This document shows, one piece after another, positions 1-64,000 of a stretch of DNA of 64,000 nt. Position 1 is the stretch's first letter. Every line of letters starts with the position of its first letter. This DNA is from Solirubrobacteraceae bacterium (GTDB taxonomy: Bacteria; Actinomycetota; Thermoleophilia; Solirubrobacterales; Solirubrobacteraceae). The stretch covers positions 1-64,000 of the forward strand of contig JANJTP010000070.1 of NCBI GenBank assembly GCA_024711025.1. Direction: 5' to 3'. The notes under the pieces are model-generated. The model saw only the letters and a list, made by a program, of their open reading frames with translations. It was not told the origin of the DNA and did not search any database. Position numbers and translations under genes: made by a program.

Positions 1-344
1 CGCACCTCGAGCCGCGCGTCGGCGCCGAGATCGACGCGCAGCCGGTCCGGCCCGGCGTCGAACGCCTCGCCGGCGCGCACGCCGAGCCGCGCGGCGTCCG
101 CCTCGCCCTCCGGCATTGCCTGCGAGCGCAGGAACCCGCCCGGATGCGCGGCCACCGCGACGGTCGCCCAAGAGGCGCCGCGGGCCTCGCGGTTGACGCC
201 GATCAGCGCGATCGCGACGCGGCCCGCCACGACGTCCGTGAAACGCCAGAAGTAGCCCTCCATCGCAACGCCCGGGTGGGCCCGCAGGAGATCGCCGAAC
301 GGCAGATCGGCCCCGGTCGCGCGATAGGCGGCGAGCAGGCTCAC
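1..344 (-). CDS. Partial unknown protein (N-terminal part)
   Basis: An open frame on the minus strand starts at GTG 344 and runs off the left edge, so only about 114 N-terminal residues are visible. It has coherent high-GC codon use and contains EGYFWRFTD, VAIALIGVNR and AHPGGFLR segments. This pattern is faintly like tocopherol-cyclase-type beta-barrel proteins, but I cannot confirm a family. No clear ribosome binding site precedes GTG; an internal ATG (GVAMEGYF) is an alternative start. The next gene to the right, an ATPase, is on the same strand 209 bp upstream. Function is left open. Confidence 0.5.
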   Translation of the reverse strand, partial: MSLLAAYRATGADLPFGDLLRAHPGVAMEGYFWRFTDVVAGRVAIALIGVNREARGASWATVAVAAHPGGFLRSQAMPEGEADAARLGVRAGEAFDAGPDRLRVDLGADARLEV

Positions 345-410
345 GCTCGCCGCAGCCTACGGGGCGATCACGGCGCCGTCACGGGTTCGACGACTCCGCA
401 CCGCCCCGGT

Positions 411-520
411 CGCGGGCCCGCTCGCCGCCGCTCCGCGGACGGAGGAGCTCACCGGACTGGCATCCCGCGAAGTCGTCACCGCCGCGGGCCCGCTCGCCGC
501 CGCTCCGCGGACGGAGGAGC
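411..520. repeat. 38-bp direct repeat pair with hairpin potential
   Basis: Two identical 38-bp copies lie at 411-448 and 483-520, offset by 72 bp, in the gap between the partial gene and the PilB/GspE gene. Each contains the inverted repeat GCTCC...GGAGC, and copy 2 extends this to CCGCTCC...GGAGCGG. They lie just downstream of the minus-strand ATPase stop codon, so they could act as terminators, although no T-run follows. Confidence 0.7.
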
Positions 521-553
521 GGCCGCCCGCGCGTACGGCCGGCGTGCCGGCGC

Positions 554-2365
554 CTACTGGCTGCCGGCCACTCGTGCGACCTCGGCGAGCGACGTCAGGC
601 CGGCGCGGACCTTGTCCAGGCCGTCGTCGCGCAGACAGCGCATGCCGTTCGTCGCGGCGGCCTCGGCGATCGCGTCCCCGGAGGCGCTGCGCATCACCAG
701 CGAGCGGATCTCCTCGCTGACGGCCATCACCTCGAACAGCGCGACCCGGCCGCGGTACCCCGTGCCACCACAGCGCCCGCAGCCCCGTGGGCCGAAGCAG
801 AAGAGCGGCTCGTCGGCGTCGAACCCGGCCTCGAGCAGGAGCTCCGGCGACAGCTCGACCTGCTCCTTGCAGTTGGCGCAGAGGGTTCGCGCGAGGCGCT
901 GGGCGACGACGCAGTCGACGGCGCTCGCGACGAGGAACGGCTCGATCCCCATGTCGATCAGGCGCGGGATCGCGGTGGCCGCGTCGCGCGTGTGCAGCGT
1001 CGAGAGCAGCAGGTGGCCGGTCAGGGCCGCCTCGATCGCGATCTGGGCGGTCTCACGGTCGCGGATCTCGCCCACCATGATCACGTCCGGGTCGGCGCGG
1101 ACCATCGAGCGCAGACCGGCGGCGAACGTCACGCCGGCGCGCTCGTTGACCTGCATCTGACGGATCCCGTCGATCCTGTACTCGACCGGGTCCTCGATCG
1201 TGAGGATCGAGCGCTCGATCGTGTTGAGCGTGCCCAGCGCGCCGTAGAGCGTCGTCGTCTTGCCGGAGCCCGTCGGCCCGGTCACGAGCACGGCGCCGTA
1301 TGGCTGGGCGAGCGCCGCGCGCAGCCGCCGCTCGTCGTGCTCGATCAGCCCGAGGCCCGCCAGATCGATCACGCCGCCGCCGTGGTCGAGGATCCGCAGC
1401 ACCGCGGCCTCGCCCTCGACGAGCGGGAGGGTCACGACGCGTACGTCGACCGAGCGAGTGCCGAGCTCCATCGTCAGGCGGCCGTCCTGGGGCCTGCGCC
1501 GCTCGGAGATGTCGAGCGCGGCCATGATCTTGAGGCGCGAGACGACTCCGCGCACTAGGCCGCCGGGGATCGTCGAGGAGGGGGCGAGGACGCCGTCGAT
1601 CCGGTAGTGGACGCGCATCTCACGCCCCTCGGGGGTGAAGTGGACATCGCTGGCGCCGACCTCGATCGCCTCGGCGACGATCGAGTGCACGAGCTTGACG
1701 ACCGGCGCGTCGTCCGCCTCGCGACCGTCCCCCAGCAGGATCTCCTCCGGCCCCGTCTCGACCGGCCCGCTCTCGTGCGCCTCGGCCACCTCGTCGAGCC
1801 GCGCGACCTTCGCGATCAGCGCGACCAGCTCGTCACGGGACGCGACGAGGGGATGCACGGGACGCTGGGTGAGCATCGCGATGTCGTCGCGCACGACGAC
1901 GTTCGCCGGGTCTGCGGTCGCGAGCAGCAGCGTGCCGTCCGGCAGGAAGCCGACCGGCAGCGACTCGAAGCTGCGCGCGGTCTCGGCCGGGACCAGGTGG
2001 ATCGCGGCCTGGTCGACGCGGAACTCGCTGAGGTCCACATAGTCGACGCCGAAGCGCTCAGCGAGCACGCGCGCTAGCTGGTCCGCCGTGAGAACGCCCT
2101 CGCCGACGAGCACCTCGCCGGTCGGGCGCCCGTGGCGGCGCGCCGACTCGACGGCCGACTCGACCCGCTCGCGCGTGGCGTAGCCGAGGTCGACGACGAT
2201 CTCGCCGATGAGGCGCTGCAGGCGCACGCCGGCGGTTCGCACGATGCCGTGCGGCAGGTCGTTGCGAGCGTCGGCGGCCGAGCCCGGTGGGGGCACCGAG
2301 CCGGGGGGAGCGGCGGAGTCGAGCATGGAGGCCAGGGAGGGTCGGGTACGCGGTTGGGGACTCAT
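554..2365 (-). CDS. PilB/GspE-type secretion/pilus assembly ATPase
   Basis: This is a 603-aa hexameric ATPase of the type II secretion / type IV pilus family that powers pilin polymerisation at the inner face of the membrane. An MshEN-like N-terminal domain (about residues 45-165, with LIGEIVVDLG and PTGEVLVGEG repeats) precedes the ATPase. Visible motifs are Walker A GPTGSGKTTT near residue 360, the Asp box TIEDPVEY, the Walker B region VIMVGEIRD, the His box LLLSTLHTRD, and a C-terminal zinc tetracysteine (CANC and CGRC). The ATG at 2365 (MSPQPR) is chosen because the longer frame begins with low-quality Arg-rich sequence. No other pilus gene is nearby, so it may be an orphan or belong to a scattered system. 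MshEN domains can bind cyclic di-GMP, which would fit the motility genes elsewhere in the window. Confidence 0.88.
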   Translation of the reverse strand: MSPQPRTRPSLASMLDSAAPPGSVPPPGSAADARNDLPHGIVRTAGVRLQRLIGEIVVDLGYATRERVESAVESARRHGRPTGEVLVGEGVLTADQLARVLAERFGVDYVDLSEFRVDQAAIHLVPAETARSFESLPVGFLPDGTLLLATADPANVVVRDDIAMLTQRPVHPLVASRDELVALIAKVARLDEVAEAHESGPVETGPEEILLGDGREADDAPVVKLVHSIVAEAIEVGASDVHFTPEGREMRVHYRIDGVLAPSSTIPGGLVRGVVSRLKIMAALDISERRRPQDGRLTMELGTRSVDVRVVTLPLVEGEAAVLRILDHGGGVIDLAGLGLIEHDERRLRAALAQPYGAVLVTGPTGSGKTTTLYGALGTLNTIERSILTIEDPVEYRIDGIRQMQVNERAGVTFAAGLRSMVRADPDVIMVGEIRDRETAQIAIEAALTGHLLLSTLHTRDAATAIPRLIDMGIEPFLVASAVDCVVAQRLARTLCANCKEQVELSPELLLEAGFDADEPLFCFGPRGCGRCGGTGYRGRVALFEVMAVSEEIRSLVMRSASGDAIAEAAATNGMRCLRDDGLDKVRAGLTSLAEVARVAGSQ

Positions 2366-2546
2366 CGGCAGCGAGCGCTGACAGGCTGAGCGCCGGTGGA
2401 TCCGCCCCACGCCGCGAGGTCGCGCAGCGCGGGACGAGAGCCTTCCACCTGAGAGCGTCGCCGCGCGCCGCGCAGCGACGCGATCCGGAGCCTTCACGCA
2501 CCCCGCGCCCAGGGCGCGCCCCGCCATCTCGGAGCGCGCGCACCGC

Positions 2547-3740
2547 TCACGGCGCCGGGGCGCGCAGCGCGAGCTCCAGATCGAGGCGGCGTGCCGGGTC
2601 GTCGACGAGATCGCCGAGCAGCTCGCGCAGGCGGGCGAGCCGGTAGCGCACCGTCTGGGCGTGGACGTGCAGCTCGGCCGCCGCCGACGGCGCGCTGCCG
2701 GCGTTCCGCAGCCATGCGGCCAGCGTCTTCTCGAGGCGCTCCCGGCCGGCCTGCGGCAGCTCGTGCAGCGGTCCGAGCAGCGCCGCGCGCAGCTCGGCGA
2801 GCGGCTCGGCGCCCGCCGCCAGCACGAGCGCCGCCAGGTGCTCGTCGGCGAACGCGGGCGAGGCCAGCCGACCGGCCCGAACGAGCTCGAGGGCCATACG
2901 CGCCAGGCGCGCCGAGCGTGCGGCCCCTCCGGGGGGGAAGGCCGGCCCGACGGCGACCCGCCGCCCCGCGAGCGCGCCTGCCAGCGCCGCGCGCCGACCG
3001 GGTCCGTCGGGGTCCACGACGATCACCGCTTCGCCGGCCGGCAGCGCCTCGTCGCCGAGCGCACCGAGAACCGTCGCGTCGTAGTGGCCGTCGAGCGCGA
3101 CGACGGCCAGCCGGCGCGGCACCGTCCAGCCCGCCTCGCGGGCCGCGGCGGAGAGCGTCGAGGGGTCCGCGGACGGCTCGACGAGCAGCAGCGCCGCGAG
3201 CTCGCGGCGGCGCTGCTCGCGCTCGCCCGCCGCGGCCGACTGCGCCTGCGCGTAGCCGATCACCGACTCGGCGGCCAGCTCGTCGATGTAGGCGAAGATC
3301 GACTCGGCGAGCAGCCTGAGAGTCTCCGCGTCCGTGCCCGCCGCGGTCGCCGCGGCCCCGAGCCGGCGCCACGCGACGCGCGCGCCGAGACGGTAGGCGG
3401 CCTGAAGCGAGTCGAGCGAGCGCCCGTCGCGGTGCTCGCCCGCGCCGAGCTCCCGGTAGATCGGCGGCCAGGCGCGCTCGGCTTCCGGCGAGTCCGCCAC
3501 GAGGGCGACGAACCGGGCGAGCGCGTCCTCGACGCCCCGGCGGACCGAGCGCCCGAAGCGTCCGGTTAGCGGCCGCGAGTACTCGGGGATCTCGGCACGG
3601 ATCGCGGCGATCGTCTCGTCGCCCAGCGCGGGAAGCTCGTCGAGCAGCGCGCTCGCCAGCGCCGGCGGAAGCGCCCGCCAGGGTTTCGCGGCGATCGGCG
3701 CGGCGGCTGCCCGGATCGGGTCGATTGTCATCCGCCTCAT
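2547..3740 (-). CDS. PucR-family transcriptional regulator
   Basis: This is a cytoplasmic regulator of about 397 aa. The N-terminal two thirds resemble the RsbRD-like and GGDEF-like sensor region of actinobacterial PucR/CdaR proteins. The C-terminus is a PucR-type helix-turn-helix, LEKTLAAWLRNAGSAPSAA then HVHAQTVRYRLARLRELLG. It is divergent from the desaturase gene at 3811, an arrangement common for such regulators, so control of membrane lipid unsaturation is the likely role (inference). Start choice is between ATG 3740 and ATG 3731; the latter is preceded closely by GAGGCGG. Confidence 0.85.
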   Translation of the reverse strand: MRRMTIDPIRAAAAPIAAKPWRALPPALASALLDELPALGDETIAAIRAEIPEYSRPLTGRFGRSVRRGVEDALARFVALVADSPEAERAWPPIYRELGAGEHRDGRSLDSLQAAYRLGARVAWRRLGAAATAAGTDAETLRLLAESIFAYIDELAAESVIGYAQAQSAAAGEREQRRRELAALLLVEPSADPSTLSAAAREAGWTVPRRLAVVALDGHYDATVLGALGDEALPAGEAVIVVDPDGPGRRAALAGALAGRRVAVGPAFPPGGAARSARLARMALELVRAGRLASPAFADEHLAALVLAAGAEPLAELRAALLGPLHELPQAGRERLEKTLAAWLRNAGSAPSAAAELHVHAQTVRYRLARLRELLGDLVDDPARRLDLELALRAPAP

Positions 3741-3810
3741 AAGAACGACCCTTCGAACGTTGTGCCCATGAGAAGAACTGATACCGGTGCGCAGATCAGG
3801 ATGCCATTCC

Positions 3811-4683
3811 ATGAGCCGCGCGCAGCGCTATGGAAACCTCGCCGCCGTCATCGTGCCGTTCGTCGCCCTGATCGCCGCGATCGTCCTGCTCTGGAATCGC
3901 GCGGTCGGCTGGATCGACGTGGGCCTGCTGGCCGGCCTCTACCTGCTGACCGGGCTGGGCATCACGGTCGGCTTCCACCGGCTGCTGACGCACCGCTCGT
4001 TCCAGACGCACAGGCCGGTCGAGTACGCGCTGGCGATCCTCGGCTCGATGGCCGTCCAGGGACCGGTCGCAAGCTGGGTGGCCGACCATCGCAAGCACCA
4101 CGCGCACACCGACGCGGAGGGCGACCCCCACAGCCCGCACGTCGGCCGCGGCAAGGGCCTGCGCGGGCTGCTCCACGCCCACGTGGGCTGGTTCATCTAC
4201 GACCACGGCCGCGCCGAGCAGGAGCGCTACGCGCGCGACATGATCGAGGACCGGGGGATGCGCTTCATCGACAGGCGCTTCGAGCTCTGGGTGCTCGCGG
4301 GGCTGGCGATCCCGTTCGCGCTCGGCCTGCTGCTGCACGGGACGCTGCGCGGCGCGCTGATCGCGCTCATCTGGGGCGGGCTGGTGCGGATCTTCCTCCT
4401 GCACCACGTCACCTGGTCGATCAACTCGATCTGCCATGTCTTCGGGCGACGCCGGTTCGACATCGAGGACCATTCGACCAACGTCCTGTGGCTGGCGCTG
4501 CCCTCACTCGGTGAGTCCTGGCACCACAACCACCACGCGTTCCCACGCTCCGCGCGCCACGGCCTCAAGGCCTGGGAGATCGACGTCTCGGCGCTCGTCA
4601 TCAGGGTGATGCGTCGCCTCGGCCTGGCCTGGAACGTCGTCGAGATCACTCCCGAGCGCCAGGCCGCGTTGCTCGCGCGCTAG
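3811..4683 (+). CDS. Acyl-CoA / fatty acid delta-9-type desaturase
   Basis: This 290-aa membrane di-iron desaturase introduces a double bond into saturated acyl chains. The three histidine boxes are intact: HRLLTH at residues 56-61, HRKHH at 93-97, and the HHNHH cluster at about 238-242. Hydrophobic segments lie near residues 10-28 and 36-55, and a further hydrophobic region at about 158-198. The start at ATG 3811 (MSRAQRYG) is preceded by TCAGG; an upstream in-frame ATG at 3787 lacks a good site. The divergent PucR regulator shares the 70-bp promoter region. Substrate and regiochemistry are inferred from the family. Confidence 0.93.
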   Translation: MSRAQRYGNLAAVIVPFVALIAAIVLLWNRAVGWIDVGLLAGLYLLTGLGITVGFHRLLTHRSFQTHRPVEYALAILGSMAVQGPVASWVADHRKHHAHTDAEGDPHSPHVGRGKGLRGLLHAHVGWFIYDHGRAEQERYARDMIEDRGMRFIDRRFELWVLAGLAIPFALGLLLHGTLRGALIALIWGGLVRIFLLHHVTWSINSICHVFGRRRFDIEDHSTNVLWLALPSLGESWHHNHHAFPRSARHGLKAWEIDVSALVIRVMRRLGLAWNVVEITPERQAALLAR

Positions 4684-4691
4684 ATCGGACC

Positions 4692-6110
4692 TCAGCCCGT
4701 GAGCGTCTGCGCCGGCGGTCGCGTCGCGGGTGCCGTGGCCGTTCCGGCCGCCGGCGTGCCGGCCAGCGTCACCCGGACCCGCAGGCCGCCGAGCGGCGAG
4801 TCCCCGAGGGTCAGCCCGCCCCGGTGCCGGGCAGCCTGGACCCTCGCGATCGCGAGGCCCAGCCCCGTGCCCTCCCCGTGAGCGCCGTCGCCGCGCGCGA
4901 AGCGCTCGAGAACGCGGCCCCGCTCGGCCACCGGCACGCCGGGCCCGTCGTCGTCGACCAGCAGCACGGTGCCGCCGCCATCCCCGGGCCGAGCCGTCAC
5001 GACGATCGTGCCGTCCGGCCGACCGTGGCGTGCGGCGTTCTCCAGCAGGTTGTCGATCAGGATCCGCAGGCTCTCGGCCTCGCCGGGAACGAACGGGCCG
5101 CGCTGCGGAGCCTCGAGCCGTGCGTCGATCCCGGGGTGCCGGGCGCGCAGGGCCGCGAGCGCCGCGTCCGCAAGCTCGCCGAGGTCGACGTCCTCGCTGC
5201 TCGGCGGCGGCCCGGCCTCGCCCCGCGCGAGCGCCTGGAGCTGCTCGACGAGCGCGGTGAGTCGGGTGGCGTCGCGCGTCGCGGCGTCGATCGAGCCTGT
5301 CGTCAGGTTCGCGCGCAGGCTCGTCAGCGGCGTGCGCAGCTCATGCCCGGCGTCGGCCGCGAAGCGCCGCGCGCTGCGCAGCGCGGTCTCGCGCCCCTGC
5401 GCCGCCTCCTGCAGCCGGCCGAGCATCGCGTTCAGGTCCCCGGCCAGTGCGTCGACCTCCTCCGGTCCCTCGCCCTCGGGCACCCGCACGGCGAGGTCAG
5501 CCGTCTCCGCGACCGCCCCCGCGGCCCCGCGCAGCCGGGCCAGCGGGCGCAGCGCGAGCCGGGCCAGCGAGCGGGTGGCCAGCGCGGTCGCCACGAGGGC
5601 GCCCGCGAGCGCCGCCAGAACGACGAGCCGCAGGCGTGCCTGGCGGCTCTCGAGCGGCTCGAGCCGCGCCGCGACCTGCAGCCGCTCACCGCCGCCCAGT
5701 GCGCGCACGATCGTCCGCCAGCGCTCGCCGCCGGCGCGAACGGTCCGCGCCTGCCCGTCGGCCACAGGCACGGGAAAGCCGTTGGGCACGGCCGCGCCGC
5801 CGGCGGTGAACGTCCCGGCGGGCAGGATCACCCGGGCGAAGCGGTCGGCTCCGGGATCGAGCGGCCCAGGGCGCGTTCGGTCCCGCTCGCCGAACGCCGG
5901 CGGCATCCGGCCGGCTGGCAGCTCGTCCGTCAGCCGTGCCGCCGGCCGGCCCAGCCTGACGACGAGCTGCTGCAGGTCGCGGTCGAGCGCCGAGCGGTCG
6001 GCCTGGCCGGCTACCAGCACGACCGCGATCCCGGCGACGGCGAGCGCGCCGCCGACGGCGCCGACCGCGGCGAGCGTCACCCGTCCCGTCAGCGAGCGCG
6101 GCCCTCTCAC
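4692..6110 (-). CDS. Sensor histidine kinase (HAMP, HisKA, HATPase)
   Basis: This is a 472-aa membrane kinase, partner of the adjacent response regulator. Transmembrane helices lie near residues 10-34 and 158-180 and enclose an exported sensor region of about 120 aa. HAMP follows (about 180-235). The H-box is AGHELRTPL (phospho-acceptor His near 256), the N-box is NLLENAARHG near 350, G1 is DDDGPGV and G2 is GTGLGLA. Its ATG overlaps the regulator stop by 4 nt, so the two are translationally coupled. The upstream gene encodes an exported Gly-Pro-Met repeat protein. The stimulus is unknown; metal or envelope stress would fit that neighbour (inference). Confidence 0.92.
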   Translation of the reverse strand: MRGPRSLTGRVTLAAVGAVGGALAVAGIAVVLVAGQADRSALDRDLQQLVVRLGRPAARLTDELPAGRMPPAFGERDRTRPGPLDPGADRFARVILPAGTFTAGGAAVPNGFPVPVADGQARTVRAGGERWRTIVRALGGGERLQVAARLEPLESRQARLRLVVLAALAGALVATALATRSLARLALRPLARLRGAAGAVAETADLAVRVPEGEGPEEVDALAGDLNAMLGRLQEAAQGRETALRSARRFAADAGHELRTPLTSLRANLTTGSIDAATRDATRLTALVEQLQALARGEAGPPPSSEDVDLGELADAALAALRARHPGIDARLEAPQRGPFVPGEAESLRILIDNLLENAARHGRPDGTIVVTARPGDGGGTVLLVDDDGPGVPVAERGRVLERFARGDGAHGEGTGLGLAIARVQAARHRGGLTLGDSPLGGLRVRVTLAGTPAAGTATAPATRPPAQTLTG

Positions 6111-6832
6111 GGAGCGCCCCCGTTTACGGGACGCAGGACGAATCCGACCCCGCGCACGGTCTGCAGGATCCGCGGCTCGCCGTGCGCCTCCAGCTTGCGT
6201 CGCAGGTAGCTGACGAAGACGTCGACGACGTTGCCGTCGGCCGGCCAGTCGTAGCCCCAGACCAGCTCCAGCAGGCGCTCGCGGGAGAGGACGATCCCCG
6301 CGTTGCGGGCCAGCGCCTCCAGCAGCTCGAACTCGCGACGGGTCAGCTCGACGGGTCGCCCGGCGCGCTCGACGGTTCGCCCCGCCGGATCGACGACGAG
6401 GTCGCCGATCGCCAGCGACGGCTGTGCGTCGCCGCCGGCCGCGCCGGCCGGCGGGGCGTCGCCCGCCCGGCGCAGCAGCGCTCGCAGCCGCGCCACGAGC
6501 TCCTGGACCGCGAACGGCTTGACGAGGTAGTCGTCCGCGCCGGCCTGCAGACCGGCGACGCGGTCCTCGACCTCGTCACGTGCCGAGAGGATCAGGATCG
6601 GCGTGCGCACGCCATCGGCACGCAGCCGGGCGCAGACGGCGCGGCCGTTCAGGTCCGGCATGGCGACGTCGAGCACCACGGCGGCCGGCGGCCGGCGGGC
6701 GACGGCCTCCAGCGCCGCTCGCCCTCCTGGTGCGGTCTCGACCGCGAAGCCCTCGACGCGCAGCGCGCGCTCGAGGGCTTCGCGTATCGCGGCGTCGTCG
6801 TCGACGACCAGGACGAGGGGTAGGTCGCTCAC
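6107..6832 (-). CDS. OmpR-family response regulator
   Basis: This 241-aa regulator has an N-terminal receiver (VVDDDAA acidic pair, phospho-acceptor in VVLDVAMPD, Lys in YLVKPF) and a C-terminal winged helix (ELTRREFELLEALARN, VVDVFVSYLRRKL). The start is GTG 6832, with GGGAG immediately upstream. A longer frame extends into the repeats of the neighbouring gene and is rejected. It overlaps the kinase gene by 4 nt and lies 31 bp downstream of the repeat-protein gene, which suggests a three-gene operon. Confidence 0.93.
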   Translation of the reverse strand: MSDLPLVLVVDDDAAIREALERALRVEGFAVETAPGGRAALEAVARRPPAAVVLDVAMPDLNGRAVCARLRADGVRTPILILSARDEVEDRVAGLQAGADDYLVKPFAVQELVARLRALLRRAGDAPPAGAAGGDAQPSLAIGDLVVDPAGRTVERAGRPVELTRREFELLEALARNAGIVLSRERLLELVWGYDWPADGNVVDVFVSYLRRKLEAHGEPRILQTVRGVGFVLRPVNGGAP

Positions 6833-6863
6833 GCTCCCGTCATTCTCGCGCGACGCGGCGTCA

Positions 6864-7493
6864 TCACCGCCAGCCGCCCATCCCCATGCCCGGACCGCCC
6901 ATGCCCGGACCGCCCATACCCGGACCGCCCATACCCGGACCGCCCATGCCCGGACCGCCCATGCCCGGACCGTGACCCGGACCGCGGCCTCCGCCATCCC
7001 GGTCGCCGCGCGACGGCATCGCGTCGGCGAGCGCGCTCTTCACCTTCTGCTCGCTGACGCCGAGCTTCTTCGCGAGCCGCGCCGCGATCCCGGTCTTGCT
7101 CGGCCGCTCGCCGCGGTGGCCGCGCGGATGCCCGGCGGGCAGGTTCGAGCGATCGCATGTGAGCGGCTCGTCCTCGCACGCCAGGATCGCGGCGCGCTGG
7201 GCCGCGGTCAGGCGGTTCGCCGCGACGTCGGCGTCGAGCCGCTCGCGGCGCAGCTCGTCGAGCGCCGCCTGCAGCTTCCCGGTGCTCACGCCGATCGCAT
7301 CGGCCAGCTCCGCCTGTCTCGCGGCCCGGTTCTTCTCGCCGGCCGCGAACGCCTCCTTCATCGTCGGGGGCGGACCGGAGCCGGTGCTCGATCGGCTGCT
7401 CTTCGAGTCGGAGGAGGCGCCGAAGCCGACGGTGGCCAGGACCGCCCCGGTCGCCAGCGCCGCCAGGACGGCGGCCAGCAGTGCGCGCTTCAT
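6864..7493 (-). CDS. Exported protein with Gly-Pro-Met repeat tail
   Basis: This 209-aa protein begins with a signal peptide (MKRALLAAVLAALATGAVLA). The middle contains two similar helical segments with LADAIGVSTGKLQAAL and LAKKLGVSEQKVKSAL, a pattern seen in actinobacterial secreted proteins of unknown role. The C-terminal 40 residues are about six GGPGM repeats preceded by GHGPGM, rich in Met and with a His, which could bind soft metals such as copper (inference). ATG 7493 has a GGAGG site 8 nt upstream. It is the first gene before a response regulator and kinase on the same strand, so it may be their sensor accessory or target. I do not recognise a named family. Confidence 0.8.
   Translation of the reverse strand: MKRALLAAVLAALATGAVLATVGFGASSDSKSSRSSTGSGPPPTMKEAFAAGEKNRAARQAELADAIGVSTGKLQAALDELRRERLDADVAANRLTAAQRAAILACEDEPLTCDRSNLPAGHPRGHRGERPSKTGIAARLAKKLGVSEQKVKSALADAMPSRGDRDGGGRGPGHGPGMGGPGMGGPGMGGPGMGGPGMGGPGMGMGGWR
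6886..6972. repeat. 15-bp coding minisatellite (about 5.8 copies)
   Basis: Perfect or near-perfect tandem copies of ATGCCCGGACCGCCC (variant ATACCC in two units) encode the GGPGM repeats on the minus strand. Units are in frame, so copy-number change would alter tail length without a frameshift. Confidence 0.95.
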
Positions 7494-7552
7494 GGTTGTC
7501 GTACCTCCGGGTCGGGAATCGGAAGGCACCAGGATCGGGCGGCTGTCTTAGG

Positions 7553-7700
7553 GAGCCCTGAGAGCCGGCGTCGATGCCGGCGGGCAACGCGCCGACGTGC
7601 GGGCGCCGGGGGCAGGCTCCGGCGCGGAGCCCTGAGAGCCGGCGTCGATGCCGGCGGGCAACGCGCCGACCTGAGGCCAGACCGGGAGGCTCCGGCGAAA
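7553..7700. repeat. 74-bp tandem duplication, 44 bp identical
   Basis: The 44-bp segment 7553-7596 recurs exactly at 7627-7670, offset 74 bp. The remainder of each unit is similar and contains GGCTCCGGCG. Each copy holds GCCGGC-GTCGAT-GCCGGC, which could form a hairpin. It lies in the 294-bp gap between the repeat-protein gene (starting at 7493) and pdxH (ending at 7788). I see no gene in the gap. Confidence 0.85.
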
Positions 7701-7787
7701 GCGGCGGCGACCAGGTCAAGAGCAGAAGGCGGCCGGCGGTCAGCGGGCCCGATGGCGAGCGCCGCGCCAACCTGCGACCGCTGCGGC

Positions 7788-8408
7788 CTAGGGAGAGAGC
7801 CGCTCCGTCCGCCAGCCCCCCGGCGCCGAGCCGTCGCGCACGTAGACGAAGCGGTCGTGGAGGCGATGCTCGCCGAGCTGCCAGAGCTCGATCGCCTCGG
7901 GGCGCACCACGTAGCCGCCCCAGTAGGGAGGGCGCGGCACGTCCCCGCCGGAGAACCGCTCGCTCGCCTCGCTCACGCGCCGCAGCAGCTCCTCGCGGTC
8001 GGCGATGACGACGCCCTGGCGCGAGGCCCACGCACCGAGCTGCGAGCCGCGGTCGCGCGACGCGAAGTACGCGTCGGAGTCGGCGTCGCTCGTCTCCTCG
8101 ACCGAGCCGTGCACGCAAACCTGTCGCCCCAGCTCCCGCCAGTGGAAGAGGAGCTGGGCGCGGGGGTTCCCGGCGAGCTGACGGCCCTTGAGGCTCCCGC
8201 GGTTCGTGTAGAAGCGCAGGCCGTCGGCGTCGACCCCGCGCAACAGCACGGTCCGCGCGCTGGGTCGCCCGTCGGAGCCCGCGGTCGCGATCGTCATCGC
8301 CCACGGATCGCGCATGCCGGTCGCCTCGGCATCGGCCAGCCAGGCGAGCAGCATCGCGAGCGGGTCGGGACTCAGCGAGCCCTCTGTCAGCGGCGGCAGA
8401 TCGGGCAT
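7788..8408 (-). CDS. pdxH: Pyridoxamine 5'-phosphate oxidase
   Basis: This 206-aa FMN flavoenzyme oxidises pyridoxamine/pyridoxine phosphate to pyridoxal phosphate. Diagnostic stretches are SARTVLLRGVDADGLRFYTN, RGSLKGRQL, QVCVHGSVE, SDAYFASRDRGSQLGAWAS and the C-terminal LHDRFVYVR...W-R-LSP ending. Length matches the family. The start ATG 8408 (MPDLPPL) lies 34 bp after the stop of the upstream aldo/keto reductase; the longer frame to 8498 would overlap that gene. Confidence 0.95.
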   Translation of the reverse strand: MPDLPPLTEGSLSPDPLAMLLAWLADAEATGMRDPWAMTIATAGSDGRPSARTVLLRGVDADGLRFYTNRGSLKGRQLAGNPRAQLLFHWRELGRQVCVHGSVEETSDADSDAYFASRDRGSQLGAWASRQGVVIADREELLRRVSEASERFSGGDVPRPPYWGGYVVRPEAIELWQLGEHRLHDRFVYVRDGSAPGGWRTERLSP

Positions 8409-8442
8409 CGTCGGCGCCTCGCGCGGGAGCTCGGCGGCGGCC

Positions 8443-9579
8443 TCAGGTGTGCGCCAGCGTGAGCGCCGTCCGAGGGTCGATCGCCCAGCGATCGGCAACC
8501 GCGAGCAGGGCGTCGTCGATCGCCCAGCGGTCGGGCAGGGCCTCCCCTTCGTGGTCGGGAGTGCCGCCCTTCAGCGCCATGCAGTTCGCGTTGTCGCCGA
8601 TGCGGCGGATCGCGGCGACGTCGTCGGCGCTCAACACGACATCGCGCGGCGTCGCGGCGAGCTCGGCCCGCTTGACCTCGATCGGCTTGGCCTGGGAGCC
8701 GATCTCCTGGATCAGCGTCGGCACGACGCACTCGACGGCCGGGTGCGCGAGGTTCCACTGGCAGGCGAGCTGCAGCGTCGTCAGCGCGTGGCGCTCGGCG
8801 ATCGGCCGCACCTGCTCGAGCTTGCCGGCGCCCTGCTCGATCCAGCCCGCCGGACGGAAGCCGCGGTGGTCGTGGGGCGCGAGCTCGTGGCCCGGCCGGA
8901 CGTCGTCGTGGAATATCCCGCCGAAGTCGACGACGCGAGTGATCAGCTTGACCCCTTGGCGCTCGGCCGCCGGCAGCACGAGCTCGCCGGGCCACGGCTC
9001 GAACGGGTTGAGGATCACCATCGCCCAGTCGATCAGCCCGCCGAAGCGCTCGAGGCAGCCGATCAGGTCGAGCACGTAGCCGTTCGCGGGACCCGGCGCG
9101 ACGCCGATCGCCCCGGTCAGGCCGGCATCGCGCAGCCCCGCCATCGCCTGCCACACCGCCTCGCTCTCGAACCCGGTGCGGTCGGGGTTGTGCAGCAGCA
9201 GCACGTCGAAGCGATCGACCCCGCAGCGCTCGAGGCTGCGCTCGGTCGCCATCCGCAGGTAGCCCGCGTAGTCGCCCGGTCCGCGCAGTGCGGCGTCGGT
9301 GAAGCGCGGATAGCCCTTCGCGCCCTGGCGCTCGCCCTCGTAGAAGTCGTGCCCGACCGCGCCGACGAGCGCGTACGAGTCGCGCGGCAGGCCGTCAAGC
9401 GCCCTGCCGACGAGCTCGTCGGCGGCTCCCTGGCCATAGACATCGGCGGTCAGCAGCGTGTCGATTCCGTCGCCGGGTCGCAGCAGGTCGGCGAGGCGCT
9501 GCTCGTCGACCGGCTCGCCGAAGCGCATGAAGCGCCCCCCCGACCAGGCTCCGAGCGCGACATGAGATGGTGCGGCCAT
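8443..9579 (-). CDS. Aldo/keto reductase family protein
   Basis: This 378-aa TIM-barrel NADPH oxidoreductase-like protein has Asp46 and Tyr48 (TADVYGQG) and His130 (VLLLHNPDRTG) at the positions of the catalytic tetrad. The expected Lys between them is not seen: the strand reads ALVGAVGHDF. The C-terminal half carries QLACQWNLAHPAVECVVPT and an extension beyond the usual length. ATG 9579 follows GGTGG. It probably forms one unit with pdxH. Activity may differ from classical aldo/keto reductases because of the missing Lys. Confidence 0.8.
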   Translation of the reverse strand: MAAPSHVALGAWSGGRFMRFGEPVDEQRLADLLRPGDGIDTLLTADVYGQGAADELVGRALDGLPRDSYALVGAVGHDFYEGERQGAKGYPRFTDAALRGPGDYAGYLRMATERSLERCGVDRFDVLLLHNPDRTGFESEAVWQAMAGLRDAGLTGAIGVAPGPANGYVLDLIGCLERFGGLIDWAMVILNPFEPWPGELVLPAAERQGVKLITRVVDFGGIFHDDVRPGHELAPHDHRGFRPAGWIEQGAGKLEQVRPIAERHALTTLQLACQWNLAHPAVECVVPTLIQEIGSQAKPIEVKRAELAATPRDVVLSADDVAAIRRIGDNANCMALKGGTPDHEGEALPDRWAIDDALLAVADRWAIDPRTALTLAHT

Positions 9580-9735
9580 TGCCACCACAGCGTATGCGGC
9601 GCGCGCGCTCGGCGGCGCGCGGCGGCTCTGGGCGCGGGTGGACGGATAACGCCGGGGGACGCCGGGGGGCGCGACGGACGCGACGGGCAAGCGGGCGACT
9701 GGCAAAGCCGGGCGCGCCGCTCTATCGTCGCGCGC

Positions 9736-10701
9736 ATGAGGAAGCTCCGCTCGCGCGGTGCGACGGCGGCGTTGCTCGCGGCGCTGACGACGCTCGCCCT
9801 GGCGACCGGGCCGGCACACGCCGCGACCGAGGTGGACGTCTCGATCGGATCGCCCGGCGACGTGCTCGTCGTCAAGGGCGCCGTCCATCTGCGCTCCGGC
9901 GAACGGGCGGACACGATCGCGATCGTCGACGGGCCGGTGACGGTCGCCCGCGGCGCAACGGTGACCGGCGACCTCTTCTCCGTCGACGGCGACGTGCGAA
10001 TCGACGGCACGGTCCGGGGGCGCGTCGTCACGATCGGCGGACGCGCGCGTGTGGGCGGAACAGGGGTCGTCGGCGACGGCATCCGCTACGTCGAGTCGAG
10101 GCCGGTGGTCGCCCCCGGCGCAAACGTCGGCGGGACGATCGAACGGCTCGAGCTCGACTTCGGCGGCGCGGCTCCGTTCGTCTCGTGGCTCGCCTGGTGG
10201 CTCGCCGTCGGCGTCTCCACGCTCGTCTTCGGCCTGCTGGCGCTATGGCTCGCTCCCCGCGCAGCGGATGCCACGTTCACACGGATGCGCGACGGCGGCT
10301 GGGGGCCGGCGATCGGCATCGGGTTCGTCGTCTTCATCGGCCTGCCCGTGCTCGCGTTCATCGCGCTCGTGACGCTCGTCGGCATCCCTCTCGGCATCGG
10401 CTTGCTGCTCGCGCTGCTGCCGCTCGGCGCTCTGGGCTACGTCACGTGCGCCTGGGTGCTCGGTCGAGCGCTCGTCGGCCCGCCGCGCGGCCGCGCCGTC
10501 GCGTTCCTCGCAGGCTGGGGCGTGCTGCGCCTCGTCGCGCTCGTGCCGGTGCTCGGCGTACTCGTCTTCCTCGTTGCCGTGATGTTCGGCCTCGGCGCCT
10601 TGACCTGGGCGATCTGGCAGGCGCGCGGCGAAGGCGCGGGACCGTCGGCACCCCTGGCTCCGGCAGGCGGCCCCGAGGCGCCGACCGCGCCGACAATCTG
10701 A
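9736..10701 (+). CDS. Bactofilin-like membrane protein with polymer-forming N-domain
   Basis: This 321-aa protein has a signal peptide (about residues 1-30, AHA-A cleavage-like site), then a repeated beta-helical region typical of polymer-forming/bactofilin domains (VVKGAVHLRSGERA, GPVTVARGATVTGDLFSVDG, GTVRGRVVTIGGRARV). About four transmembrane helices follow (near 155-175, 197-222, 225-245 and 262-290), and the tail is Pro/Ala-rich. Similar actinobacterial proteins are uncharacterised. ATG 9736 lacks a strong ribosome site. It is divergent from the aldo/keto reductase across 156 bp. Confidence 0.8.
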   Translation: MRKLRSRGATAALLAALTTLALATGPAHAATEVDVSIGSPGDVLVVKGAVHLRSGERADTIAIVDGPVTVARGATVTGDLFSVDGDVRIDGTVRGRVVTIGGRARVGGTGVVGDGIRYVESRPVVAPGANVGGTIERLELDFGGAAPFVSWLAWWLAVGVSTLVFGLLALWLAPRAADATFTRMRDGGWGPAIGIGFVVFIGLPVLAFIALVTLVGIPLGIGLLLALLPLGALGYVTCAWVLGRALVGPPRGRAVAFLAGWGVLRLVALVPVLGVLVFLVAVMFGLGALTWAIWQARGEGAGPSAPLAPAGGPEAPTAPTI

Positions 10702-11048
10702 CGGTGTCGCGGGTGCGCGCGGCACCCGCGGCACCCGCGCGAAGACGCGCGAAGACGCGCGGAGACGCGCCCAACGGCGAGCAAACGACAACGGCCGCCG
10801 CTGTCACGGGGCGCGCAGCGAGGCGCCCACGACCCACCCGGTGAGGCGCCCGCCCACGGGGCGCGCAGAACGGCGGCCCGGCGCAAGAGCACCGTATGGC
10901 GCTTACGCAGGGACTGCCCGAGCCGCCCGTGAGTAACCCAGCCGCTGTGGCTCGGCCTGCCCGAGCCCGGGTGGGTCTGCATCCGCCCGAGGCGCCCGTG
11001 AGAACCCAGCCACTGTGGCTTTCGTGAAGCTCGCGACTCGTTTCTCGT

Positions 11049-11094
11049 ACCGCTCTGCGCAGACCACACCGAAGCGTGGTCTTCGCAGAGCGGT
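11049..11094. other. Long stem-loop, 19-nt arms
   Basis: The arm ACCGCTCTGCGCAGACCAC (11049-11067) pairs with GTGGTCTTCGCAGAGCGGT (11076-11094), with one mismatch and an 8-nt loop. No T-run follows on either strand, so a simple intrinsic terminator is not obvious. A structured RNA, a bidirectional terminator or a small mobile remnant are alternatives. Confidence 0.8.
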
Positions 11095-11120
11095 GCGCGG
11101 GAGACTCACCCAGATCGACG

Positions 11121-11330
11121 TTCGCCACACGAGCCGCACGATCACCGACGCGTTCGCCACACGAGCCACGCAATCATCGACGCGTTCGCCACACGAGCCA
11201 CGCGATCACCGACGCGTTCGCCACATGAGCCGCGCGATCACCGACGCATTCGCCACACGAGCCACACGATCGCCGCGCCACACGAGCCGCACGATCACCG
11301 ACGCGTTCGCCACACGAGCCGCGCGCCCCC
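11121..11330. repeat. 32-bp tandem repeat array
   Basis: The TTCGCC core recurs at 11121, 11153, 11185, 11217 and 11249 with an exact 32-bp period. A shortened unit follows, then another copy begins at 11306. Each unit starts TTCGCCACACGAGCC and ends near CGATCACCGACGCG. As 32 is not a multiple of three and frames shift between units, the array is not coding. It ends about 180 bp before the kinase start. Confidence 0.92.
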
Positions 11331-11505
11331 AGACGCCACAGCTGTCAGCGTTCGCGGCGAGACACCGATCGATGCGCCCGCGCGGACGACGCGTGCGGCG
11401 CCGCGACTCCAGCGGCCGAGAGTGCGCCCGCGACGCCGCTTCGCGCCTATCTTCTCTCGAGCGCGCCGCATGCTGCCCGCGGCGAACGGTGCCACACGCC
11501 CCGGC

Positions 11506-13143
11506 ATGTCCCTCACGCCGCCCAACCCCGCCATGTCCGTCACGCACATCCCCGGAGTCGGCGACGTTCTCGGCGGCTGCCGGCTCGAGCGCCTCGCGGG
11601 TCGCGGTGGGATGGGGGTGGTCTACGAGGCCACGCAGCTCGCACTCGGGCGGCGCGTCGCCGTCAAGGTGATCTCGCCGGCGCTCGCCCACGATTCCGAG
11701 TTCCGCGAGCGGTTCTCGCGCGAAGCCCGCCTCGCGGCCTCCCTGCACCACCCCGGCATCGTCGACGTGCACGACGCCGGCGAGCAGGACGGCGTGCTCT
11801 ACCTGGTCATGCGCTACGTCGAGGGGACCGACCTCCGCTCGGTCCTGCGCGAGGAGCAGCGACTGCCGGAGCGCCGCGCGGTGCGGATCACGGCCCAGGT
11901 CGCCTCGGCGCTCGACGCCGCCCACGCCGCCGGCATCGTGCACCGCGACGTCACGCCGTCGAACGTCCTGCTCAGCGGCGAGGGCGCCGGCGAGCGGGCG
12001 CTGCTGACCGACTTCGGCCTGGTGAAGCACCTCGAGACGACCGGCGCCACGCGCAGCGGCCAGTGGCTCGGGACGGCGGCGTTCGTCCCGCCCGAGGCGC
12101 TGCGCGGCGAGCCGCTCGACGGACGCGCCGACGTCTACGCGCTCGGCTGCGTGCTGCACCGGATGCTGACCGGCGAGGTGCCCTTCCCTCGGGAGAGCGA
12201 CGCCGCGACGATCGCCGCGCACCTGCACGACCCGGCGCCCAGCCCGTCGGCACTCGCCGACGTCGACCCGGCGTTCGACGACGTCGTGGCGCGCGCGCTG
12301 GCCAAGGAGCCCGGCGAGCGCTTCGCCTCGGCCGGTGAGCTCGGCGCCGCCGCACAGGCGGCGCTCGACGGCCACGCGACCGCGGCCGAGGCCGAGACCG
12401 CCGGCTCGCTCACCCGTACGCCCGTGGCACCGGCGACGACCGAGTCCATGCGCCGGATGACGCCGGCCGTCCAGCCTCCCGTCGACTCGTCGCCGGGCGC
12501 GCGTCGGCGTCCGCGCTCCGACGCGGCGCGAACGGCACGGCCGTGGCCCGCCCGCGGGAGCTCGCGACGTGCCCCGCTGATCGTGCTCGCGAGCCTGCTC
12601 GCGCTGGCCGTCGCGGCGAGTGCCGGCGCCGCGCTCGACCGCGTCCTGCGCGACGACGCCTCCCCTCGGCGGCCGGTGCGTCGCGCGATCCCGCGCGTCC
12701 CCGCGCCGGTGACGCTCACGAGCTACGCGACCCCCGCCTACACCGCGCAGGTGCCCGCGGGCTGGCGACCGGTCGCCGACGACGTCGACCGCGGCGACTT
12801 CAACGAGAGTCGCTGGCGGGCCCCGGAGCCGAGCCGCGCGGAGCTGGTTATCGCGTACCGCGCGGGTTCGACCGCCTCGCCGGGCGGCATCGCCGAGGCC
12901 GCACGCGGCCGGCAGGCCGCGGACCCGACGTACAGCGAGCTGGCGTTCGGGCCGATCGAGCTCGGCGGCGCGGAGGCGTACCGCTGGGCCTACGGCATCG
13001 CCGGGCAGGCCCGCGCGAGCTGGTACCTCAACCGCTGTGCCACGAGCATCGCGGTCTACGGCGCCACCCGACCGGCGGAGATCCTGCGCTGGATGCCGAC
13101 GTACCGGGCCGTTGCGGCATCCCTCGAGCCGGTCTGCCCGTAG
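11506..13143 (+). CDS. Receptor-type Ser/Thr protein kinase (PknB-like)
   Basis: This 545-aa membrane kinase has a Gly-loop GRGGMGVVYEA, Lys54 in VAVKV, catalytic Asp148 in HRDVTPSN, Asp169 in DFG, and the DVYALGCVLHRMLTG helix. The usual Lys two residues after the catalytic Asp (HRDxKPxN) is Thr150. A juxtamembrane linker rich in Arg/Pro leads to one transmembrane helix (about 356-377). The exported C-terminal domain of about 165 aa has no PASTA repeats and ends in a Cys-containing segment. Start could be ATG 11506 or ATG 11533. A regulatory envelope-signal role is inferred. Confidence 0.88.
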   Translation: MSLTPPNPAMSVTHIPGVGDVLGGCRLERLAGRGGMGVVYEATQLALGRRVAVKVISPALAHDSEFRERFSREARLAASLHHPGIVDVHDAGEQDGVLYLVMRYVEGTDLRSVLREEQRLPERRAVRITAQVASALDAAHAAGIVHRDVTPSNVLLSGEGAGERALLTDFGLVKHLETTGATRSGQWLGTAAFVPPEALRGEPLDGRADVYALGCVLHRMLTGEVPFPRESDAATIAAHLHDPAPSPSALADVDPAFDDVVARALAKEPGERFASAGELGAAAQAALDGHATAAEAETAGSLTRTPVAPATTESMRRMTPAVQPPVDSSPGARRRPRSDAARTARPWPARGSSRRAPLIVLASLLALAVAASAGAALDRVLRDDASPRRPVRRAIPRVPAPVTLTSYATPAYTAQVPAGWRPVADDVDRGDFNESRWRAPEPSRAELVIAYRAGSTASPGGIAEAARGRQAADPTYSELAFGPIELGGAEAYRWAYGIAGQARASWYLNRCATSIAVYGATRPAEILRWMPTYRAVAASLEPVCP

Positions 13144-13233
13144 GCCGAACCCCGCACGCCGTACCGGCGACGGGCTCGCTACCGTCCGCCGCGATGGCAC
13201 AGCCGACCGCCCCGGCGAGGAGCCGGTGACCAG

Positions 13234-15087
13234 GTGAGCGAGCGCCTCGCCGACCACGCGCCGCGCCTGCTGGCGCTGACGTGCCTCGTCGGGATCGTCA
13301 CCGGTGCGATCCTCGCGTTCGCCGGCGCCCCGGACGCCGCGCGCATCGCCTGGGGCGCGACCGTCGCGATCATGCTCGTCCCGCTGACCGTCGAGGTCGC
13401 GCGGGCGCTGCTGCACGGCGACGTCGGCGTCGACGTCATCGCCCTGCTCGCGATGGCGAGCGCGCTCGCCATCGGAGAGGTCCTCGCCGGCGCGATCGTC
13501 GCGCTGATGCTGTCGGGCGGCAACGCGCTCGAGTCCGCCGCGGCGCGGCGCGCACGGCGCGATCTGACCACGCTGCTCGAGCGCGCGCCGCGCACCGCCC
13601 AGCGACGCACCGACGACGGCTGGCAGGAGGTCCCGGCCGACTCGATCGTCCCGGGCGACATCGTCCTGGTCCGCGCCGGCGACATGGTCGCCGTCGACGG
13701 CACGATCCGCGAGGGCGAGGCGGTCGTCGACGAGTCCGCGATGACCGGCGAGTCGCTCCCCGTGACGGTGGGTCGCGCCGAGCCGGTGCGCAGCGGCACG
13801 ACGAACGCCGGTGAGGCCTTCGAGATCGTCGCGACGAGGAGCGCCGCCGAGTCCTCGTACGCAGCCCTCGTCCGCCTGGTCGCGCAGGCCGAGGAGGAGC
13901 GCGCGCCGTTCGTGCGGCTCGCCGACCGCTACGCCGTCTACTTCCTCGCGGTCACCGTGGCACTCGCCGCCGGCGCCTGGATCGCCAGCGGCGACGCGGT
14001 GCGCGCGGTGGCCGTGCTCGTCGTCGCGACACCCTGCCCGCTGATCCTCGCGGCGCCGATCGCGCTGATCGGGGGCCTCTCGCGGGCCGCCCGCGCCGGG
14101 GTGATCATCAAGGGCGGCACGGCGATCGAGCGGCTCGGCGAGGCGCGGACCGTGCTGCTCGACAAGACCGGCACGCTGACGCTGGGTCAGCCGCGCGTGC
14201 AGGAGATCATCGCCTCCGACTCGCTCGCGCCGGACGAGCTGCTGCGCCTGGCGGCCTCGGTCGACCAGCTCTCGGCCCACGTGCTCGCGGCGGCGCTCGT
14301 GCGCGAGGCACGCGAGCGCCGGCTGGCGATCGAGCCGCCGCGAGAGGTGGTCGAGGAGCCCGGCGAGGGCATCGAGGGCATCGTCGACGGCCGGCGGGTG
14401 ACGATCGGCAGCTCGGCGTGGCTCGAGTCGCGCGGCTACGACGCGCACGACGAGGCGCGTCGGCTGGACGGGCTCGAGAACGCCGAGGGCCTGGCGCGCG
14501 TGATGGTCGGCGTCGACGGGCACCTCGCGGGCGCGATCGTGATGGCCGACCACCTGCGCGAGGACGCTCCCCGGATGGTCGCGGCGCTGCGCGAGGCCGG
14601 CGTCGTCCACGTCGCGATGGTGACCGGCGACCGCGCCCCCGTCGCCGAGGAGATCGCGCAGCGCGTCGGGCTCGACCAGGTGTACGCGGAGCGCTCGCCG
14701 CAGGGCAAGCTGGAGGTCGTGCGGGCGATGCGCGCGCAGCCCGACCTGCGGCCCGTGGTGATGGTCGGCGACGGCGTCAACGACGCGCCGGCGCTCGCCA
14801 TGGCCGATGTCGGCATCGCGATGGGCGCCGCCGGGTCGACGATCTCCGCCGAAACCGCCGACTGCGTGATCACCGTCGACCACGTCGATCGCGTCGCGAC
14901 GGCGATCCGCGTCGGGCGCCGAACGCTGCGGATCGCCCGGGAGAGCGTGCTGTGGGGCATCGGCCTCAGCGTCGTGGCGATGATCTTCGCCGCCCTCGGC
15001 TACCTGCCCCCGGTCGCCGGCGCCCTGCTGCAGGAAGTGATCGACGTCGCCGTGATCCTCAACGCGCTGCGCGTGCTGCGCGTCTGA
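13234..15087 (+). CDS. P1B-type heavy-metal-translocating ATPase
   Basis: This 617-aa ATP-driven metal pump of the plasma membrane shows the actuator motif TGES (171-174), the metal-site helix with TPCP (266-269) instead of CPC, phosphorylated Asp310 in DKTGTLT, and the hinge GDGVNDAP. The SxHP nucleotide-domain motif is degenerate (LSAHV). There is no N-terminal Cys-rich metal-binding domain. The TPC motif points away from classical Cu(I) pumps, so the ion is not assigned. GTG 13234 follows GGAG with suitable spacing. It stands alone downstream of the kinase gene. Confidence 0.9.
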   Translation: MSERLADHAPRLLALTCLVGIVTGAILAFAGAPDAARIAWGATVAIMLVPLTVEVARALLHGDVGVDVIALLAMASALAIGEVLAGAIVALMLSGGNALESAAARRARRDLTTLLERAPRTAQRRTDDGWQEVPADSIVPGDIVLVRAGDMVAVDGTIREGEAVVDESAMTGESLPVTVGRAEPVRSGTTNAGEAFEIVATRSAAESSYAALVRLVAQAEEERAPFVRLADRYAVYFLAVTVALAAGAWIASGDAVRAVAVLVVATPCPLILAAPIALIGGLSRAARAGVIIKGGTAIERLGEARTVLLDKTGTLTLGQPRVQEIIASDSLAPDELLRLAASVDQLSAHVLAAALVREARERRLAIEPPREVVEEPGEGIEGIVDGRRVTIGSSAWLESRGYDAHDEARRLDGLENAEGLARVMVGVDGHLAGAIVMADHLREDAPRMVAALREAGVVHVAMVTGDRAPVAEEIAQRVGLDQVYAERSPQGKLEVVRAMRAQPDLRPVVMVGDGVNDAPALAMADVGIAMGAAGSTISAETADCVITVDHVDRVATAIRVGRRTLRIARESVLWGIGLSVVAMIFAALGYLPPVAGALLQEVIDVAVILNALRVLRV

Positions 15088-15116
15088 GGCGTCGCCGGCC
15101 GGCTCCGCGCGCTGCG

Positions 15117-15371
15117 CTACTCGCGCGAGCCGTCGCCGCCCGAGAGTCGCGCCAGCAGGGAGACGACGACCATGCCGACGGCAACCCCGACGAGCAGGAC
15201 GCCCACGGCCCTCGTCGCCGCGTCGGTTCCGGCGATGATCACGGCGGCTCCGGCGATCGCGATCACGACGGGCATGACGAGACGCACCAGGAGCAGCAGC
15301 GGGCGCGCGGGACGACCCGGCAGGCCGGACACGGACTCGCCGCGGGCCGGGGACGCAGGCTCAGGCAGCAT
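15117..15371 (-). CDS. Small membrane protein, two helices
   Basis: This 84-aa protein has a Pro/Ser-rich N-terminus and two hydrophobic segments (about residues 25-48 and 52-73). ATG 15371 has GGAG 7 nt upstream. A longer reading from ATG 15425 in the same frame would add 18 residues and has AGGAG only 2 nt away. I do not recognise the family. It is divergent from the cyanase gene. Confidence 0.55.
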   Translation of the reverse strand: MLPEPASPARGESVSGLPGRPARPLLLLVRLVMPVVIAIAGAAVIIAGTDAATRAVGVLLVGVAVGMVVVSLLARLSGGDGSRE

Positions 15372-15420
15372 CTGCTTGCTCCATGTCGTAGTCGTTGCCA
15401 CGGACGTCGCTGACCACCAT
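15361..15420 (-). CDS. Possible 19-aa leader ORF
   Basis: The frame MVVSDVRGNDYDMEQADAA begins at ATG 15420 with AGGAG at ideal 7-nt spacing, and its TGA overlaps the ATG (15371) of the small membrane protein. It may be a translated leader coupling that gene, or the true start may be ATG 15425 of the longer frame. Coding status cannot be settled from sequence alone. Confidence 0.35.
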   Translation of the reverse strand: MVVSDVRGNDYDMEQADAA

Positions 15421-15513
15421 CGCATCGCTCCTCTCGCGGGTGCCTACCGTATACCCGATGCGGCGGCGTGTGAAGGCGAGCGTGAGCCGCGCATGCATCG
15501 ACAGGAGGATCGG

Positions 15514-15957
15514 ATGACCACCAAGCAGCAGGCCGCAGAGCAGGTGCGGGCGGCCAAGGCGCGCCTCGGCGTGAGCTGGGCGCAGATCGCCGAGACGGTC
15601 GGCGCGCCGGTCGCGTGGACGGTCGCCGCGCTGCTCGGACAGCACCCGATGAACGCCGAGCAGGCCCGCGCCGCGGCGACCCTGCTCGACCTCGACGACG
15701 CCGCGGAGCAGGCGCTGCGACTCCAGCCGATGCGCGGCGCGCTCGAGAGCGCTGTGCCGGTCGATCCGACGATATATCGCTTCTACGAAGCGCTGCAGGT
15801 CTACGGTCCGACGATCAAGGAGCTGATCCACGAGCAGTTCGGCGACGGGATCATGAGCGCGATCAACTTCCGGCTCGACGTCCAGCGGGTCCCCGACCCG
15901 GAGGGAGACCGCGTCGTCGTCGTCTTCGACGGGAAGTTCCTGCCGTACCAGTGGTGA
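15514..15957 (+). CDS. cynS: Cyanate hydratase (cyanase)
   Basis: This 147-aa enzyme converts cyanate and bicarbonate to ammonia and carbon dioxide as a homodecamer. The catalytic triad aligns with a constant offset to the E. coli residues: Arg89 (YRFYE), Glu92 and Ser115 (IMSAINF). An HTH-like N-terminal domain precedes it, and the C-terminus FDGKFLPYQW is typical. ATG 15514 has an excellent AGGAGG site. It has no adjacent carbonic anhydrase or transporter. A GTATAC palindrome near 15447-15456 lies between it and the divergent small gene. Confidence 0.97.
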   Translation: MTTKQQAAEQVRAAKARLGVSWAQIAETVGAPVAWTVAALLGQHPMNAEQARAAATLLDLDDAAEQALRLQPMRGALESAVPVDPTIYRFYEALQVYGPTIKELIHEQFGDGIMSAINFRLDVQRVPDPEGDRVVVVFDGKFLPYQW

Positions 15958-15975
15958 CAGGGGCTTTGACGGCCC

Positions 15976-16356
15976 TCAGCCCTCGCGCGATCGCGGCCCG
16001 GCCTCGAATGCGGCCGCGGCCGCCGAGCGCCGGTCGACCACGTGGAAGATCTCGTCGAGCCCGGTGATCGCGAGCGTACGGGCGATGTCCGCGTCGACGT
16101 TGACGAGGACGACGTCGCCGCCCGCCGGCCGCACGCGCTTGGCCAGCCCGATGATCATGCCGAGCGCCGTCGAGTCGACGAAGGTCGACTCGGTCAGGTC
16201 GATGACGAGCCGCGTCGCCCCCGCCTCGATCGCCTCGCTCGCCGCGCGCTTGACGTCCGGCGCGGTGAAGATGTCGATCTCGCCGCGCACCGCGACGACG
16301 TCGATGGCGGCCGCGTCGTCTCGATCACGATGGACGGCGAACTGGGTGGCGCTCAT
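15976..16356 (-). CDS. Anti-sigma factor antagonist, STAS domain (RsbV/SpoIIAA-like)
   Basis: This 126-aa protein of a partner-switching cascade, in its unphosphorylated form, would sequester the anti-sigma kinase. The phosphorylatable Ser lies in FVDSTALG within LVIDLTESTFVDSTALGMII. Length and fold match the family. It is the last gene of a minus-strand operon with the RsbW-like proteins upstream; the sigma factor is divergent. ATG 16356 is preferred over the codon 9 nt earlier. Confidence 0.9.
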   Translation of the reverse strand: MSATQFAVHRDRDDAAAIDVVAVRGEIDIFTAPDVKRAASEAIEAGATRLVIDLTESTFVDSTALGMIIGLAKRVRPAGGDVVLVNVDADIARTLAITGLDEIFHVVDRRSAAAAAFEAGPRSREG

Positions 16357-16384
16357 CCGCGCCACGGTATCCGCCCCGGCGCTC

Positions 16385-16792
16385 TCACGGAGCCGCGGCC
16401 ACGTCGATCACGAGCACGTCACCGGCTTCGATCGAGATGACCCGTGTGCGCGTGGCCAGACGTACGATCACGCCGCCGGCATCGGAGGGCTCCGACCGCT
16501 CCAGCAGCCTGCCGGCGCTGCCGTGCCGAAGCGGCCCGACTCGCAGCTCCAGCCAGCCGCCTGCGCCCGTGGTCGCAAGCTCGAGACGCTCCTTCGCCAC
16601 CAGCGGCGTGGCGTGCTCGACCACGGCGTCGGCGATCGCCAGCGCGTCGCTCAGCCGATCCACGGGCAGGTGCGCGCGCGCCGCGGCTATCGCGATTACG
16701 CGCGAGATGACGGGCCCGGCGAGCGGACCGGCCGCGACGGCTACGTGAGTGCCGTCGAGCCCGATGCCGCCGGAGCCGCCATCGCCGCTCAC
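16385..16792 (-). CDS. Degenerate RsbW-like protein, unknown
   Basis: This protein of about 135 aa overlaps the end of the RsbW gene by 4 nt (GTGA). Its layout (PVISRVIAIAAARAHLP, RLSDALAIADAVVEH, GGWLELRVGPLRHG) runs roughly parallel to the GHKL anti-sigma kinase next to it, but the N-box Asn and the G-box DRGRGF equivalent are missing. It could be a catalytically dead anti-sigma or anchoring subunit (inference). Position between rsbW and rsbV implies a role in the same switch. Confidence 0.7.
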   Translation of the reverse strand: MSGDGGSGGIGLDGTHVAVAAGPLAGPVISRVIAIAAARAHLPVDRLSDALAIADAVVEHATPLVAKERLELATTGAGGWLELRVGPLRHGSAGRLLERSEPSDAGGVIVRLATRTRVISIEAGDVLVIDVAAAP

Positions 16793-17307
16793 GAGCCGCC
16801 GCCTGCATCGGGGGCGGCGGCATCCGCGACGACGAACGTCATGCGCACCTCGTGACTTCCGTCCGGTTCGGAGCCGACCTCCAGCGTGCGCGCCACGGCG
16901 GCGATCATCGACAGCCCCATCCCGAGGCCCGGGGAGTCCGGACGCGGAGCGAAGCCCCGGCCGCGATCGCGCACCGTCACGTGGAGCAGCGGCGGGTCGA
17001 CGACCGCCTCGACCTCGAGCAGTCCCACCTCATCGTCGGGATAGGCGTGGACGACCACGTTCGTGCAGGCCTCGCTGACCGCCAGCCTCAGGCTGCCGAG
17101 CGTCGGGGCGTCCAGGCCGAGCGCCTCGCCGACGCCGCCGAGGACGTGGCGCACGACGGCGACGTTCTCCGGCCGGGCGGGGATCGTCAGCTCGACATCG
17201 GCGGTTCTCTGCACGGGAGGCTGGCGATCGTGGCGGGAGTGCGGCTGCTCGTCGTCGCCCTTCTCGACCCGCGAGTCGCGGGCGAGCATCGGGTCACCCG
17301 GCGACAC
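16789..17307 (-). CDS. Anti-sigma factor / Ser kinase, RsbW-like
   Basis: This GHKL-type anti-sigma kinase is expected to bind the sigma factor encoded divergently and to phosphorylate the STAS antagonist. Visible motifs are the N-box LRLAVSEACTNVVVHAYP, G1 VRDRGRGF and G2 GLGMGLSMIAAV. The N-terminal 35 residues are poorly conserved; GTG 17307 and ATG 17289 are both possible starts, neither with a strong ribosome site. A sigma-B/F-like promoter lies about 70 nt upstream. Confidence 0.9.
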   Translation of the reverse strand: MSPGDPMLARDSRVEKGDDEQPHSRHDRQPPVQRTADVELTIPARPENVAVVRHVLGGVGEALGLDAPTLGSLRLAVSEACTNVVVHAYPDDEVGLLEVEAVVDPPLLHVTVRDRGRGFAPRPDSPGLGMGLSMIAAVARTLEVGSEPDGSHEVRMTFVVADAAAPDAGGGS

Positions 17308-17376
17308 GGCGCGCCGCGAGCGGGTGGGGAGAGAGCGATGAGCATGAGCCGTGGGACAGCATCACCGTATCGCGGT

Positions 17377-17402
17377 GTTCCCCGGCCGTCGGCCGCCAAA
17401 AC
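17377..17402 (-). promoter_or_regulatory. Candidate sigma-B/F-type promoter for the rsb operon
   Basis: On the minus strand, GTTT (17399-17402) and GGGAAC (17377-17382) are separated by 16 nt. This resembles the GTTT-N14-17-GGGTAT/GGGAAT pattern of stress/sporulation sigma factors. It would give positive autoregulation by the neighbouring sigma factor. It is a single short match, so it is tentative. Confidence 0.35.
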
Positions 17403-17515
17403 GCGGCGCGTGCCGTGATGCTGACCGGGATTGCCCACCAAACGATCTCCGATCTTGGCGCCGGGGCGTGCCCGGGCGTGGCTTCCGGTCGGGCCACCTG
17501 CTATCAACGTCCGGG

Positions 17516-18319
17516 ATGCCGGCCCTCCAAGCGACATGTCGCAGGGGCAATCTGACGGCCGCCGAGGAGCTCGGCCTCCTGCGCCGCTGGCACGAGTGCT
17601 CAGACCGCGAGGCGCGGGAGCTGCTGGTGGAGCGGATGCTGCCGTTCGTGCGCCACGTCGCGCGCGGGTACGCGGGCCGAGGAGAGCTCGTCGAGGATCT
17701 CGTCCAGGTCGGCGTCATCGGCCTCATCAACGCCATCGACCGGTTCGACATCTCCCGGGGACTGCGGCTCTCGACGTTCGCCGCGCCGAACATCTCCGGC
17801 GAGATCAAGCGTCACTTCCGCGACCGCACATGGGCCGTGCGCGTCCCGCGCGACCTGCAGGAGCTCGGCGCCAAGGTCTCGAGGCTCACCGCGCAGCTGA
17901 CGACCACGCTGGGACGGGCGCCGACCGTCGCCGAGCTGGCCGAGCATCTCGGCGAGGAGGAGGAGCACGTCCTCGACGCGATCGAGGCGGGGCGCAGCTT
18001 CGTAGCGGCATCGCTCGACGAGCCTCTCGACGAGCACGACGCCGACCGTGGGCCACGGTCGCTCGGCGAGCTCGACGGCGGCTTCGCCCGCGCCGAGGAC
18101 CGCGCGCTGCTCGAGCGCGGCCTGCGCTCGCTGCCCGAGCGCGAGCGTCGCATCGTCGTGCTGCGGTTCGCCGAGGGCCTCACGCAGCGAGAGATCGCGC
18201 AACGCGTCGGGATCTCGCAGATGCACGTCTCGCGACTGCTTCGACGCTCGATCGACCGGCTCCGCCAGGTCACCGCGGCGGACGTGGCCCGACCGGACGT
18301 CCCGGCGGACTCAGCCTGA
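17516..18319 (+). CDS. Sigma-B/F/G-family RNA polymerase sigma factor
   Basis: This 267-aa alternative sigma factor has region 2 (LPFVRHVARGYAGRGELVEDLVQVG, split around LVEDLVQVGVIGLINAIDRF), region 3 (LGRAPTVAELAEHLG) and a region 4 helix-turn-helix (LTQREIAQRVGISQMHVSRLL). The divergent antagonist/anti-sigma operon indicates control by partner switching. ATG 17516 is chosen (MPALQAT); the upstream 55 codons lack coding character. The stop overlaps the convergent MerR gene by 9 bp. It is unlikely to be the flagellar sigma-28, which is not seen here. Confidence 0.93.
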   Translation: MPALQATCRRGNLTAAEELGLLRRWHECSDREARELLVERMLPFVRHVARGYAGRGELVEDLVQVGVIGLINAIDRFDISRGLRLSTFAAPNISGEIKRHFRDRTWAVRVPRDLQELGAKVSRLTAQLTTTLGRAPTVAELAEHLGEEEEHVLDAIEAGRSFVAASLDEPLDEHDADRGPRSLGELDGGFARAEDRALLERGLRSLPERERRIVVLRFAEGLTQREIAQRVGISQMHVSRLLRRSIDRLRQVTAADVARPDVPADSA

Positions 18320-19468
18320 AGCCGCCGCGCCGCTGCGCACGGGCGAGCGCTCGCGGAGCACCGCGTAGCCGAGCGTCGTCGCCACCGCGCCGAGCAGGCC
18401 GCGCTCGACGTCGCCGAGTGGCAGCTCGTCGCGGAACAGCAGCAGCAGCGCGCCGACGCGCTCGCCCGCCGCGGCGACCGGCACGACCACGGCCGAGTTG
18501 CCTGCGGGGACGCCGAATGCGCGCAGGCCGGCAGGGCCGAGCCAGTCGATCGCCCGGTCGCGCAGTGCCGCGGCGAGCACCGCGAAGCCCTCGACGGCGA
18601 CCATCGACGGCTCCAGCATGCCGCGAACCGAGCGGCCCACCAGCAGCGTGTCGTCGGATCGCGACGCCAGCGCGGCATCGAGGGCGCCGACGCGCACGAC
18701 GAGCCGCTCGAGCGCCTCCGCCATCGCCGCCGGACCGATCTCGTCGCGCAGCGCCATCGAGACGTCCTCGATCGCCGCCGCCCACGATCCCGCCCGGTCC
18801 AGCGCGCCGCGCAACCGCCCGGCGGGCTCGCGCACGCCGGGCGCCGGCCCGTTCGGGGACTCGACGAGCAGCACCAGCGGAGGAAGGTCGCCGCGACGCG
18901 GCAGCCGCCAGCCGATCGAGCCGACGGTCCCGACCGATCCGACGAGGTCGTCGAAGCCGCCCCCCAAGGGCGGGTGCTCCAGCCAGAGAGCGCCCTCCTC
19001 GCCCGCGAAGAGCCGCTCGAGCCGGGCCTGGCACTCGCTGCCGGCGAGGCCGGGCGCGAGCGCCAGCAGGTCGTCTCCGGGTGACGGGCCGTCGGGTCGC
19101 GCCCGGACGTCGCCGTTGACCCAGGCGATCGTCAGCGGGCGCGGTCCCGCGATGGCGACGGCGCCGAACGGCGCGTGCTCGAGCGTCTCACCGGCGAGTG
19201 CGGCGACGACGCCCGGATCGCTCTCGTCGGCAAGCACCCTGGCGTCGTCGATCGCGGCTCGCAGCGGTACGCCGAGCTCGACGGCGCGGCGGACCGCCAG
19301 GACCCGTCGGACGTCCGCGGCTCGGTAGCGCCGTGCGCCGGCCCCGTGACGCACGGGCTCGGGGAAGCCGTGCCGACGCTCCCATGTACGCAGGCGCTCT
19401 CGACCGACGCCGGTCGCTGCGGCGAACTCCGAGGCGCTGAGCGTTAGACCGCTCTGCTCCAACTCCAT
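18311..19468 (-). CDS. MerR-family regulator with PAS/GAF-like sensor
   Basis: This 385-aa protein opens with a MerR winged helix (FAAATGVGRERLRTWERR, HGAGARRYRAADVRRVLAV). The linker (HAPFGAVAIAGPRPLTIAWVN) resembles a PAS core, and the C-terminal half (AVVVPVAAAGERVGALLLLF, VERGLLGAVATTLGYAVL) looks GAF-like. The ligand is unknown. ATG 19468 (MELEQSG) and ATG 19494 (MAIPGQ) are alternative starts. It is divergent from a metallopeptidase gene, and phased CCCGGTCA repeats lie between them. Confidence 0.82.
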   Translation of the reverse strand: MELEQSGLTLSASEFAAATGVGRERLRTWERRHGFPEPVRHGAGARRYRAADVRRVLAVRRAVELGVPLRAAIDDARVLADESDPGVVAALAGETLEHAPFGAVAIAGPRPLTIAWVNGDVRARPDGPSPGDDLLALAPGLAGSECQARLERLFAGEEGALWLEHPPLGGGFDDLVGSVGTVGSIGWRLPRRGDLPPLVLLVESPNGPAPGVREPAGRLRGALDRAGSWAAAIEDVSMALRDEIGPAAMAEALERLVVRVGALDAALASRSDDTLLVGRSVRGMLEPSMVAVEGFAVLAAALRDRAIDWLGPAGLRAFGVPAGNSAVVVPVAAAGERVGALLLLFRDELPLGDVERGLLGAVATTLGYAVLRERSPVRSGAAASG

Positions 19469-19478
19469 AGGTCGGATT

Positions 19479-19540
19479 TGACCGGGGATGGCCATCCTGA
19501 CACATGGTCGTGCCCGGTCAAGCCCGGTCACACCCGGTCG
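19479..19540. promoter_or_regulatory. Phased CCCGGTCA repeats, putative operator
   Basis: CCCGGTC(A/G) occurs at 19513, 19523 and 19533, exactly one helical turn apart. An inverted copy, TGACCGGG, lies at 19479-19486. The cluster is beside the MerR start and in the promoter region of the divergent peptidase gene, so it is a good candidate binding site for the MerR protein. Confidence 0.55.
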
Positions 19541-20358
19541 ATCGCGAGGTTTCACGTACGGACGCGGCACTCGCGGGGTGTGCCGACCAGGCGAGACGCC
19601 CCTGAGGCAGGACCGATGCGGCTCCCACGACCCCCACGTGACACGGTGTCCGCAGGCCCGCTGCGCCGACCGGTAGCGTCGCCCGCAGTGGGCGCCCAAT
19701 CGCACATCCGCAGAGCGATCGCGGCGGCCGGCGAAGCGCGCGCCCACGCCGGGCTCGCAGCCGAAACGCCGGCCGGCGACGTCCTGACGGTGGTCGAGGA
19801 CCGTCTCGGCCTGCCGGTGCTGTTCGCACCCATCGAGCCGCTCGCCGGCGCCCACCTGCGCCGCGCCGGAGGCTCGCTGATCGTCGTCTCGAGCGTCGAC
19901 GCGGCCGTCCGCCGCCGCTTCACGATCGCCCATGAGCTCGGCCACGATCGACTGCACGATCGCCCCCTGCAGCTCGACGGCGCGTACCAGCTCGTCGACC
20001 TGTCGGACCCGATCGAGTCGTGCGCGAACCACTTCGCGGCGCATTTCCTCGCGCCGGATGCCGCCCTCGAGCGATTCCTCGACGAGCAGCCCTCGCGCGA
20101 GCCGACGCTGGAGCTGATCGCCCGCGCGGCGAACCGCTTCGCGATCAGCGCGCTCGCCGCGTGCATCCGCCTCAAGGTCCTCGGTGCGCTCGGCGACCAC
20201 CCGGAGCGGATCGAGCGGCTCGAGCGCGAGAGCCGCGACGGCACGCACCTGCGGTGCTTCGAGCGGCTCGGCCTCGACGACCTCGACGACCGCTGCGCGC
20301 GCATCGGGAGCGGCGAGCTGCGAGTGCCGCCCGCCGCCGCCGCCAGCATGCTGACCGC

Positions 20359-23136
<2,778 letters not shown>

Positions 23137-23230
23137 CGTCACTGACCTCGGATCGTGAATTCAGCGTAGTCCGGCCACGCGAGCGCCAACACCGGCAGGC
23201 CGGTGCGTCGACCCTCCCCGTGAGCCCATG

Positions 23231-23260
23231 ATCGGGATTCTTGCATACAAGTATCCCGAT
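23231..23260. promoter_or_regulatory. 30-bp near-perfect palindrome upstream of ppdK
   Basis: The arms ATCGGGATTCTTG and CAAGTATCCCGAT flank CATA, with one mismatch. The core CTTGCATACAAG resembles GntR-type operators. The AT content stands out from the surroundings. It is between the upstream HTH-protein gene and ppdK. No T-run follows, which favours an operator over a terminator. Confidence 0.65.
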
Positions 23261-23317
23261 TGTCAGCGACGACCACCTCCGCCCGGGCGCCCGCCGAGCC
23301 GCGGCCGGCGCCCCGGC

Positions 23318-23929
23318 TCAGCCGCCGAGAAACAGCTCGTCAACCTCGTCGCGCCGGCCGGGTGCCGGCATCTCGAGCGCCCGCGCGAGCAGGTCGATCT
23401 GCTCGGCGGCGCGCTCCGTGGCCTCGTCGCCGGGCTCGCCCGCGCCCCGGAACGAGGCGGCCGGCCGCGGCCCGGGGGCGAGCTCGACGCCGAGCACGGC
23501 CCGCAGCGCCTCGCGAGCACGCACCGCAAGCACCTGCGGCTCCAGCTCACCACGCTCGAGTCGCAGCAGGTAGAGCTCGGCCTTCTCCTGCTGCGCTCCC
23601 CCCGCCTCCGCCACCCCGGCCACGGCCAGCACACGCGCCGCCAGCTGACGGAGGCTCAGCCCCGCTCGCTCACGCGCGCCCGCGAGGGGCATGGCGTCGG
23701 GAGCCGTGCCGGCAGCGCGCAGCCACGGCTCCTCGCGCGCGGACTCGAATGCCGCCGCGTCGAACTCGCGAGGGGCCTGCGCGCCCCCGAGCCGGTGATG
23801 CCCGATCATCAGCTCCAGGACGACGCGGTCACGGCCCCCCACCCGCTCCAGGTAGATGCGCGGGTCGGGCGCCTCGCCACGCTCGGCGGCGAGGCGGTAC
23901 TCCTGGAAGACGATCTCGACGTTCGTCAT
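23318..23929 (-). CDS. HTH protein paired with sigma factor
   Basis: This 203-aa protein immediately follows a sigma factor gene, with its AGGAG site inside that gene's last codons. The N-terminal segment (VFQEYRLAAERGEAPDPRIY, then LERVGG) resembles short motifs at the N-terminus of some ECF-associated kinases. The middle (LAGARERAGLSLRQLAARV then LYLLRLERGEL) is XRE-like helix-turn-helix. No transmembrane helix or zinc anti-sigma motif is visible. A cytoplasmic sigma-binding or co-regulatory role is inferred from context only. Confidence 0.7.
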   Translation of the reverse strand: MTNVEIVFQEYRLAAERGEAPDPRIYLERVGGRDRVVLELMIGHHRLGGAQAPREFDAAAFESAREEPWLRAAGTAPDAMPLAGARERAGLSLRQLAARVLAVAGVAEAGGAQQEKAELYLLRLERGELEPQVLAVRAREALRAVLGVELAPGPRPAASFRGAGEPGDEATERAAEQIDLLARALEMPAPGRRDEVDELFLGG

Positions 23930-23932
23930 CGG

Positions 23933-24550
23933 TCACTCCTGGCCTGCTTCCCCCCGGAGGGCTTGTCTGAATCTCGAGGCGACCTGGTCGATCGCGTTCT
24001 CGCCCGGGCGCTCGCCGATCTCGCGCTCGATCGCCGCGGCCGTCTCGCCGGCGGTGCACCCGTCGAACACCTTCAGCTCGACGATCAGCCGGTCGCGCGC
24101 GGACAGCCGCGCCAGGCCGCGGTCGATCAGCTCCTGGTAGTCCACCGCGTCGTATCCGCCGTCGACCGAGGCGATCTCGTACGCACCGGCGAGCGGGATC
24201 GGCCGGGGCCCACGAGCCGCGTAATGGTCGGCGACCGTGCGAGCCGTGATCACCTTCAGCCAGCCCCGCAGCTGCGCGACGTTGACGGCTTGTGGCGCGG
24301 CACGCTCGATCGACCGCGTAGCGCGGACGAGCGCCTCGTGGGCGACGTCCTCGACGTGCTCGCCGGCGACCTTCGCCCGCACCATCGCCATCACGACCGG
24401 CTCCCACGTCCACGCGAGGAGCTGCAGCGCGCGCGACGCGAGATCCGGGCGACCAGCCGCCCGCGCCCGGGCGACGTAGCGCAGCAACCGGTCCGGCGCA
24501 TGCGCCGCAAGCCGGTGTGCCTCGTGATCGTGCAGCTCTCGGAAGGGCAT
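23933..24550 (-). CDS. Sigma-70 family (ECF-like) sigma factor
   Basis: This 205-aa protein has a region-2-like block (VVMAMVRAKVAGEHVEDVAH then EALVRATRSIE, LRGWLKVITARTVADHYAAR) and a region-4-like helix-turn-helix (LSARDRLIVELKVFDGCTAG then ETAAAIE, FRQALRG). It is divergent from typical ECF groups, and target promoters are unknown. The HTH gene downstream is probably co-transcribed, 3 nt away. ATG 24550. Confidence 0.8.
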   Translation of the reverse strand: MPFRELHDHEAHRLAAHAPDRLLRYVARARAAGRPDLASRALQLLAWTWEPVVMAMVRAKVAGEHVEDVAHEALVRATRSIERAAPQAVNVAQLRGWLKVITARTVADHYAARGPRPIPLAGAYEIASVDGGYDAVDYQELIDRGLARLSARDRLIVELKVFDGCTAGETAAAIEREIGERPGENAIDQVASRFRQALRGEAGQE

Positions 24551-24698
24551 CCCCGTACCGGTGAAGGTCGTCCGGTCGCGGACGATCCTGACATGGCGGC
24601 GGGGATCGCGACGTCGTGCCCGCCGCGGCGGGCCCGCCGGCGCGCGGGTCCCCGCCCGGGCCGGGCGCCGATGCTGAGCGCCCCGAGCCGACGAGCCG

Positions 24699-25247
24699 TC
24701 AGTTGCGGCCCGGATCCGGCGGCATCGTCGAGATCAGCACGTAGCCGCCGCCCTTGCGTCGCAGGATCCTCGACCACAGGCCCTGTGGGTCTTCCGTGAA
24801 GAGGTCGCCCGTCAGCGGCTCCTCGACGATCCACGACTCCTCCTCCATCTCGGCCTCGAGCTGACCCGGCCCCCAGCCGGCGTGGCCGGCGAAGACCCGC
24901 GTGCGCAGCAGGCCGGCATGCAGCGCAGCGCGGTCGTCCTCACCAGCGGGCACGAAGCCGACGTCCTCGTGGACGAGCAGCGCCGCCCGCCCGGGCTCCG
25001 CGAACTGCGCGACCACGGTGACCGACGAGCCGGAGACCGGTCCGCCGACGAACACCGGAGCGTCCTCGCCGGCCAGCTCGGCCAGCGACGGAACGACATC
25101 GCCGACGGTCGCCGTCGACTCGCGGTTGAGGACGACGCCCATCGCTCCCTCCTCGGTGTGCTCGGCCAGCAGCACGACCGACTGGCGGAAGCTCGGGTCG
25201 TGGATCGCCGGCGAGGCGATGAGCAGACGGCCGCGAAGGGACTCCAT
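24699..25247 (-). CDS. YqgE/AlgH family protein
   Basis: This 182-aa member of the UPF0301 family of unknown biochemical role opens with SLRGRLLIASPAIHDPSFRQ, continues HTEEGAMGVVLNR, and contains VFVGGPV and HAGWGPGQLEAEM. Length and motifs match. ATG 25247 has AAGGGG upstream and overlaps, on the opposite strand, the start region of the phosphoesterase gene, so the two divergent genes have almost no intergenic DNA. Confidence 0.93.
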   Translation of the reverse strand: MESLRGRLLIASPAIHDPSFRQSVVLLAEHTEEGAMGVVLNRESTATVGDVVPSLAELAGEDAPVFVGGPVSGSSVTVVAQFAEPGRAALLVHEDVGFVPAGEDDRAALHAGLLRTRVFAGHAGWGPGQLEAEMEEESWIVEEPLTGDLFTEDPQGLWSRILRRKGGGYVLISTMPPDPGRN

Positions 25248-25254
25248 GCCCCTT

Positions 25255-26322
25255 ATGGTGCCAAGCCGCGTGCGCACGCTCGTCATCTCCGACCTTCACC
25301 TCGGCTCGGCGCTCGGGCGCGACGTGCTGCGCCGACCGGCGGCGCTCGATGCCCTCGTCGCCGCCTCAGCCGGTGCCGACCGGCTCGTGCTGCTCGGCGA
25401 CACCCTCGAGCTGCTCGAGGGCCGGTCCGATCGGGCCGCCGCGGCGGGTGAGCCGGTGCTGCGCCGCCTGGGTGCCGCCCTCGGGCCGCAAGGCGAGGTC
25501 GTGATCGTCCCCGGCAACCACGACCATGAGCTCGTGCGCTCGTGGCTGCGCGATCGACTCGGCGCGGGACGCCCGCTGCGCCCGGCGACCCGCGTGCCCC
25601 GCTCGGCGAGCGCGCTGCTCACGGCGATGGCCGACTGGCTGGGCCCCGCCCGCGTCGAGGTCCGCTACCCAGGGGTCTGGGTCGGCGATCGCGTCTGGGC
25701 GACGCACGGCCACCACCTCGACCGCCTGCTGCCGGCGGCGCTGCGCGGTCGCCTGCGCGCGGCCGCGGGCGCCCCGCGAGCACACGTCGCCGATTTCGAG
25801 ACCGCTCCCGGCGCAGACGCGGGCAGCCTGACGGACGCCATCGCCGGGGTGCTCCCCGGCGGCGCCGGCAGCGTGCTCGAAGGGGCCGTCGGCCAGGCGC
25901 GGCGCGCGCTCGTCGCCGGGCTGCCGGCGATCGCCGCCGTGCCGGGGATGCGCGAAGCGGCCTCGCTCGGCGCGCTGGTCCTCGAGCAGGGCATCCATCG
26001 TCGCGCCGCCATCCCGGCGATGGCCGAGGTCGCGCGCCGGCTTCGGATCCCGGCCGACGTGGTGATCTTCGGCCACATCCATCGCCGCGGGCCGCTGCCC
26101 GGCGACCCCGACGAGCTGTGGAGGCCGCTCGGCGCCGACGGACCGCGCGTCGTCAACAGCGGCTCATGGGTCTTCGACAGCGCGCTCGTGGGGCCGCCGC
26201 GCGAGGGCCGCCCGCGCCCCTACAGGCCGGGTGGGGCGGTGTTCCTCCAGCCGGGGAGCCCGCCGCGCGCGCTCGACCTGCTCGCCGACGTTCCGGACCG
26301 GGTGCTCCGCGGAAGGCTGTGA
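25255..26322 (+). CDS. Calcineurin-like metallophosphoesterase
   Basis: This 355-aa phosphoesterase has the dimetal motifs in order: DLHLG, LGDTLEL, GNHDHE, THGHH and FGHIHRRG. A helical insert of about 150 aa separates the last two. ATG 25255 or GTG 25270 may be the true start. Substrate unknown. It is divergent from the YqgE gene with a start region of about 8 bp. Confidence 0.9.
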   Translation: MVPSRVRTLVISDLHLGSALGRDVLRRPAALDALVAASAGADRLVLLGDTLELLEGRSDRAAAAGEPVLRRLGAALGPQGEVVIVPGNHDHELVRSWLRDRLGAGRPLRPATRVPRSASALLTAMADWLGPARVEVRYPGVWVGDRVWATHGHHLDRLLPAALRGRLRAAAGAPRAHVADFETAPGADAGSLTDAIAGVLPGGAGSVLEGAVGQARRALVAGLPAIAAVPGMREAASLGALVLEQGIHRRAAIPAMAEVARRLRIPADVVIFGHIHRRGPLPGDPDELWRPLGADGPRVVNSGSWVFDSALVGPPREGRPRPYRPGGAVFLQPGSPPRALDLLADVPDRVLRGRL

Positions 26323-26362
26323 GCCGGCTCGCACGGGCTGCCCTCGGCCTCGCGGCCCGCGC

Positions 26363-27511
26363 TCAGTAGCGCAGCAGCGCCGCCATCCCGCCGGCCTCGT
26401 CGAGCGCCCCTGACGCGCCGGCGGGCAGCGCGCTGACGCGAGCGCCGACCGAGATCGCAAGCTCCACGGCGCGCTCGCCGAGCAGCTCCGGCGGACCGCC
26501 GATCGAGGCGGGAACCATTCCCGCGACGTCGCGGAAGTCGCCCTCGGGGTCGAGCAGCAGGTGATCGACGCTCGATGCCGCGAGCGCGCTCAGGGTGTCC
26601 TGGGGGCCGAGCGTCGCCGCCCCACCGGCCAGCACCCGATCGCGGGCCAGCTCGGCAATCGCGACGGAGTCGCGCAGCCAGAGCTCCTCGAGCAGCGGCT
26701 CGAGCGCCGCCGCGATCGCGGCCGGCCCGGAGTCGCCAGGGTTGAAGTCCAGCGACGCTGCGACCCGCGAGCGAAGCGCCGCCGGCATCGCCGACCCGAA
26801 GCGAGCGGCCATCGACCCCTCGGCGGCTACGACGACGCGTTCCCAGCCGAGCTGCTCCAGTCGCCGTGCGGTCGCGACCGCCGCGCCGTCGAACAGCTTC
26901 GCCCGCTGCTCCTCGACGAGCGCGTCGAAGCGATCCGCCTGCGAGACGCCGCCATGGGCGCCCCCGGCCCCCGGCGAGGTGTACGCCTCGTAGGGTCGCC
27001 AATCCTCCAGCGTCAGCGCATACGTGGAGTCCTCCGGCTCGGAGGCATGCCCCTGCTCGACGTGCAGCAGGCGCACGCGCTCGCCATCCACGAGCACGAC
27101 CCCCGTGGCCGCGCCGCGATCGGCGATGTCGACGAGCGGCGAGACGAACGGGCGCGCGTCCCAGACGACCACGTCCCGGCGCACCGGGAGCCGCAGGCTG
27201 AGTCGCTGCGAGAAGTCCCCCTCGGCGTCGACGAACACCGCCAGGCTCCGCGCCCGCTCGGACGGCCCGAGATCGATCGTCTCGCGCTCGACGCGGGCCG
27301 CGAGCGCGCGGAAGGCGAGCCGCTGCTCGCGGTCCTCTCCGGACTCGAGCCGCTCGGACACCGCGCGCAGGCCGTTGCGCAGCGCGACCTCCCAGGCTGG
27401 GACGCGCGCCGTGTTCGCGGGGTCCCGTGGGTCGGTCCGGGCGTAGACGCTGAGAATCGGGCGCGCCGGCTCGGCGAGTGCGAGGGCGCGCAGGTCGTCG
27501 CGCGTGAACAC
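26363..27511 (-). CDS. baeRF / eRF1-like release-factor-fold protein
   Basis: This 382-aa protein resembles bacterial archaeo-eukaryotic release factor (Vms1-like) proteins. The N-terminal part contains ILSVYARTDPRDP; the middle has GVVLVDGERVRLLHVEQG; the C-terminal domain ends with ELAISVGARVSALP and GGMAALLRY, typical of the eRF1/pelota domain 3. A role on peptidyl-tRNA or stalled ribosomes is inferred from family and not demonstrated. GTG 27511 (VFTRDDLRAL) is the start; the longer frame is non-coding. Confidence 0.78.
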   Translation of the reverse strand: MFTRDDLRALALAEPARPILSVYARTDPRDPANTARVPAWEVALRNGLRAVSERLESGEDREQRLAFRALAARVERETIDLGPSERARSLAVFVDAEGDFSQRLSLRLPVRRDVVVWDARPFVSPLVDIADRGAATGVVLVDGERVRLLHVEQGHASEPEDSTYALTLEDWRPYEAYTSPGAGGAHGGVSQADRFDALVEEQRAKLFDGAAVATARRLEQLGWERVVVAAEGSMAARFGSAMPAALRSRVAASLDFNPGDSGPAAIAAALEPLLEELWLRDSVAIAELARDRVLAGGAATLGPQDTLSALAASSVDHLLLDPEGDFRDVAGMVPASIGGPPELLGERAVELAISVGARVSALPAGASGALDEAGGMAALLRY

Positions 27512-27554
27512 GTGTCCACCGTACCTCGCCCGTCGCTCCGCTCGCAGCCGATAC

Positions 27555-27672
27555 TGGACGGAAGCCGAGCGCGCGGGAGTCCCGGGCGGAAGCCGCCCGC
27601 CCGACGAGCCTCCCCGCCGGGCGCCGCAGGCGCGCGACGACGCCGGAAGCCAAGTGGACGGAAGCCGAGCGC
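27555..27672. repeat. 18-bp direct repeat, 100-bp offset
   Basis: TGGACGGAAGCCGAGCGC occurs at 27555-27572 and 27655-27672 in the 181-bp gap between the divergent baeRF and PI-PLC-like genes. It may be a regulatory repeat or a local duplication remnant. Confidence 0.7.
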
Positions 27673-27692
27673 CCGGCTGCCACGATGGGTCG

Positions 27693-29900
27693 GTGCGAGT
27701 CTCGGCCACCACGCTGTCGACGGCGCTCGCGGTCGTCGCGACGATCCTGCTGGCCATCGGCGGGCCGCTCCTCTATGTGCGCCAGGAGATCGTCGACCCG
27801 GACGCGTTCGCCGACCGCGTCGTCGCGACGCTGGACGACGACGCCGTCCGGACGGTCGTCTCACGCGAGATCGTCGCCGGGGTCATCGAGCGCGGCTCCG
27901 CGGACCTGGCGACCGCCCGGCCGCTGCTCGAGACGGCCGTCTCGGTCGCCGTCCGCGCGCCCCAGTTCGAGCGGGTCCTGCACCTGGCCGCGCGCTCCGC
28001 CAACCGCGTGCTGCTCGAGGGCGAGGACCGCGGGTTCGTCCTCGATCTCGCCGACGCGACGTCGCTGGTGCGCCCGGCCCTCGAGTCGGTCGCTCCCCCG
28101 CTCGCACGCCTGATCCCGAACAACATCTCGCCGCGGCTGCTGGAGCTGCGCCGCGAGGACTCGGTCGCCTCGGCGGTGCGGCTAGCCGGGCGCACGCGGC
28201 TGCTCGGCATCCTGCTGCCGGCGCTCGGCCTGCTGGCATTGGCCGCGAGCGTGTGGCTCGCGCCGAACCGGCGTGCGGCGATCGTGCGCGGAGCGATCGC
28301 CGTCGGCGCGGCGTGCGCGCTCGTCGTCGTCGCGCTGCGCCTCGGGCGCAGCGAGCTGCTCGCCGCGGTCCACGGCAACGACCTCATCAGCGCCGAGGAG
28401 GCGCGCGCCGCCGCCGCCGGCGTCTGGGACACGTTCGCCGGGGGCCTGCGGACGATCGCGCTCGTCACGGGGGCGGCGGCGTTCGCGGTCGCCGGGGCCG
28501 GCGCTTCGCGCGTGACGCCCGGCGGGGCCGACGACCGTCTGCGGCGACTGGCCCGCCCGCTGCTCGCTCGGCCGCGCTCCACCGCGCTGGAGCTGTCCAG
28601 GGCGCTCGCCGGCATCGCGCTGGGGGTCGCGCTGATCAGCGGCGTGCGATGGCTCGTCGAGACGCTGGCGCTCGTGATCGGAGCGGCGGTGCTGTTCGTC
28701 GCCGCGGACGAGCTCATCGAGGCCGTCGAGCCCCGCGTCCTCGCGCGGGACCGACCACACGGGCGCAGGGAGCGCCTGCGCGGCCTTGCGATCGCCGCGC
28801 TGGCGGCCGCCGTCCTCGGCGGCGCCGCGACGGCCGTGATAGTCCTGGCCTCTGCCGACCCCGCGACCGAGCGCTTCCAGCGGGCACTGGCGTCGAACGG
28901 CTGCAACGGCTCGCGCGAGCTGTGCGACCGCCGACTCAACGAGGTCGTCTTTCCCGGCACGCACAACTCGATGTCGGCGGCCGACAGCCCCGGCTGGGCC
29001 TTCTCGAACCAGACGCGGACGATCCCCCGCCAGCTTCGCGACGGAATCCGCCTCTTCCTGCTCGACACGCACTACGGGGTTCGCGATCCGGACGGGACGG
29101 TGCGCACCGACCTGGCAGCCGAGGGCACCGACCGCAACCGCCTGCGAAGCCTGCTGAACCCCCGGCAGCTGCGCCTTGCGAACCGCCTCGCCGGCCCGAT
29201 CGGACTCGGAAGCGTCGGCGGCGGAGAGCCGGAGCCCTATCTCTGTCACTCCGCCTGCGAGCTGGGGGCGACGCCGCTCGTGCCGGTGCTGCGCACGTAC
29301 CGCGAGTTCCTCGAGCGCAATCCCGGCGAGGTGCTGGTGCTGCTGCTCGAGCCGAGCATCACCCCACGCGACACCAAGCAGGCGTTCCGCGACGCGGGGC
29401 TGTTGCGCTACGCGGCGGCACTCGACCGTGGACGGCCCTTGCCGACCCTCGGACAGCTCGTGCGCGCCGGCCGGAGGGTCGTCGTCTTCAGCGAGCGCGA
29501 CGGCGGAGCGCTGCCCTGGTACCACGATGCGCAGGCGTTCATCCAGGACACCAGGCTCGGTGCGCGCGGTCCGGCGCAGCTCTCATGCGCGCGGCGCCGC
29601 GGACATCCGGAGTCGCCGATCCTGATGCTCAACGACTGGCTCGACGTCTTCCCGCCACCGGTCTCCGCCAACGGGCGGATCAACGGTGCAAAGGCGATCG
29701 TCGCGCGGGCGCGGCGCTGCGCCGAGCGCCGAGGGCTGTCGGTCGGGCTGATCGCCGTCGACCACTACGACCGCGGCGCCGACGGCGGCGTCGTCGCCGC
29801 GGCGCGGACGCTGAACGAGGAGCGCAGTGCCGGGGGCGCCGACGCGGTCCGCGCGCAGCAGGAACGGGCGGACGGCGGCGGAGCGGCGGGCGGGGGCTGA
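27693..29900 (+). CDS. Membrane protein with PI-PLC-like phosphodiesterase domain
   Basis: This 735-aa protein has an N-terminal transmembrane helix (about 8-30), an extracytoplasmic region of about 130 aa, and a cluster of further helices (near 165-185, 192-212, 245-270, 300-340 and 365-390). The C-terminal domain belongs to the PI-PLC-X-like fold: FPGTHNSM (His near residue 425), LFLLDTHYG, and VLVLLLEPS. Cysteines at ANGCNGSRELC-like and CHSACE positions suggest extracellular disulfides. GTG 27693 is inferred. Substrate unknown, probably a phospholipid or glycerophosphodiester. Confidence 0.82.
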   Translation: MRVSATTLSTALAVVATILLAIGGPLLYVRQEIVDPDAFADRVVATLDDDAVRTVVSREIVAGVIERGSADLATARPLLETAVSVAVRAPQFERVLHLAARSANRVLLEGEDRGFVLDLADATSLVRPALESVAPPLARLIPNNISPRLLELRREDSVASAVRLAGRTRLLGILLPALGLLALAASVWLAPNRRAAIVRGAIAVGAACALVVVALRLGRSELLAAVHGNDLISAEEARAAAAGVWDTFAGGLRTIALVTGAAAFAVAGAGASRVTPGGADDRLRRLARPLLARPRSTALELSRALAGIALGVALISGVRWLVETLALVIGAAVLFVAADELIEAVEPRVLARDRPHGRRERLRGLAIAALAAAVLGGAATAVIVLASADPATERFQRALASNGCNGSRELCDRRLNEVVFPGTHNSMSAADSPGWAFSNQTRTIPRQLRDGIRLFLLDTHYGVRDPDGTVRTDLAAEGTDRNRLRSLLNPRQLRLANRLAGPIGLGSVGGGEPEPYLCHSACELGATPLVPVLRTYREFLERNPGEVLVLLLEPSITPRDTKQAFRDAGLLRYAAALDRGRPLPTLGQLVRAGRRVVVFSERDGGALPWYHDAQAFIQDTRLGARGPAQLSCARRRGHPESPILMLNDWLDVFPPPVSANGRINGAKAIVARARRCAERRGLSVGLIAVDHYDRGADGGVVAAARTLNEERSAGGADAVRAQQERADGGGAAGGG

Positions 29901-29933
29901 GGCGGCGTCGCCCGCGCCCACGCCCCCCTGCGC

Positions 29934-30905
29934 TCATCGGCCGTCGTCGACGACGAGCGCACCGGGACGGTCGTAGGCCGGTTCGTCCGGCCTGTGCATC
30001 GCCACCCCGAAGGCGAACGGTCGGTGGCCGCGGTCCAACAGCGCGCGGTAGACCTCCCGGCGAGCGATGTTGACGCCGGCGAGCAGTCGCACGGCGCCGT
30101 GCGCCACGGCGTGGCGCTCGCACGCGTCGAGCAGCCGCTCGAGCCGGCGCTCGGCGTCGGGACCCGGCGCGGCGGCGGCGAGCTTCACGTAGCAGGCGCC
30201 GGGACCGGCCTCGGAGCCCGCGCCGACGTGGCAGATCGCAAAGCCGCCCAGGCCGCCGTCGTCCTCGATCAGGATCGTCGTCCCGAGCGCCTGCGCCTCG
30301 ACCGCGAGGATCTCACCGGTCGGGTCGAGCCCCGGCTGGATCGAGTCGGCCAGCCGCCGGCAGTCGTCGAGTGCGACCTGCCGCGCGGCCATCGGCAGCT
30401 CGGAGAGCGTGCTCCAAGGCGCACCGGCGCGACCGCCCTCGCCGGCCGGCGCCAGCGGCTTGGCGCTGAGCGCCGTGAGCTCGCGCGGCCAGAAGCCGTA
30501 GCGCTGGTAGAGATGGATGTTCTTCGCCTCGATCCTCGTGAAGAGCGCCGCATGGGTTGCGCCCCAGCGCTCGAGCATCGGCATCCGGATCTCCCAGAGC
30601 AGCCGTCCGATGCCCCGGTCCCAGTGGTCGGGGCGCACCGCCAGCGGGCCGAACGAGACGTAGCTGCCCCGCCGGGCGAGGAACGCGCAGCCGACGAGCT
30701 CGCCGGCACGGTGAGCTGCGAAGGCGCACGCGGGATCGGCGCGCCAGCGGGTGCGCACGAGCTCGGCCCCCTCGGCGAAGCGGGCCGGCTCCGGCAGCCC
30801 GAGCGCGGTGCCGAACGCCGCGCGAAGGAGCTCGTCGGCCGCGACGAGATCGCGCTCCGCAAGCGGCGTGAGCGCGACCTCGGAGTCGATCGCCGCGCCG
30901 GCCAT
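29934..30905 (-). CDS. GNAT-family acetyltransferase
   Basis: This 323-aa protein has an N-terminal GNAT domain with the acetyl-CoA-binding stretch GPLAVRPDHWDRGIGRLLWE, then IYQRYGF-like HLYQRYGFWP. A second, degenerate GNAT-like half follows (CYVKLAAAAPGPDAERRLER). ATG 30905 is 1 nt after the stop of the alpha/beta hydrolase gene, so they form an operon under the TetR gene. Substrate not assigned. Confidence 0.87.
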   Translation of the reverse strand: MAGAAIDSEVALTPLAERDLVAADELLRAAFGTALGLPEPARFAEGAELVRTRWRADPACAFAAHRAGELVGCAFLARRGSYVSFGPLAVRPDHWDRGIGRLLWEIRMPMLERWGATHAALFTRIEAKNIHLYQRYGFWPRELTALSAKPLAPAGEGGRAGAPWSTLSELPMAARQVALDDCRRLADSIQPGLDPTGEILAVEAQALGTTILIEDDGGLGGFAICHVGAGSEAGPGACYVKLAAAAPGPDAERRLERLLDACERHAVAHGAVRLLAGVNIARREVYRALLDRGHRPFAFGVAMHRPDEPAYDRPGALVVDDGR

Positions 30906-30906
30906 C

Positions 30907-31890
30907 TCACGGCTCCCGGGCGACGAGCTCCCGGATCAGCCGCGCGGTCTCCCCCGGCCGTTCGAGGAACGGGAAGTGACCGGTGCCGGGCAGCTCGACG
31001 AACCGTCCGTCGGGGATCCGCTCGACCGCCGCACGACCCGCCGCCGCCGGCGCCATGTCGTGCTGGCCCCAGACGACGAGCGTCGGCGGCCGCAGGCGAT
31101 CCAGCTCGTCCGCGAACGTGACCTCGTCGCGCATCCCGCGCAGCCCCGCGACGCGACGCAGCAGGACGGCCCACGTCGAGAGCGCCCCCGGGATCCGCAT
31201 GCCCGCGACCTGCATGTCGAAGTAGACGTCCGGGACCGTCTGCGGGTCGATGTGGAACATGTCGCGGTATTGCCTGCGGCGCGCCTTCGCGGTCGGCCGC
31301 GCGAGCCGTGCGACGAACAGGTCTGCCAGGCCGGGCACCCCGCACAGGACGCGCATCGCCGGCGCGATCCGGCGCGCCAGGCCGACCGGCATCCCGACGA
31401 GAGCGAGCGCTCGCACCCGCTCGGGCCGCTCGAAGGCGGTCGCAAGGGCGAAGAAGCCGCCCATCGAGCCGCCGGCGATCGTCGCCCGCTCGAGCCCCAG
31501 CGCGTCGAGCGCCGAGACGACGAAGTCGGCGGCGTGCCGGCGCAGATCGACGCGCCGGTAGTCGAACGGGTCGCTGAGCCCATATCCCGGCCTGTCGATG
31601 GCATAGAGGCGCATGTCGCCCTGGAGCTCGGCCATCAGCGGCGCCCAGTCGACGCCCTGTCCGTCGCCGCCGTGGAGGATCACGAGCGGCTCGCCGCGCC
31701 CCGCCTCGAGGACGTGCGCCTGCATCGCGGGCCGCTCGAGGCTCAGGCTCCTGGAGCGGGCCTCGACTCCGTAGTGACGCAGGAGTCGACCCTGCGCTTC
31801 GACGAACGCGGCGCGCGCGGCGTCTGCCGGCCGGGAGCCGCTCTCGCGCCTGCCGGGGCTGCCGTCGATCGCCGTCGCTGTGGTGCTCAT
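30907..31890 (-). CDS. Alpha/beta-fold hydrolase
   Basis: This 327-aa hydrolase has oxyanion motif LHGGDGQG, nucleophile elbow GGSMGG, acid VVWGQHD and catalytic His in GTGHFPFLERP. ATG 31890 has GGGGAG 6 nt upstream. It sits between a TetR regulator, whose stop precedes it closely, and a GNAT gene. The TetR protein probably controls all three. Substrate unknown. Confidence 0.92.
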   Translation of the reverse strand: MSTTATAIDGSPGRRESGSRPADAARAAFVEAQGRLLRHYGVEARSRSLSLERPAMQAHVLEAGRGEPLVILHGGDGQGVDWAPLMAELQGDMRLYAIDRPGYGLSDPFDYRRVDLRRHAADFVVSALDALGLERATIAGGSMGGFFALATAFERPERVRALALVGMPVGLARRIAPAMRVLCGVPGLADLFVARLARPTAKARRRQYRDMFHIDPQTVPDVYFDMQVAGMRIPGALSTWAVLLRRVAGLRGMRDEVTFADELDRLRPPTLVVWGQHDMAPAAAGRAAVERIPDGRFVELPGTGHFPFLERPGETARLIRELVAREP

Positions 31891-31907
31891 CACGCTCTCC
31901 CCTCTGA

Positions 31908-32714
31908 TCACTCGCTGTCGTCACCTGTCGCCGGCTGTCGGCCGCCCGACGAGTCGCCGCCCTGATCGCTCCCTGCGCCCGCGCCTGCCGCCAGGCCGCG
32001 TACGAGCAGGTCGATCAGATCCTGCCCGCGCCGCTCGAGGTCCGCGCCTCCCGACATCAGGCGCGAGAGCCGATCGGCGCCGACCATCGCGGCGAAGATC
32101 GCCTCGCCCGCCGCCCGTGCATCGACGTCGGCGCGCAGCAGGCCCTCCCGCTGACCGCGCCGGACGATCCCCGCGAAGCTCTCGATCGTCAGCTCCTGAT
32201 AGCGGGCGAAGTCGGAGTCCGGCCCGGCCTTTGCTCCCAGCTCCGATCCGAGCCGCAGGATGCAGCGAGCGGAGGGATCGTCGCCGTAGGCCCGGGTGCG
32301 CACGCGGATCAGCGCCCTCAGCTCGGCGATCGCGTCGGGCTCGTCCTCGACCTGCGCCATCACGCGCTCGATGAGCTGCGCCTGCTTGTGGCGGAAGGTC
32401 GCGAGCGCGAGCGCCTCCTTGGAGTCGAAGTGGAAGTAGAAGGCGCCCTTGGTGAGCCCGCTCGCGCGGATCAGCTCGTTGAGCGATGTGCCGGCGTAGC
32501 CGTCGCGGGCAAATGCTGCGGCCGCCACCTCGAGGATCTGCTCGCGCGTGCGCCGCGCCCGATCCTGCACGGGGGCGCGCGGGGCCGCGCGCCCGTCGGT
32601 CGCGTCGGCCGCGCTCGCTGCGGGGAGGCTCGCGGCGGGGGCCGCGGGCGCGACGGCGGAGTCGGCACGGGCGCCGGCGCCTCTCGCGGCTGTCGTGGTC
32701 TTGGGCGACCTCAC
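31908..32714 (-). CDS. TetR/AcrR-family repressor
   Basis: This 268-aa repressor has an unusual Ala-rich N-terminal extension of about 50 aa, then the TetR helix-turn-helix (ILEVAAAAFARDGYAGTSLN, LTKGAFYFHFDSKEALA) and a C-terminal ligand-binding domain. GTG 32714 lies 7 nt after its -10 box, predicting a leaderless mRNA. A palindromic operator between -10 and -35 indicates autoregulation and control of the downstream hydrolase and GNAT genes. Confidence 0.93.
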   Translation of the reverse strand: MRSPKTTTAARGAGARADSAVAPAAPAASLPAASAADATDGRAAPRAPVQDRARRTREQILEVAAAAFARDGYAGTSLNELIRASGLTKGAFYFHFDSKEALALATFRHKQAQLIERVMAQVEDEPDAIAELRALIRVRTRAYGDDPSARCILRLGSELGAKAGPDSDFARYQELTIESFAGIVRRGQREGLLRADVDARAAGEAIFAAMVGADRLSRLMSGGADLERRGQDLIDLLVRGLAAGAGAGSDQGGDSSGGRQPATGDDSE

Positions 32715-32721
32715 GCCGCTG

Positions 32722-32751
32722 AAGATACCGACCAGTCGGTTTCTTTGTCAA
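32722..32751 (-). promoter_or_regulatory. TetR operon promoter with operator
   Basis: On the minus strand, TTGACA (32746-32751) and TATCTT (32722-32727) are 18 nt apart, close to the housekeeping consensus. The palindrome ACCGAC-CA-GTCGGT (32727-32740) occupies the spacer. A repressor bound there would block RNA polymerase. The predicted transcript starts at or near the GTG codon. Confidence 0.75.
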
Positions 32752-32832
32752 GAGCGACTTCTCTCACCGTGACCCCCGACCCGTCCGGGCGCGCCGGCAC
32801 GACCCGCGCGGCGGCGCGCGGCCGGCGCACAA

Positions 32833-32881
32833 GATCTCAGCGTCGATCACTGAGATCCGTGCTACAGTTGCGCTTGCAACT
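32833..32881. promoter_or_regulatory. Two dyads in the lon promoter region
   Basis: GATCTCAG and CTGAGATC (32833-32840 and 32850-32857) are perfect 8-nt arms around 9 nt. AGTTGC and GCAACT (32866-32871 and 32876-32881) are perfect 6-nt arms around GCTT. They lie 25-75 bp before the lon start and could bind a stress regulator. They do not match the HspR HAIR consensus as written. Confidence 0.5.
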
Positions 32882-32905
32882 TTCCTTCGTCGCAAAGGTC
32901 CCACC

Positions 32906-35317
32906 GTGTCCGAGAGCCTGCTGTTGATCCCCCTCGACGACACCGTCGTCTTCCCCACGATGGACGTCACACTGCCCGTCGACGTCGGCGACGAGCAGCG
33001 CGTGCTGCTCGTGCCGCGCCACGACGGCGAGTACGCCAAGGTCGGCACGATCGCGCGCGTCGCCGATCGCGTGCGGCTTCCCGGCGGTGCGCACGGCGCC
33101 GTCCTCGAGGGAGTCGCCCGCGGCATCGCGGGCGCCGCGCACACCGACCCGTCGGGGCGGCTACGCGTCGAGGTGACCGAGTCGCCCGACGCCGACCCGG
33201 TCGACGGGCGCACCCGCGAGCTCGTCCGCGAGTACCGCGCCGCCGTCGAGGAGATCCTCGAGCTGCGCGGCGACGACGGGCGCGTCGCATCCTGGGTGCG
33301 GGCGATCGTCGAGCCCGGCGCTCTCGCCGACACGTCCGGCTACGCCCCGGACCTGACGTTCCAGCAGAAGGTCCGCCTGCTCGAGGAGACCGACGTCACC
33401 GAGCGGCTCTCGCTCGCGCTCGAGTTCCAGCGCGAGCGGCTCGCCGAGCTGCAGGTTCGCCGGCGGATCCGCGAAGACGTCGAGCAGGGCGCCGCCAAGC
33501 AGCAGCGCGAGTACGTGCTGCGCAAGCAGCTCGAGTCGATCCGTCGCGAGCTCGGCGAGGACGACGGCTCCGTCACCGACGACTACCGCACGCGGATCGC
33601 GCAGGCCGGCATGCCCGACGCCGTGCGCGAGCAGGCCGAGCGCGAGCTCGACCGGCTGGAGCGCATGGGCGAGGGTGGCTCCGGCGAGGGCCAGATGCTG
33701 CGCAACTACCTCGACTGGCTGCTGGCCGTGCCTTGGGCGAAGCGCTCCGAGGAGCGACTCGACCCGGTCCACACGCGCGAGGTGCTGGATGCCGACCACT
33801 GTGGGCTGGACGACGTCAAGGACCGGATCGTCGAGGACGTCGCGATCCGCGCGCTGCGACGCCGGCGGGCGGTCGCCGACGGAGACGCAGATCGGGCACC
33901 GCACGAGGGTCGAGCCGACGAGGCGGCGCCCGCGGCCGGCAGGGCCAACGGGGCGGACGAGCCCGAAGCCGGCGAGCGCGGGCGTCGCGCCCGCCGCGAG
34001 GCCGGCGCGATCCTGACGCTGATCGGCCCGCCCGGGACCGGCAAGACCTCGATCGGCGAATCGGTGGCGCGGGCGATGGGCCGCGAGTTCGTGCGCATGT
34101 CGCTCGGCGGCGTGCGTGACGAGGCGGAGATCCGCGGCCACCGCCGGACCTACATCGGCGCGCTCCCCGGCCGCCTGGTCCGTGCGCTCCGCGACGCCGG
34201 CACGATGAACCCGGTGATCCTCCTCGACGAGGTCGACAAGGTCGGCGCCGACTGGCGCGGGGACCCGTCGAGCGCGCTGCTCGAAGTCCTCGACCCGGCG
34301 CAGAACTCGACGTTCCGCGATCACTACCTCGACGTCGAGGTGGACCTGAGCGAGGTCGTCTTCATCGCCACCGCCAACCAGGCCGAGACGATCCCCGGAC
34401 CGCTGCTCGACCGCATGGAGGTCATCCGCTTCGACGGCTACACGATCGACGAGAAGGTCGCCATCGCGCGCGAGCACCTCTGGGCCCGCCAGCTCGAGCG
34501 CAATGCCCTCCGCCGCGACGAGGTGACGATCCCCGACGGCCTGATCCAGACGATCGTCACCGAGTACACGCGTGAGGCAGGAGTGCGCAACCTCGAGCGG
34601 GAGCTCGGGACGCTGCTGCGCAAGACGGCGACCCGAATCGCCTCCGGCAAGGCCCAGGCGCCGGTGGCGATCGACCTCGACGCGGTACGCGACGCGCTCG
34701 GGCGCCAGAAGGTCTGGTCCGAGGTCGCCGCGCGCACGGCCGTTCCCGGCGTCGCCACCGGCCTGGCGGTGACGGGAGCCGGCGGCGACGTGCTGTTCGT
34801 CGAGGCGAACTCGATGCCCGGCACGGGAGTGGGCTCGTTGACGCTCACCGGACAGCTGGGAGACGTCATGAAGGAGTCCGCGCGGATCGCGCTCACGTAT
34901 GTCCGAGCGCACGCCGACGAGCTCGGCGTGCCGGCCGGCGCCTTCGCGGACCGCGAGTTCCACCTGCACGTCCCTGCCGGTGCGATCCCCAAGGACGGCC
35001 CGAGCGCGGGCATCGCGATGACGACGGCGCTCGCCTCGCTGCTGACCGGCCGCGCCGTGCGCCACACCGTCGGGATGACCGGCGAGGTCACGCTCCAGGG
35101 CCGGGTGCTGCCGATCGGCGGCCTCAAGCAGAAGGTGCTCGCGGCGCACGCGGCCGGACTGGGTGACGTCATCCTGCCCGAGCGCAACCGCGGGGACCTC
35201 GACGACGTGCCCGAGGAGGTCCGCCGGCAGATGAGCTTCCACCCGGTGATGACCGTCGGCGAGGTGCTCGAGCTCGCGCTGGAGCCCGCGGCGGCGCAGC
35301 ACACCGCCCCCGCCTGA
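32906..35317 (+). CDS. lon: ATP-dependent Lon protease
   Basis: This 803-aa AAA+ Ser protease has an N-terminal LAN domain (LLLIPLDDTVVFPTM), a coiled-coil region (KQQREYVLRKQLESIRRELG), Walker A GPPGTGKTS, Walker B ILLDEVDK, catalytic Ser700 in KDGPSAG and Lys743 in GGLKQK. An Ala/Glu/Arg-rich insert of about 40 residues precedes Walker A. GTG 32906 is the start. A strong hairpin follows the gene. It degrades misfolded and regulatory proteins in the cytosol. Confidence 0.97.
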   Translation: MSESLLLIPLDDTVVFPTMDVTLPVDVGDEQRVLLVPRHDGEYAKVGTIARVADRVRLPGGAHGAVLEGVARGIAGAAHTDPSGRLRVEVTESPDADPVDGRTRELVREYRAAVEEILELRGDDGRVASWVRAIVEPGALADTSGYAPDLTFQQKVRLLEETDVTERLSLALEFQRERLAELQVRRRIREDVEQGAAKQQREYVLRKQLESIRRELGEDDGSVTDDYRTRIAQAGMPDAVREQAERELDRLERMGEGGSGEGQMLRNYLDWLLAVPWAKRSEERLDPVHTREVLDADHCGLDDVKDRIVEDVAIRALRRRRAVADGDADRAPHEGRADEAAPAAGRANGADEPEAGERGRRARREAGAILTLIGPPGTGKTSIGESVARAMGREFVRMSLGGVRDEAEIRGHRRTYIGALPGRLVRALRDAGTMNPVILLDEVDKVGADWRGDPSSALLEVLDPAQNSTFRDHYLDVEVDLSEVVFIATANQAETIPGPLLDRMEVIRFDGYTIDEKVAIAREHLWARQLERNALRRDEVTIPDGLIQTIVTEYTREAGVRNLERELGTLLRKTATRIASGKAQAPVAIDLDAVRDALGRQKVWSEVAARTAVPGVATGLAVTGAGGDVLFVEANSMPGTGVGSLTLTGQLGDVMKESARIALTYVRAHADELGVPAGAFADREFHLHVPAGAIPKDGPSAGIAMTTALASLLTGRAVRHTVGMTGEVTLQGRVLPIGGLKQKVLAAHAAGLGDVILPERNRGDLDDVPEEVRRQMSFHPVMTVGEVLELALEPAAAQHTAPA

Positions 35318-35321
35318 TCCA

Positions 35322-35358
35322 GATCGCACCATCGCGTCCGCGGCGCGATGGTGCGATC
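35322..35358 (+). terminator. Hairpin downstream of lon
   Basis: GATCGCACCATCGCG (35322-35336) pairs perfectly with CGCGATGGTGCGATC (35344-35358) around a 7-nt loop, 4 nt after the lon stop. There is no T-run, which is common for high-GC terminators. Confidence 0.7.
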
Positions 35359-35456
35359 CCGCACGATTCTGTCCGGAGCTAGCGGGATCGTTAGCGCGAG
35401 AGAGGTTGCGTGCAGCGGTCCGACCGCTGTTCGATGCCGACCACGGGGAGCGACCG

Positions 35457-35618
35457 ATGGATCGTCCGGTGATCTACGCCAGCAGCCTGACCCGCCGCCA
35501 AGCGCGATTGCGCCGCGTGCGTCGCCGCGGCATGCTGCTCGGCCCGCGGCTGGCGATGCTCGCGCTCGTCGCGTCGAGCTGCGGCTTCACGATCGCCGTG
35601 CTGGAACGCCTGACGTAG
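35457..35618 (+). CDS. Small single-helix membrane protein
   Basis: This 53-aa frame starts at ATG 35457 with GGGGAG 7 nt upstream. It is Arg-rich in the first half (SLTRRQARLRRVRRRG) and hydrophobic in the second (AMLALVASSCGFTIAVL), consistent with an inside-positive single membrane helix. No family recognised; reality rests on the ribosome site and composition. Confidence 0.5.
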   Translation: MDRPVIYASSLTRRQARLRRVRRRGMLLGPRLAMLALVASSCGFTIAVLERLT

Positions 35619-35641
35619 CCGCCCCCGGAGTGCGGCACCGC

Positions 35642-35720
35642 TCAGGCGACGCCGGCCGTCACGAAGCCCGCATCCGGACCGACCCCGCCTGCGAGCCCGC
35701 GCGTCAGGCGACGCCGGCCG
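35642..35720. repeat. Partial duplicate of the ctaA 3' end
   Basis: TCAGGCGACGCCGGCC at 35642-35657 is repeated at 35704-35719, where it encodes the ctaA stop and last codons. The duplicate lies 62 bp downstream of the gene end. Confidence 0.7.
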
Positions 35721-36705
35721 GCACGTCACGCACGGCCGGGCCCGCCGCTGACTGCGCGGCGAGGGAGTCCCGGCCCGGCTGCGTCGCCCGCGGCGGCGGC
35801 GAGCCCGCAGCGGTCCACGACCAGAGCACCGCGACCCACAGCAGGGTCGCGAGGCACACGTGCACCCAGACGAGCTCGGCCGGGAGCTGGGCCTGGTATT
35901 GCACCGCGCCGACCATCCCCTGCACGCCGAGCAGCGCGACGGTCGTCCCCAGAGCCCACAGAAGCGACCGGCCGGCGCCGCGCCACCACGCGAGCGCGAG
36001 CGCGACGATCGCGCAGAGCCCGAGCAGTGCGCCGACGACGGTGTGCCTGTCGACGGCCCAGCCGAGCGTGTCGCTGCCGTGGATGTAGAGGCGCTGGACC
36101 AGATCGCCGGTGCCGCGACCGCCCGCGTGCGGGCCGGCGGCGGTCGCCGCCGTGCCGATGAAGATCATCAGCGCCGCGAGCGGCGCCAGCAGGCGCACCG
36201 CCCACGTCGTCGGCCGGTCGGGCGATGCCGGCGCGATGGCGCCGTGCTCGTAGCCGGGCCGTGAGCGCCAGTAGAGCGCCCACGCGGCGACGAGGATCAA
36301 CATCGAGAGGATGAAGTGCCCCATGACGAATCCGGGTCGCAGCTCGTACTTCACGGTGAGCCCACCGAGCACTCCCTGCAGCACGACCCCGAGCGGCAGC
36401 AGCGCGCCGATCCGGCAGAGGTCCCGGCGGCGCGGCACGCGCAGGAAGGCGAAGGTGCCGGCAGCGATCGCGCCGATCCCGACCAGCGCCGAGAAGATCC
36501 TGTTGGAGAACTCGACCATCGCGTGCGTCTCGAGCTCGGCGACGATCGGCCCGTTGGGATAGCAGCGCGGCCAATCCGAGCAGCCCAGGCCAGAGCCCGT
36601 CAGCCGCACGGCGGCGCCGCTGAAGACGATCAGCGTCAGCAGCACGAGGGCCGCGATCACGACCTGGTGGTAGCGCCGGGGCGAGATGGTGAGGCGATCG
36701 CGCAT
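35704..36705 (-). CDS. ctaA: Heme A synthase (COX15/CtaA)
   Basis: This 333-aa membrane protein with about eight helices converts heme O to heme A for cytochrome aa3 oxidase. Signature elements are GSGLGCSDWPRCYP, ETHAMVEFSNRI, GHFILSM, the second-half GSDTLGWAVDRHTVVG, and the heme His in VWVHVCLATLLW. The C-terminal tail is Ala/Pro-rich. No ctaB or oxidase genes are adjacent. ATG 36705. Confidence 0.95.
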   Translation of the reverse strand: MRDRLTISPRRYHQVVIAALVLLTLIVFSGAAVRLTGSGLGCSDWPRCYPNGPIVAELETHAMVEFSNRIFSALVGIGAIAAGTFAFLRVPRRRDLCRIGALLPLGVVLQGVLGGLTVKYELRPGFVMGHFILSMLILVAAWALYWRSRPGYEHGAIAPASPDRPTTWAVRLLAPLAALMIFIGTAATAAGPHAGGRGTGDLVQRLYIHGSDTLGWAVDRHTVVGALLGLCAIVALALAWWRGAGRSLLWALGTTVALLGVQGMVGAVQYQAQLPAELVWVHVCLATLLWVAVLWSWTAAGSPPPRATQPGRDSLAAQSAAGPAVRDVPAGVA

Positions 36706-36755
36706 CTCCGGCAGAGGATGGCGGATTCGCGCTCGGCGAGCGCGACCGACGAGCG

Positions 36756-38006
36756 TCAGCCGAGCTGCCCCAGCGCCTCACCGGCCCAGTCGAGGGCGTT
36801 GCGGTAGGAGCCGGCGAACGTCTGCAAGTAGAGCCCCCGCTCGTCGCAGGCCTCGAACTCCCCGCGCTCGAAGGCCAGCACGTCGGAGAGCAGGCGACCC
36901 TCGGGGCCGTCGTGGTCCAGCAGCGCACGCCGGGTCCGCTCGTCGAACGGCAGCTCGTCCAGCAGCTCGGTCAGCGGCGCCCCGAGCAGCGCGTCGACGA
37001 CCGAGAAGAGCCCGACCGTGAAGGCCCGGTCCGGCACCGCGATGCCGCGCTCCCCGGCCAGCAGCTCAGCCAGTCGCGCGCGGTGCAGCGCCGCGGCGAG
37101 CAGGTGGTTGGGCCGATCGGTGAGGTCCGCGATGACGAGCAGCATCGCCCAGCGGTGGACGGCCACCGTGCCCAGCAACGTCAGCGCCTCGCGGACGGTG
37201 CCGATCTCCCGGCGGACGCCGACGAACGCCGAGTTGACGAGCCGCACCAGCTTGTGGCTGAGGCCGGCGTCGCGGAGGATCACCCGCTCGAGCTCCTCGA
37301 AGCTCGCCTGCGCGGCCGGGTCGGCCAGCGCGGCCAGCGCACCGAGCTTGTGCGTCGGCGCGGAACGACCCGACCCGAGATCGGGCCTGGCGAAGAAGTA
37401 GCCCTGGAAGGCGTCGAAGCCGAGCCCGCGGCACATCTCGTACTCCTCGCGCGTCTCGACCTTCTCGGCGATCAGCCAGATGCCGCGACCGCGCAGGCGG
37501 GCGACGTGCTCGCGCAGGTCCGACTCGTCCATCGCACGGATGTCGAGCTTCACGATGCTCGCCAGCCCGACCAGCTTGTCGAGCTCCGGCCGCCAGCGGA
37601 AGTCGTCGAGCGCGAGCTGGAAGCCGGCATCGACCAGCTCCTCCAGCACGTCGAGCAGGGCGCGGTCCACGACCTGGCCCTCGATCAGCTCGAGGACGAC
37701 GCGGTCCGGCGGCAGCGGCAGCGGCCGCACCTGGAGCAGCAGGTCGCGGGTGACGTTGATGTAGGCGGGGCGGTCCCCGACCAGCTGCTGCAGCCCGATG
37801 TCCGCGATCGTGCGCACGATCACGCTGGAGCTCGCCGCCTCCGGGTCCTCGAGGGCGCTCGGCATCGACGGCGAGGTGGCCCGGTACAAGATCTCGAAGC
37901 CGACGACCCGCTCGGAGCGATCCAGGATCGGCTGGCGCGCGACGATCGCCCGCGGCGCCTGGTCGATGCTCGGGGGCGACGATCCGTGGGGCTCCGGCAA
38001 CGCCAT
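36756..38006 (-). CDS. EAL-HDOD domain protein (YuxH-like)
   Basis: This 416-aa protein has an N-terminal EAL-like domain in which EAL reads EIL (VVGFEILYRA), with LELIEGQVVD, LALDDFRW, VKLDIRA, IAEKVET and QGYFFARP. The C-terminal HDOD domain contains LSHKLVRLVNSAFVG and VHRWAMLLVIADL. The degenerate EAL site suggests cyclic di-GMP binding or scaffolding without hydrolysis. GAGAGGG adjoins ATG 38006. The sigma-28-like element ends 7 nt upstream, so it is likely part of the flagellar regulon. Confidence 0.88.
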   Translation of the reverse strand: MALPEPHGSSPPSIDQAPRAIVARQPILDRSERVVGFEILYRATSPSMPSALEDPEAASSSVIVRTIADIGLQQLVGDRPAYINVTRDLLLQVRPLPLPPDRVVLELIEGQVVDRALLDVLEELVDAGFQLALDDFRWRPELDKLVGLASIVKLDIRAMDESDLREHVARLRGRGIWLIAEKVETREEYEMCRGLGFDAFQGYFFARPDLGSGRSAPTHKLGALAALADPAAQASFEELERVILRDAGLSHKLVRLVNSAFVGVRREIGTVREALTLLGTVAVHRWAMLLVIADLTDRPNHLLAAALHRARLAELLAGERGIAVPDRAFTVGLFSVVDALLGAPLTELLDELPFDERTRRALLDHDGPEGRLLSDVLAFERGEFEACDERGLYLQTFAGSYRNALDWAGEALGQLG

Positions 38007-38013
38007 CCCTCTC

Positions 38014-38043
38014 GGTGATCGGCCCGTCCCGCGCGGGCTTGAA
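38014..38043 (-). promoter_or_regulatory. Sigma-28-like promoter, EAL-HDOD gene
   Basis: On the minus strand, TTCAAG (38038-38043), a 15-nt spacer, then CCGATCACC (38014-38022). It matches the flagellar sigma TAAA-N15/16-GCCGATAA pattern and other sites in this window. Only 7 nt separate it from the ATG. Confidence 0.7.
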
Positions 38044-38062
38044 CGCGCAGGACGGGAGCCGT

Positions 38063-38668
38063 TCAGACGAGCCGCACGTAGCCGATGGCCTCTCCGGGGC
38101 TGCGAACGCGCTGAGCGACGCGGTCGGAGCTGTTGCCCTCGATCGTCTGGATCCGGCCGTCGCCGAGGACTCCCTCGACCACCCCGATGTGCTCGTCGAA
38201 GACGATCAGGTCACCCGGCCGTGGCACCGCGCCCGTCGCGGGAAGCGCCTTGCCCGACCGCTGCGCCCAGGCGTACAGGGCGTCGACGCTGCCGAATCCC
38301 TCGCCGCCGTCGCCGAGCGGGGCACCCGCCTGCCGCGCCACCCAGGAGGTGAAGTAGGCGCACCAGGGTCCGACGCCGGAGCCGGCCGTCGCGGACCGGT
38401 ACGCGGCGATCCGCGGGGAGTCGTTCGAGCCAGGCGGCATCTCCGCCTGGCCGATCTCCCCCCGGGCGGCTCCGACGATGCGCGCCGCGGTGTCAGCCGA
38501 GCCGAAGAGCGCTCCGGGCGGGACGGCCTGCGCCTCGCGCAGCGCGGAAGCAAAGGCCGAGGGGGGCGCCGGCGGCCCGGCCGACCGGTCCGCAGACGGG
38601 GCCGCCGCGCCCCCTGCGAGCAGGGCGCTGATCTCCCGGACGCGCGCGAGCGTGACCTCGTAGCTCAT
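38063..38668 (-). CDS. CHAP-domain protein, probable flagellum-linked muralytic enzyme
   Basis: This 201-aa protein has a Pro/Ala-rich N-terminal half and a C-terminal CHAP-like amidase/endopeptidase domain: the Cys in VGPWCAYFTSWVARQAG, the His in VFDEHIGVVEGVL, and Asn in IEGNSSDRV. No signal peptide is evident. GGGGGAG adjoins ATG 38668, and a sigma-28-like element ends 7 nt upstream. Peptidoglycan opening for the flagellar rod is a reasonable inference. Confidence 0.82.
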   Translation of the reverse strand: MSYEVTLARVREISALLAGGAAAPSADRSAGPPAPPSAFASALREAQAVPPGALFGSADTAARIVGAARGEIGQAEMPPGSNDSPRIAAYRSATAGSGVGPWCAYFTSWVARQAGAPLGDGGEGFGSVDALYAWAQRSGKALPATGAVPRPGDLIVFDEHIGVVEGVLGDGRIQTIEGNSSDRVAQRVRSPGEAIGYVRLV

Positions 38669-38675
38669 CTCCCCC

Positions 38676-38705
38676 GGTGATCGGCGCCGGCGTCGTGGCC
38701 TTGAA
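38676..38705 (-). promoter_or_regulatory. Sigma-28-like promoter, CHAP gene
   Basis: On the minus strand, TTCAAG (38700-38705), a 15-nt spacer, then CCGATCACC (38676-38684), identical in both boxes to the EAL-HDOD site. Confidence 0.72.
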
Positions 38706-38711
38706 CGACGA

Positions 38712-38770
38712 CGGGCGGCCCGTAGGCCGCCCGCGCCCCTGTCGGTCCGGGCTCGTCCGTCCGCGAGCCC
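38712..38770 (-). terminator. Double hairpin downstream of flagellin
   Basis: GGGCTCG...CGAGCCC (38749-38770) is followed in transcription by CGGGCGGCC-CGTA-GGCCGCCCG (38712-38733), both with perfect arms. They lie 20-80 nt after the flagellin stop and likely end that transcript. The -35 box of the CHAP promoter begins 6 nt from the second hairpin. Confidence 0.65.
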
Positions 38771-38790
38771 GTGCCGTCTTGTGCTCCCCC

Positions 38791-39588
38791 TTACCGCAGG
38801 AGGGAAAGGACCGCCTGCGGGGCCTGGTTGGCCTGCGCCAGCATGCTCGTGCCGGCCTGCTGGAGGATGGAGTACTTGGTGAACTCGACCATCTCGGACG
38901 CCATGTCGACGTCGCGGATCCGGCTCTCCGAGGAGGTGAGGTTCTCCTGGTAGGTGCGGACGTTGTTCAGCGTGTGCTCGAGCCGGTTCTGGACGGCGCC
39001 GAACGTGCCGCGCATGTCGCTGACCTTGCCGATCGCCGTGTCGATCGCCGCGATCGCGGTCGCGGTCGTGACGTCCATCGTGGCGCCGACGGCCGCGCCG
39101 AGCGACGAGGTGGCCGCCGTGATCGTGTCGCCGCTGTTCGCGCCGACCTGGAAGGTGATCGTCGATGCCGCGTCCAGCAGCTTGATGCCGTTGAACTGGG
39201 CGCCCTTGCCGATGCGGTCGATCTCGCTCCAGAGCTGCCCCGCCTCGGTGGTGATCGCCGCCTTGTCGCTTGTCGAGAGCGTGCCGTTCTGGGCCTGCAC
39301 GGCGAGGTCGCGGACGCGCTGGAGCATTGCGTGGACCTCGTTCAGCGAGCCCTCCGCGGTCTGCACGAGGGACACGCCGTCCTGAGCGTTGCGCTCGGCC
39401 TGCTTGAGGCCCCTGATCTGGCTGCGAAGCTTCTCGCTGATCGCCAGGCCGGCGGCGTCGTCCGCGGCCCGGTTGATCCGCTGACCGGAGCTGAGCCGCT
39501 CCATCGCCTTGGCGACCTTGTCGCTCGTGCCGACCAGCTGGCGGTGAGCGTTGAACGCCTCGACGTTGTTGTTGATGCGCAGGGACAT
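38791..39588 (-). CDS. fliC: Flagellin
   Basis: This 265-aa filament subunit has a conserved N-terminal D0/D1 (MSLRINNNVEAFNAHRQL, MERLSSGQRINRAADDAAG, LAISEKLRSQIRGL) and C-terminal D1/D0 (LEHTLNNVRTYQENLTSSES, MLAQANQAPQAVLSLLR). The centre (about 140-190) is short, so the outer D2/D3 domains are nearly absent. ATG 39588 has GGAGG 8 nt upstream. It has its own sigma-28-like promoter and a long 5' leader with a hairpin. fliD, fliS and fliW are not nearby. Confidence 0.97.
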   Translation of the reverse strand: MSLRINNNVEAFNAHRQLVGTSDKVAKAMERLSSGQRINRAADDAAGLAISEKLRSQIRGLKQAERNAQDGVSLVQTAEGSLNEVHAMLQRVRDLAVQAQNGTLSTSDKAAITTEAGQLWSEIDRIGKGAQFNGIKLLDAASTITFQVGANSGDTITAATSSLGAAVGATMDVTTATAIAAIDTAIGKVSDMRGTFGAVQNRLEHTLNNVRTYQENLTSSESRIRDVDMASEMVEFTKYSILQQAGTSMLAQANQAPQAVLSLLR

Positions 39589-39625
39589 GCCGTGTTCCTC
39601 CTTGGAAGACGTGTCGTTTGGTCCC

Positions 39626-39646
39626 GGAGCGACTCCTTGTCGCTCC
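39626..39646 (-). promoter_or_regulatory. Hairpin in flagellin mRNA leader
   Basis: In the minus-strand transcript GGAGCGAC-AAGGA-GTCGCTCC forms a perfect 8-bp stem whose loop and first stem base read AAGGAG, the same core as the true ribosome site downstream. It could be a decoy or a post-transcriptional control site. Confidence 0.5.
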
Positions 39647-39652
39647 CGCCGG

Positions 39653-39682
39653 GGTGATCGGCCGCGGCGCATGAACCTTGAG
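39653..39682 (-). promoter_or_regulatory. Sigma-28-like promoter, flagellin
   Basis: On the minus strand, CTCAAG (39677-39682), a 15-nt spacer, then CCGATCACC (39653-39661). It gives a leader of about 60 nt before the flagellin ATG. Confidence 0.78.
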
Positions 39683-39720
39683 GAAGATCTTGCGGCACTC
39701 GCCGATGGGCGCGGAGACGC

Positions 39721-39903
39721 TCAGGCGCGGATGTCGATCCCCTCGGCCGGTGGCGGCTCATCGGCACGCAAAGCGCGCTCGCGGCGGCGCCGCTCGCGCT
39801 CCCGGGCCTCGCGCTCGCGCTCGCGCTCGGCCGGCGTGAGGATCCGGATCGGCGGCACGGCGGGTGGGCCCCCGCGCGCCACCGGCGGCACGGGCTCGGT
39901 CAT
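39721..39903 (-). CDS. Small charged protein at end of fli operon
   Basis: This 60-aa protein starts at ATG 39903, overlapping the upstream gene by 4 nt, with GGGAG upstream. It is Pro-rich at the N-terminus and contains a long Glu/Arg helix (EREREREARERERRRRERAL). No family is recognised. Its coupling to pilZ and a membrane protein suggests a flagellar accessory role. Confidence 0.6.
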   Translation of the reverse strand: MTEPVPPVARGGPPAVPPIRILTPAEREREREARERERRRRERALRADEPPPAEGIDIRA

Positions 39904-40271
39904 CGGCCGCTCCCGTTGCGAGCATCGCCGGCGGCGGCCGCCGCGGCGGCGGCGATGCGTTCCGCACGCTCACGGCCGCGCTCGGCGAGCAGTCGACCGG
40001 CCGCGCGCGCCTCGGCGACGACGAGATGCCGCGCCACCTGTAGCGCGAGCGCCCAGCAGACGAGGTAGCCGGCCGCACCCGCGACCAGTGCCCGCAGGCC
40101 GACGTCGAAGTCGGAGAGCCCCGCCCGGCTTGCCAGGATGGCCGTCACGACCAGCGCGAGCAGCCCCCCTGCCGCCTTCGCGCGCCGTACGGCAGAAGCC
40201 GCCCTCGGGTGCGCGGCGACGCTCATCGCCGTCGAATCCGGCGGAGGATCCGGGTTTGCCGAGCCCGCCAC
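39900..40271 (-). CDS. Small membrane protein in fli operon
   Basis: This protein of up to 123 aa (GTG 40271, or ATG 40226 starting MSVAAHPR) has two hydrophobic segments (about 34-50 and 60-82) and an Ala/Arg-rich helical tail. It begins 1 nt after the pilZ stop and overlaps the next gene. No family recognised; its operon position implies a motility-related role. Confidence 0.65.
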   Translation of the reverse strand: MAGSANPDPPPDSTAMSVAAHPRAASAVRRAKAAGGLLALVVTAILASRAGLSDFDVGLRALVAGAAGYLVCWALALQVARHLVVAEARAAGRLLAERGRERAERIAAAAAAAAGDARNGSGR

Positions 40272-40272
40272 C

Positions 40273-40872
40273 TCAGCCCCCCCGCGCCATTCGGCGCGCC
40301 TGGCGCTGGCGGGCGAAGGCGAAGCGCACGAGGCGCTCGCGATCGGAGTCCGCGATCACCGTGAACATCATGGCCCGTGCGCCGCGACCCCCGGTCCGGA
40401 CGCACTCCGCGAGCGCCTCGACGGGCGCCGCATCGCGATCGAGCAAGAGCGCGAGCCAGGCCGCGTCACCGACCCGCAGTGCGGTCGGGCCGGCGAGGAG
40501 CGCGCCCCCCGCGCTCACGTCGCGGGTCAGCGTGCGCAGCTCCAGGTCCGGCCGATCCACGAGACGAACCTCGACATCAAGTGTCGCGTCGACGCGTACG
40601 TGCCGCCGGCGCTGGACCACTTCGTCGGCCCCGGCGGACTCGATGAGCAGTGCTCCGGCGCCGTCGTCGGAGACGACCCGGCCGGGCCTGCGCACCTGGC
40701 CCGCCGGCGTCGCGAAGGCGATCGCGACCGGCTGCCCGGACGGCAGCGGTGCGCCGGGAGCGGCAACCAGGACGAGCTCGCAGGAGGTCGCGGAGCACGC
40801 CGTCAGGCGCGCGGCGTGGCTGCCGGAGGGAAGCATCAGCGTCACGGACTGTCCGGGCCGCAGCTCGATCAT
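40273..40872 (-). CDS. PilZ-domain cyclic di-GMP effector (YcgR-like)
   Basis: This 199-aa protein has an N-terminal YcgR-like barrel and a C-terminal PilZ domain with the ligand motif QRRRHVRVDA and DVSAGGALL. It overlaps flhF by 4 nt in the export operon. A brake or flagellar-motor regulator responding to cyclic di-GMP is likely, given the GGDEF and EAL proteins nearby. Confidence 0.9.
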   Translation of the reverse strand: MIELRPGQSVTLMLPSGSHAARLTACSATSCELVLVAAPGAPLPSGQPVAIAFATPAGQVRRPGRVVSDDGAGALLIESAGADEVVQRRRHVRVDATLDVEVRLVDRPDLELRTLTRDVSAGGALLAGPTALRVGDAAWLALLLDRDAAPVEALAECVRTGGRGARAMMFTVIADSDRERLVRFAFARQRQARRMARGG

Positions 40873-42386
40873 CTCAACAGCAGAGCGACTGCAGCGACGG
40901 GATCGGCGACGTCGAGGCCACCCTCGAGCGAAACGCCCTCGGCCAGCAGCGAGAGCGGCGGCCCGCCCGTCATCGAGGGCTCGATCGCAGCGCCGGCGAG
41001 CAGCGTCTCGTCGAGGTGGGTTATCGCCAGCGCCGCCGGCTTCAGCGGCCCGAAGCCCTCCATCAGCACGTGCGCCGCGCTCGCGCCGAGCGTTCCCGGC
41101 ACGCAGAGCTGGACCTCGGCGCGAAGCTTGGCGAGATCGGCTGCCAGCTCACCGACCCCGGCCGCGTCGACGGGAGAGACGGAGGTCGTGTCGACGAGAA
41201 CGAGGGCATCCGGTCCGGCCCCCTCGATCAGCTTCCGGGCAGCGGCGGCCGTCTTGGCGACATCGACCGGGATCTCGAACGGCGAGAGCAGCGCTGCGAG
41301 ACGCTCGCCGCCGTCGACGGGGCGCAGCGCGATCACGGCGACCGGCTGGTCGCTGCGCGTGGCGTAGGCGCGGGCCAGCCGGGCGACGGTCAGCGTCTTG
41401 CCCACGCCGCCGGCGCCGGCGAAGGCGATGACGGCGCCGCCGCGTGCACGCAGCGGCTGGACCGCCACGCGGCGCGCGAGCGCGCGGCGCACGAGCCGCC
41501 GAAGCTGGCGCGGGGTGCCGAAAGGCAGCAGATGGGTGACGGTCTCGGCGACGACGGCCGCCGCGAGCGCCGGGCTCAGCCCCCCTTCGACGAGGGCGGC
41601 CTCGAGGGCGTCGGCGGCGGCAGGACGGCGACCGGCGAGCTCGACGGCGACCGGTGCTTCCGGCTCCGCGACCAGATCGATGGCAACCCCCACCTCCCGC
41701 TCGACCGCCGACCCGACGGCAACCCCCACCTCCCGCTCGACCGCCGACCCGACGGCAACCCCCACCTCCCGCTCGACCGCCGGCCCGACGGCAACCCCCA
41801 CCTCCCGCTCGTCCGCCGGCTCCGCCGCGCCGACGTCGGGATCGAGCGTCGCCGGCAGCAGCGCCTGGGCCTCCGCGACCGCGAGCTGGTCGGCGAACGG
41901 CGACGCGGAGGCGACCAGGGCGCGGACGACCGGCGCGCGCATGCCCTCGTCGATCGCCTCCGCGGCCTCGCTGCGAACCGCCGAGGCATCTGCCCACGAG
42001 GACCCGGAGCCGAGATCGCCGAACGCCTCGCCGGACGGACCGCCGGAACCCAGATCGTCGAACGCCTCACCGGACGAACCGCCGGAACCCAGATCGCCGA
42101 ACGCCTCGCCGGACGAACCGCCGGAACCCAGATCGCCGAACCCCTCGCCGCCCCGACCGCCGGAGCCGAGATCGTCGTAGGTGTCCACGCGCGGCGCCCC
42201 GGCGCGGGCCTCGACCTCGATGCAGCGGCGCTGGAAGAACCCGGCGATCCCGCCGGTGACCCCGTCGCGGCGGCGCAGGACGACGGCGTCGGGACCGAGC
42301 CGCTCGCGGATCTGGGGCAGCAGGTCCTCCAGGCTGCGGCCGCGGAACAGCGTGATGTCGTTCTGGATGTGGGCTGCGGTGCTCAT
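40869..42386 (-). CDS. flhF: Flagellar GTPase FlhF with repeat linker
   Basis: This 505-aa SRP-type GTPase specifies flagellar placement and number. The N-terminal basic B domain (about 1-65, DITLFRGRSLEDLLPQIRER) is followed by two low-complexity repeat blocks: DLGSGGSSGEAF units (72-129) and EREVGVAVGSAV units (192-235). The G domain has P-loop AGAGGVGKT (324-332), LVDTTSVSP in place of DTxGR, and ITHLDE in place of TKLDE. ATG 42386 overlaps flhA. FlhG/YlxH is not in the window. Confidence 0.9.
   Translation of the reverse strand: MSTAAHIQNDITLFRGRSLEDLLPQIRERLGPDAVVLRRRDGVTGGIAGFFQRRCIEVEARAGAPRVDTYDDLGSGGRGGEGFGDLGSGGSSGEAFGDLGSGGSSGEAFDDLGSGGPSGEAFGDLGSGSSWADASAVRSEAAEAIDEGMRAPVVRALVASASPFADQLAVAEAQALLPATLDPDVGAAEPADEREVGVAVGPAVEREVGVAVGSAVEREVGVAVGSAVEREVGVAIDLVAEPEAPVAVELAGRRPAAADALEAALVEGGLSPALAAAVVAETVTHLLPFGTPRQLRRLVRRALARRVAVQPLRARGGAVIAFAGAGGVGKTLTVARLARAYATRSDQPVAVIALRPVDGGERLAALLSPFEIPVDVAKTAAAARKLIEGAGPDALVLVDTTSVSPVDAAGVGELAADLAKLRAEVQLCVPGTLGASAAHVLMEGFGPLKPAALAITHLDETLLAGAAIEPSMTGGPPLSLLAEGVSLEGGLDVADPVAAVALLLR
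41682..41813. repeat. 36-bp in-frame repeats, flhF block 2
   Basis: About four near-identical 36-bp units (each containing ACCCCCACCTCCCGCTCG) encode the EREVGVAVGSAV repeats of FlhF. Being multiples of 12 codons, copy-number changes would keep the frame. Confidence 0.9.
42000..42173. repeat. 36-bp in-frame repeats, flhF block 1
   Basis: About five degenerate 36-bp units (each containing CCGGAACCCAGATCG or a close variant) encode the DLGSGGSSGEAF repeats. It is independent in sequence from block 2. Confidence 0.88.
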
Positions 42387-44464
42387 GCTGGAACGGAGAC
42401 TCCGAGGTCGATGACGGCCAGGGTCTCGACCCGGACTCCGGGCACGATCTCCTGGTAGGCGCATACGGGAAGCTGGGGAAGGCTCTGCTCGCAGAGCCGG
42501 CGCAGGTGGCGGCGGACGCGGCCGGCGCACAGCAGGACGGGCCGGCGACCGGCGGCGATGCCCTGCTCGAATCGCTCGGAGGCCGCGCGGACGAGCTCCT
42601 CGGCGCGGGCGGGGTCGAGCGCGAGCAGCTCGCCATCCGGCGTCTGGACGATCGCGGCGGCGAGCTCCTGCTCGAGTGCCGGGTCGAGCGTGAGCGCGCG
42701 CAGCCGCTGGTCGGCGTCCACGTGCGGCGCGCAGATCGCCCGTCCGAGGGCCTGGCGGGCGTACTCCGCGAGGACCACCGGGTCGCGGGTGAGGCGCGCC
42801 TTGTCGCCCGCCGCCTCGACGATCGCGCCGAGGTCGCGGATCGACAGGCCCTCGCGCAGCAGCGCCTGCAGCACGCGCTGGATCTCCCCGACCGTGAGCA
42901 CGTCGGGCACGACCTCGTCGACCACGGCGGCGTTGACCTCCTTGAGGCGGTCGAGCAGCTGGCGCGTCTCCTGACGCGTGAGCAGGTCCGCTGCGTGTGT
43001 GCGGATCGTCTCCGTGAGGTGGGTGACGACGACCGACTCTCCGTCGACGACCGTGTAGCCGAGCGCCTCGGCCTCGGCGCGCTGGGCTTCGGCGATCCAG
43101 ATCGCAGGAAGGCCGAAGGCGGGCTCCGTCGTCGCGACCCCGGTGAGCCGGCCGACGGCGTCGCCGGGATCCATCGCGAGATGGTGGCCGGGCAGCAGGC
43201 GCCCGCGCGCCACGTCGGCACCGCGGACGCGCACCGTGTACTCGTGCGAGTCCAGGGCGACGTCGTCGCGGATGCGCACCGGCGAGACGACGACCCCGAG
43301 CTCGGAGGCGATCTGGCGGCGGATGACGCCGACGCGCTGCAGGAGCGCACCGCCGGAGGACCCGTCGACCATCGGCACCAGGCCGAAGCCGATCGTGAGC
43401 TCCAGCGGGTCGAGCTGCAGCGCGCCCATCGCGGCGTCCCCGCCGGCGGGCAGCTCGGGAGCCGCCGCCGCGCGCTCCCGCGCCTCGGGCTCGGGACGAT
43501 GCAGGGCCCCGCCCTCGCGCAGCGCGCGGCCGAGCGCGAACAGGCCGCCGCCGATCAACAGGAACGGCAGCGTCGGCAGTCCCGGCACCAGCCCGAAGGC
43601 GCAGATCACGCTGCCGGCGACCAGCGGCGCCTTCCGCTGGCGCAGGATCTGGCCGGCGATGTCCTTGCCCAGGTCGCGGTCGGATGCCGACCGGGTGACG
43701 ATGATCCCGGTGGCGACCGAGATCAGCAGCGCCGGGATCTGCGCGGCGAGGCCGTCGCCCACCGTGAGCAGCGAGAAGTGCTGTGCCGCCTCGCCGAACG
43801 GCATCTTCTGCTGGAGGACGCCGACGACGATCCCTCCGAGGAGATTGATCAGCGTGATCAGCACGGCCGCGATCGCATCGCCCTTGACGAACTTCGAGGC
43901 GCCGTCCATCGCGCCGTAGAAGTCCGCCTCGCGCGAGATCTCCGAGCGGCGCTGCCGAGCCTCCTCGTCGGTGATCTGACCGGCGTTGAGATCGGCGTCG
44001 ATCGCCATCTGCTTGCCGGGCATCGCGTCGAGGGTGAACCGCGCCGCGACCTCGGCGACGCGCCCGGCACCGTTCGTCACGACGACGAACTGGATGACGA
44101 TCAGCACCAGGAAGATGACCAGGCCCACGACCACGTTGCCGCCCACGACGAAGTCGCCGAACGCCTTGACGACGTGCCCGGCATCGCCCTCCAGCAGGAT
44201 CAGGCGCGTCACGGCGACGTTGATCGCCAGCCGGAAGAGCGTCGTCAGCAGCAGAAGGCTGGGGAACGAGCTGAAGTCGAGCGCTTTGCCCACGTACATC
44301 GTCGCCACGACGACGGCCAGCGCCACCGAGATGTTCAGCGTGATGAAGAGGTCGAGCAGCAGCGGCGGCAGCGGCACGATCATCATCACGACGACGAGCA
44401 CGACCGCCCCCGCGGCCAGCAGATCGGTGTTGCGGCTCAGGCTCCGCAGCAGGGATGCGTTCAT
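42383..44464 (-). CDS. flhA: Flagellar export gate protein FlhA
   Basis: This 693-aa export gate subunit has eight N-terminal membrane helices with the FHIPEP-type region (AARFTLDAMPGKQMAIDADL, ADFYGAMDGASKFVKGDAIA) and a cytoplasmic C-terminal domain (HEYTVRVRGADVARGRLLPG, LTRQETRQLLDRLKEVNAAV). Start and stop overlap flhB and flhF by 4 nt each. The longer same-frame extension to 45877 is antisense to nothing useful and overlaps flhB, so it is rejected. Confidence 0.97.
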   Translation of the reverse strand: MNASLLRSLSRNTDLLAAGAVVLVVVMMIVPLPPLLLDLFITLNISVALAVVVATMYVGKALDFSSFPSLLLLTTLFRLAINVAVTRLILLEGDAGHVVKAFGDFVVGGNVVVGLVIFLVLIVIQFVVVTNGAGRVAEVAARFTLDAMPGKQMAIDADLNAGQITDEEARQRRSEISREADFYGAMDGASKFVKGDAIAAVLITLINLLGGIVVGVLQQKMPFGEAAQHFSLLTVGDGLAAQIPALLISVATGIIVTRSASDRDLGKDIAGQILRQRKAPLVAGSVICAFGLVPGLPTLPFLLIGGGLFALGRALREGGALHRPEPEARERAAAAPELPAGGDAAMGALQLDPLELTIGFGLVPMVDGSSGGALLQRVGVIRRQIASELGVVVSPVRIRDDVALDSHEYTVRVRGADVARGRLLPGHHLAMDPGDAVGRLTGVATTEPAFGLPAIWIAEAQRAEAEALGYTVVDGESVVVTHLTETIRTHAADLLTRQETRQLLDRLKEVNAAVVDEVVPDVLTVGEIQRVLQALLREGLSIRDLGAIVEAAGDKARLTRDPVVLAEYARQALGRAICAPHVDADQRLRALTLDPALEQELAAAIVQTPDGELLALDPARAEELVRAASERFEQGIAAGRRPVLLCAGRVRRHLRRLCEQSLPQLPVCAYQEIVPGVRVETLAVIDLGVSVPA

Positions 44465-45528
44465 GCGACGAGCCTCCGGCGGGACGCCGTCCGGTAGACG
44501 AACGCCAGGAGCTGGGCGACGGACCGGTAGAGCTCCTCGGGGATGACCTGGCCGACCTCGACCGACGCGTGCAGCGAGCGGGCGAGCGGCGGGTCGGGAA
44601 CGATCGCGACGCCGTGCTGGGCCGCCACCTCGCGGATGCGCGCCGCCACGAGGTCGGTTCCCTTGGCGACGACCTCGGGGGCGCGCTTCTCGGGCTCGTA
44701 GCGCAGCGCCACCGCGTAGTGGGTCGGGTTCGTGACGACGACGTCGGCCTGCGGGACCGCCGCCATCATCCGCGCCCGGGCGGCCTGGAGCTGCCGGCGC
44801 CGTAGCGCCGATCGCACCTCCGGGGGAAGCTGGTGCTCCTTCTGCTCCTGGCGGACCTGCTGCTTGTCCATGCGCAGCGAGCGCTCGTGGCGCCAGCGCT
44901 GCCAGACGAGGTCGATGACGCCGATGACCAGGTAGGCGAGCACCGCCCGCTGCACCACTCCGAGCACCTGCCGGCCGAGCATCGGCCACAGCGCGGCCGG
45001 CGGCGTGCCGACGAGCCCCGCGAGGTCCTCGAGCCGCGGCAGCAGGGCGGCGGTCATGACTGCGCCGACGGCCGCGATCTTGACCGTCGCCTTGCTGCTC
45101 TCGAAGAGCAGGCGCAGGCCGAAGAGCTGCTTGGCGCCGCTGAGCGGGTTGATCCGCTTCGGATCCGGCTTCATCGCCGCGGGAGTGATCTTCAGCCCGA
45201 CCTGGCCGGCGCTGACGGCGACGCCGGCGACCAGGCAGGCGAGCGCGATCGGAGCGGCCGCCGCGCCGGCCGCCTCCAGCTGGCGGCCGAGGATCGCCCC
45301 GAGCCCTTGGGGGGTCACGACATCCGGGGTCGCGGCGAGCATCAGCGCGTCGCGCAGTGCGTCGGCCAGCACCGACGCGACGTGCGGCCCCAGCACGCTC
45401 AGCGCCAACAGGGCGGCGAGCAGGACGACCGCGCCGGCGAGATCGGCGCTGCGCGCGACCTGGCCCTTCTTGCGAGCATCGGCTCGCCGCTTGGGCGTCG
45501 CCTTCTCGGTGCGGTCGTGGCCGGCCAT
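44461..45528 (-). CDS. flhB: Flagellar export switch protein FlhB
   Basis: This 355-aa protein begins DRTEKATPKRRADARKKGQV, has four membrane helices, and carries the autocleavage site NPTH (residues 267-270). It switches export from rod/hook to filament substrates together with FliK, encoded divergently. ATG 45528 lies 3 nt after the fliR stop. Confidence 0.97.
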   Translation of the reverse strand: MAGHDRTEKATPKRRADARKKGQVARSADLAGAVVLLAALLALSVLGPHVASVLADALRDALMLAATPDVVTPQGLGAILGRQLEAAGAAAAPIALACLVAGVAVSAGQVGLKITPAAMKPDPKRINPLSGAKQLFGLRLLFESSKATVKIAAVGAVMTAALLPRLEDLAGLVGTPPAALWPMLGRQVLGVVQRAVLAYLVIGVIDLVWQRWRHERSLRMDKQQVRQEQKEHQLPPEVRSALRRRQLQAARARMMAAVPQADVVVTNPTHYAVALRYEPEKRAPEVVAKGTDLVAARIREVAAQHGVAIVPDPPLARSLHASVEVGQVIPEELYRSVAQLLAFVYRTASRRRLVA

Positions 45529-45531
45529 CGG

Positions 45532-46311
45532 TCAGGCGGGCCTGAGGACGTCGAGGGCACCGCCGACGCTGCGCTGCAGCTCGTCGGCGATCCAGCCGGC
45601 GGCGAAGGGCAGGGATGCGATGAGGACGAGCAGGCCGATCACGACCTTGGCGGGCAGCGCGACGGCGAAGACGTTGAACTGCGGCACCACGCGCGAGACG
45701 ACGCCGAAGCCGGCGTCCGTGACGACGAGCGCGAGCAGCACCGGCGCGGCGAGCTCGAGCGCCGCGGCGAAGATCCCGACGAACGCGTCGAGCGCGCCGC
45801 CGACGAGCGAGTCGATCGAGGGCTGCGCGGTCAGGCCGACGGCGTCGTAGGTGCGAGCGAGCCCCTGCACGACCCACGCATCGCCGCCGATCGCGAGGAA
45901 CACGAGGACGCTCACGAGCGCGTAGACCTGCGCGAGCAGCGAGGCGTTCACGCCGGTCACCGGGTCGACCAGCGCGCCGAACGAGAAGCCGATCAGCGCG
46001 TCGAGCAGCGAGCCGCAGGTGCTGACCGCGGCGAACACGGCCGCGAGCGCGTACGCGAACGCCGCGCCGACCAGTAGCTCCTTGGCGATCAGCGCGGCGA
46101 GGGTCAGGCCGTCGAGCGGCACGTCGGCGCCGCGCAGGGCGATCGGCGCGATGCCCACCGTCAGGCCCACGGCCACCACCCCCTTCACGCGCGCGGGAAC
46201 CATCTTGGACGAGAACGGCGGTGCGAGCACGAAGAGCGGGGAGATCCTCGCCAGCACGAGGATGAACCCGGCGACCTGCTCCTCGCCCAAGCGGCTCAGC
46301 AGCTCGTTCAC
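45532..46311 (-). CDS. fliR: Flagellar export protein FliR
   Basis: This 259-aa inner-membrane export-gate component has about six helices (ARISPLFVLAPPFSSKMVPA, VKGVVAVGLTVGIAPIAL, GFSFGALVDPVTG). GTG 46311 overlaps the fliQ stop by 4 nt; the longer frame back to 46380 is excluded by fliQ. Confidence 0.96.
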   Translation of the reverse strand: MNELLSRLGEEQVAGFILVLARISPLFVLAPPFSSKMVPARVKGVVAVGLTVGIAPIALRGADVPLDGLTLAALIAKELLVGAAFAYALAAVFAAVSTCGSLLDALIGFSFGALVDPVTGVNASLLAQVYALVSVLVFLAIGGDAWVVQGLARTYDAVGLTAQPSIDSLVGGALDAFVGIFAAALELAAPVLLALVVTDAGFGVVSRVVPQFNVFAVALPAKVVIGLLVLIASLPFAAGWIADELQRSVGGALDVLRPA

Positions 46312-46580
46312 GGCCCCACCAGGTTCGGGATGCCCTTGTAGAGCTCGTGCGTGTACGTCTGCAGCTGCCCCAGCATCCACGGGCCGGCGATCGCGATCAC
46401 GACGACGAGCGCCAGGACCTTCGGGATGAACGCGAGCGTCATCTCCTGGATCTGCGTGACCGCCTGGAAGATCGAGACGACGAGGCCGACGACGAGCCCG
46501 GCGAGCAGCAGCGGCAGCGCGAGCTTCAACGCCATCTCCATCGCGCCCATCGTTAGGTTGACGACGACGTCCTGGTTCAT
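46308..46580 (-). CDS. fliQ: Flagellar export protein FliQ
   Basis: This 90-aa two-helix protein contains LLLAGLVVGLVVSIFQAVTQ and IQEMTLAFIPKVLALVVV. ATG 46580 overlaps the fliP stop by 1 nt. It forms the export gate with FliP and FliR. Confidence 0.96.
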   Translation of the reverse strand: MNQDVVVNLTMGAMEMALKLALPLLLAGLVVGLVVSIFQAVTQIQEMTLAFIPKVLALVVVIAIAGPWMLGQLQTYTHELYKGIPNLVGP

Positions 46581-47215
46581 CAGTGGAAGCTCTGCACCAG
46601 CGACTGGGTGATCAGGTTCCAGCCGTCGACCAGGACGAACAGCAGGATCTTGAACGGCAGGGATATGAAGACCGGCGGCAGCATGATCATCCCCATGCTC
46701 ATCAGCGTCGCCGAGACGACGAGATCGATGACCAGGAAGGGCAGGAAGATCAGGAAGCCGATCTGGAACGCGGTCTTCAGCTCGCTTATGACGAACGCCG
46801 GGATCAGCACGTGCGTCGGGATGTCGGCGCGCGTTCGGGGGCGATCGAGCTTCGCGAGCGACGCGAAGAGCGCGATGTCCTTCGTGCGCGTCTGGCGGAA
46901 CATGAACTCGCGAAGCGGCGCCTGAGCGCGATCGAGGGCCTCCACCTGCGTGATGCGGCCCTTTTGGAGCGGGTCCCACGCGACCTTCTTCATCTCGTTC
47001 AGCGTCGGCTGCATGACGAACAGGGTCAGGAACAGCGCGATCCCGACGAGCACCTGGTTCGGCGGCGCGGTCGGCGTCCCGAGACCGCTGCGGATGAAGC
47101 CCAGGACGATGAGGATGCGCGAGAAGCCCGTGACCGTGAAGAGCAGCGCCGGCACGAGCGTGATCCCGCCGACGAGCAGCAGGATCTGGACGGCGTTCGC
47201 GCCATCGGCCTTCAT
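46580..47215 (-). CDS. fliP: Flagellar export protein FliP
   Basis: This 211-aa protein contains TGFSRILIVLGFIRSGLGT, LREFMFRQTRTKDIALF and IPAFVISELKTAFQIGFLIF, diagnostic for FliP. ATG 47215 overlaps fliO by 4 nt. There is no obvious cleavable signal peptide, unlike some FliP proteins. Confidence 0.97.
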   Translation of the reverse strand: MKADGANAVQILLLVGGITLVPALLFTVTGFSRILIVLGFIRSGLGTPTAPPNQVLVGIALFLTLFVMQPTLNEMKKVAWDPLQKGRITQVEALDRAQAPLREFMFRQTRTKDIALFASLAKLDRPRTRADIPTHVLIPAFVISELKTAFQIGFLIFLPFLVIDLVVSATLMSMGMIMLPPVFISLPFKILLFVLVDGWNLITQSLVQSFH

Positions 47216-47739
47216 CCACGCTCCGTCAGCTTGCGCAGGCGCGCGAGCGCGTCGCCGAGGAGCACGCCGGCCGACGGCCGCGCGACGAGCGGATCCTCGT
47301 AGCGCTCGTCGTCGAGCAGGCCGGCCGCCCGGGCCTGGTCCTCGTCGTAGACGCGCAGCAAGGCGACGCCCTGCTGGGAGGAGCCGACGAGCACGACCTC
47401 GCGTCCCGCTCGCACGAGGTGCACGGCACGCCCGGGCCCCAGCGGGACGCTGGCGACCGTCGCGAGCGCGCCGCGGCCGCCGGCCGCGACCTCGCGACCG
47501 GCCTTGATCTGGCGCATCGCCCAGTAGAGCCCGTAGATGACGACGACGACCGCCACGAGCGCGACGAAGGTCCGCACCAGTCCGCCGCCCGCGGCGGCCG
47601 ACTCGGCACTTTGCCGAGCGGGCGCGAGGTCGAGCGGCGTCGCCTCGCCGCGGCCTGCGGCGAGCGCGGGCGCCGCGTGCAGGAAGACGGCGCCGAACGA
47701 CACCGCCGACGCGGTGAAGAGCTGCGGGGGACGGATCAT
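47212..47739 (-). CDS. fliO: FliO-family flagellar assembly protein
   Basis: This 175-aa protein has an N-terminal signal-like helix (about 8-28), a second helix (about 55-76, TFVALVAVVVVIYGLYWAM), and a cytoplasmic domain with PLGPGRAVHLVRAGREVVLV. It heads the export operon directly downstream of a sigma-28-like promoter. Position in front of fliP supports the name. Confidence 0.88.
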   Translation of the reverse strand: MIRPPQLFTASAVSFGAVFLHAAPALAAGRGEATPLDLAPARQSAESAAAGGGLVRTFVALVAVVVVIYGLYWAMRQIKAGREVAAGGRGALATVASVPLGPGRAVHLVRAGREVVLVGSSQQGVALLRVYDEDQARAAGLLDDERYEDPLVARPSAGVLLGDALARLRKLTERG

Positions 47740-47778
47740 GGACGGATCGCGAGCCGTTCAGGATCCGGCCCACGGTGC

Positions 47779-47808
47779 GGTGATCGACGCTGCCCGAGCC
47801 AACTTGAG
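47779..47808 (-). promoter_or_regulatory. Sigma-28-like promoter, fliO operon
   Basis: On the minus strand, CTCAAG (47803-47808), a 15-nt spacer, then TCGATCACC (47779-47787). It lies about 40 bp upstream of fliO and would drive fliO through the small downstream genes. Confidence 0.72.
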
Positions 47809-47877
47809 GACACCCACCGGCCCCGCGGGAGGCGCGTCCGACACCCGTCCAACGACCTGGGCGCCGCCGCCGGCCGG

Positions 47878-47886
47878 CCGATGACC
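47878..47886 (+). promoter_or_regulatory. Possible sigma-28-type -10 box, fliJ operon
   Basis: CCGATGACC on the plus strand differs from the minus-strand sites by one base and ends 5 nt before the fliJ GTG, like the leaderless sites. No good -35 is found 15 nt upstream (CTGGGC), so this is tentative. Confidence 0.35.
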
Positions 47887-47891
47887 GAGCC

Positions 47892-48353
47892 GTGACCTCC
47901 TCGGGCTTCAAGTTCCGGCTGCAGCGCGTGCACGAGCTGCGTCGGCGCACGGAGGATGAGGCGCGCCGCGCCTACGCCGACAGCCTGGCGCACAGCGACG
48001 CGGGGCTGAGCGCGCTCGGCGGCGCGATCGCCCGGCGCGACGACGCGCGTGTCGTCGTCCGCGACCGTGGGACGGCATCCACCGCGTCCGGCGCCGATCT
48101 CGTCGCCGGACAGGCCTGGCTCGACCGCCTCGAGCAGATGCGCGAGGCCGCCGAGCTCGATGCCGACAGGCGCGCCGCCGAGGCGGGTGCCAGGCGCGTG
48201 TCGCTGGTGCGCGCAGCGCGCGACCGCCAGGCGCTCGACCGCCTCGAGGAGCGCGCCCGGGAGCGCCATCGCCTCGAGGCGCAGCGAATCGAGGCGGCGC
48301 TGCTCGACGAGCTCGCCGTCAGCGGCCATCGCCGTCGAGAGGCACGTGGATGA
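47892..48353 (+). CDS. fliJ: FliJ-like flagellar export chaperone
   Basis: This 153-aa protein is largely coiled coil. It begins [20 protein letters not shown] and ends in a basic helix ([20 protein letters not shown]). FliJ connects the ATPase FliI to FlhA; fliI is not in the window. GTG 47892; it overlaps the transglycosylase gene by 4 nt. The low sequence conservation of the family limits certainty. Confidence 0.85.
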
Positions 48354-48919
48354 GCGTCGCGGAGGCTCTCGCGCGCGTCGCCGAGCTCGAGCGGCGGCTG
48401 ATGACGCCGGCGCCGCCGGCATCCGAAGTCGGCGACTCGTTCGCGACGATGCTCGGGGCCGTCGCCTCCCCGGCGGGCGTCTCGCCGGTGCAGCCGGCCG
48501 GCGAGGGCGACGTGCCGTACGCCTCGCTGATCGACGGTGCCGCCGCGCGCCACGGCCTGGACCCGGCGCTCCTGCGAGGGCTCGTGCGCCAGGAGTCCGG
48601 CTTCGATGCGAGCGCGGTCAGCCACGCGGGCGCGCGCGGCCTCACCCAGCTCATGCCCGGGACGGCCGCCGCCCTCGGCGTCACCGACCCGACCGACCCC
48701 GCGCAGGCGCTCGACGGCGGAGCGAGGTACCTGCGCGAGCTCCTCGACCGCTTCGGCGGCGACACGTCCAAGGCGCTCGCCGGCTACAACGCCGGCCCGG
48801 GCGCGGTGCAGCGCTACGGAGGCATCCCGCCGTACGCCGAGACGCGCGCATACGTGACGAACGTCCTCGCCTACGCCGACGCCTACCGCAGCGGGGCGGC
48901 GTCCCCGCTGGCCGCGTGA
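48350..48919 (+). CDS. Lytic transglycosylase (SLT domain)
   Basis: This 189-aa peptidoglycan-cleaving enzyme has catalytic Glu in VRQESGFD, then [29 protein letters not shown] and [10 protein letters not shown]. It lacks a signal peptide, fitting export by the flagellar apparatus, where it would open the wall for the rod. It is tightly coupled to fliJ and fliK. Confidence 0.93.
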
Positions 48920-50613
48920 TGCCGGCTCCGATGCCGTCGGTCACGGCCACGCTCGAGCCGCCGGCCCCGGCTCCCCGGCACCCGGCCGATCGCTCGGCCG
49001 ATCGCTCGGCAGCCCACGAGCCGTTCGCGCTCGCGCTGGTCCGCGAGGAGGCTCGCGCCGGCGCAGGGCCTGCCCCCGCCCGCGCATCCGGCCAGCCTCG
49101 CGACGCCGTCGACGGCCTCGCTACGGCCGCCGCGCGCGGCACGACCGACGACGGCCGCGATCCCGCCGCCGCCCCGATCGCGTCGGCCTCCGGCGCCCTC
49201 GTGCACGACGGCGCGGCGGCTGCGACGCCCTCGCCCGCGTCCGGCGAGCCCGCGGATGACGCCTCCCATCCGGGGCCCTCGCCGGCGTCCGACGAGCCCG
49301 TCCCGACGAGTGCAGGCTCGCTCCTTGCGAGCCTCGTCGTCGCGCAGACGGCGGCGTCGGGCGAGCTCGCGGCGTCGGCCGCAGCCCAGCCGGAGCCCAC
49401 GGCCGCTACGCCGGTCGCGACGATCGGGAGCGCCGCCCCCGCCCTCGCCCCCGACCCGGCCGTCCCGTCCGGCCCGGAGCGCGCGGCCGGGACGTCGGCG
49501 GCGGCTCTCCCGGCCGTCGCCTCCCCGGCGCCGGCAGGCTCGGAGCCGCCCTCGGCCTCCGCCGAGGCCGCGGCGGTGCCGGCGCCGCCGCAGGCTGTCG
49601 CTGTGGCTGCGGCTGCGGCGAGCGACTTCGAGCCGCCCGCGGCAGCCACCGCTGTCGCTACGCCTGCGGTTGCGACGAGCGACTTCGGACCGCCCGCGGC
49701 AGCCGCCCCCGCGCGTACCGCAATCGGCACCGCCACCCCCGCTGCAGGCGCCGCCGCCGTCCCGGCGGGCACCGCCCTCACCACGCCCACCTCCGCCCCA
49801 GCGGCAGGCACCACCCTCGCCACCCCCACCACGGCGGCCGCGGGCGCCACCACCCCCGCCACGACGGGCACCACCCCCACCGCAGCCACCGCCATCCCCA
49901 CAGGCACGACGGCCGCCGCGAACACCACGGCGGTCGCCGACTCCGCGCCGCTTGCCGCCGCCGCTGCCACGGCGTCCGTGCGACCCGGGCCGCGCGCCAC
50001 GGGAGCAGACCCGGCGCGCGCCCTCGCCGAGCCCTCCTCCGCGACCGCCGGCGCCACGGTGACCCCCGCGATCGACGCCGCGCCGACCGCGTCCGGCGCC
50101 ACCGCGTCCGGCGCCACCGCGACCTCCGCCGGCGTCTCGGACCTGCCCGGCGCCCCGCACCAGCGACACGCGGTCGGGCTGGGCCAGGCCGTCGACACCA
50201 TACGCCTGCTCATCCAGGCGGCCGACCAGCGCGGCATCGCCCGGGCCCGGATCGCGCTGCGGCCGCAGGAGCTGGGTGGGGTCGAGGTGCACCTGCGCCA
50301 CGGCGCGGACGGGCTGACAGCCCGGCTGATCGTCGATTCGGCGCAGTCCGCGACCCTCATCCAGCAGGCCGCTGACGACCTGCGGCGCTCACTCGAGCAA
50401 CAGGGAATCAGCGTCGCAGGGCTCGAGGTCTCGCTGTCCGGCGAGCGCGACGCCGCGGCCGGCGCCGGCGCCGGGGCGGAACGCGACGAACGGCACGACG
50501 GCCCGGGTGGCGCCGGAGCCGCGCACCGGCCCCACGACGGGGACGACGACCCCCACGCGACGACCCAGACCATCGAGCTGCCCGGCGGCGCCCTCGTCGA
50601 CGTCCTGGCATGA
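48919..50613 (+). CDS. fliK: Flagellar hook-length control protein FliK
   Basis: This 564-aa protein has a long Ala/Pro/Thr-rich N-terminal region (about residues 1-410), a flexible ruler, and the compact C-terminal Flg_hook domain (ARARIALRPQELGGVEVHLR, ARLIVDSAQSATLIQQAADD, QQGISVAGLEVSLSG) that engages FlhB. ATG 48919 overlaps the upstream stop. The tail is Asp/His-rich. Confidence 0.92.
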   Translation: MPAPMPSVTATLEPPAPAPRHPADRSADRSAAHEPFALALVREEARAGAGPAPARASGQPRDAVDGLATAAARGTTDDGRDPAAAPIASASGALVHDGAAAATPSPASGEPADDASHPGPSPASDEPVPTSAGSLLASLVVAQTAASGELAASAAAQPEPTAATPVATIGSAAPALAPDPAVPSGPERAAGTSAAALPAVASPAPAGSEPPSASAEAAAVPAPPQAVAVAAAAASDFEPPAAATAVATPAVATSDFGPPAAAAPARTAIGTATPAAGAAAVPAGTALTTPTSAPAAGTTLATPTTAAAGATTPATTGTTPTAATAIPTGTTAAANTTAVADSAPLAAAAATASVRPGPRATGADPARALAEPSSATAGATVTPAIDAAPTASGATASGATATSAGVSDLPGAPHQRHAVGLGQAVDTIRLLIQAADQRGIARARIALRPQELGGVEVHLRHGADGLTARLIVDSAQSATLIQQAADDLRRSLEQQGISVAGLEVSLSGERDAAAGAGAGAERDERHDGPGGAGAAHRPHDGDDDPHATTQTIELPGGALVDVLA

Positions 50614-50628
50614 CAGCGGAGATTGCAG

Positions 50629-51036
50629 ATGCCCACGATCGCCCCCACCAGCACCACGACCGCCCCGACCGCCGCCACCGGCGCGTCGTTCGGCGGGAAC
50701 CTCGGCAAGAACGACTTCCTCAAGCTGCTCGTCGGGCAGCTACAGCACCAGGACCCGCTCAACCCGTCGAGCGACACCGAGTTCATCGGCCAGATGACGC
50801 AGTTCTCGATGCTCGAGCAGCTCGGGAACCTCGCGGACACGACGCGCGGGCTCGCGGACCGCACCGGCGCGATGCAGACGGTCGGCCTACTGGGCCGGAC
50901 GGTGACCTGCACCGGCGCCGACGGCGCCCCGATCACCGGGACGGTCGACGCCGTCGACCTCACGGACGGCGCTCCCACGATCACGGTCGCCGGCATCGCC
51001 GGCATCGACCCGACCACGGTGTCGCAGGTGCGCTAG
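50629..51036 (+). CDS. flgD: Flagellar hook capping protein FlgD
   Basis: This 135-aa scaffold for hook assembly has the N-terminal motif NDFLKLLVGQLQHQDPLNP, TEFIGQMTQFSMLEQLGNL, and GLLGRTVTC. It lacks the FlgD Ig-like/Tudor extension found in longer homologues. ATG 50629 with GGAG 8 nt upstream. Confidence 0.95.
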   Translation: MPTIAPTSTTTAPTAATGASFGGNLGKNDFLKLLVGQLQHQDPLNPSSDTEFIGQMTQFSMLEQLGNLADTTRGLADRTGAMQTVGLLGRTVTCTGADGAPITGTVDAVDLTDGAPTITVAGIAGIDPTTVSQVR

Positions 51037-51080
51037 CGCCGCGACCGACCCGATTCCACCACCAAGGAGACGATGCCCCG

Positions 51081-51938
51081 ATGATGCGCAGCATGTTCGC
51101 CGCGATCAGCGGCCTGAAGGCCCACCAGATGATGCTCGACGTCACCGCGAACGACATCGCGAACGTCAACACGCTGGGCTACAAGGCCGAGCGCGTGACG
51201 TTCAAGGACTCCCTCTCCCAGCTGCAGCGCACCGCCTCGGCGCCGGGCGTCAGCAACGGCGGCTCGAATGCCGCGCAGATCGGACTCGGAGTCCAGCTGA
51301 GCTCGATCGACAACCTGACGGCGCCCGGCGCCATCCAGCCGACCGGCAACGTCACGGACGTCGCCGTCCAGGGCGAGGGCTGGTTCCGCGTCGCCACCGG
51401 CGCGCCGCCGATGCCGGCGCCTCCCGGCGTCTACGCGCCCCCCACCGGCCCCGTCCAGCCCGACTTCACGCGCGCCGGCAACTTCACCCGTAACTCCGAG
51501 GGCTACCTCGTCACGCAGGACGGCTACTACGTCGTCGGGCGCGACGCCCTCGGCAACGACTGCTACCTGAACATCCCGAGCGACGCCACCAACGTCGCGA
51601 TCGCCCAGGACGGCTCGGTCTCGTTCGACCCGCCCGGCGGCGGCCCGCGCGTCATCGCCGGCTACCTCTCGCTGGCGAAGTTCGCCAACGAGGCCGGTCT
51701 GCAGCGCGTGTCCGGCAACCGCTGGTCGGAGTCGGCAAGCTCGGGCGCCGAGCAGGTCGACACCCCCGGCAACACCGGCCACGGCCTGATCATCTCGGGC
51801 GCCGTCGAGATGTCGAACGTCGACCTCGCGACGGAGTTCACGAACATGATCACCGCCCAGCGGGGATTCCAGGCCAATTCACGGATCATCTCGACCTCGG
51901 ACGAGATGCTCCAGGAACTGGTGAACATGAAGCGGTAG
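51081..51938 (+). CDS. flgE: Flagellar hook-basal body protein, FlgE-like
   Basis: This 285-aa axial protein has an N-terminal rod/hook motif (MFAAISGLKAHQMMLDVTAN, DIANVNTLGYKAERVTFKD) and C-terminal helix (EMSNVDLATEFTNMITAQRG, FQANSRIISTSDEMLQELVN). It is short for a hook protein and could be a FlgF/FlgG-type rod protein, but placement after flgD favours the hook. AAGGAG lies 11 nt upstream of ATG 51081. Confidence 0.9.
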   Translation: MMRSMFAAISGLKAHQMMLDVTANDIANVNTLGYKAERVTFKDSLSQLQRTASAPGVSNGGSNAAQIGLGVQLSSIDNLTAPGAIQPTGNVTDVAVQGEGWFRVATGAPPMPAPPGVYAPPTGPVQPDFTRAGNFTRNSEGYLVTQDGYYVVGRDALGNDCYLNIPSDATNVAIAQDGSVSFDPPGGGPRVIAGYLSLAKFANEAGLQRVSGNRWSESASSGAEQVDTPGNTGHGLIISGAVEMSNVDLATEFTNMITAQRGFQANSRIISTSDEMLQELVNMKR

Positions 51939-51993
51939 CGCTCATGGCCCGCGACGTACGTCGCGCCGCGGGCCCGCGCACCCCGGAGGTCTC

Positions 51994-52200
51994 GTGATCG
52001 TCGTCCACCGCCTCGGCCAACCCGCCGACCCACTGCATCTGAACCCCGACCTCATCGCCACGATCGAGGCTCATCCCGACACCGTCGTGACGCTGACCAC
52101 CGGCGCGCACATGGTCGTCGACGAGCGCCCCGAGGAGGTGGCGGAGGCTGTCCTGCGCTACCGGTCGGCGATCGTCGCGGCGGCTCTGGCGCGCGACTGA
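51994..52200 (+). CDS. FlbD/SwrD family motility protein
   Basis: This 68-aa protein (VHRLGQPADPLHLNPDLIAT, ETHPDTVVTLTTG-like, VVDERPEEV) matches the small FlbD/SwrD family commonly encoded between flgE and motA; SwrD increases motor power in Bacillus. GTG 51994 has GGAGG upstream. Confidence 0.9.
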   Translation: MIVVHRLGQPADPLHLNPDLIATIEAHPDTVVTLTTGAHMVVDERPEEVAEAVLRYRSAIVAAALARD

Positions 52201-52236
52201 GGATCGGCGCGGCGCCGCGTATCACCCGGCTGATCG

Positions 52237-53061
52237 ATGAAGAAGGCAACCACCCCGATCGGAATCGCCTTCGCGTTCGCCGCGATGGCGATCGGCGCCA
52301 CGCTGGAGGGCAGCAAGCTCCCCGCGTTCTTCAACCTGCCGGCGTTGATGATCGTCCTGGGCGGCACGTTCGGCGTCACGGTGGCGGGTACGAGCCTCGA
52401 GCGGATCAAGGCGATCCCGAAGCTCTTCAAGACCGCGTTCGTCGCCGAGCGCGCCCAGCTGACCGCCCGCGTCTCGCTGCTCGTCGGGCTCTCCGAGCGG
52501 GCCCGCCGCGACGGGCTCCTCGCTCTCGACGGCTCGCTGGGGGAGATCGACGACGACTTCACCCGCAAGGGGCTGCAGCTCGTCGTCGACGGCACCGATC
52601 CCGATCTCGTGGCCGAGACCCTCGAGACCGAGATCGACGCGATGGCCGGGCGGCACAGCGCCGCGACGGCGCCGTTCGAGAAGGCCGGCGGGTTCGCGCC
52701 GACGATGGGGATCATCGGCACGGTGATGGGCCTCGTGCACGTGCTCGAGAACCTGTCGGCCCCCGAGACCCTCGGCCCCGCCATCTCAGGCGCCTTCATC
52801 GCGACCCTGTACGGCGTCGGCTCGGCGAACCTCTTCCTCCTCCCGATCGCCAACCGCCTCAAGGCCCTGAGCGCCGAGGAGGTCACGTTGCGCACGGTGA
52901 CCCTGGAGGGGATCCTCGGCATCCAGGCGGGAGAGAACCCGCGCGTGCTGGCCGAGAAGCTCGAGAGCTACGTCGCCCCGGCCGAGCGTGGCGCGCCCGA
53001 CGCCGGCGCCGTCCCGGTGGCGGAGGGGGCTTCCTCCCCGGCCACCGCGGGAGCCGTCTGA
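52237..53061 (+). CDS. motA: Flagellar stator protein MotA
   Basis: This 274-aa stator channel subunit has four membrane helices (about 7-24, 32-50, 148-170 and 180-205). Conserved stretches include ALMIVLGGTFGVTVAG and FAPTMGIIGTVMGLVHVLEN. A Pro/Ala-rich tail follows. It overlaps motB by 1 nt. Confidence 0.96.
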   Translation: MKKATTPIGIAFAFAAMAIGATLEGSKLPAFFNLPALMIVLGGTFGVTVAGTSLERIKAIPKLFKTAFVAERAQLTARVSLLVGLSERARRDGLLALDGSLGEIDDDFTRKGLQLVVDGTDPDLVAETLETEIDAMAGRHSAATAPFEKAGGFAPTMGIIGTVMGLVHVLENLSAPETLGPAISGAFIATLYGVGSANLFLLPIANRLKALSAEEVTLRTVTLEGILGIQAGENPRVLAEKLESYVAPAERGAPDAGAVPVAEGASSPATAGAV

Positions 53062-53900
53062 TGAGCGCCGGAGGCCGTCGCGGCGGCAGGCGGGGCCGGC
53101 GCCGCCGCGCCCTCCACGAGGAGTCCGAGGACGACGAGCGCTGGCTCCTGACCTACGCCGACATGATCACGCTGCTGATGGCGCTGTTCATGGTGCTGTT
53201 CGCGATGTCGTCGGTCGACAGCGCCAAGTACGAGTCGCTGCAGCACGCACTGCAGGACGCCTTCTCCGGTCGGATCATGCCCGGCGGCGAGGCCGTGCGC
53301 GACATGGGCAGCACGCAGGACGCGAGTCCCGCGCCCGAGGTCGCGATCAGCGCGATCCAGCCGCTGGAGCGCCAGCTCGACGAGATCCGCCGGCGCACGC
53401 GCGCCGCGTCCGAGGCCGACGACTTCGAGCGACTGAAGCGGCAGATCGACGCCTACGCGAACGAGCACCACCTCTCGCACAGGATCGAGACGATCATCGA
53501 GCGCCGCGGGCTCGTCGTACGGCTGCGGACCGACCGGGTGCTGTTCGCCACCGGCAGCGCCGACCTGCAGCCGGCCGCCACGCCGCTGCTCGCCCGTATC
53601 GCGGGGCTGCTGCGCTCCGACTTCGACCACCCGATCCTCATCGAGGGCCACACGGACGACGTCCCGATCAGCGAGTCGCGCTTCCCCACCAACTGGGAGC
53701 TCTCCGGTAGTCGCGCCGCGACCGTCGTGCGCTTCCTCGTCGACCATGACGTGCCGGCCAAGCGCCTGGCCGCGACCGGCTATGGCGAGGAGCACCCGAT
53801 CGACACGAACGCCACCGCGACCGGGCGTGCCCGCAACCGTCGCGTCGAGCTCGTGCTCTCCCGCATCCGCACCGAATCGACCACAGAAGGCATGCCGTGA
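53061..53900 (+). CDS. motB: Flagellar stator protein MotB
   Basis: This 279-aa protein has a basic N-terminus, one membrane helix with proton-carrying Asp34 (LLTYADMITLLMALFMVLFA), and an OmpA-like peptidoglycan-binding domain (ILIEGHTDDVPI, LSGSRAATVVRFLVD, RRVELVLSR). The absence of the sodium-type pore signature suggests proton coupling, which is inference. Confidence 0.96.
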   Translation: MSAGGRRGGRRGRRRRALHEESEDDERWLLTYADMITLLMALFMVLFAMSSVDSAKYESLQHALQDAFSGRIMPGGEAVRDMGSTQDASPAPEVAISAIQPLERQLDEIRRRTRAASEADDFERLKRQIDAYANEHHLSHRIETIIERRGLVVRLRTDRVLFATGSADLQPAATPLLARIAGLLRSDFDHPILIEGHTDDVPISESRFPTNWELSGSRAATVVRFLVDHDVPAKRLAATGYGEEHPIDTNATATGRARNRRVELVLSRIRTESTTEGMP

Positions 53901-54322
53901 AGTCGAAGCTGAAGCTCATCATCCCGCTCGTCCTCCTGGTCGCGGCCGGCGGCTACAAGATGGTCCTGACAAAGCCGGCTCCGCCGCCGAAGCCGAAGAT
54001 CGACGGCCAGGTGTACGTCCTGCCCAAGGACTTCCTCATCAACCTCGAGGGCGGGCGATTCGCCAAGCTCGAGGTGGGCCTCGTGCTGTCCGCCGAGCAG
54101 GAGATCGTCGCGCACGGCGCGCCGCCCGAGGGGTTCGGGCCGTTGGACCAGGAGGCGGTCGTGCGCGACATCGTCACCGACGCGCTGACGGGCGCACCCG
54201 CGTCCGAGCTGATCGACGGAGGGGGCCGCGAGCGCCTCAAGGCGGAGCTGCTCGCCGACATCCGCAAGCGCACCGACGTCAAGGTCGAAAGCGTCCTATT
54301 CACAGGGGTGACCGTCCAGTGA
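53897..54322 (+). CDS. fliL: Flagellar basal-body protein FliL
   Basis: This 141-aa protein has one membrane helix (about 6-24, KLIIPLVLLVAAGGYK) and a periplasmic domain (YVLPKDFLINLEGGRFAKLE, RLKAELLADIRKRTDVKVES). It supports stator assembly. GTG 53897 overlaps motB by 4 nt. Confidence 0.93.
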   Translation: MKSKLKLIIPLVLLVAAGGYKMVLTKPAPPPKPKIDGQVYVLPKDFLINLEGGRFAKLEVGLVLSAEQEIVAHGAPPEGFGPLDQEAVVRDIVTDALTGAPASELIDGGGRERLKAELLADIRKRTDVKVESVLFTGVTVQ

Positions 54323-54336
54323 GCCAGGAGGACACG

Positions 54337-54825
54337 ATGGAGGAGATCGTCGACATCGGCGTCCAACCCGACGCCGAGACGGAGCGCGACCGTGGATCCG
54401 GTGACGGGCTCGAAACGCCCGCGGACGTGGTCGAGCTCGCAGCGCCCGAACCCCTCGCGAGCGCAGAGCACGAGACGGCGGACGGCGCCGTCGAGGCCCC
54501 GGGCCCGCTGCCGGACGCGCCGCTCGACCCCGCCGCCAGCGAGGTGCTCGAGACGCCCGCCGGCATCCCCATGCCCGCGAATGACGCGGAGCTCGACCGG
54601 CTGCACGCGGTACCGGTCGACGTGACGGCCGAGCTCGGCCGTACGCGGATGACGATCGGGGAGGCACTGGCGCTTGCGCCGGGCTCGGTCGTCGCGCTGA
54701 ACCGGATGGCCGGGGAGCCCGTCGACCTGCTGGTCAACGGCCACCCGATCGCACGCGGCGAGGTCGTCGTGATCGACGAGGAGTTCGGCCTGCGCATCAC
54801 CGAGCTGGCCGACGGCGACGCCTGA
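54337..54825 (+). CDS. fliN: Flagellar switch protein FliN (SpoA domain)
   Basis: This protein of about 162 aa has an acidic, Pro-rich N-terminal region and a C-terminal SpoA/FliN domain (PVDVTAELGRTRMTIGEALA, PVDLLVNGHPIARGEVVVID). ATG 54337 has an AGGAGG site; GTG 54319, overlapping fliL by 4 nt, is an alternative adding six residues. It is one of three SpoA-domain proteins in the window. Confidence 0.92.
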   Translation: MEEIVDIGVQPDAETERDRGSGDGLETPADVVELAAPEPLASAEHETADGAVEAPGPLPDAPLDPAASEVLETPAGIPMPANDAELDRLHAVPVDVTAELGRTRMTIGEALALAPGSVVALNRMAGEPVDLLVNGHPIARGEVVVIDEEFGLRITELADGDA

Positions 54826-54879
54826 CCCGGCTCAGATGGACCGAAGCAAGCCACCCGCCGTGGGCGGACGGCGGTTGCC

Positions 54880-56274
54880 ATGAGCCGGCATGACACTCGT
54901 TCACCGATGATGGGTCGGTCCACAGCCCAGATGACCCTGTTCGTCGCGCTCGGTTATCTGGCACTTGCCGTCGGGGTCTTCGCAACGATCGACCCGAACG
55001 CGACGAGGCCGTGTTGGCCGGGTGCCGGCCTCGCCGTCGCAGCGCTGTGCCTCTCCAGGCCGAGGCAGTGGCCCGCGCTCCTGGCGGGCGTCTTCGTTGC
55101 CGGTGTCGCCGCCGGCCTGTCGGCTGGTGTGCCGATGGGGGCCTGTGTGGGCTGGGCGATCTCCGGCGTCGTCGGACCGCTGTTGGTGGTCATCGCGCTG
55201 CGCCGCGTGACCGGGCACGCCGTTCTGCAGTTGGACAGCGTGCGCCGAGTGTTCGTCTTCGGGGCGGTGGTCGTCTTCTCCGGGCCCCCGGTCGCGTCCC
55301 TGCTGAGCGCGATGAGCAGCTTCGTCTGGCTCGGCCAGCCGCTCTGGCCGACGTGGCCGCGTTGGATGATCGGTGACGCCCTCGGGATCCTGCTCGTCGC
55401 CCCGGTCATCTTCCACGCAAGCCGGGTGCGGGCCTTCGGGCGTCGACCCCATGGCGCGGCGCTGTTGACCGGGGCGGCCATCATCCCGATCCTCGCCTTT
55501 CTGCCCACCGGCGATGCCGTGGGGAACATGCCCTACTTCGTGACGCCGGTGCTCCTGACCGCCGCGCTGAGCGGAGGGGTGGCCGGAGCCGCCGCGGCGT
55601 CGCTGGTCATGGCCATCGCCCTCAACGCGCTTGGCACTGCCGGCTACCGGGGGTCGTTCGGCGGTCCGGCAGGGGATACCGACAGCCTGCTGCTCATGCA
55701 GGTGTTCGTCGCCGTCCAATCGCTGACGGCGATGCTGATCGCCGGGCAGGCGACCGCGCTGCGTCACGCCGGCCGGCACATCGCCCACCAGGAGGACAGC
55801 CTTCACCACGACACGCTGACCGGCGTGGGCAACCGGCGAGCGCTCGACCGCGCGCTGGCCGCCGCCCGCGACGAACGACGAGCCACCGCCGGCATCGCCG
55901 TGCTCTTCCTCGACCTCGACGACTTCAAGCAGATCAACGACCGCTTCGGCCATGAGGCCGGGGACGCGATGCTGCGCGACATCGCCGACCGCTGCGCGCA
56001 GCTCGTCCGCGCCGGCGACACCGTGGCGCGCACCGGCGGCGATGAGTTCGCCGTCGTCTGCCCCGACATCTCCCAGGATTCCGCCGCCGAGCTGCGCGAC
56101 CGGTTGCAGATCGAGCTGGGCACCGTCAGCGTCGGCATGGCATGGGCCCCGTCGGCCGCGACCAACGTCGCCGCCCTGGTCTCGCGCGCCGACGCCGACA
56201 TGTATGCCGTCAAAGCGTCGAGACGGCGCGAGCTCACACAGATGTACGGCGCCCCCGTGTCGCCACGCGCCTGA
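54880..56274 (+). CDS. MASE1-GGDEF diguanylate cyclase
   Basis: This 464-aa membrane protein has about eight helices of MASE1 type (about 18-290) and a C-terminal GGDEF domain: DTLTGVGNRRALDRAL, LDLDDFKQINDRFGHEAGD, RTGGDEFAVV. The inhibitory site RAGD lies 5 residues before GGDEF, so product feedback is likely. It makes cyclic di-GMP for the PilZ and EAL proteins nearby. Start could be ATG 54880, 54907 or 54910. Confidence 0.92.
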   Translation: MSRHDTRSPMMGRSTAQMTLFVALGYLALAVGVFATIDPNATRPCWPGAGLAVAALCLSRPRQWPALLAGVFVAGVAAGLSAGVPMGACVGWAISGVVGPLLVVIALRRVTGHAVLQLDSVRRVFVFGAVVVFSGPPVASLLSAMSSFVWLGQPLWPTWPRWMIGDALGILLVAPVIFHASRVRAFGRRPHGAALLTGAAIIPILAFLPTGDAVGNMPYFVTPVLLTAALSGGVAGAAAASLVMAIALNALGTAGYRGSFGGPAGDTDSLLLMQVFVAVQSLTAMLIAGQATALRHAGRHIAHQEDSLHHDTLTGVGNRRALDRALAAARDERRATAGIAVLFLDLDDFKQINDRFGHEAGDAMLRDIADRCAQLVRAGDTVARTGGDEFAVVCPDISQDSAAELRDRLQIELGTVSVGMAWAPSAATNVAALVSRADADMYAVKASRRRELTQMYGAPVSPRA

Positions 56275-56290
56275 GGCCGGATCGGGGCGC

Positions 56291-57694
56291 TCAGCGGTGG
56301 TCGATCAGCCGCACGAGCCACTCCGGCTCGGCCGGATGGGACTCGGCCCCACCGGCCAGGGGCCGCTGCAGCGCGCTCAGCGGACCGGGGCGGCCGAGGA
56401 GGTAACCCTGACCGAAGGAGATCCCGAGCTCGCGGACGGCCTCGAGCTCGTCCTCGGTCTCGATCCCCTCCGCGACGATCTGCGCGCCCGTCTGCGCGGC
56501 GAAGCTCACTAGCGCAGCGGCGAGCGAGCGCCGGACCGGGTCGAGGTCGATTCCGCCGGTGAGCTCGCGGTCCAGCTTGATGAGGTCGGGCGCCAGCTTC
56601 AGGATCCGCGTGAGGCCCGCGAAGCCGGCCCCCGCGTCGTCGATCGCCAGCCGGGCGCCGCTCGCGCGGACCTCGTAGAGGGCGTCCTGCAGGCGCTCGT
56701 AGTTGCCGACCTCGATGTGCTCCGTGAGCTCGACGACGATCCGGTGGGCGCCGCCGCAGGCCAGGATCGCCGGCAGCCTGCCGGTGCTCACCGCCTCGGG
56801 ACCGACGTTGACGGCGAGGAAGACGCCGTCCGCGAGCCTGTCCGTGACCTTGACCGCCTCCCGGACGGCGGCGAGCTCGAGCTCGACACCCATGCCGACG
56901 CGATAGGCCTGCGCGAACCATGCGTCCGGGCTCTGCGGCGGGGGGCCCTGGAAGCGTGCCAGCGCCTCGGCTCCGACGAGCCGCTCGCTGCGCAGGTTGA
57001 CGATCGGCTGGAGGTCGACCGTGAGCTCGGCGCCGGCCAGGACCTGCTCGATGCGTCCTCGGACCTCCGCGTCCTCGACGATTCCCGGCCGCAGGACGTT
57101 GGCGACGAACGCGCTGACCGCGACTTCGTCCCACCCTTCCCGCGGCGATCCGGCGGCGGCGCCGCGGCGCCGCCTCGAGCGACCGCTCCCGCCGCCGCCC
57201 GTGAGCAGCGCCTTCGTGACGCGCGCCAGGTCCGACGAGGCGGCGATCGCCGCGGTGATGAAGTCGGCGAGGCCGGTCAGCGTGCGCACGTCGGCCGCGC
57301 TGAACGCCCGGGGTCGCATGGCCGTGACCTTGAGGATCCCGACCGGCTCGTCGCGGCGCAGCAGCGGCACGCAGACCATCGAGATGAGGCCCACCTGGCG
57401 GCAGGCGTCGTGGTCGACGCGATCGTCCGTGCGCGCGTCGTCGCACTGGAGCGTCTCGCCCTTCTCGACCGCGAGGCCGGACAGGCTCGCGTCGAGTCGC
57501 AGCTGCCTGCCGACGTGGCCGGTCATGCTGCCCGCCGCGCAGACGCATGTCAGGCGGCCCCCGCCGGCGAGCTCGACGACGGCACCGTCGGCCGCCGCGA
57601 TCAGCCCGAGCGCCTGGTCGACGACCCGCCGCATCACCACCAGCGGATCGGTGAAGTCGCGGATCGCCCGGTGCAGCTCCTGTCGCTCGGTCAT
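56291..57694 (-). CDS. GAF-EAL cyclic di-GMP phosphodiesterase
   Basis: This 467-aa protein has an N-terminal GAF domain (about 15-165), a basic linker, and an EAL domain with GAEALARF, LAVNVGPEAV, VVELTEH, AIDDAGAGFAGL (DDAG rather than DDFG), IKLDREL, IVAEGIET and GQGYLLGRP. Key metal-binding residues appear intact, so activity is likely. ATG 57694 (MTERQE) is chosen; the frame to 57757 crosses the MCP terminator. It is convergent with the GGDEF gene. Confidence 0.92.
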   Translation of the reverse strand: MTERQELHRAIRDFTDPLVVMRRVVDQALGLIAAADGAVVELAGGGRLTCVCAAGSMTGHVGRQLRLDASLSGLAVEKGETLQCDDARTDDRVDHDACRQVGLISMVCVPLLRRDEPVGILKVTAMRPRAFSAADVRTLTGLADFITAAIAASSDLARVTKALLTGGGGSGRSRRRRGAAAGSPREGWDEVAVSAFVANVLRPGIVEDAEVRGRIEQVLAGAELTVDLQPIVNLRSERLVGAEALARFQGPPPQSPDAWFAQAYRVGMGVELELAAVREAVKVTDRLADGVFLAVNVGPEAVSTGRLPAILACGGAHRIVVELTEHIEVGNYERLQDALYEVRASGARLAIDDAGAGFAGLTRILKLAPDLIKLDRELTGGIDLDPVRRSLAAALVSFAAQTGAQIVAEGIETEDELEAVRELGISFGQGYLLGRPGPLSALQRPLAGGAESHPAEPEWLVRLIDHR

Positions 57695-57722
57695 GGCCCG
57701 GGCGGAGGCGCGAAGGGGCCCT

Positions 57723-57764
57723 GCGCGCGGTGGTCCCCCCCTCGACGGGAGGACCACCGCGCGC
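57723..57764 (-). terminator. Hairpin terminator after the MCP gene
   Basis: GCGCGCGGTGGTCC (57723-57736) and GGACCACCGCGCGC (57751-57764) are perfect 14-nt arms with further pairing inside. They lie 28 nt after the MCP stop. Confidence 0.75.
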
Positions 57765-57791
57765 CGTGACGCGGCGGGCGGGCCATGGCCG

Positions 57792-59615
57792 CTAGGCGGC
57801 GACCTTGAACTGGCCGACGAGCCGGTCGAGCTCCTCGGCGGTGTTCGCCAGCTCCTGCGCGGAGGCGGCGATCTCCTGCGTGGAGGCCGACGTCTGCTCG
57901 GTGGACGCCGAGACCTCCTCGGTCGACGCCGAGGACTGCTCGGCGACGCTGGCGACCTCGCCGATCTCCGCCGAAAGCCGGTCGGCGTTGGCCGCGATCT
58001 GCTCGACGGCGGCCGCGATCTGCTCGGTGCGCGTCGTCATGCCGTCGACCGAGCCGCCGATCCGCAGGAACGCCTCGCGCGTCTGCTCGACGGTCGCGGC
58101 GCCCTCGTCGGTGCGCTTGGCGCCCTCCTCGGCGACCTTGACGGCGTTCTGGGTCTCCGACTGGATCTCGCCGATCAGCCCGGCGATCTGGCCGGCCGCC
58201 GACTGGGACTCCTCGGCGAGCTTGCGCACCTCCTCGGCGACGACCGCGAACCCGCGGCCCTGCTCGCCGGCTCGCGCCGCCTCGATCGCGGCGTTGAGGG
58301 CGAGCAGGTTCGTCTGCTCGGCGATGCCGGTGATCGTCGAGACGATCCCCCCGATCTGCTCCGACTTGGAGGCGAGCTGCTCGATCGCTCCGGCGACCGA
58401 CTCAGACGACTCGCGCACGGCGCGCATCGCCTCGGTGGCGCTCTCCGCGGCGGTTACGCCCTCCTGGGCGATCCCGCGGGCCTCCTCGGCCGCCTGTGCG
58501 GTCTCCTTCGCGCTGGCCGCCGACTGCTGTGCCGCCGAGGAGACCTCCTCGGTTGCGCTGCGCGCCGACTCGACCACGCGAACCTGGCGCTCGGCACCCT
58601 GGGCGACGTCGCCGACGGCCGTGGCGATCTCGCCGACCGCCTTGCCGGCCTCCTCGGAGGTCGAGGCCATCTGCTGGGACGAGGCCGACAGCGAGCCGGC
58701 CGTGCTGCTCACCTTGCCGACGAGGTCGGAGAGGTTGCCGATCATCTTCTTGAACGACACCCCGAGTACGTCGCGCTCGGTGCGCGGCTCGACGTCGACC
58801 GTGAGATCGCCGTCGGCGATCCGGTCGGCGACGCCCGCCATCCCCTTGACGTACTCGATCAGGCGGCCGAAGGCCTCCGCCATCTGGCCGACCTCGTCCT
58901 TCGAGGTGACGTCGATGTGCTGGTCGACGTCGCCCTCCGCCATCGCCTCGGCCGCGCCGAGCACCTGGCGGACGCTGCGGACGATGCCGCGTGCGACCCA
59001 GTAGGCGAAGCCGAAGCCGAGCACGGCGCCGACGATGATCAGCACGATCGAGAGCGTGCGGCCCGACGCGAACGCCGATTCCACCTTCGTGTTGGCCTTG
59101 GCCGCCAGCTCGACCTTCGTCGCGAAGAGCTTCTTGAACGTCGAGTCGACCTTCGCCGACTGCCCGACGATGTTCGCCTTGACGAATGCGGTCGCCTCGC
59201 CGTCGTGGTCATCGCGCGACAGCGTGAGCGCCTTGGTCCGCATGTCGCGCAGGCGGTCGTTGTCCGCCTGCAGGTCGGCGAACGCCGCGCGCCCGGCGGG
59301 CGTGATCAGCGTCGGACGAACGGCGGCCAGGCTCTTGTCGATCGTCTTGGCGTTGGCGGCGATCTTCGCCTCGAGCTCGGCCTTGGCCCGGGCGTCGTCG
59401 ACGAGCAGGTGCAGGTTGGTGAAGGCGCGGTTCTCGTTGATCGCCGCGTGGGCGCGACCCAGCTCGGACAGCGGCTGGGCGGCCTTGTGGTACATCTCGT
59501 CGGACTCTCGCGCGACGCTGGAGAGGCCGCTGATGCCGACGACACCGACGACGATCATCAGTGCGACCAGCAGCGCCACCGTGCCGAGAAGCTTTGTTTG
59601 AACTGTAAGTCTCAT
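57792..59615 (-). CDS. Methyl-accepting chemotaxis protein
   Basis: This 607-aa receptor has a helix at about 10-30, a 4HB-type sensor (about 35-188) and a second helix (about 190-212), then HAMP ([20 protein letters not shown]) and a long signalling coil with the tip [20 protein letters not shown] then [10 protein letters not shown]. No C-terminal CheR-docking pentapeptide is seen. The start ATG 59615 lacks a ribosome site and lies 6 nt after a sigma-28-like element, suggesting leaderless translation. Confidence 0.96.
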
Positions 59616-59621
59616 GTAACG

Positions 59622-59651
59622 GGTAGTCGTCTGCCGGAGCGCCACCTTGAG
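59622..59651 (-). promoter_or_regulatory. Sigma-28-like promoter, MCP gene
   Basis: On the minus strand, CTCAAG (59646-59651), a 15-nt spacer, then ACGACTACC (59622-59630). The -10 is weaker than the CCGATCACC sites but spacing is identical. Confidence 0.55.
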
Positions 59652-59755
59652 CCGCGGAGATGCGGATTGCCTCATGTGCGCGCAGGCCGGCCGGGTGCGA
59701 TCGCCGGACCGGCGAGCGCACTCGGCCGGCGGCGCCTGCGATCCGGCCCGGGAAC

Positions 59756-59803
59756 GGGCTCGGGGGGCGGCCCGCCGCAACCGGCCGACCGCCCCCCGAG
59801 CCC
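59756..59803 (-). terminator. Hairpin terminator after cheY
   Basis: GGGCTCGGGGGGCGG (59756-59770) and CCGCCCCCCGAGCCC (59789-59803) are perfect 15-nt arms around 18 nt, beginning 12 nt after the cheY stop. No T-run follows. Confidence 0.75.
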
Positions 59804-59815
59804 TTCAGCCGCTCG

Positions 59816-60175
59816 CTAGGCGAGAGCCTGCGCGACGGCCTCCTTCACGCGGTCGGGTTGGAACGGCTTGACGACGAAGTCCTTGGCGCCGAGCTTGATC
59901 GACTCCAGGACCTTCGTCTCCTGCCCCAGCGCGGAGCACATGATCACGCGCGCCGCCGGGTCGATCGCCATGATCTCCCCCAGGGCGGTGAGGCCGTCCT
60001 TCTCCGGCATCGTGATGTCCAGCGTCGTGAGGTCAGGGCGCAGATCCTGAAAGCGGTCTACCGCCTCCTGCCCGTTTGCCGCCTCGCCGATCACCTCATG
60101 GCCGGCCTTGGCGAGCGCATCGCTCACCATCTTCCGCATGAACGCGGCGTCATCGACGACGAGTACGCGAGCCAT
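59816..60175 (-). CDS. cheY: Chemotaxis response regulator CheY
   Basis: This 119-aa single-domain receiver has Asp8/Asp9 (VLVVDDAAF), phospho-acceptor Asp53 (TLDITMPEKDG), Ser81 and Lys103 (VVKPF). It would bind the switch proteins encoded just upstream. ATG 60175 overlaps the fliY stop by 1 nt. Confidence 0.96.
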   Translation of the reverse strand: MARVLVVDDAAFMRKMVSDALAKAGHEVIGEAANGQEAVDRFQDLRPDLTTLDITMPEKDGLTALGEIMAIDPAARVIMCSALGQETKVLESIKLGAKDFVVKPFQPDRVKEAVAQALA

Positions 60176-61059
60176 CAGGACCCGCCTCCCTTCCTTGTCG
60201 TGTTGGGCAATGGGGAAAGTCGGTGCAGCTCCTCGATGCGTAGCGCCCATTCGCCGCCGTCGGCGACCAGCAGGCTGGCCGTGGCGAAGCGCAGCCCGTT
60301 GACGTAGACGTCGACGGGCTCGTCGGCGCGCCGGTCGAGGTCGAGGACCGCGCCGGCCGGGGCGCCGACGAGGTCCCCGATCCGCATCGTGCGGCGCCCG
60401 AGCTCCGCCCACAGGCGGACGTCGACGCCACGCAGGACCTCGTCGAGCCCGACGGCATCGCCGCCTGCCGCCTCCGTCCTGTCGACGAGGTACTCCGCGC
60501 CCATCTCGTCGAGCGCCTGCGTCATCCGGATGACGAACGCGTTGGGAACCAGCTGGACGAGCCGGCAGGCCTGCCCGAGGACCGTCAGCGACGCGCTGAC
60601 GACGTAAGCGGTGTCGGCCTGCACGTCGAGAGCGTCGGTGAGCGACTCGAGCTGGACGGTCCGGGGCGGCGCGATCTCGACCTCGGTTCCGAGGACCTTG
60701 CTGACGGCGGCGGCGGCCGCCGCCATCATCTGGTTCATCGCCTCGCCGACGGCGGACATCTCGAGCTCGTCGAGCTCGCCGACCGCGTCGGCCGGCGGCT
60801 GCTGGCCCATCATCGCGGGGGCGAGCCCGCGCGCCGCGGGGGTCGGCAGGACGACCACGTTGCCCCCCGTGACGCCGTCGACGTAGGAGACGTTCGCCGC
60901 GACCGCGGGCGTCGGCACGCCCATCAGGGCCTGCGAGCCCTCACGGACGATCGTCACATCGCCGATCTCGACGTCCTCTGCCAGGAACATGCGCAGCACT
61001 CCGTCGAGCGCCTCGACCGTGGACCGGCCCAGGCGTCTCAGCGCCTCGTCGACGCTCAC
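60175..61059 (-). CDS. fliY: FliY-type switch protein / CheY-P phosphatase-like
   Basis: This 294-aa protein has a CheC-like middle domain (LEMSAVGEAMNQMMAAAAAA, with Glu and Asn of the phosphatase motif) and a C-terminal SpoA domain (VDVRLWAELGRRTMRIGDLV, DVYVNGLRFATASLLVADGG). This matches FliY of Gram-positive flagella, which both forms the C-ring and dephosphorylates CheY. GTG 61059 overlaps fliM by 4 nt. Confidence 0.9.
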   Translation of the reverse strand: MSVDEALRRLGRSTVEALDGVLRMFLAEDVEIGDVTIVREGSQALMGVPTPAVAANVSYVDGVTGGNVVVLPTPAARGLAPAMMGQQPPADAVGELDELEMSAVGEAMNQMMAAAAAAVSKVLGTEVEIAPPRTVQLESLTDALDVQADTAYVVSASLTVLGQACRLVQLVPNAFVIRMTQALDEMGAEYLVDRTEAAGGDAVGLDEVLRGVDVRLWAELGRRTMRIGDLVGAPAGAVLDLDRRADEPVDVYVNGLRFATASLLVADGGEWALRIEELHRLSPLPNTTRKGGGS

Positions 61060-62039
61060 GACGGGCTCCTCCCCGGGGAGGGCCCCAGGATCTGCACCGC
61101 CCGTCGAGCGCCGCTGCGCCCCGGCTTGGCCCGGTGGACCGCGAAAGCGTCGGCGAAGATGGTCACGCCGTCGGCCGCGAGGCGGTCGAGGACCACGACG
61201 TCCCCGGGCTCGAGCGCAAGCAGGCGCTCCACCGTCATCAGCGTGCCGGCGACCTCGGCGCGCATCGTGATCTGGACCGCGCGCAGCGCGGCGTCGACGG
61301 CATCGACGGCTCCCGGCTCCGGCTCGACCGCGCCGTCCCGCTGCGAGAAGGCTCCGGCGACGCGGGCGATGGCGGCGTACGGCACGTGCAGCGACAGCGT
61401 CGAGGAGGTCCCGCCGATCCGGACCTCGACGGTCAGCGTGAGCGTCGGCTCGCTGAGCGCGGCCACCTGGACGTTCTCCAGCGAGGACTCCATCGAGGCG
61501 ACCTCGAGCTGGACGCCCGCGACGTCCTGCCAGATGATCGAGAGCTGATGCAGCAGCGACGAGAAGAGCCTCCTGCCGAGCGCCCAGTCGATGTCGGTCA
61601 GCCCGCGCTCCCGCGGGACAGGCTGCGGCGGAGCGCCCAGCAGCGACTCCAGCGCGCATAGCACGAACGGCAGCTCGGCCGTCATCAGCATGTGCGTGTC
61701 GATCGGCGTCACCGCGACGATCGCGCACACCGATCCATCGGGTACCTGCGCCTGCGTCGCCGACCAGGTGAGCTGGGTCGAGGCAATGAGCTCGAGCTCG
61801 ACCGGCGTGCGAAGCTCCGCCGAGAGGCGGGTCGAGGCGGTACGGCAGAACGCCTCCATGAGCCGGTCGAAGCGGCGCTCCTGGTCGGGGGTGAACTTCG
61901 TCGGGCGCTCGAAGTTCACCTTGCGCAGGCGCGGCGGACGCCGCGCGGCGGCGCCGCCGACATCGGCCGGCAGCTCGCCCTTGCGGGCGGCCTCGACGAG
62001 CGCGGCGATCTGCTCGGTGTCGAGGACCCCGGAGCTCAC
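61056..62039 (-). CDS. fliM: Flagellar motor switch protein FliM
   Basis: This 327-aa C-ring protein has the N-terminal EIDAL-like CheY-binding peptide (VLDTEQIAALVEAARKGEL), the CheC-like middle domain and a C-terminal SpoA-like domain (VQITMRAEVAGTLMTVERLL). GTG 62039 overlaps cheD by 4 nt. Confidence 0.94.
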   Translation of the reverse strand: MSSGVLDTEQIAALVEAARKGELPADVGGAAARRPPRLRKVNFERPTKFTPDQERRFDRLMEAFCRTASTRLSAELRTPVELELIASTQLTWSATQAQVPDGSVCAIVAVTPIDTHMLMTAELPFVLCALESLLGAPPQPVPRERGLTDIDWALGRRLFSSLLHQLSIIWQDVAGVQLEVASMESSLENVQVAALSEPTLTLTVEVRIGGTSSTLSLHVPYAAIARVAGAFSQRDGAVEPEPGAVDAVDAALRAVQITMRAEVAGTLMTVERLLALEPGDVVVLDRLAADGVTIFADAFAVHRAKPGRSGARRAVQILGPSPGRSPS

Positions 62040-62536
62040 GCGGCACCGCCCACGAGCAGGGCGACCTCGTCGCCGCCGGCCGCCTTCACCGTGACGCGGC
62101 CGTCGGTGCACACGCGGATCGTCCGCCCGCTGCTGCCGCGCGTCGCCGTGGCGACGACGGGGATCCGCAGCTGCGAGAGGGCCGCGCAGACGGCCTCCTC
62201 GTTGCGTCGGCCGATGTCGAGCATGCTGTTCGGACCGTGCGAGAACATCTGGGCGCCGCCGACGAGGACCGCCTGCAGGCGGACGTGACGCGCGCCGACC
62301 GCCTCGACACCGGCTGCCAGCGCCGGCACCGCCGCGTCGGCGAACTTCGCGAGCGGCTCGGTGGCGGCGCCGCCTGCCGGCAGCATCACGTGGGCAAGGC
62401 CGGCGACTCCTCGTGCCCGGTCCAGCATCGCGAGTCCGATGCACGACCCGAGCCCGATCGAGACGAGCACCTGCCCGGCGGTCTTCGAGACCGCCAGCTC
62501 ACCCATGCGCACGACGATCTCCGCCGGCTCCGTCAT
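62036..62536 (-). CDS. cheD: Chemoreceptor deamidase CheD
   Basis: This 166-aa enzyme deamidates receptor glutamines and binds CheC. Catalytic Cys32 (SIGLGSCIGLAM) and His49 (GLAHVMLP) are present, with GGAQMFSHGPNSMLDIGRRN. ATG 62536 overlaps cheC by 4 nt. Confidence 0.95.
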   Translation of the reverse strand: MTEPAEIVVRMGELAVSKTAGQVLVSIGLGSCIGLAMLDRARGVAGLAHVMLPAGGAATEPLAKFADAAVPALAAGVEAVGARHVRLQAVLVGGAQMFSHGPNSMLDIGRRNEEAVCAALSQLRIPVVATATRGSSGRTIRVCTDGRVTVKAAGGDEVALLVGGAA

Positions 62537-63129
62537 GTCTCGACGCCCATGCGGACGAGAAGGTCGTCGACCCCCCCGGCCGCGGGCAGCAGGAGGAACG
62601 AGATCGCGCACGACTCGCCCTCGACCTCGAGCTGCGAGTCGAGGATCAGCGCCACGTCGGTGGCCTGCGAGCGCGCCGCGAGCACGGAGGCGACGATCGC
62701 CCCGAGCATGTCGCCGGCGGTCTGCGGGGGCTCCGGCTCGAGCGCCAGGCCGGTCAGCGCGGCGAGCGCACCGACGTATGACGAGCCGAGGATGTTGCCG
62801 ACCTCGCCGAGCGCCGAGCGCCCGATCTCGCTGTCGGGCTCGACGCCCAGCAGGACGCAGATGCGCTCGGCGTCTTGGACCGGGAAGACCAGCAGAACGA
62901 CCGCGTCGAGATCGCCCTGCAGCGGCAGCAGCACCGCCGTCACGGGGGTCTCGGCCGCTCCGACGGCGTCGACGGCGTCCGCCAGCGGGAGCGCCAGAGC
63001 GGCCGGGATGGAGATGTCGACGGGACGGCCGAGCATCTGGGCGAGGGCAGTGCCCGCGGTTCCCGAGCCGATGTTGGCGAGCTCGCGCAGGGCGTCGAGC
63101 TGCATGGCGCTGTATGGCGAGGTGCTCAT
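62533..63129 (-). CDS. cheC: CheY-P phosphatase CheC
   Basis: This 198-aa phosphatase has both catalytic motifs: ELANIGSGTAGTALAQML (Glu16, Asn19) and ALGEVGNILGSSYVGAL. With CheD it provides adaptation; cheB and cheR are not in the window. ATG 63129 is 16 nt after the cheA stop. Confidence 0.95.
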   Translation of the reverse strand: MSTSPYSAMQLDALRELANIGSGTAGTALAQMLGRPVDISIPAALALPLADAVDAVGAAETPVTAVLLPLQGDLDAVVLLVFPVQDAERICVLLGVEPDSEIGRSALGEVGNILGSSYVGALAALTGLALEPEPPQTAGDMLGAIVASVLAARSQATDVALILDSQLEVEGESCAISFLLLPAAGGVDDLLVRMGVET

Positions 63130-63145
63130 TGGAGGTCCTTTCGTT

Positions 63146-64000
63146 TCAGGCGACCAGGCGTTCGGCTCCGGCCTCGCTGCGCGAGACGAGCGCGTCGCAG
63201 TCGACGATCAGCGCGATTCGGCCGTCGGACAGAACCGCTCCGCCGGAGACCGCGGCGCTGTCGCCGACGTCCGAGGGCAGGGGGCGCGTCACGAGCTCGC
63301 GCTGTCCCACGAGGCTGGTCACCGCGAGCGCGAGGCGGCGGTCGAGCGCCCGCACGATGACGGCGTGATCGCTGCGCGCGGTGACTGCGCCCGCGGCGGC
63401 GGCGAGCGCCTCGGCGCCGTCCAGCAGCGGCAGCACGCCGTCGTCCATGACGAGCATCCTCCGTCCGGCGACCGAGCGGATCGTGTGGTTGCTCAGGCGG
63501 AGGGTGCGCTCCACGCGCTCGAGCGGGATCGCGTAGGGCTGGCCCGCGGTCTCGACGAGCAGGGCGGCCATGATCGCGAGCGTCAGCGGCAGGCGGATCT
63601 GGGCGATCGTGCCCGCGCCCTGCTCGGACTGCAGCGTCACCTCACCGCCGAGCCCCCGCACGATCGTGCGCACCGCGTCCATGCCGACACCGCGGCCGGA
63701 GATGTCGCTCGTCACCTCGGCCGTCGAGAAGCCCGGGGCGAACAGCAGCTCGACGGCACGCGCCGCGTCGATCGTCGCCGCGACCTCGGGCGCGATCAGA
63801 CCGCGCTCGACGGCGCGGCGCGCGACCTGCGCGGGATCGATCCCGCGCCCGTCGTCGCGGACCTCGATGACGACGTTCCCGCCTGCGTGGCGTGCGGAGA
63901 TCTCGAGCGTCCCGGTCTGGGGCTTGCCGGCGGCGGCGCGCTCTTCGGCGGTCTCGAGGCCGTGGTCGAGCGAGTTGCGGACGAGGTGCACGAGCGGGTC
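63146..64000 (-). CDS. cheA: Chemotaxis histidine kinase CheA, C-terminal part
   Basis: The gene enters from beyond the right edge; about 285 C-terminal residues are visible. They include the N-box (DPLVHLVRNSLDHG), G1 EVRDDGRGID, SGRGVGMDAVRTIVRGLGGE, G2 SEQGAGTIAQIRLPLTLAIM, and a C-terminal CheW-like domain (YAIPLERVERTLRL). The Hpt and dimerisation domains lie outside. It heads the visible che operon. Confidence 0.96.
   Translation of the reverse strand, partial: DPLVHLVRNSLDHGLETAEERAAAGKPQTGTLEISARHAGGNVVIEVRDDGRGIDPAQVARRAVERGLIAPEVAATIDAARAVELLFAPGFSTAEVTSDISGRGVGMDAVRTIVRGLGGEVTLQSEQGAGTIAQIRLPLTLAIMAALLVETAGQPYAIPLERVERTLRLSNHTIRSVAGRRMLVMDDGVLPLLDGAEALAAAAGAVTARSDHAVIVRALDRRLALAVTSLVGQRELVTRPLPSDVGDSAAVSGGAVLSDGRIALIVDCDALVSRSEAGAERLVA

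Follow-up and report, generated by a model that had tools for sequence, protein, structure and literature searches.

The window analysed here is a stretch of 64,000 nucleotides from the genome of a Solirubrobacteraceae bacterium. A gene-free tract of about 800 bp lies in it between the end of an upstream gene (10701) and the ATG of a downstream Ser/Thr protein kinase gene (11506). This agrees with the earlier note, which had placed a 32-bp tandem array in such a tract ahead of a kinase gene, and the Pfam match of the kinase confirms the identity of that gene. No homologue of the upstream gene was found in 40 relatives. The kinase homologues are all distant (best 46–51% identity, Solirubrobacterales and Thermoleophilia first and other phyla after), and no orthologous intergenic gap was obtained through them. 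Judged by the closest of them, the organism would itself belong to the Solirubrobacterales or Thermoleophilia. The features of the tract and its flanking genes are listed in table 1.

Table 1. Features of the intergenic tract upstream of the kinase gene (window coordinates).
Feature	Position	Strand	Basis
Upstream gene, 321 aa, no Pfam match	9736..10701	+	coding by codon model
118-bp near-palindromic four-box element	11013..11130	.	R2 model match, 77.3 bits, E 2.5e-21 (model includes this copy itself); gapless alignment with 13 other copies
Box 1 (outer), CTGTGGCTTTCGTGAAGC	11013..11030	+	PWM score 14.6
Spacer 1, 15 bp, near-random sequence, fixed length	11034..11048	.	column information, 14 copies
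Central inverted repeat around boxes 2 and 3, 22-nt arms, 91% complementary, 8 nt between	11046..11097	.	
Box 2 (inner), GTGTGGTCTGCGCAGAGC on minus strand	11052..11069	-	PWM score 19.2
Box 3 (inner), GCGTGGTCTTCGCAGAGC	11074..11091	+	PWM score 19.8
Spacer 2, 15 bp	11095..11109	.	column information
Box 4 (outer, right end), GTGTGGCGAACGTCGATC on minus strand	11113..11130	-	PWM score 23.0
32-bp tandem array, seven units (one 25-bp step)	11119..11336	-	repeat finder, core scan, lagged self-identity
Ser/Thr protein kinase gene, 545 aa	11506..13143	+	Pkinase PF00069, E 8.4e-48

Tandem Repeats Finder reports the array at 11119–11322 (period 32, 6.6 copies, score 289), and an overlapping row carries it on to 11336. 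The units are mutually diverged (84% matches). Their core, CGCCACACGAGCC, starts at 11123, 11155, 11187, 11219 (with one mismatch), 11251, 11276 and 11308, giving five steps of 32 bp and one of 25 bp; it occurs nowhere else in the 64-kb window at up to one mismatch. The lagged self-identity of the intergenic gap reaches 0.81, a value that none of 300 first-order Markov simulations approached (0.55 at most), and the array is real, far above chance. It is also non-coding, the codon-model scores being below zero in all six frames, and its units stand head to tail with no spacers, which upholds the earlier view that it is not a CRISPR. A genome search with the array, a check that the earlier note had proposed, found it to be single in its 3.1-Mb genome; two weaker matches there (L002 and L003, 71 and 80% identity) and those in relatives such as L004 carry no array. 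The divergence among units and the position of the array well inside a 157-kb contig make an assembly artefact unlikely. Taken alone, the array is an ordinary minisatellite. Two further strong tandem arrays lie in the window, one at 41678–41818 (period 36, score 261) and one at 42004–42174 (period 39, score 258); both periods are divisible by three, so these arrays are possibly coding.

The earlier note, whose feature spanned 11121–11330, had overlooked a 118-bp palindrome at 11013–11130, most of which lies outside that interval. A genome search with its central inverted repeat returned dispersed partial homologues, and these led to a common end motif, GTGTGGNGANCGTC, which has 76 matches in the genome at up to one mismatch, compared with 12 for the reversed control. 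Paired end motifs were found exactly 118 bp apart. Fourteen copies of the element, in either orientation, align without gaps, with a mean identity of 59% (48–69%). Two decayed copies come in addition to these: the fifteenth, C12b, in which one base is inserted and an end has decayed, and the partial C68. The total is 15 full copies and one partial copy, counted within a restricted set of scored candidates. When a model was trained on 12 copies, it picked up two others that it had not been given, C21 at E 3.1e-17 and C14b at E 1.8e-15. Copies C12a and C12b have similar left halves and lie 5.3 kb apart, flanking an IS66 transposase gene and a PIN-domain gene (L070:1382-6839; C12:81381-86838). 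To the left of the window copy, a second direct-repeat pair was observed at 10916–11020, formed by GCCCGAGSCGCCCGTGAG and AACCCAGCCRCTGTGGCT, 68–69 bp apart; its second copy extends into box 1.

Every gapless copy carries an 18-bp box, with the consensus GTGTGGNSWWCGYCRANC, at columns 1(+), 40(-), 62(+) and 101(-), the single exception being one inner box of C51 that falls under the score threshold. The layout is 57 + 4 + 57 bp, each half being a pair of facing boxes; in the dispersed intergenic element, one inverted box pair is separated from the other by 4 bp. Conservation is very unevenly distributed in the 14 copies: the 30 spacer columns (22–36 and 83–97) hold 3.8 bits of information and the columns outside them 88 bits. 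Identity between copies within the spacers is 0.354, against a random expectation of 0.313, and there are no spacer indels among the 14 copies. The boxes and their spacing were kept while the spacers drifted to near-random sequence.

The dyad symmetry was examined for signs of base pairing. In the full hairpin 65.1% of cells are paired, and shuffling the partners between copies gives 64.7%; in the two-hairpin form (within box pairs) the figure is 54.0%, with 55.2% for shuffles. Sliding of the pairing partners lowers pairing to 32–43%. Pairs changed on both sides are slightly raised (33 versus 28.4; 18 of 500 shuffles), this being one of five measures. The symmetry appears to belong to the consensus and not to covariation, and it looks like DNA–protein recognition rather than an RNA or single-stranded DNA hairpin; in the absence of covariation of base-pair partners, we read it as that of a protein-binding site. 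Compared with shuffles, the minus strand of the array folds less well (z +2.9), while folding of the plus strand together with the element is better by a small margin (z -1.8); neither array nor element has a passing match in Rfam. The earlier suggestion that the array might be a source of structured RNA finds no support in these results, and for the element we reject such a reading on the pairing controls and Rfam.

The distribution of the element is narrow. With 25–150 candidates scored per genome, convincing copies are absent from sixteen genus mates and from nearly all of 146 family genomes. The single other carrier found is genome G152, from another genus of the same family, in which at least four loci were found. 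Its boxes, such as GTGCGGAACGTCGACCTCG, alternate in orientation, and its facing cores have the form CGTCGANCTCG-N15-CGAGNTCGACG, with a 26-bp offset identical to that in the window genome. The distances between facing cores are 26 bp (16 pairs) or 86 bp (11 pairs) and none otherwise, which corresponds to a strict 60-bp period. The box pairs occur as dimers and as arrays of up to five pairs, and two arrays ending near contig ends may be one long array. Near a 60-bp box-pair array, G152 also has a separate tandem array (34 bp, 4.9 copies) upstream of a DUF4386 gene (L130:420-585).

Wider searches gave no further carriers. An exact 22-base geometric pattern, which fits 9 of the 12 model copies and would miss the G152 geometry, has no match in 85,000 genomes or in IMG/VR; the G152-type core pair has none in IMG/VR, and plasmid and phage sequences gave no BLAST match. 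Among the model matches in other relatives, one (G019 C41) looks by eye like arginyl-tRNA synthetase coding sequence, and those with E above about 1e-4 are at noise level. In a genome of the same order (G057, L087:1540-1590), a tight and apparently intergenic palindrome, TTGACCACACCTGGGTGTGGTCAA, resembles the centre of the element, with a similar 4-bp middle; the outer boxes are absent.

All 15 copies are intergenic. Gene orientations were taken from a heuristic home-made caller, partly confirmed by Pfam; by these calls, none of the approximately 13 copies with both neighbours called lies in a divergent gap and five lie in convergent gaps, whereas 5 of the 12 gaps of at least 150 bp in the window are divergent. 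For most copies the nearest gene 3' end is roughly 80–450 bp away. The neighbouring genes are functionally mixed (bipA, release factor 1, metK, pilM/pilD-like, glutamate dehydrogenase and others), with no partner gene common to all copies and no Y1 transposase among the scanned flanking genes. Copy C60 lies directly upstream of an AbiEi_4/DUF559-type gene (PF18741 and PF04480; L214:2155-3296), and the G152 copy C269 lies directly upstream of an AbiEi_4 gene (L238:1-800). From these two post hoc cases, an AbiEi_4/DUF559 (MTES_1575)-type gene is a possible partner nuclease of the element.

The relation between element and array is visible at their junction, where box 4 of the window copy supplies the start of array unit 1. 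Each intact array unit combines GTGTGGCGAACG (minus strand), which makes up the first 12 bp of the right-end box, with roughly 20 bp of flanking sequence; after these 12 bp a 2-bp insertion sets the unit off from the box, and the units score under the full-box threshold. The right-end box and its flank have been tandemly duplicated into the 32-bp array, most likely and most simply by replication slippage. Extra end boxes are also found to the right of C13 (strong, score 21.7) and of C61a, C12b and C14a (weaker), so that the element seems prone to duplicating its end box over and over. It is unlikely that the array is an ordinary minisatellite unlinked to the palindrome, with unit 1 overlapping the right end by coincidence. 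Other intergenic tandem repeats do exist in the group, such as the 34-bp array of G152, and beside other copies, but the motif repeated here is the 12-bp box at the exact right end of the 118-bp element, and the extra end boxes of other copies are also on the right side.

The element resembles several known systems in form. ERIC or RU-1 sequences of Enterobacteriaceae are 127-bp intergenic repeat units whose mover is unknown (PMC2759123). The element shares with them, in form only, the dispersed intergenic near-palindrome of about 120 bp (118 bp here, in 14 gapless copies), but it is built of four boxes, its spacers keep their length with an almost random sequence, and its hairpin partners do not covary. 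REPs are single-strand stem-loops, usually present in more than 100 copies per genome (PMC2817692, PMC3116915), with RAYT genes beside them (PMC2817692), and BIMEs have been reported as protein-binding sites (PMC2817692, PMC3116915). Common points with this group are the inverted doublets outside genes, the TGTGG head, which resembles some Pseudomonas REP heads, and, as in BIMEs, the regular alternation of boxes (26 and 86 bp with period 60 in G152; +,-,+,- in the window genome). In contrast to REPs, BIMEs and REPINs, there are only about 15 copies, and pairing within box pairs is not above shuffles. MITEs and Correia-type elements are likewise short, with terminal inverted repeats and no coding capacity; here, however, no identical 3–9 bp flanks indicative of target-site duplication were found in the 14 copies. 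A TGTGG-N-N-AA core in defined orientations and spacing also recalls the DnaA box clusters of datA, DARS and oriC. DnaA boxes have an A directly after TGTGG. Unlike such TTATNCACA-type 9-mers, the element boxes almost never have A in this place (none of the 24 outer boxes and one of the 24 inner ones; position 7 is A in 1 of 48 boxes), and their conservation reaches on to CGYCRANC. The 32-bp array belongs with bacterial minisatellites (VNTRs), but its unit goes back to an end box that is part of a dispersed element. No published report of the element for this group was found in the open-access literature.

We consider that the element is probably a lineage-specific palindromic repeat, dispersed between genes and similar in form to ERIC and BIME sequences, that has been kept as a putative protein-binding site, with the array as a slippage product of its end. 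Its four rigidly spaced boxes, each about 18 bp long, would most likely be recognised as double-stranded DNA by a multimeric sequence-specific protein. Copies would have spread among intergenic gaps in ancient times, avoiding sites between divergent promoters. Through the array, partial boxes would be lined up at intervals of three helical turns; these may hold extra protein weakly or do nothing: as 32 bp is about three turns, bound proteins would lie on one face, and as the units are below the full-box threshold, they may be unbound. The interpretation in the earlier note is partly supported, since its idea of multimeric protein-binding sites points the right way inasmuch as the array repeats the end box of a putative multi-site protein-binding element. 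The lack of convincing copies in the sixteen genus mates and in nearly all of the 146 family genomes, at 25–150 candidates scored per genome, weakens our explanation, being odd for a functional site kept for a long time.

This explanation leaves the mechanism of spreading unspecified and overlaps with a reading that we hold to be a serious competitor, though with somewhat less than even chances, in which the element is a small non-autonomous mobile element (MITE, ERIC or REPIN type) served by a trans-acting enzyme. The boxes would be enzyme-binding ends, the copies relics or slow movers and the array end debris. The dispersed intergenic copies with terminal inverted repeats, the patchy range over two genera of the family with genus mates lacking copies, and the copy upstream of an AbiEi_4/DUF559-type gene in both carriers, which recalls RAYT genes beside REPs (PMC2817692), are in its favour. 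Yet no copy has a target-site duplication, the near-random spacers argue against a recent burst, hairpin pairing is unsupported and the DUF559 link consists of two cases. Slightly less probable, in our view, is a site under selection and now immobile, with a role in regulation or in the organisation of the chromosome (as an operator, nucleoid or segregation site). The constant length of the 14 copies despite near-random spacers and the recurrence of the 26-bp core offset in another genus (G152) would fit such a site, but the neighbouring genes have no function in common, few copies are in promoter positions and the genus mates lack the element. More speculative, and rather improbable, is an undescribed dispersed DNA element, restricted to one bacterial family and defined by its geometry (two facing box pairs, a core offset of exactly 26 bp, free spacers of 15 bp) more than by its sequence, which a multimeric protein reads and moves or organises; this protein would perhaps be an AbiEi/DUF559-type nuclease like those encoded beside copies in both carrier genera, and tandem arrays such as the 32-bp one would be by-products. 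A transcription terminator or structured RNA, with the palindrome acting as an RNA hairpin at gene 3' ends, is very improbable. It would account for the strong central hairpin of the window copy and for the avoidance of divergent gaps; covariation and an Rfam match are both absent, however, most copies stand some 80–450 bp off the nearest 3' end, and the central hairpin is not among the called terminator-like sites.

ERIC- and REP-like dispersed palindromes are known mainly from proteobacteria, and to our knowledge what maintains ERIC-type repeats is still open. In the actinobacterial palindrome family described here, the spacers are near-random, and their length has not changed by a single base in 14 copies; this drift at constant length points to selection on a DNA–protein complex. 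The putative binding protein of the element should be findable by a simple affinity pulldown. An intergenic minisatellite also gains a concrete origin, in the stuttering of an element end, and the importance of the array is that it leads to a dispersed element with four boxes in a rigid arrangement.
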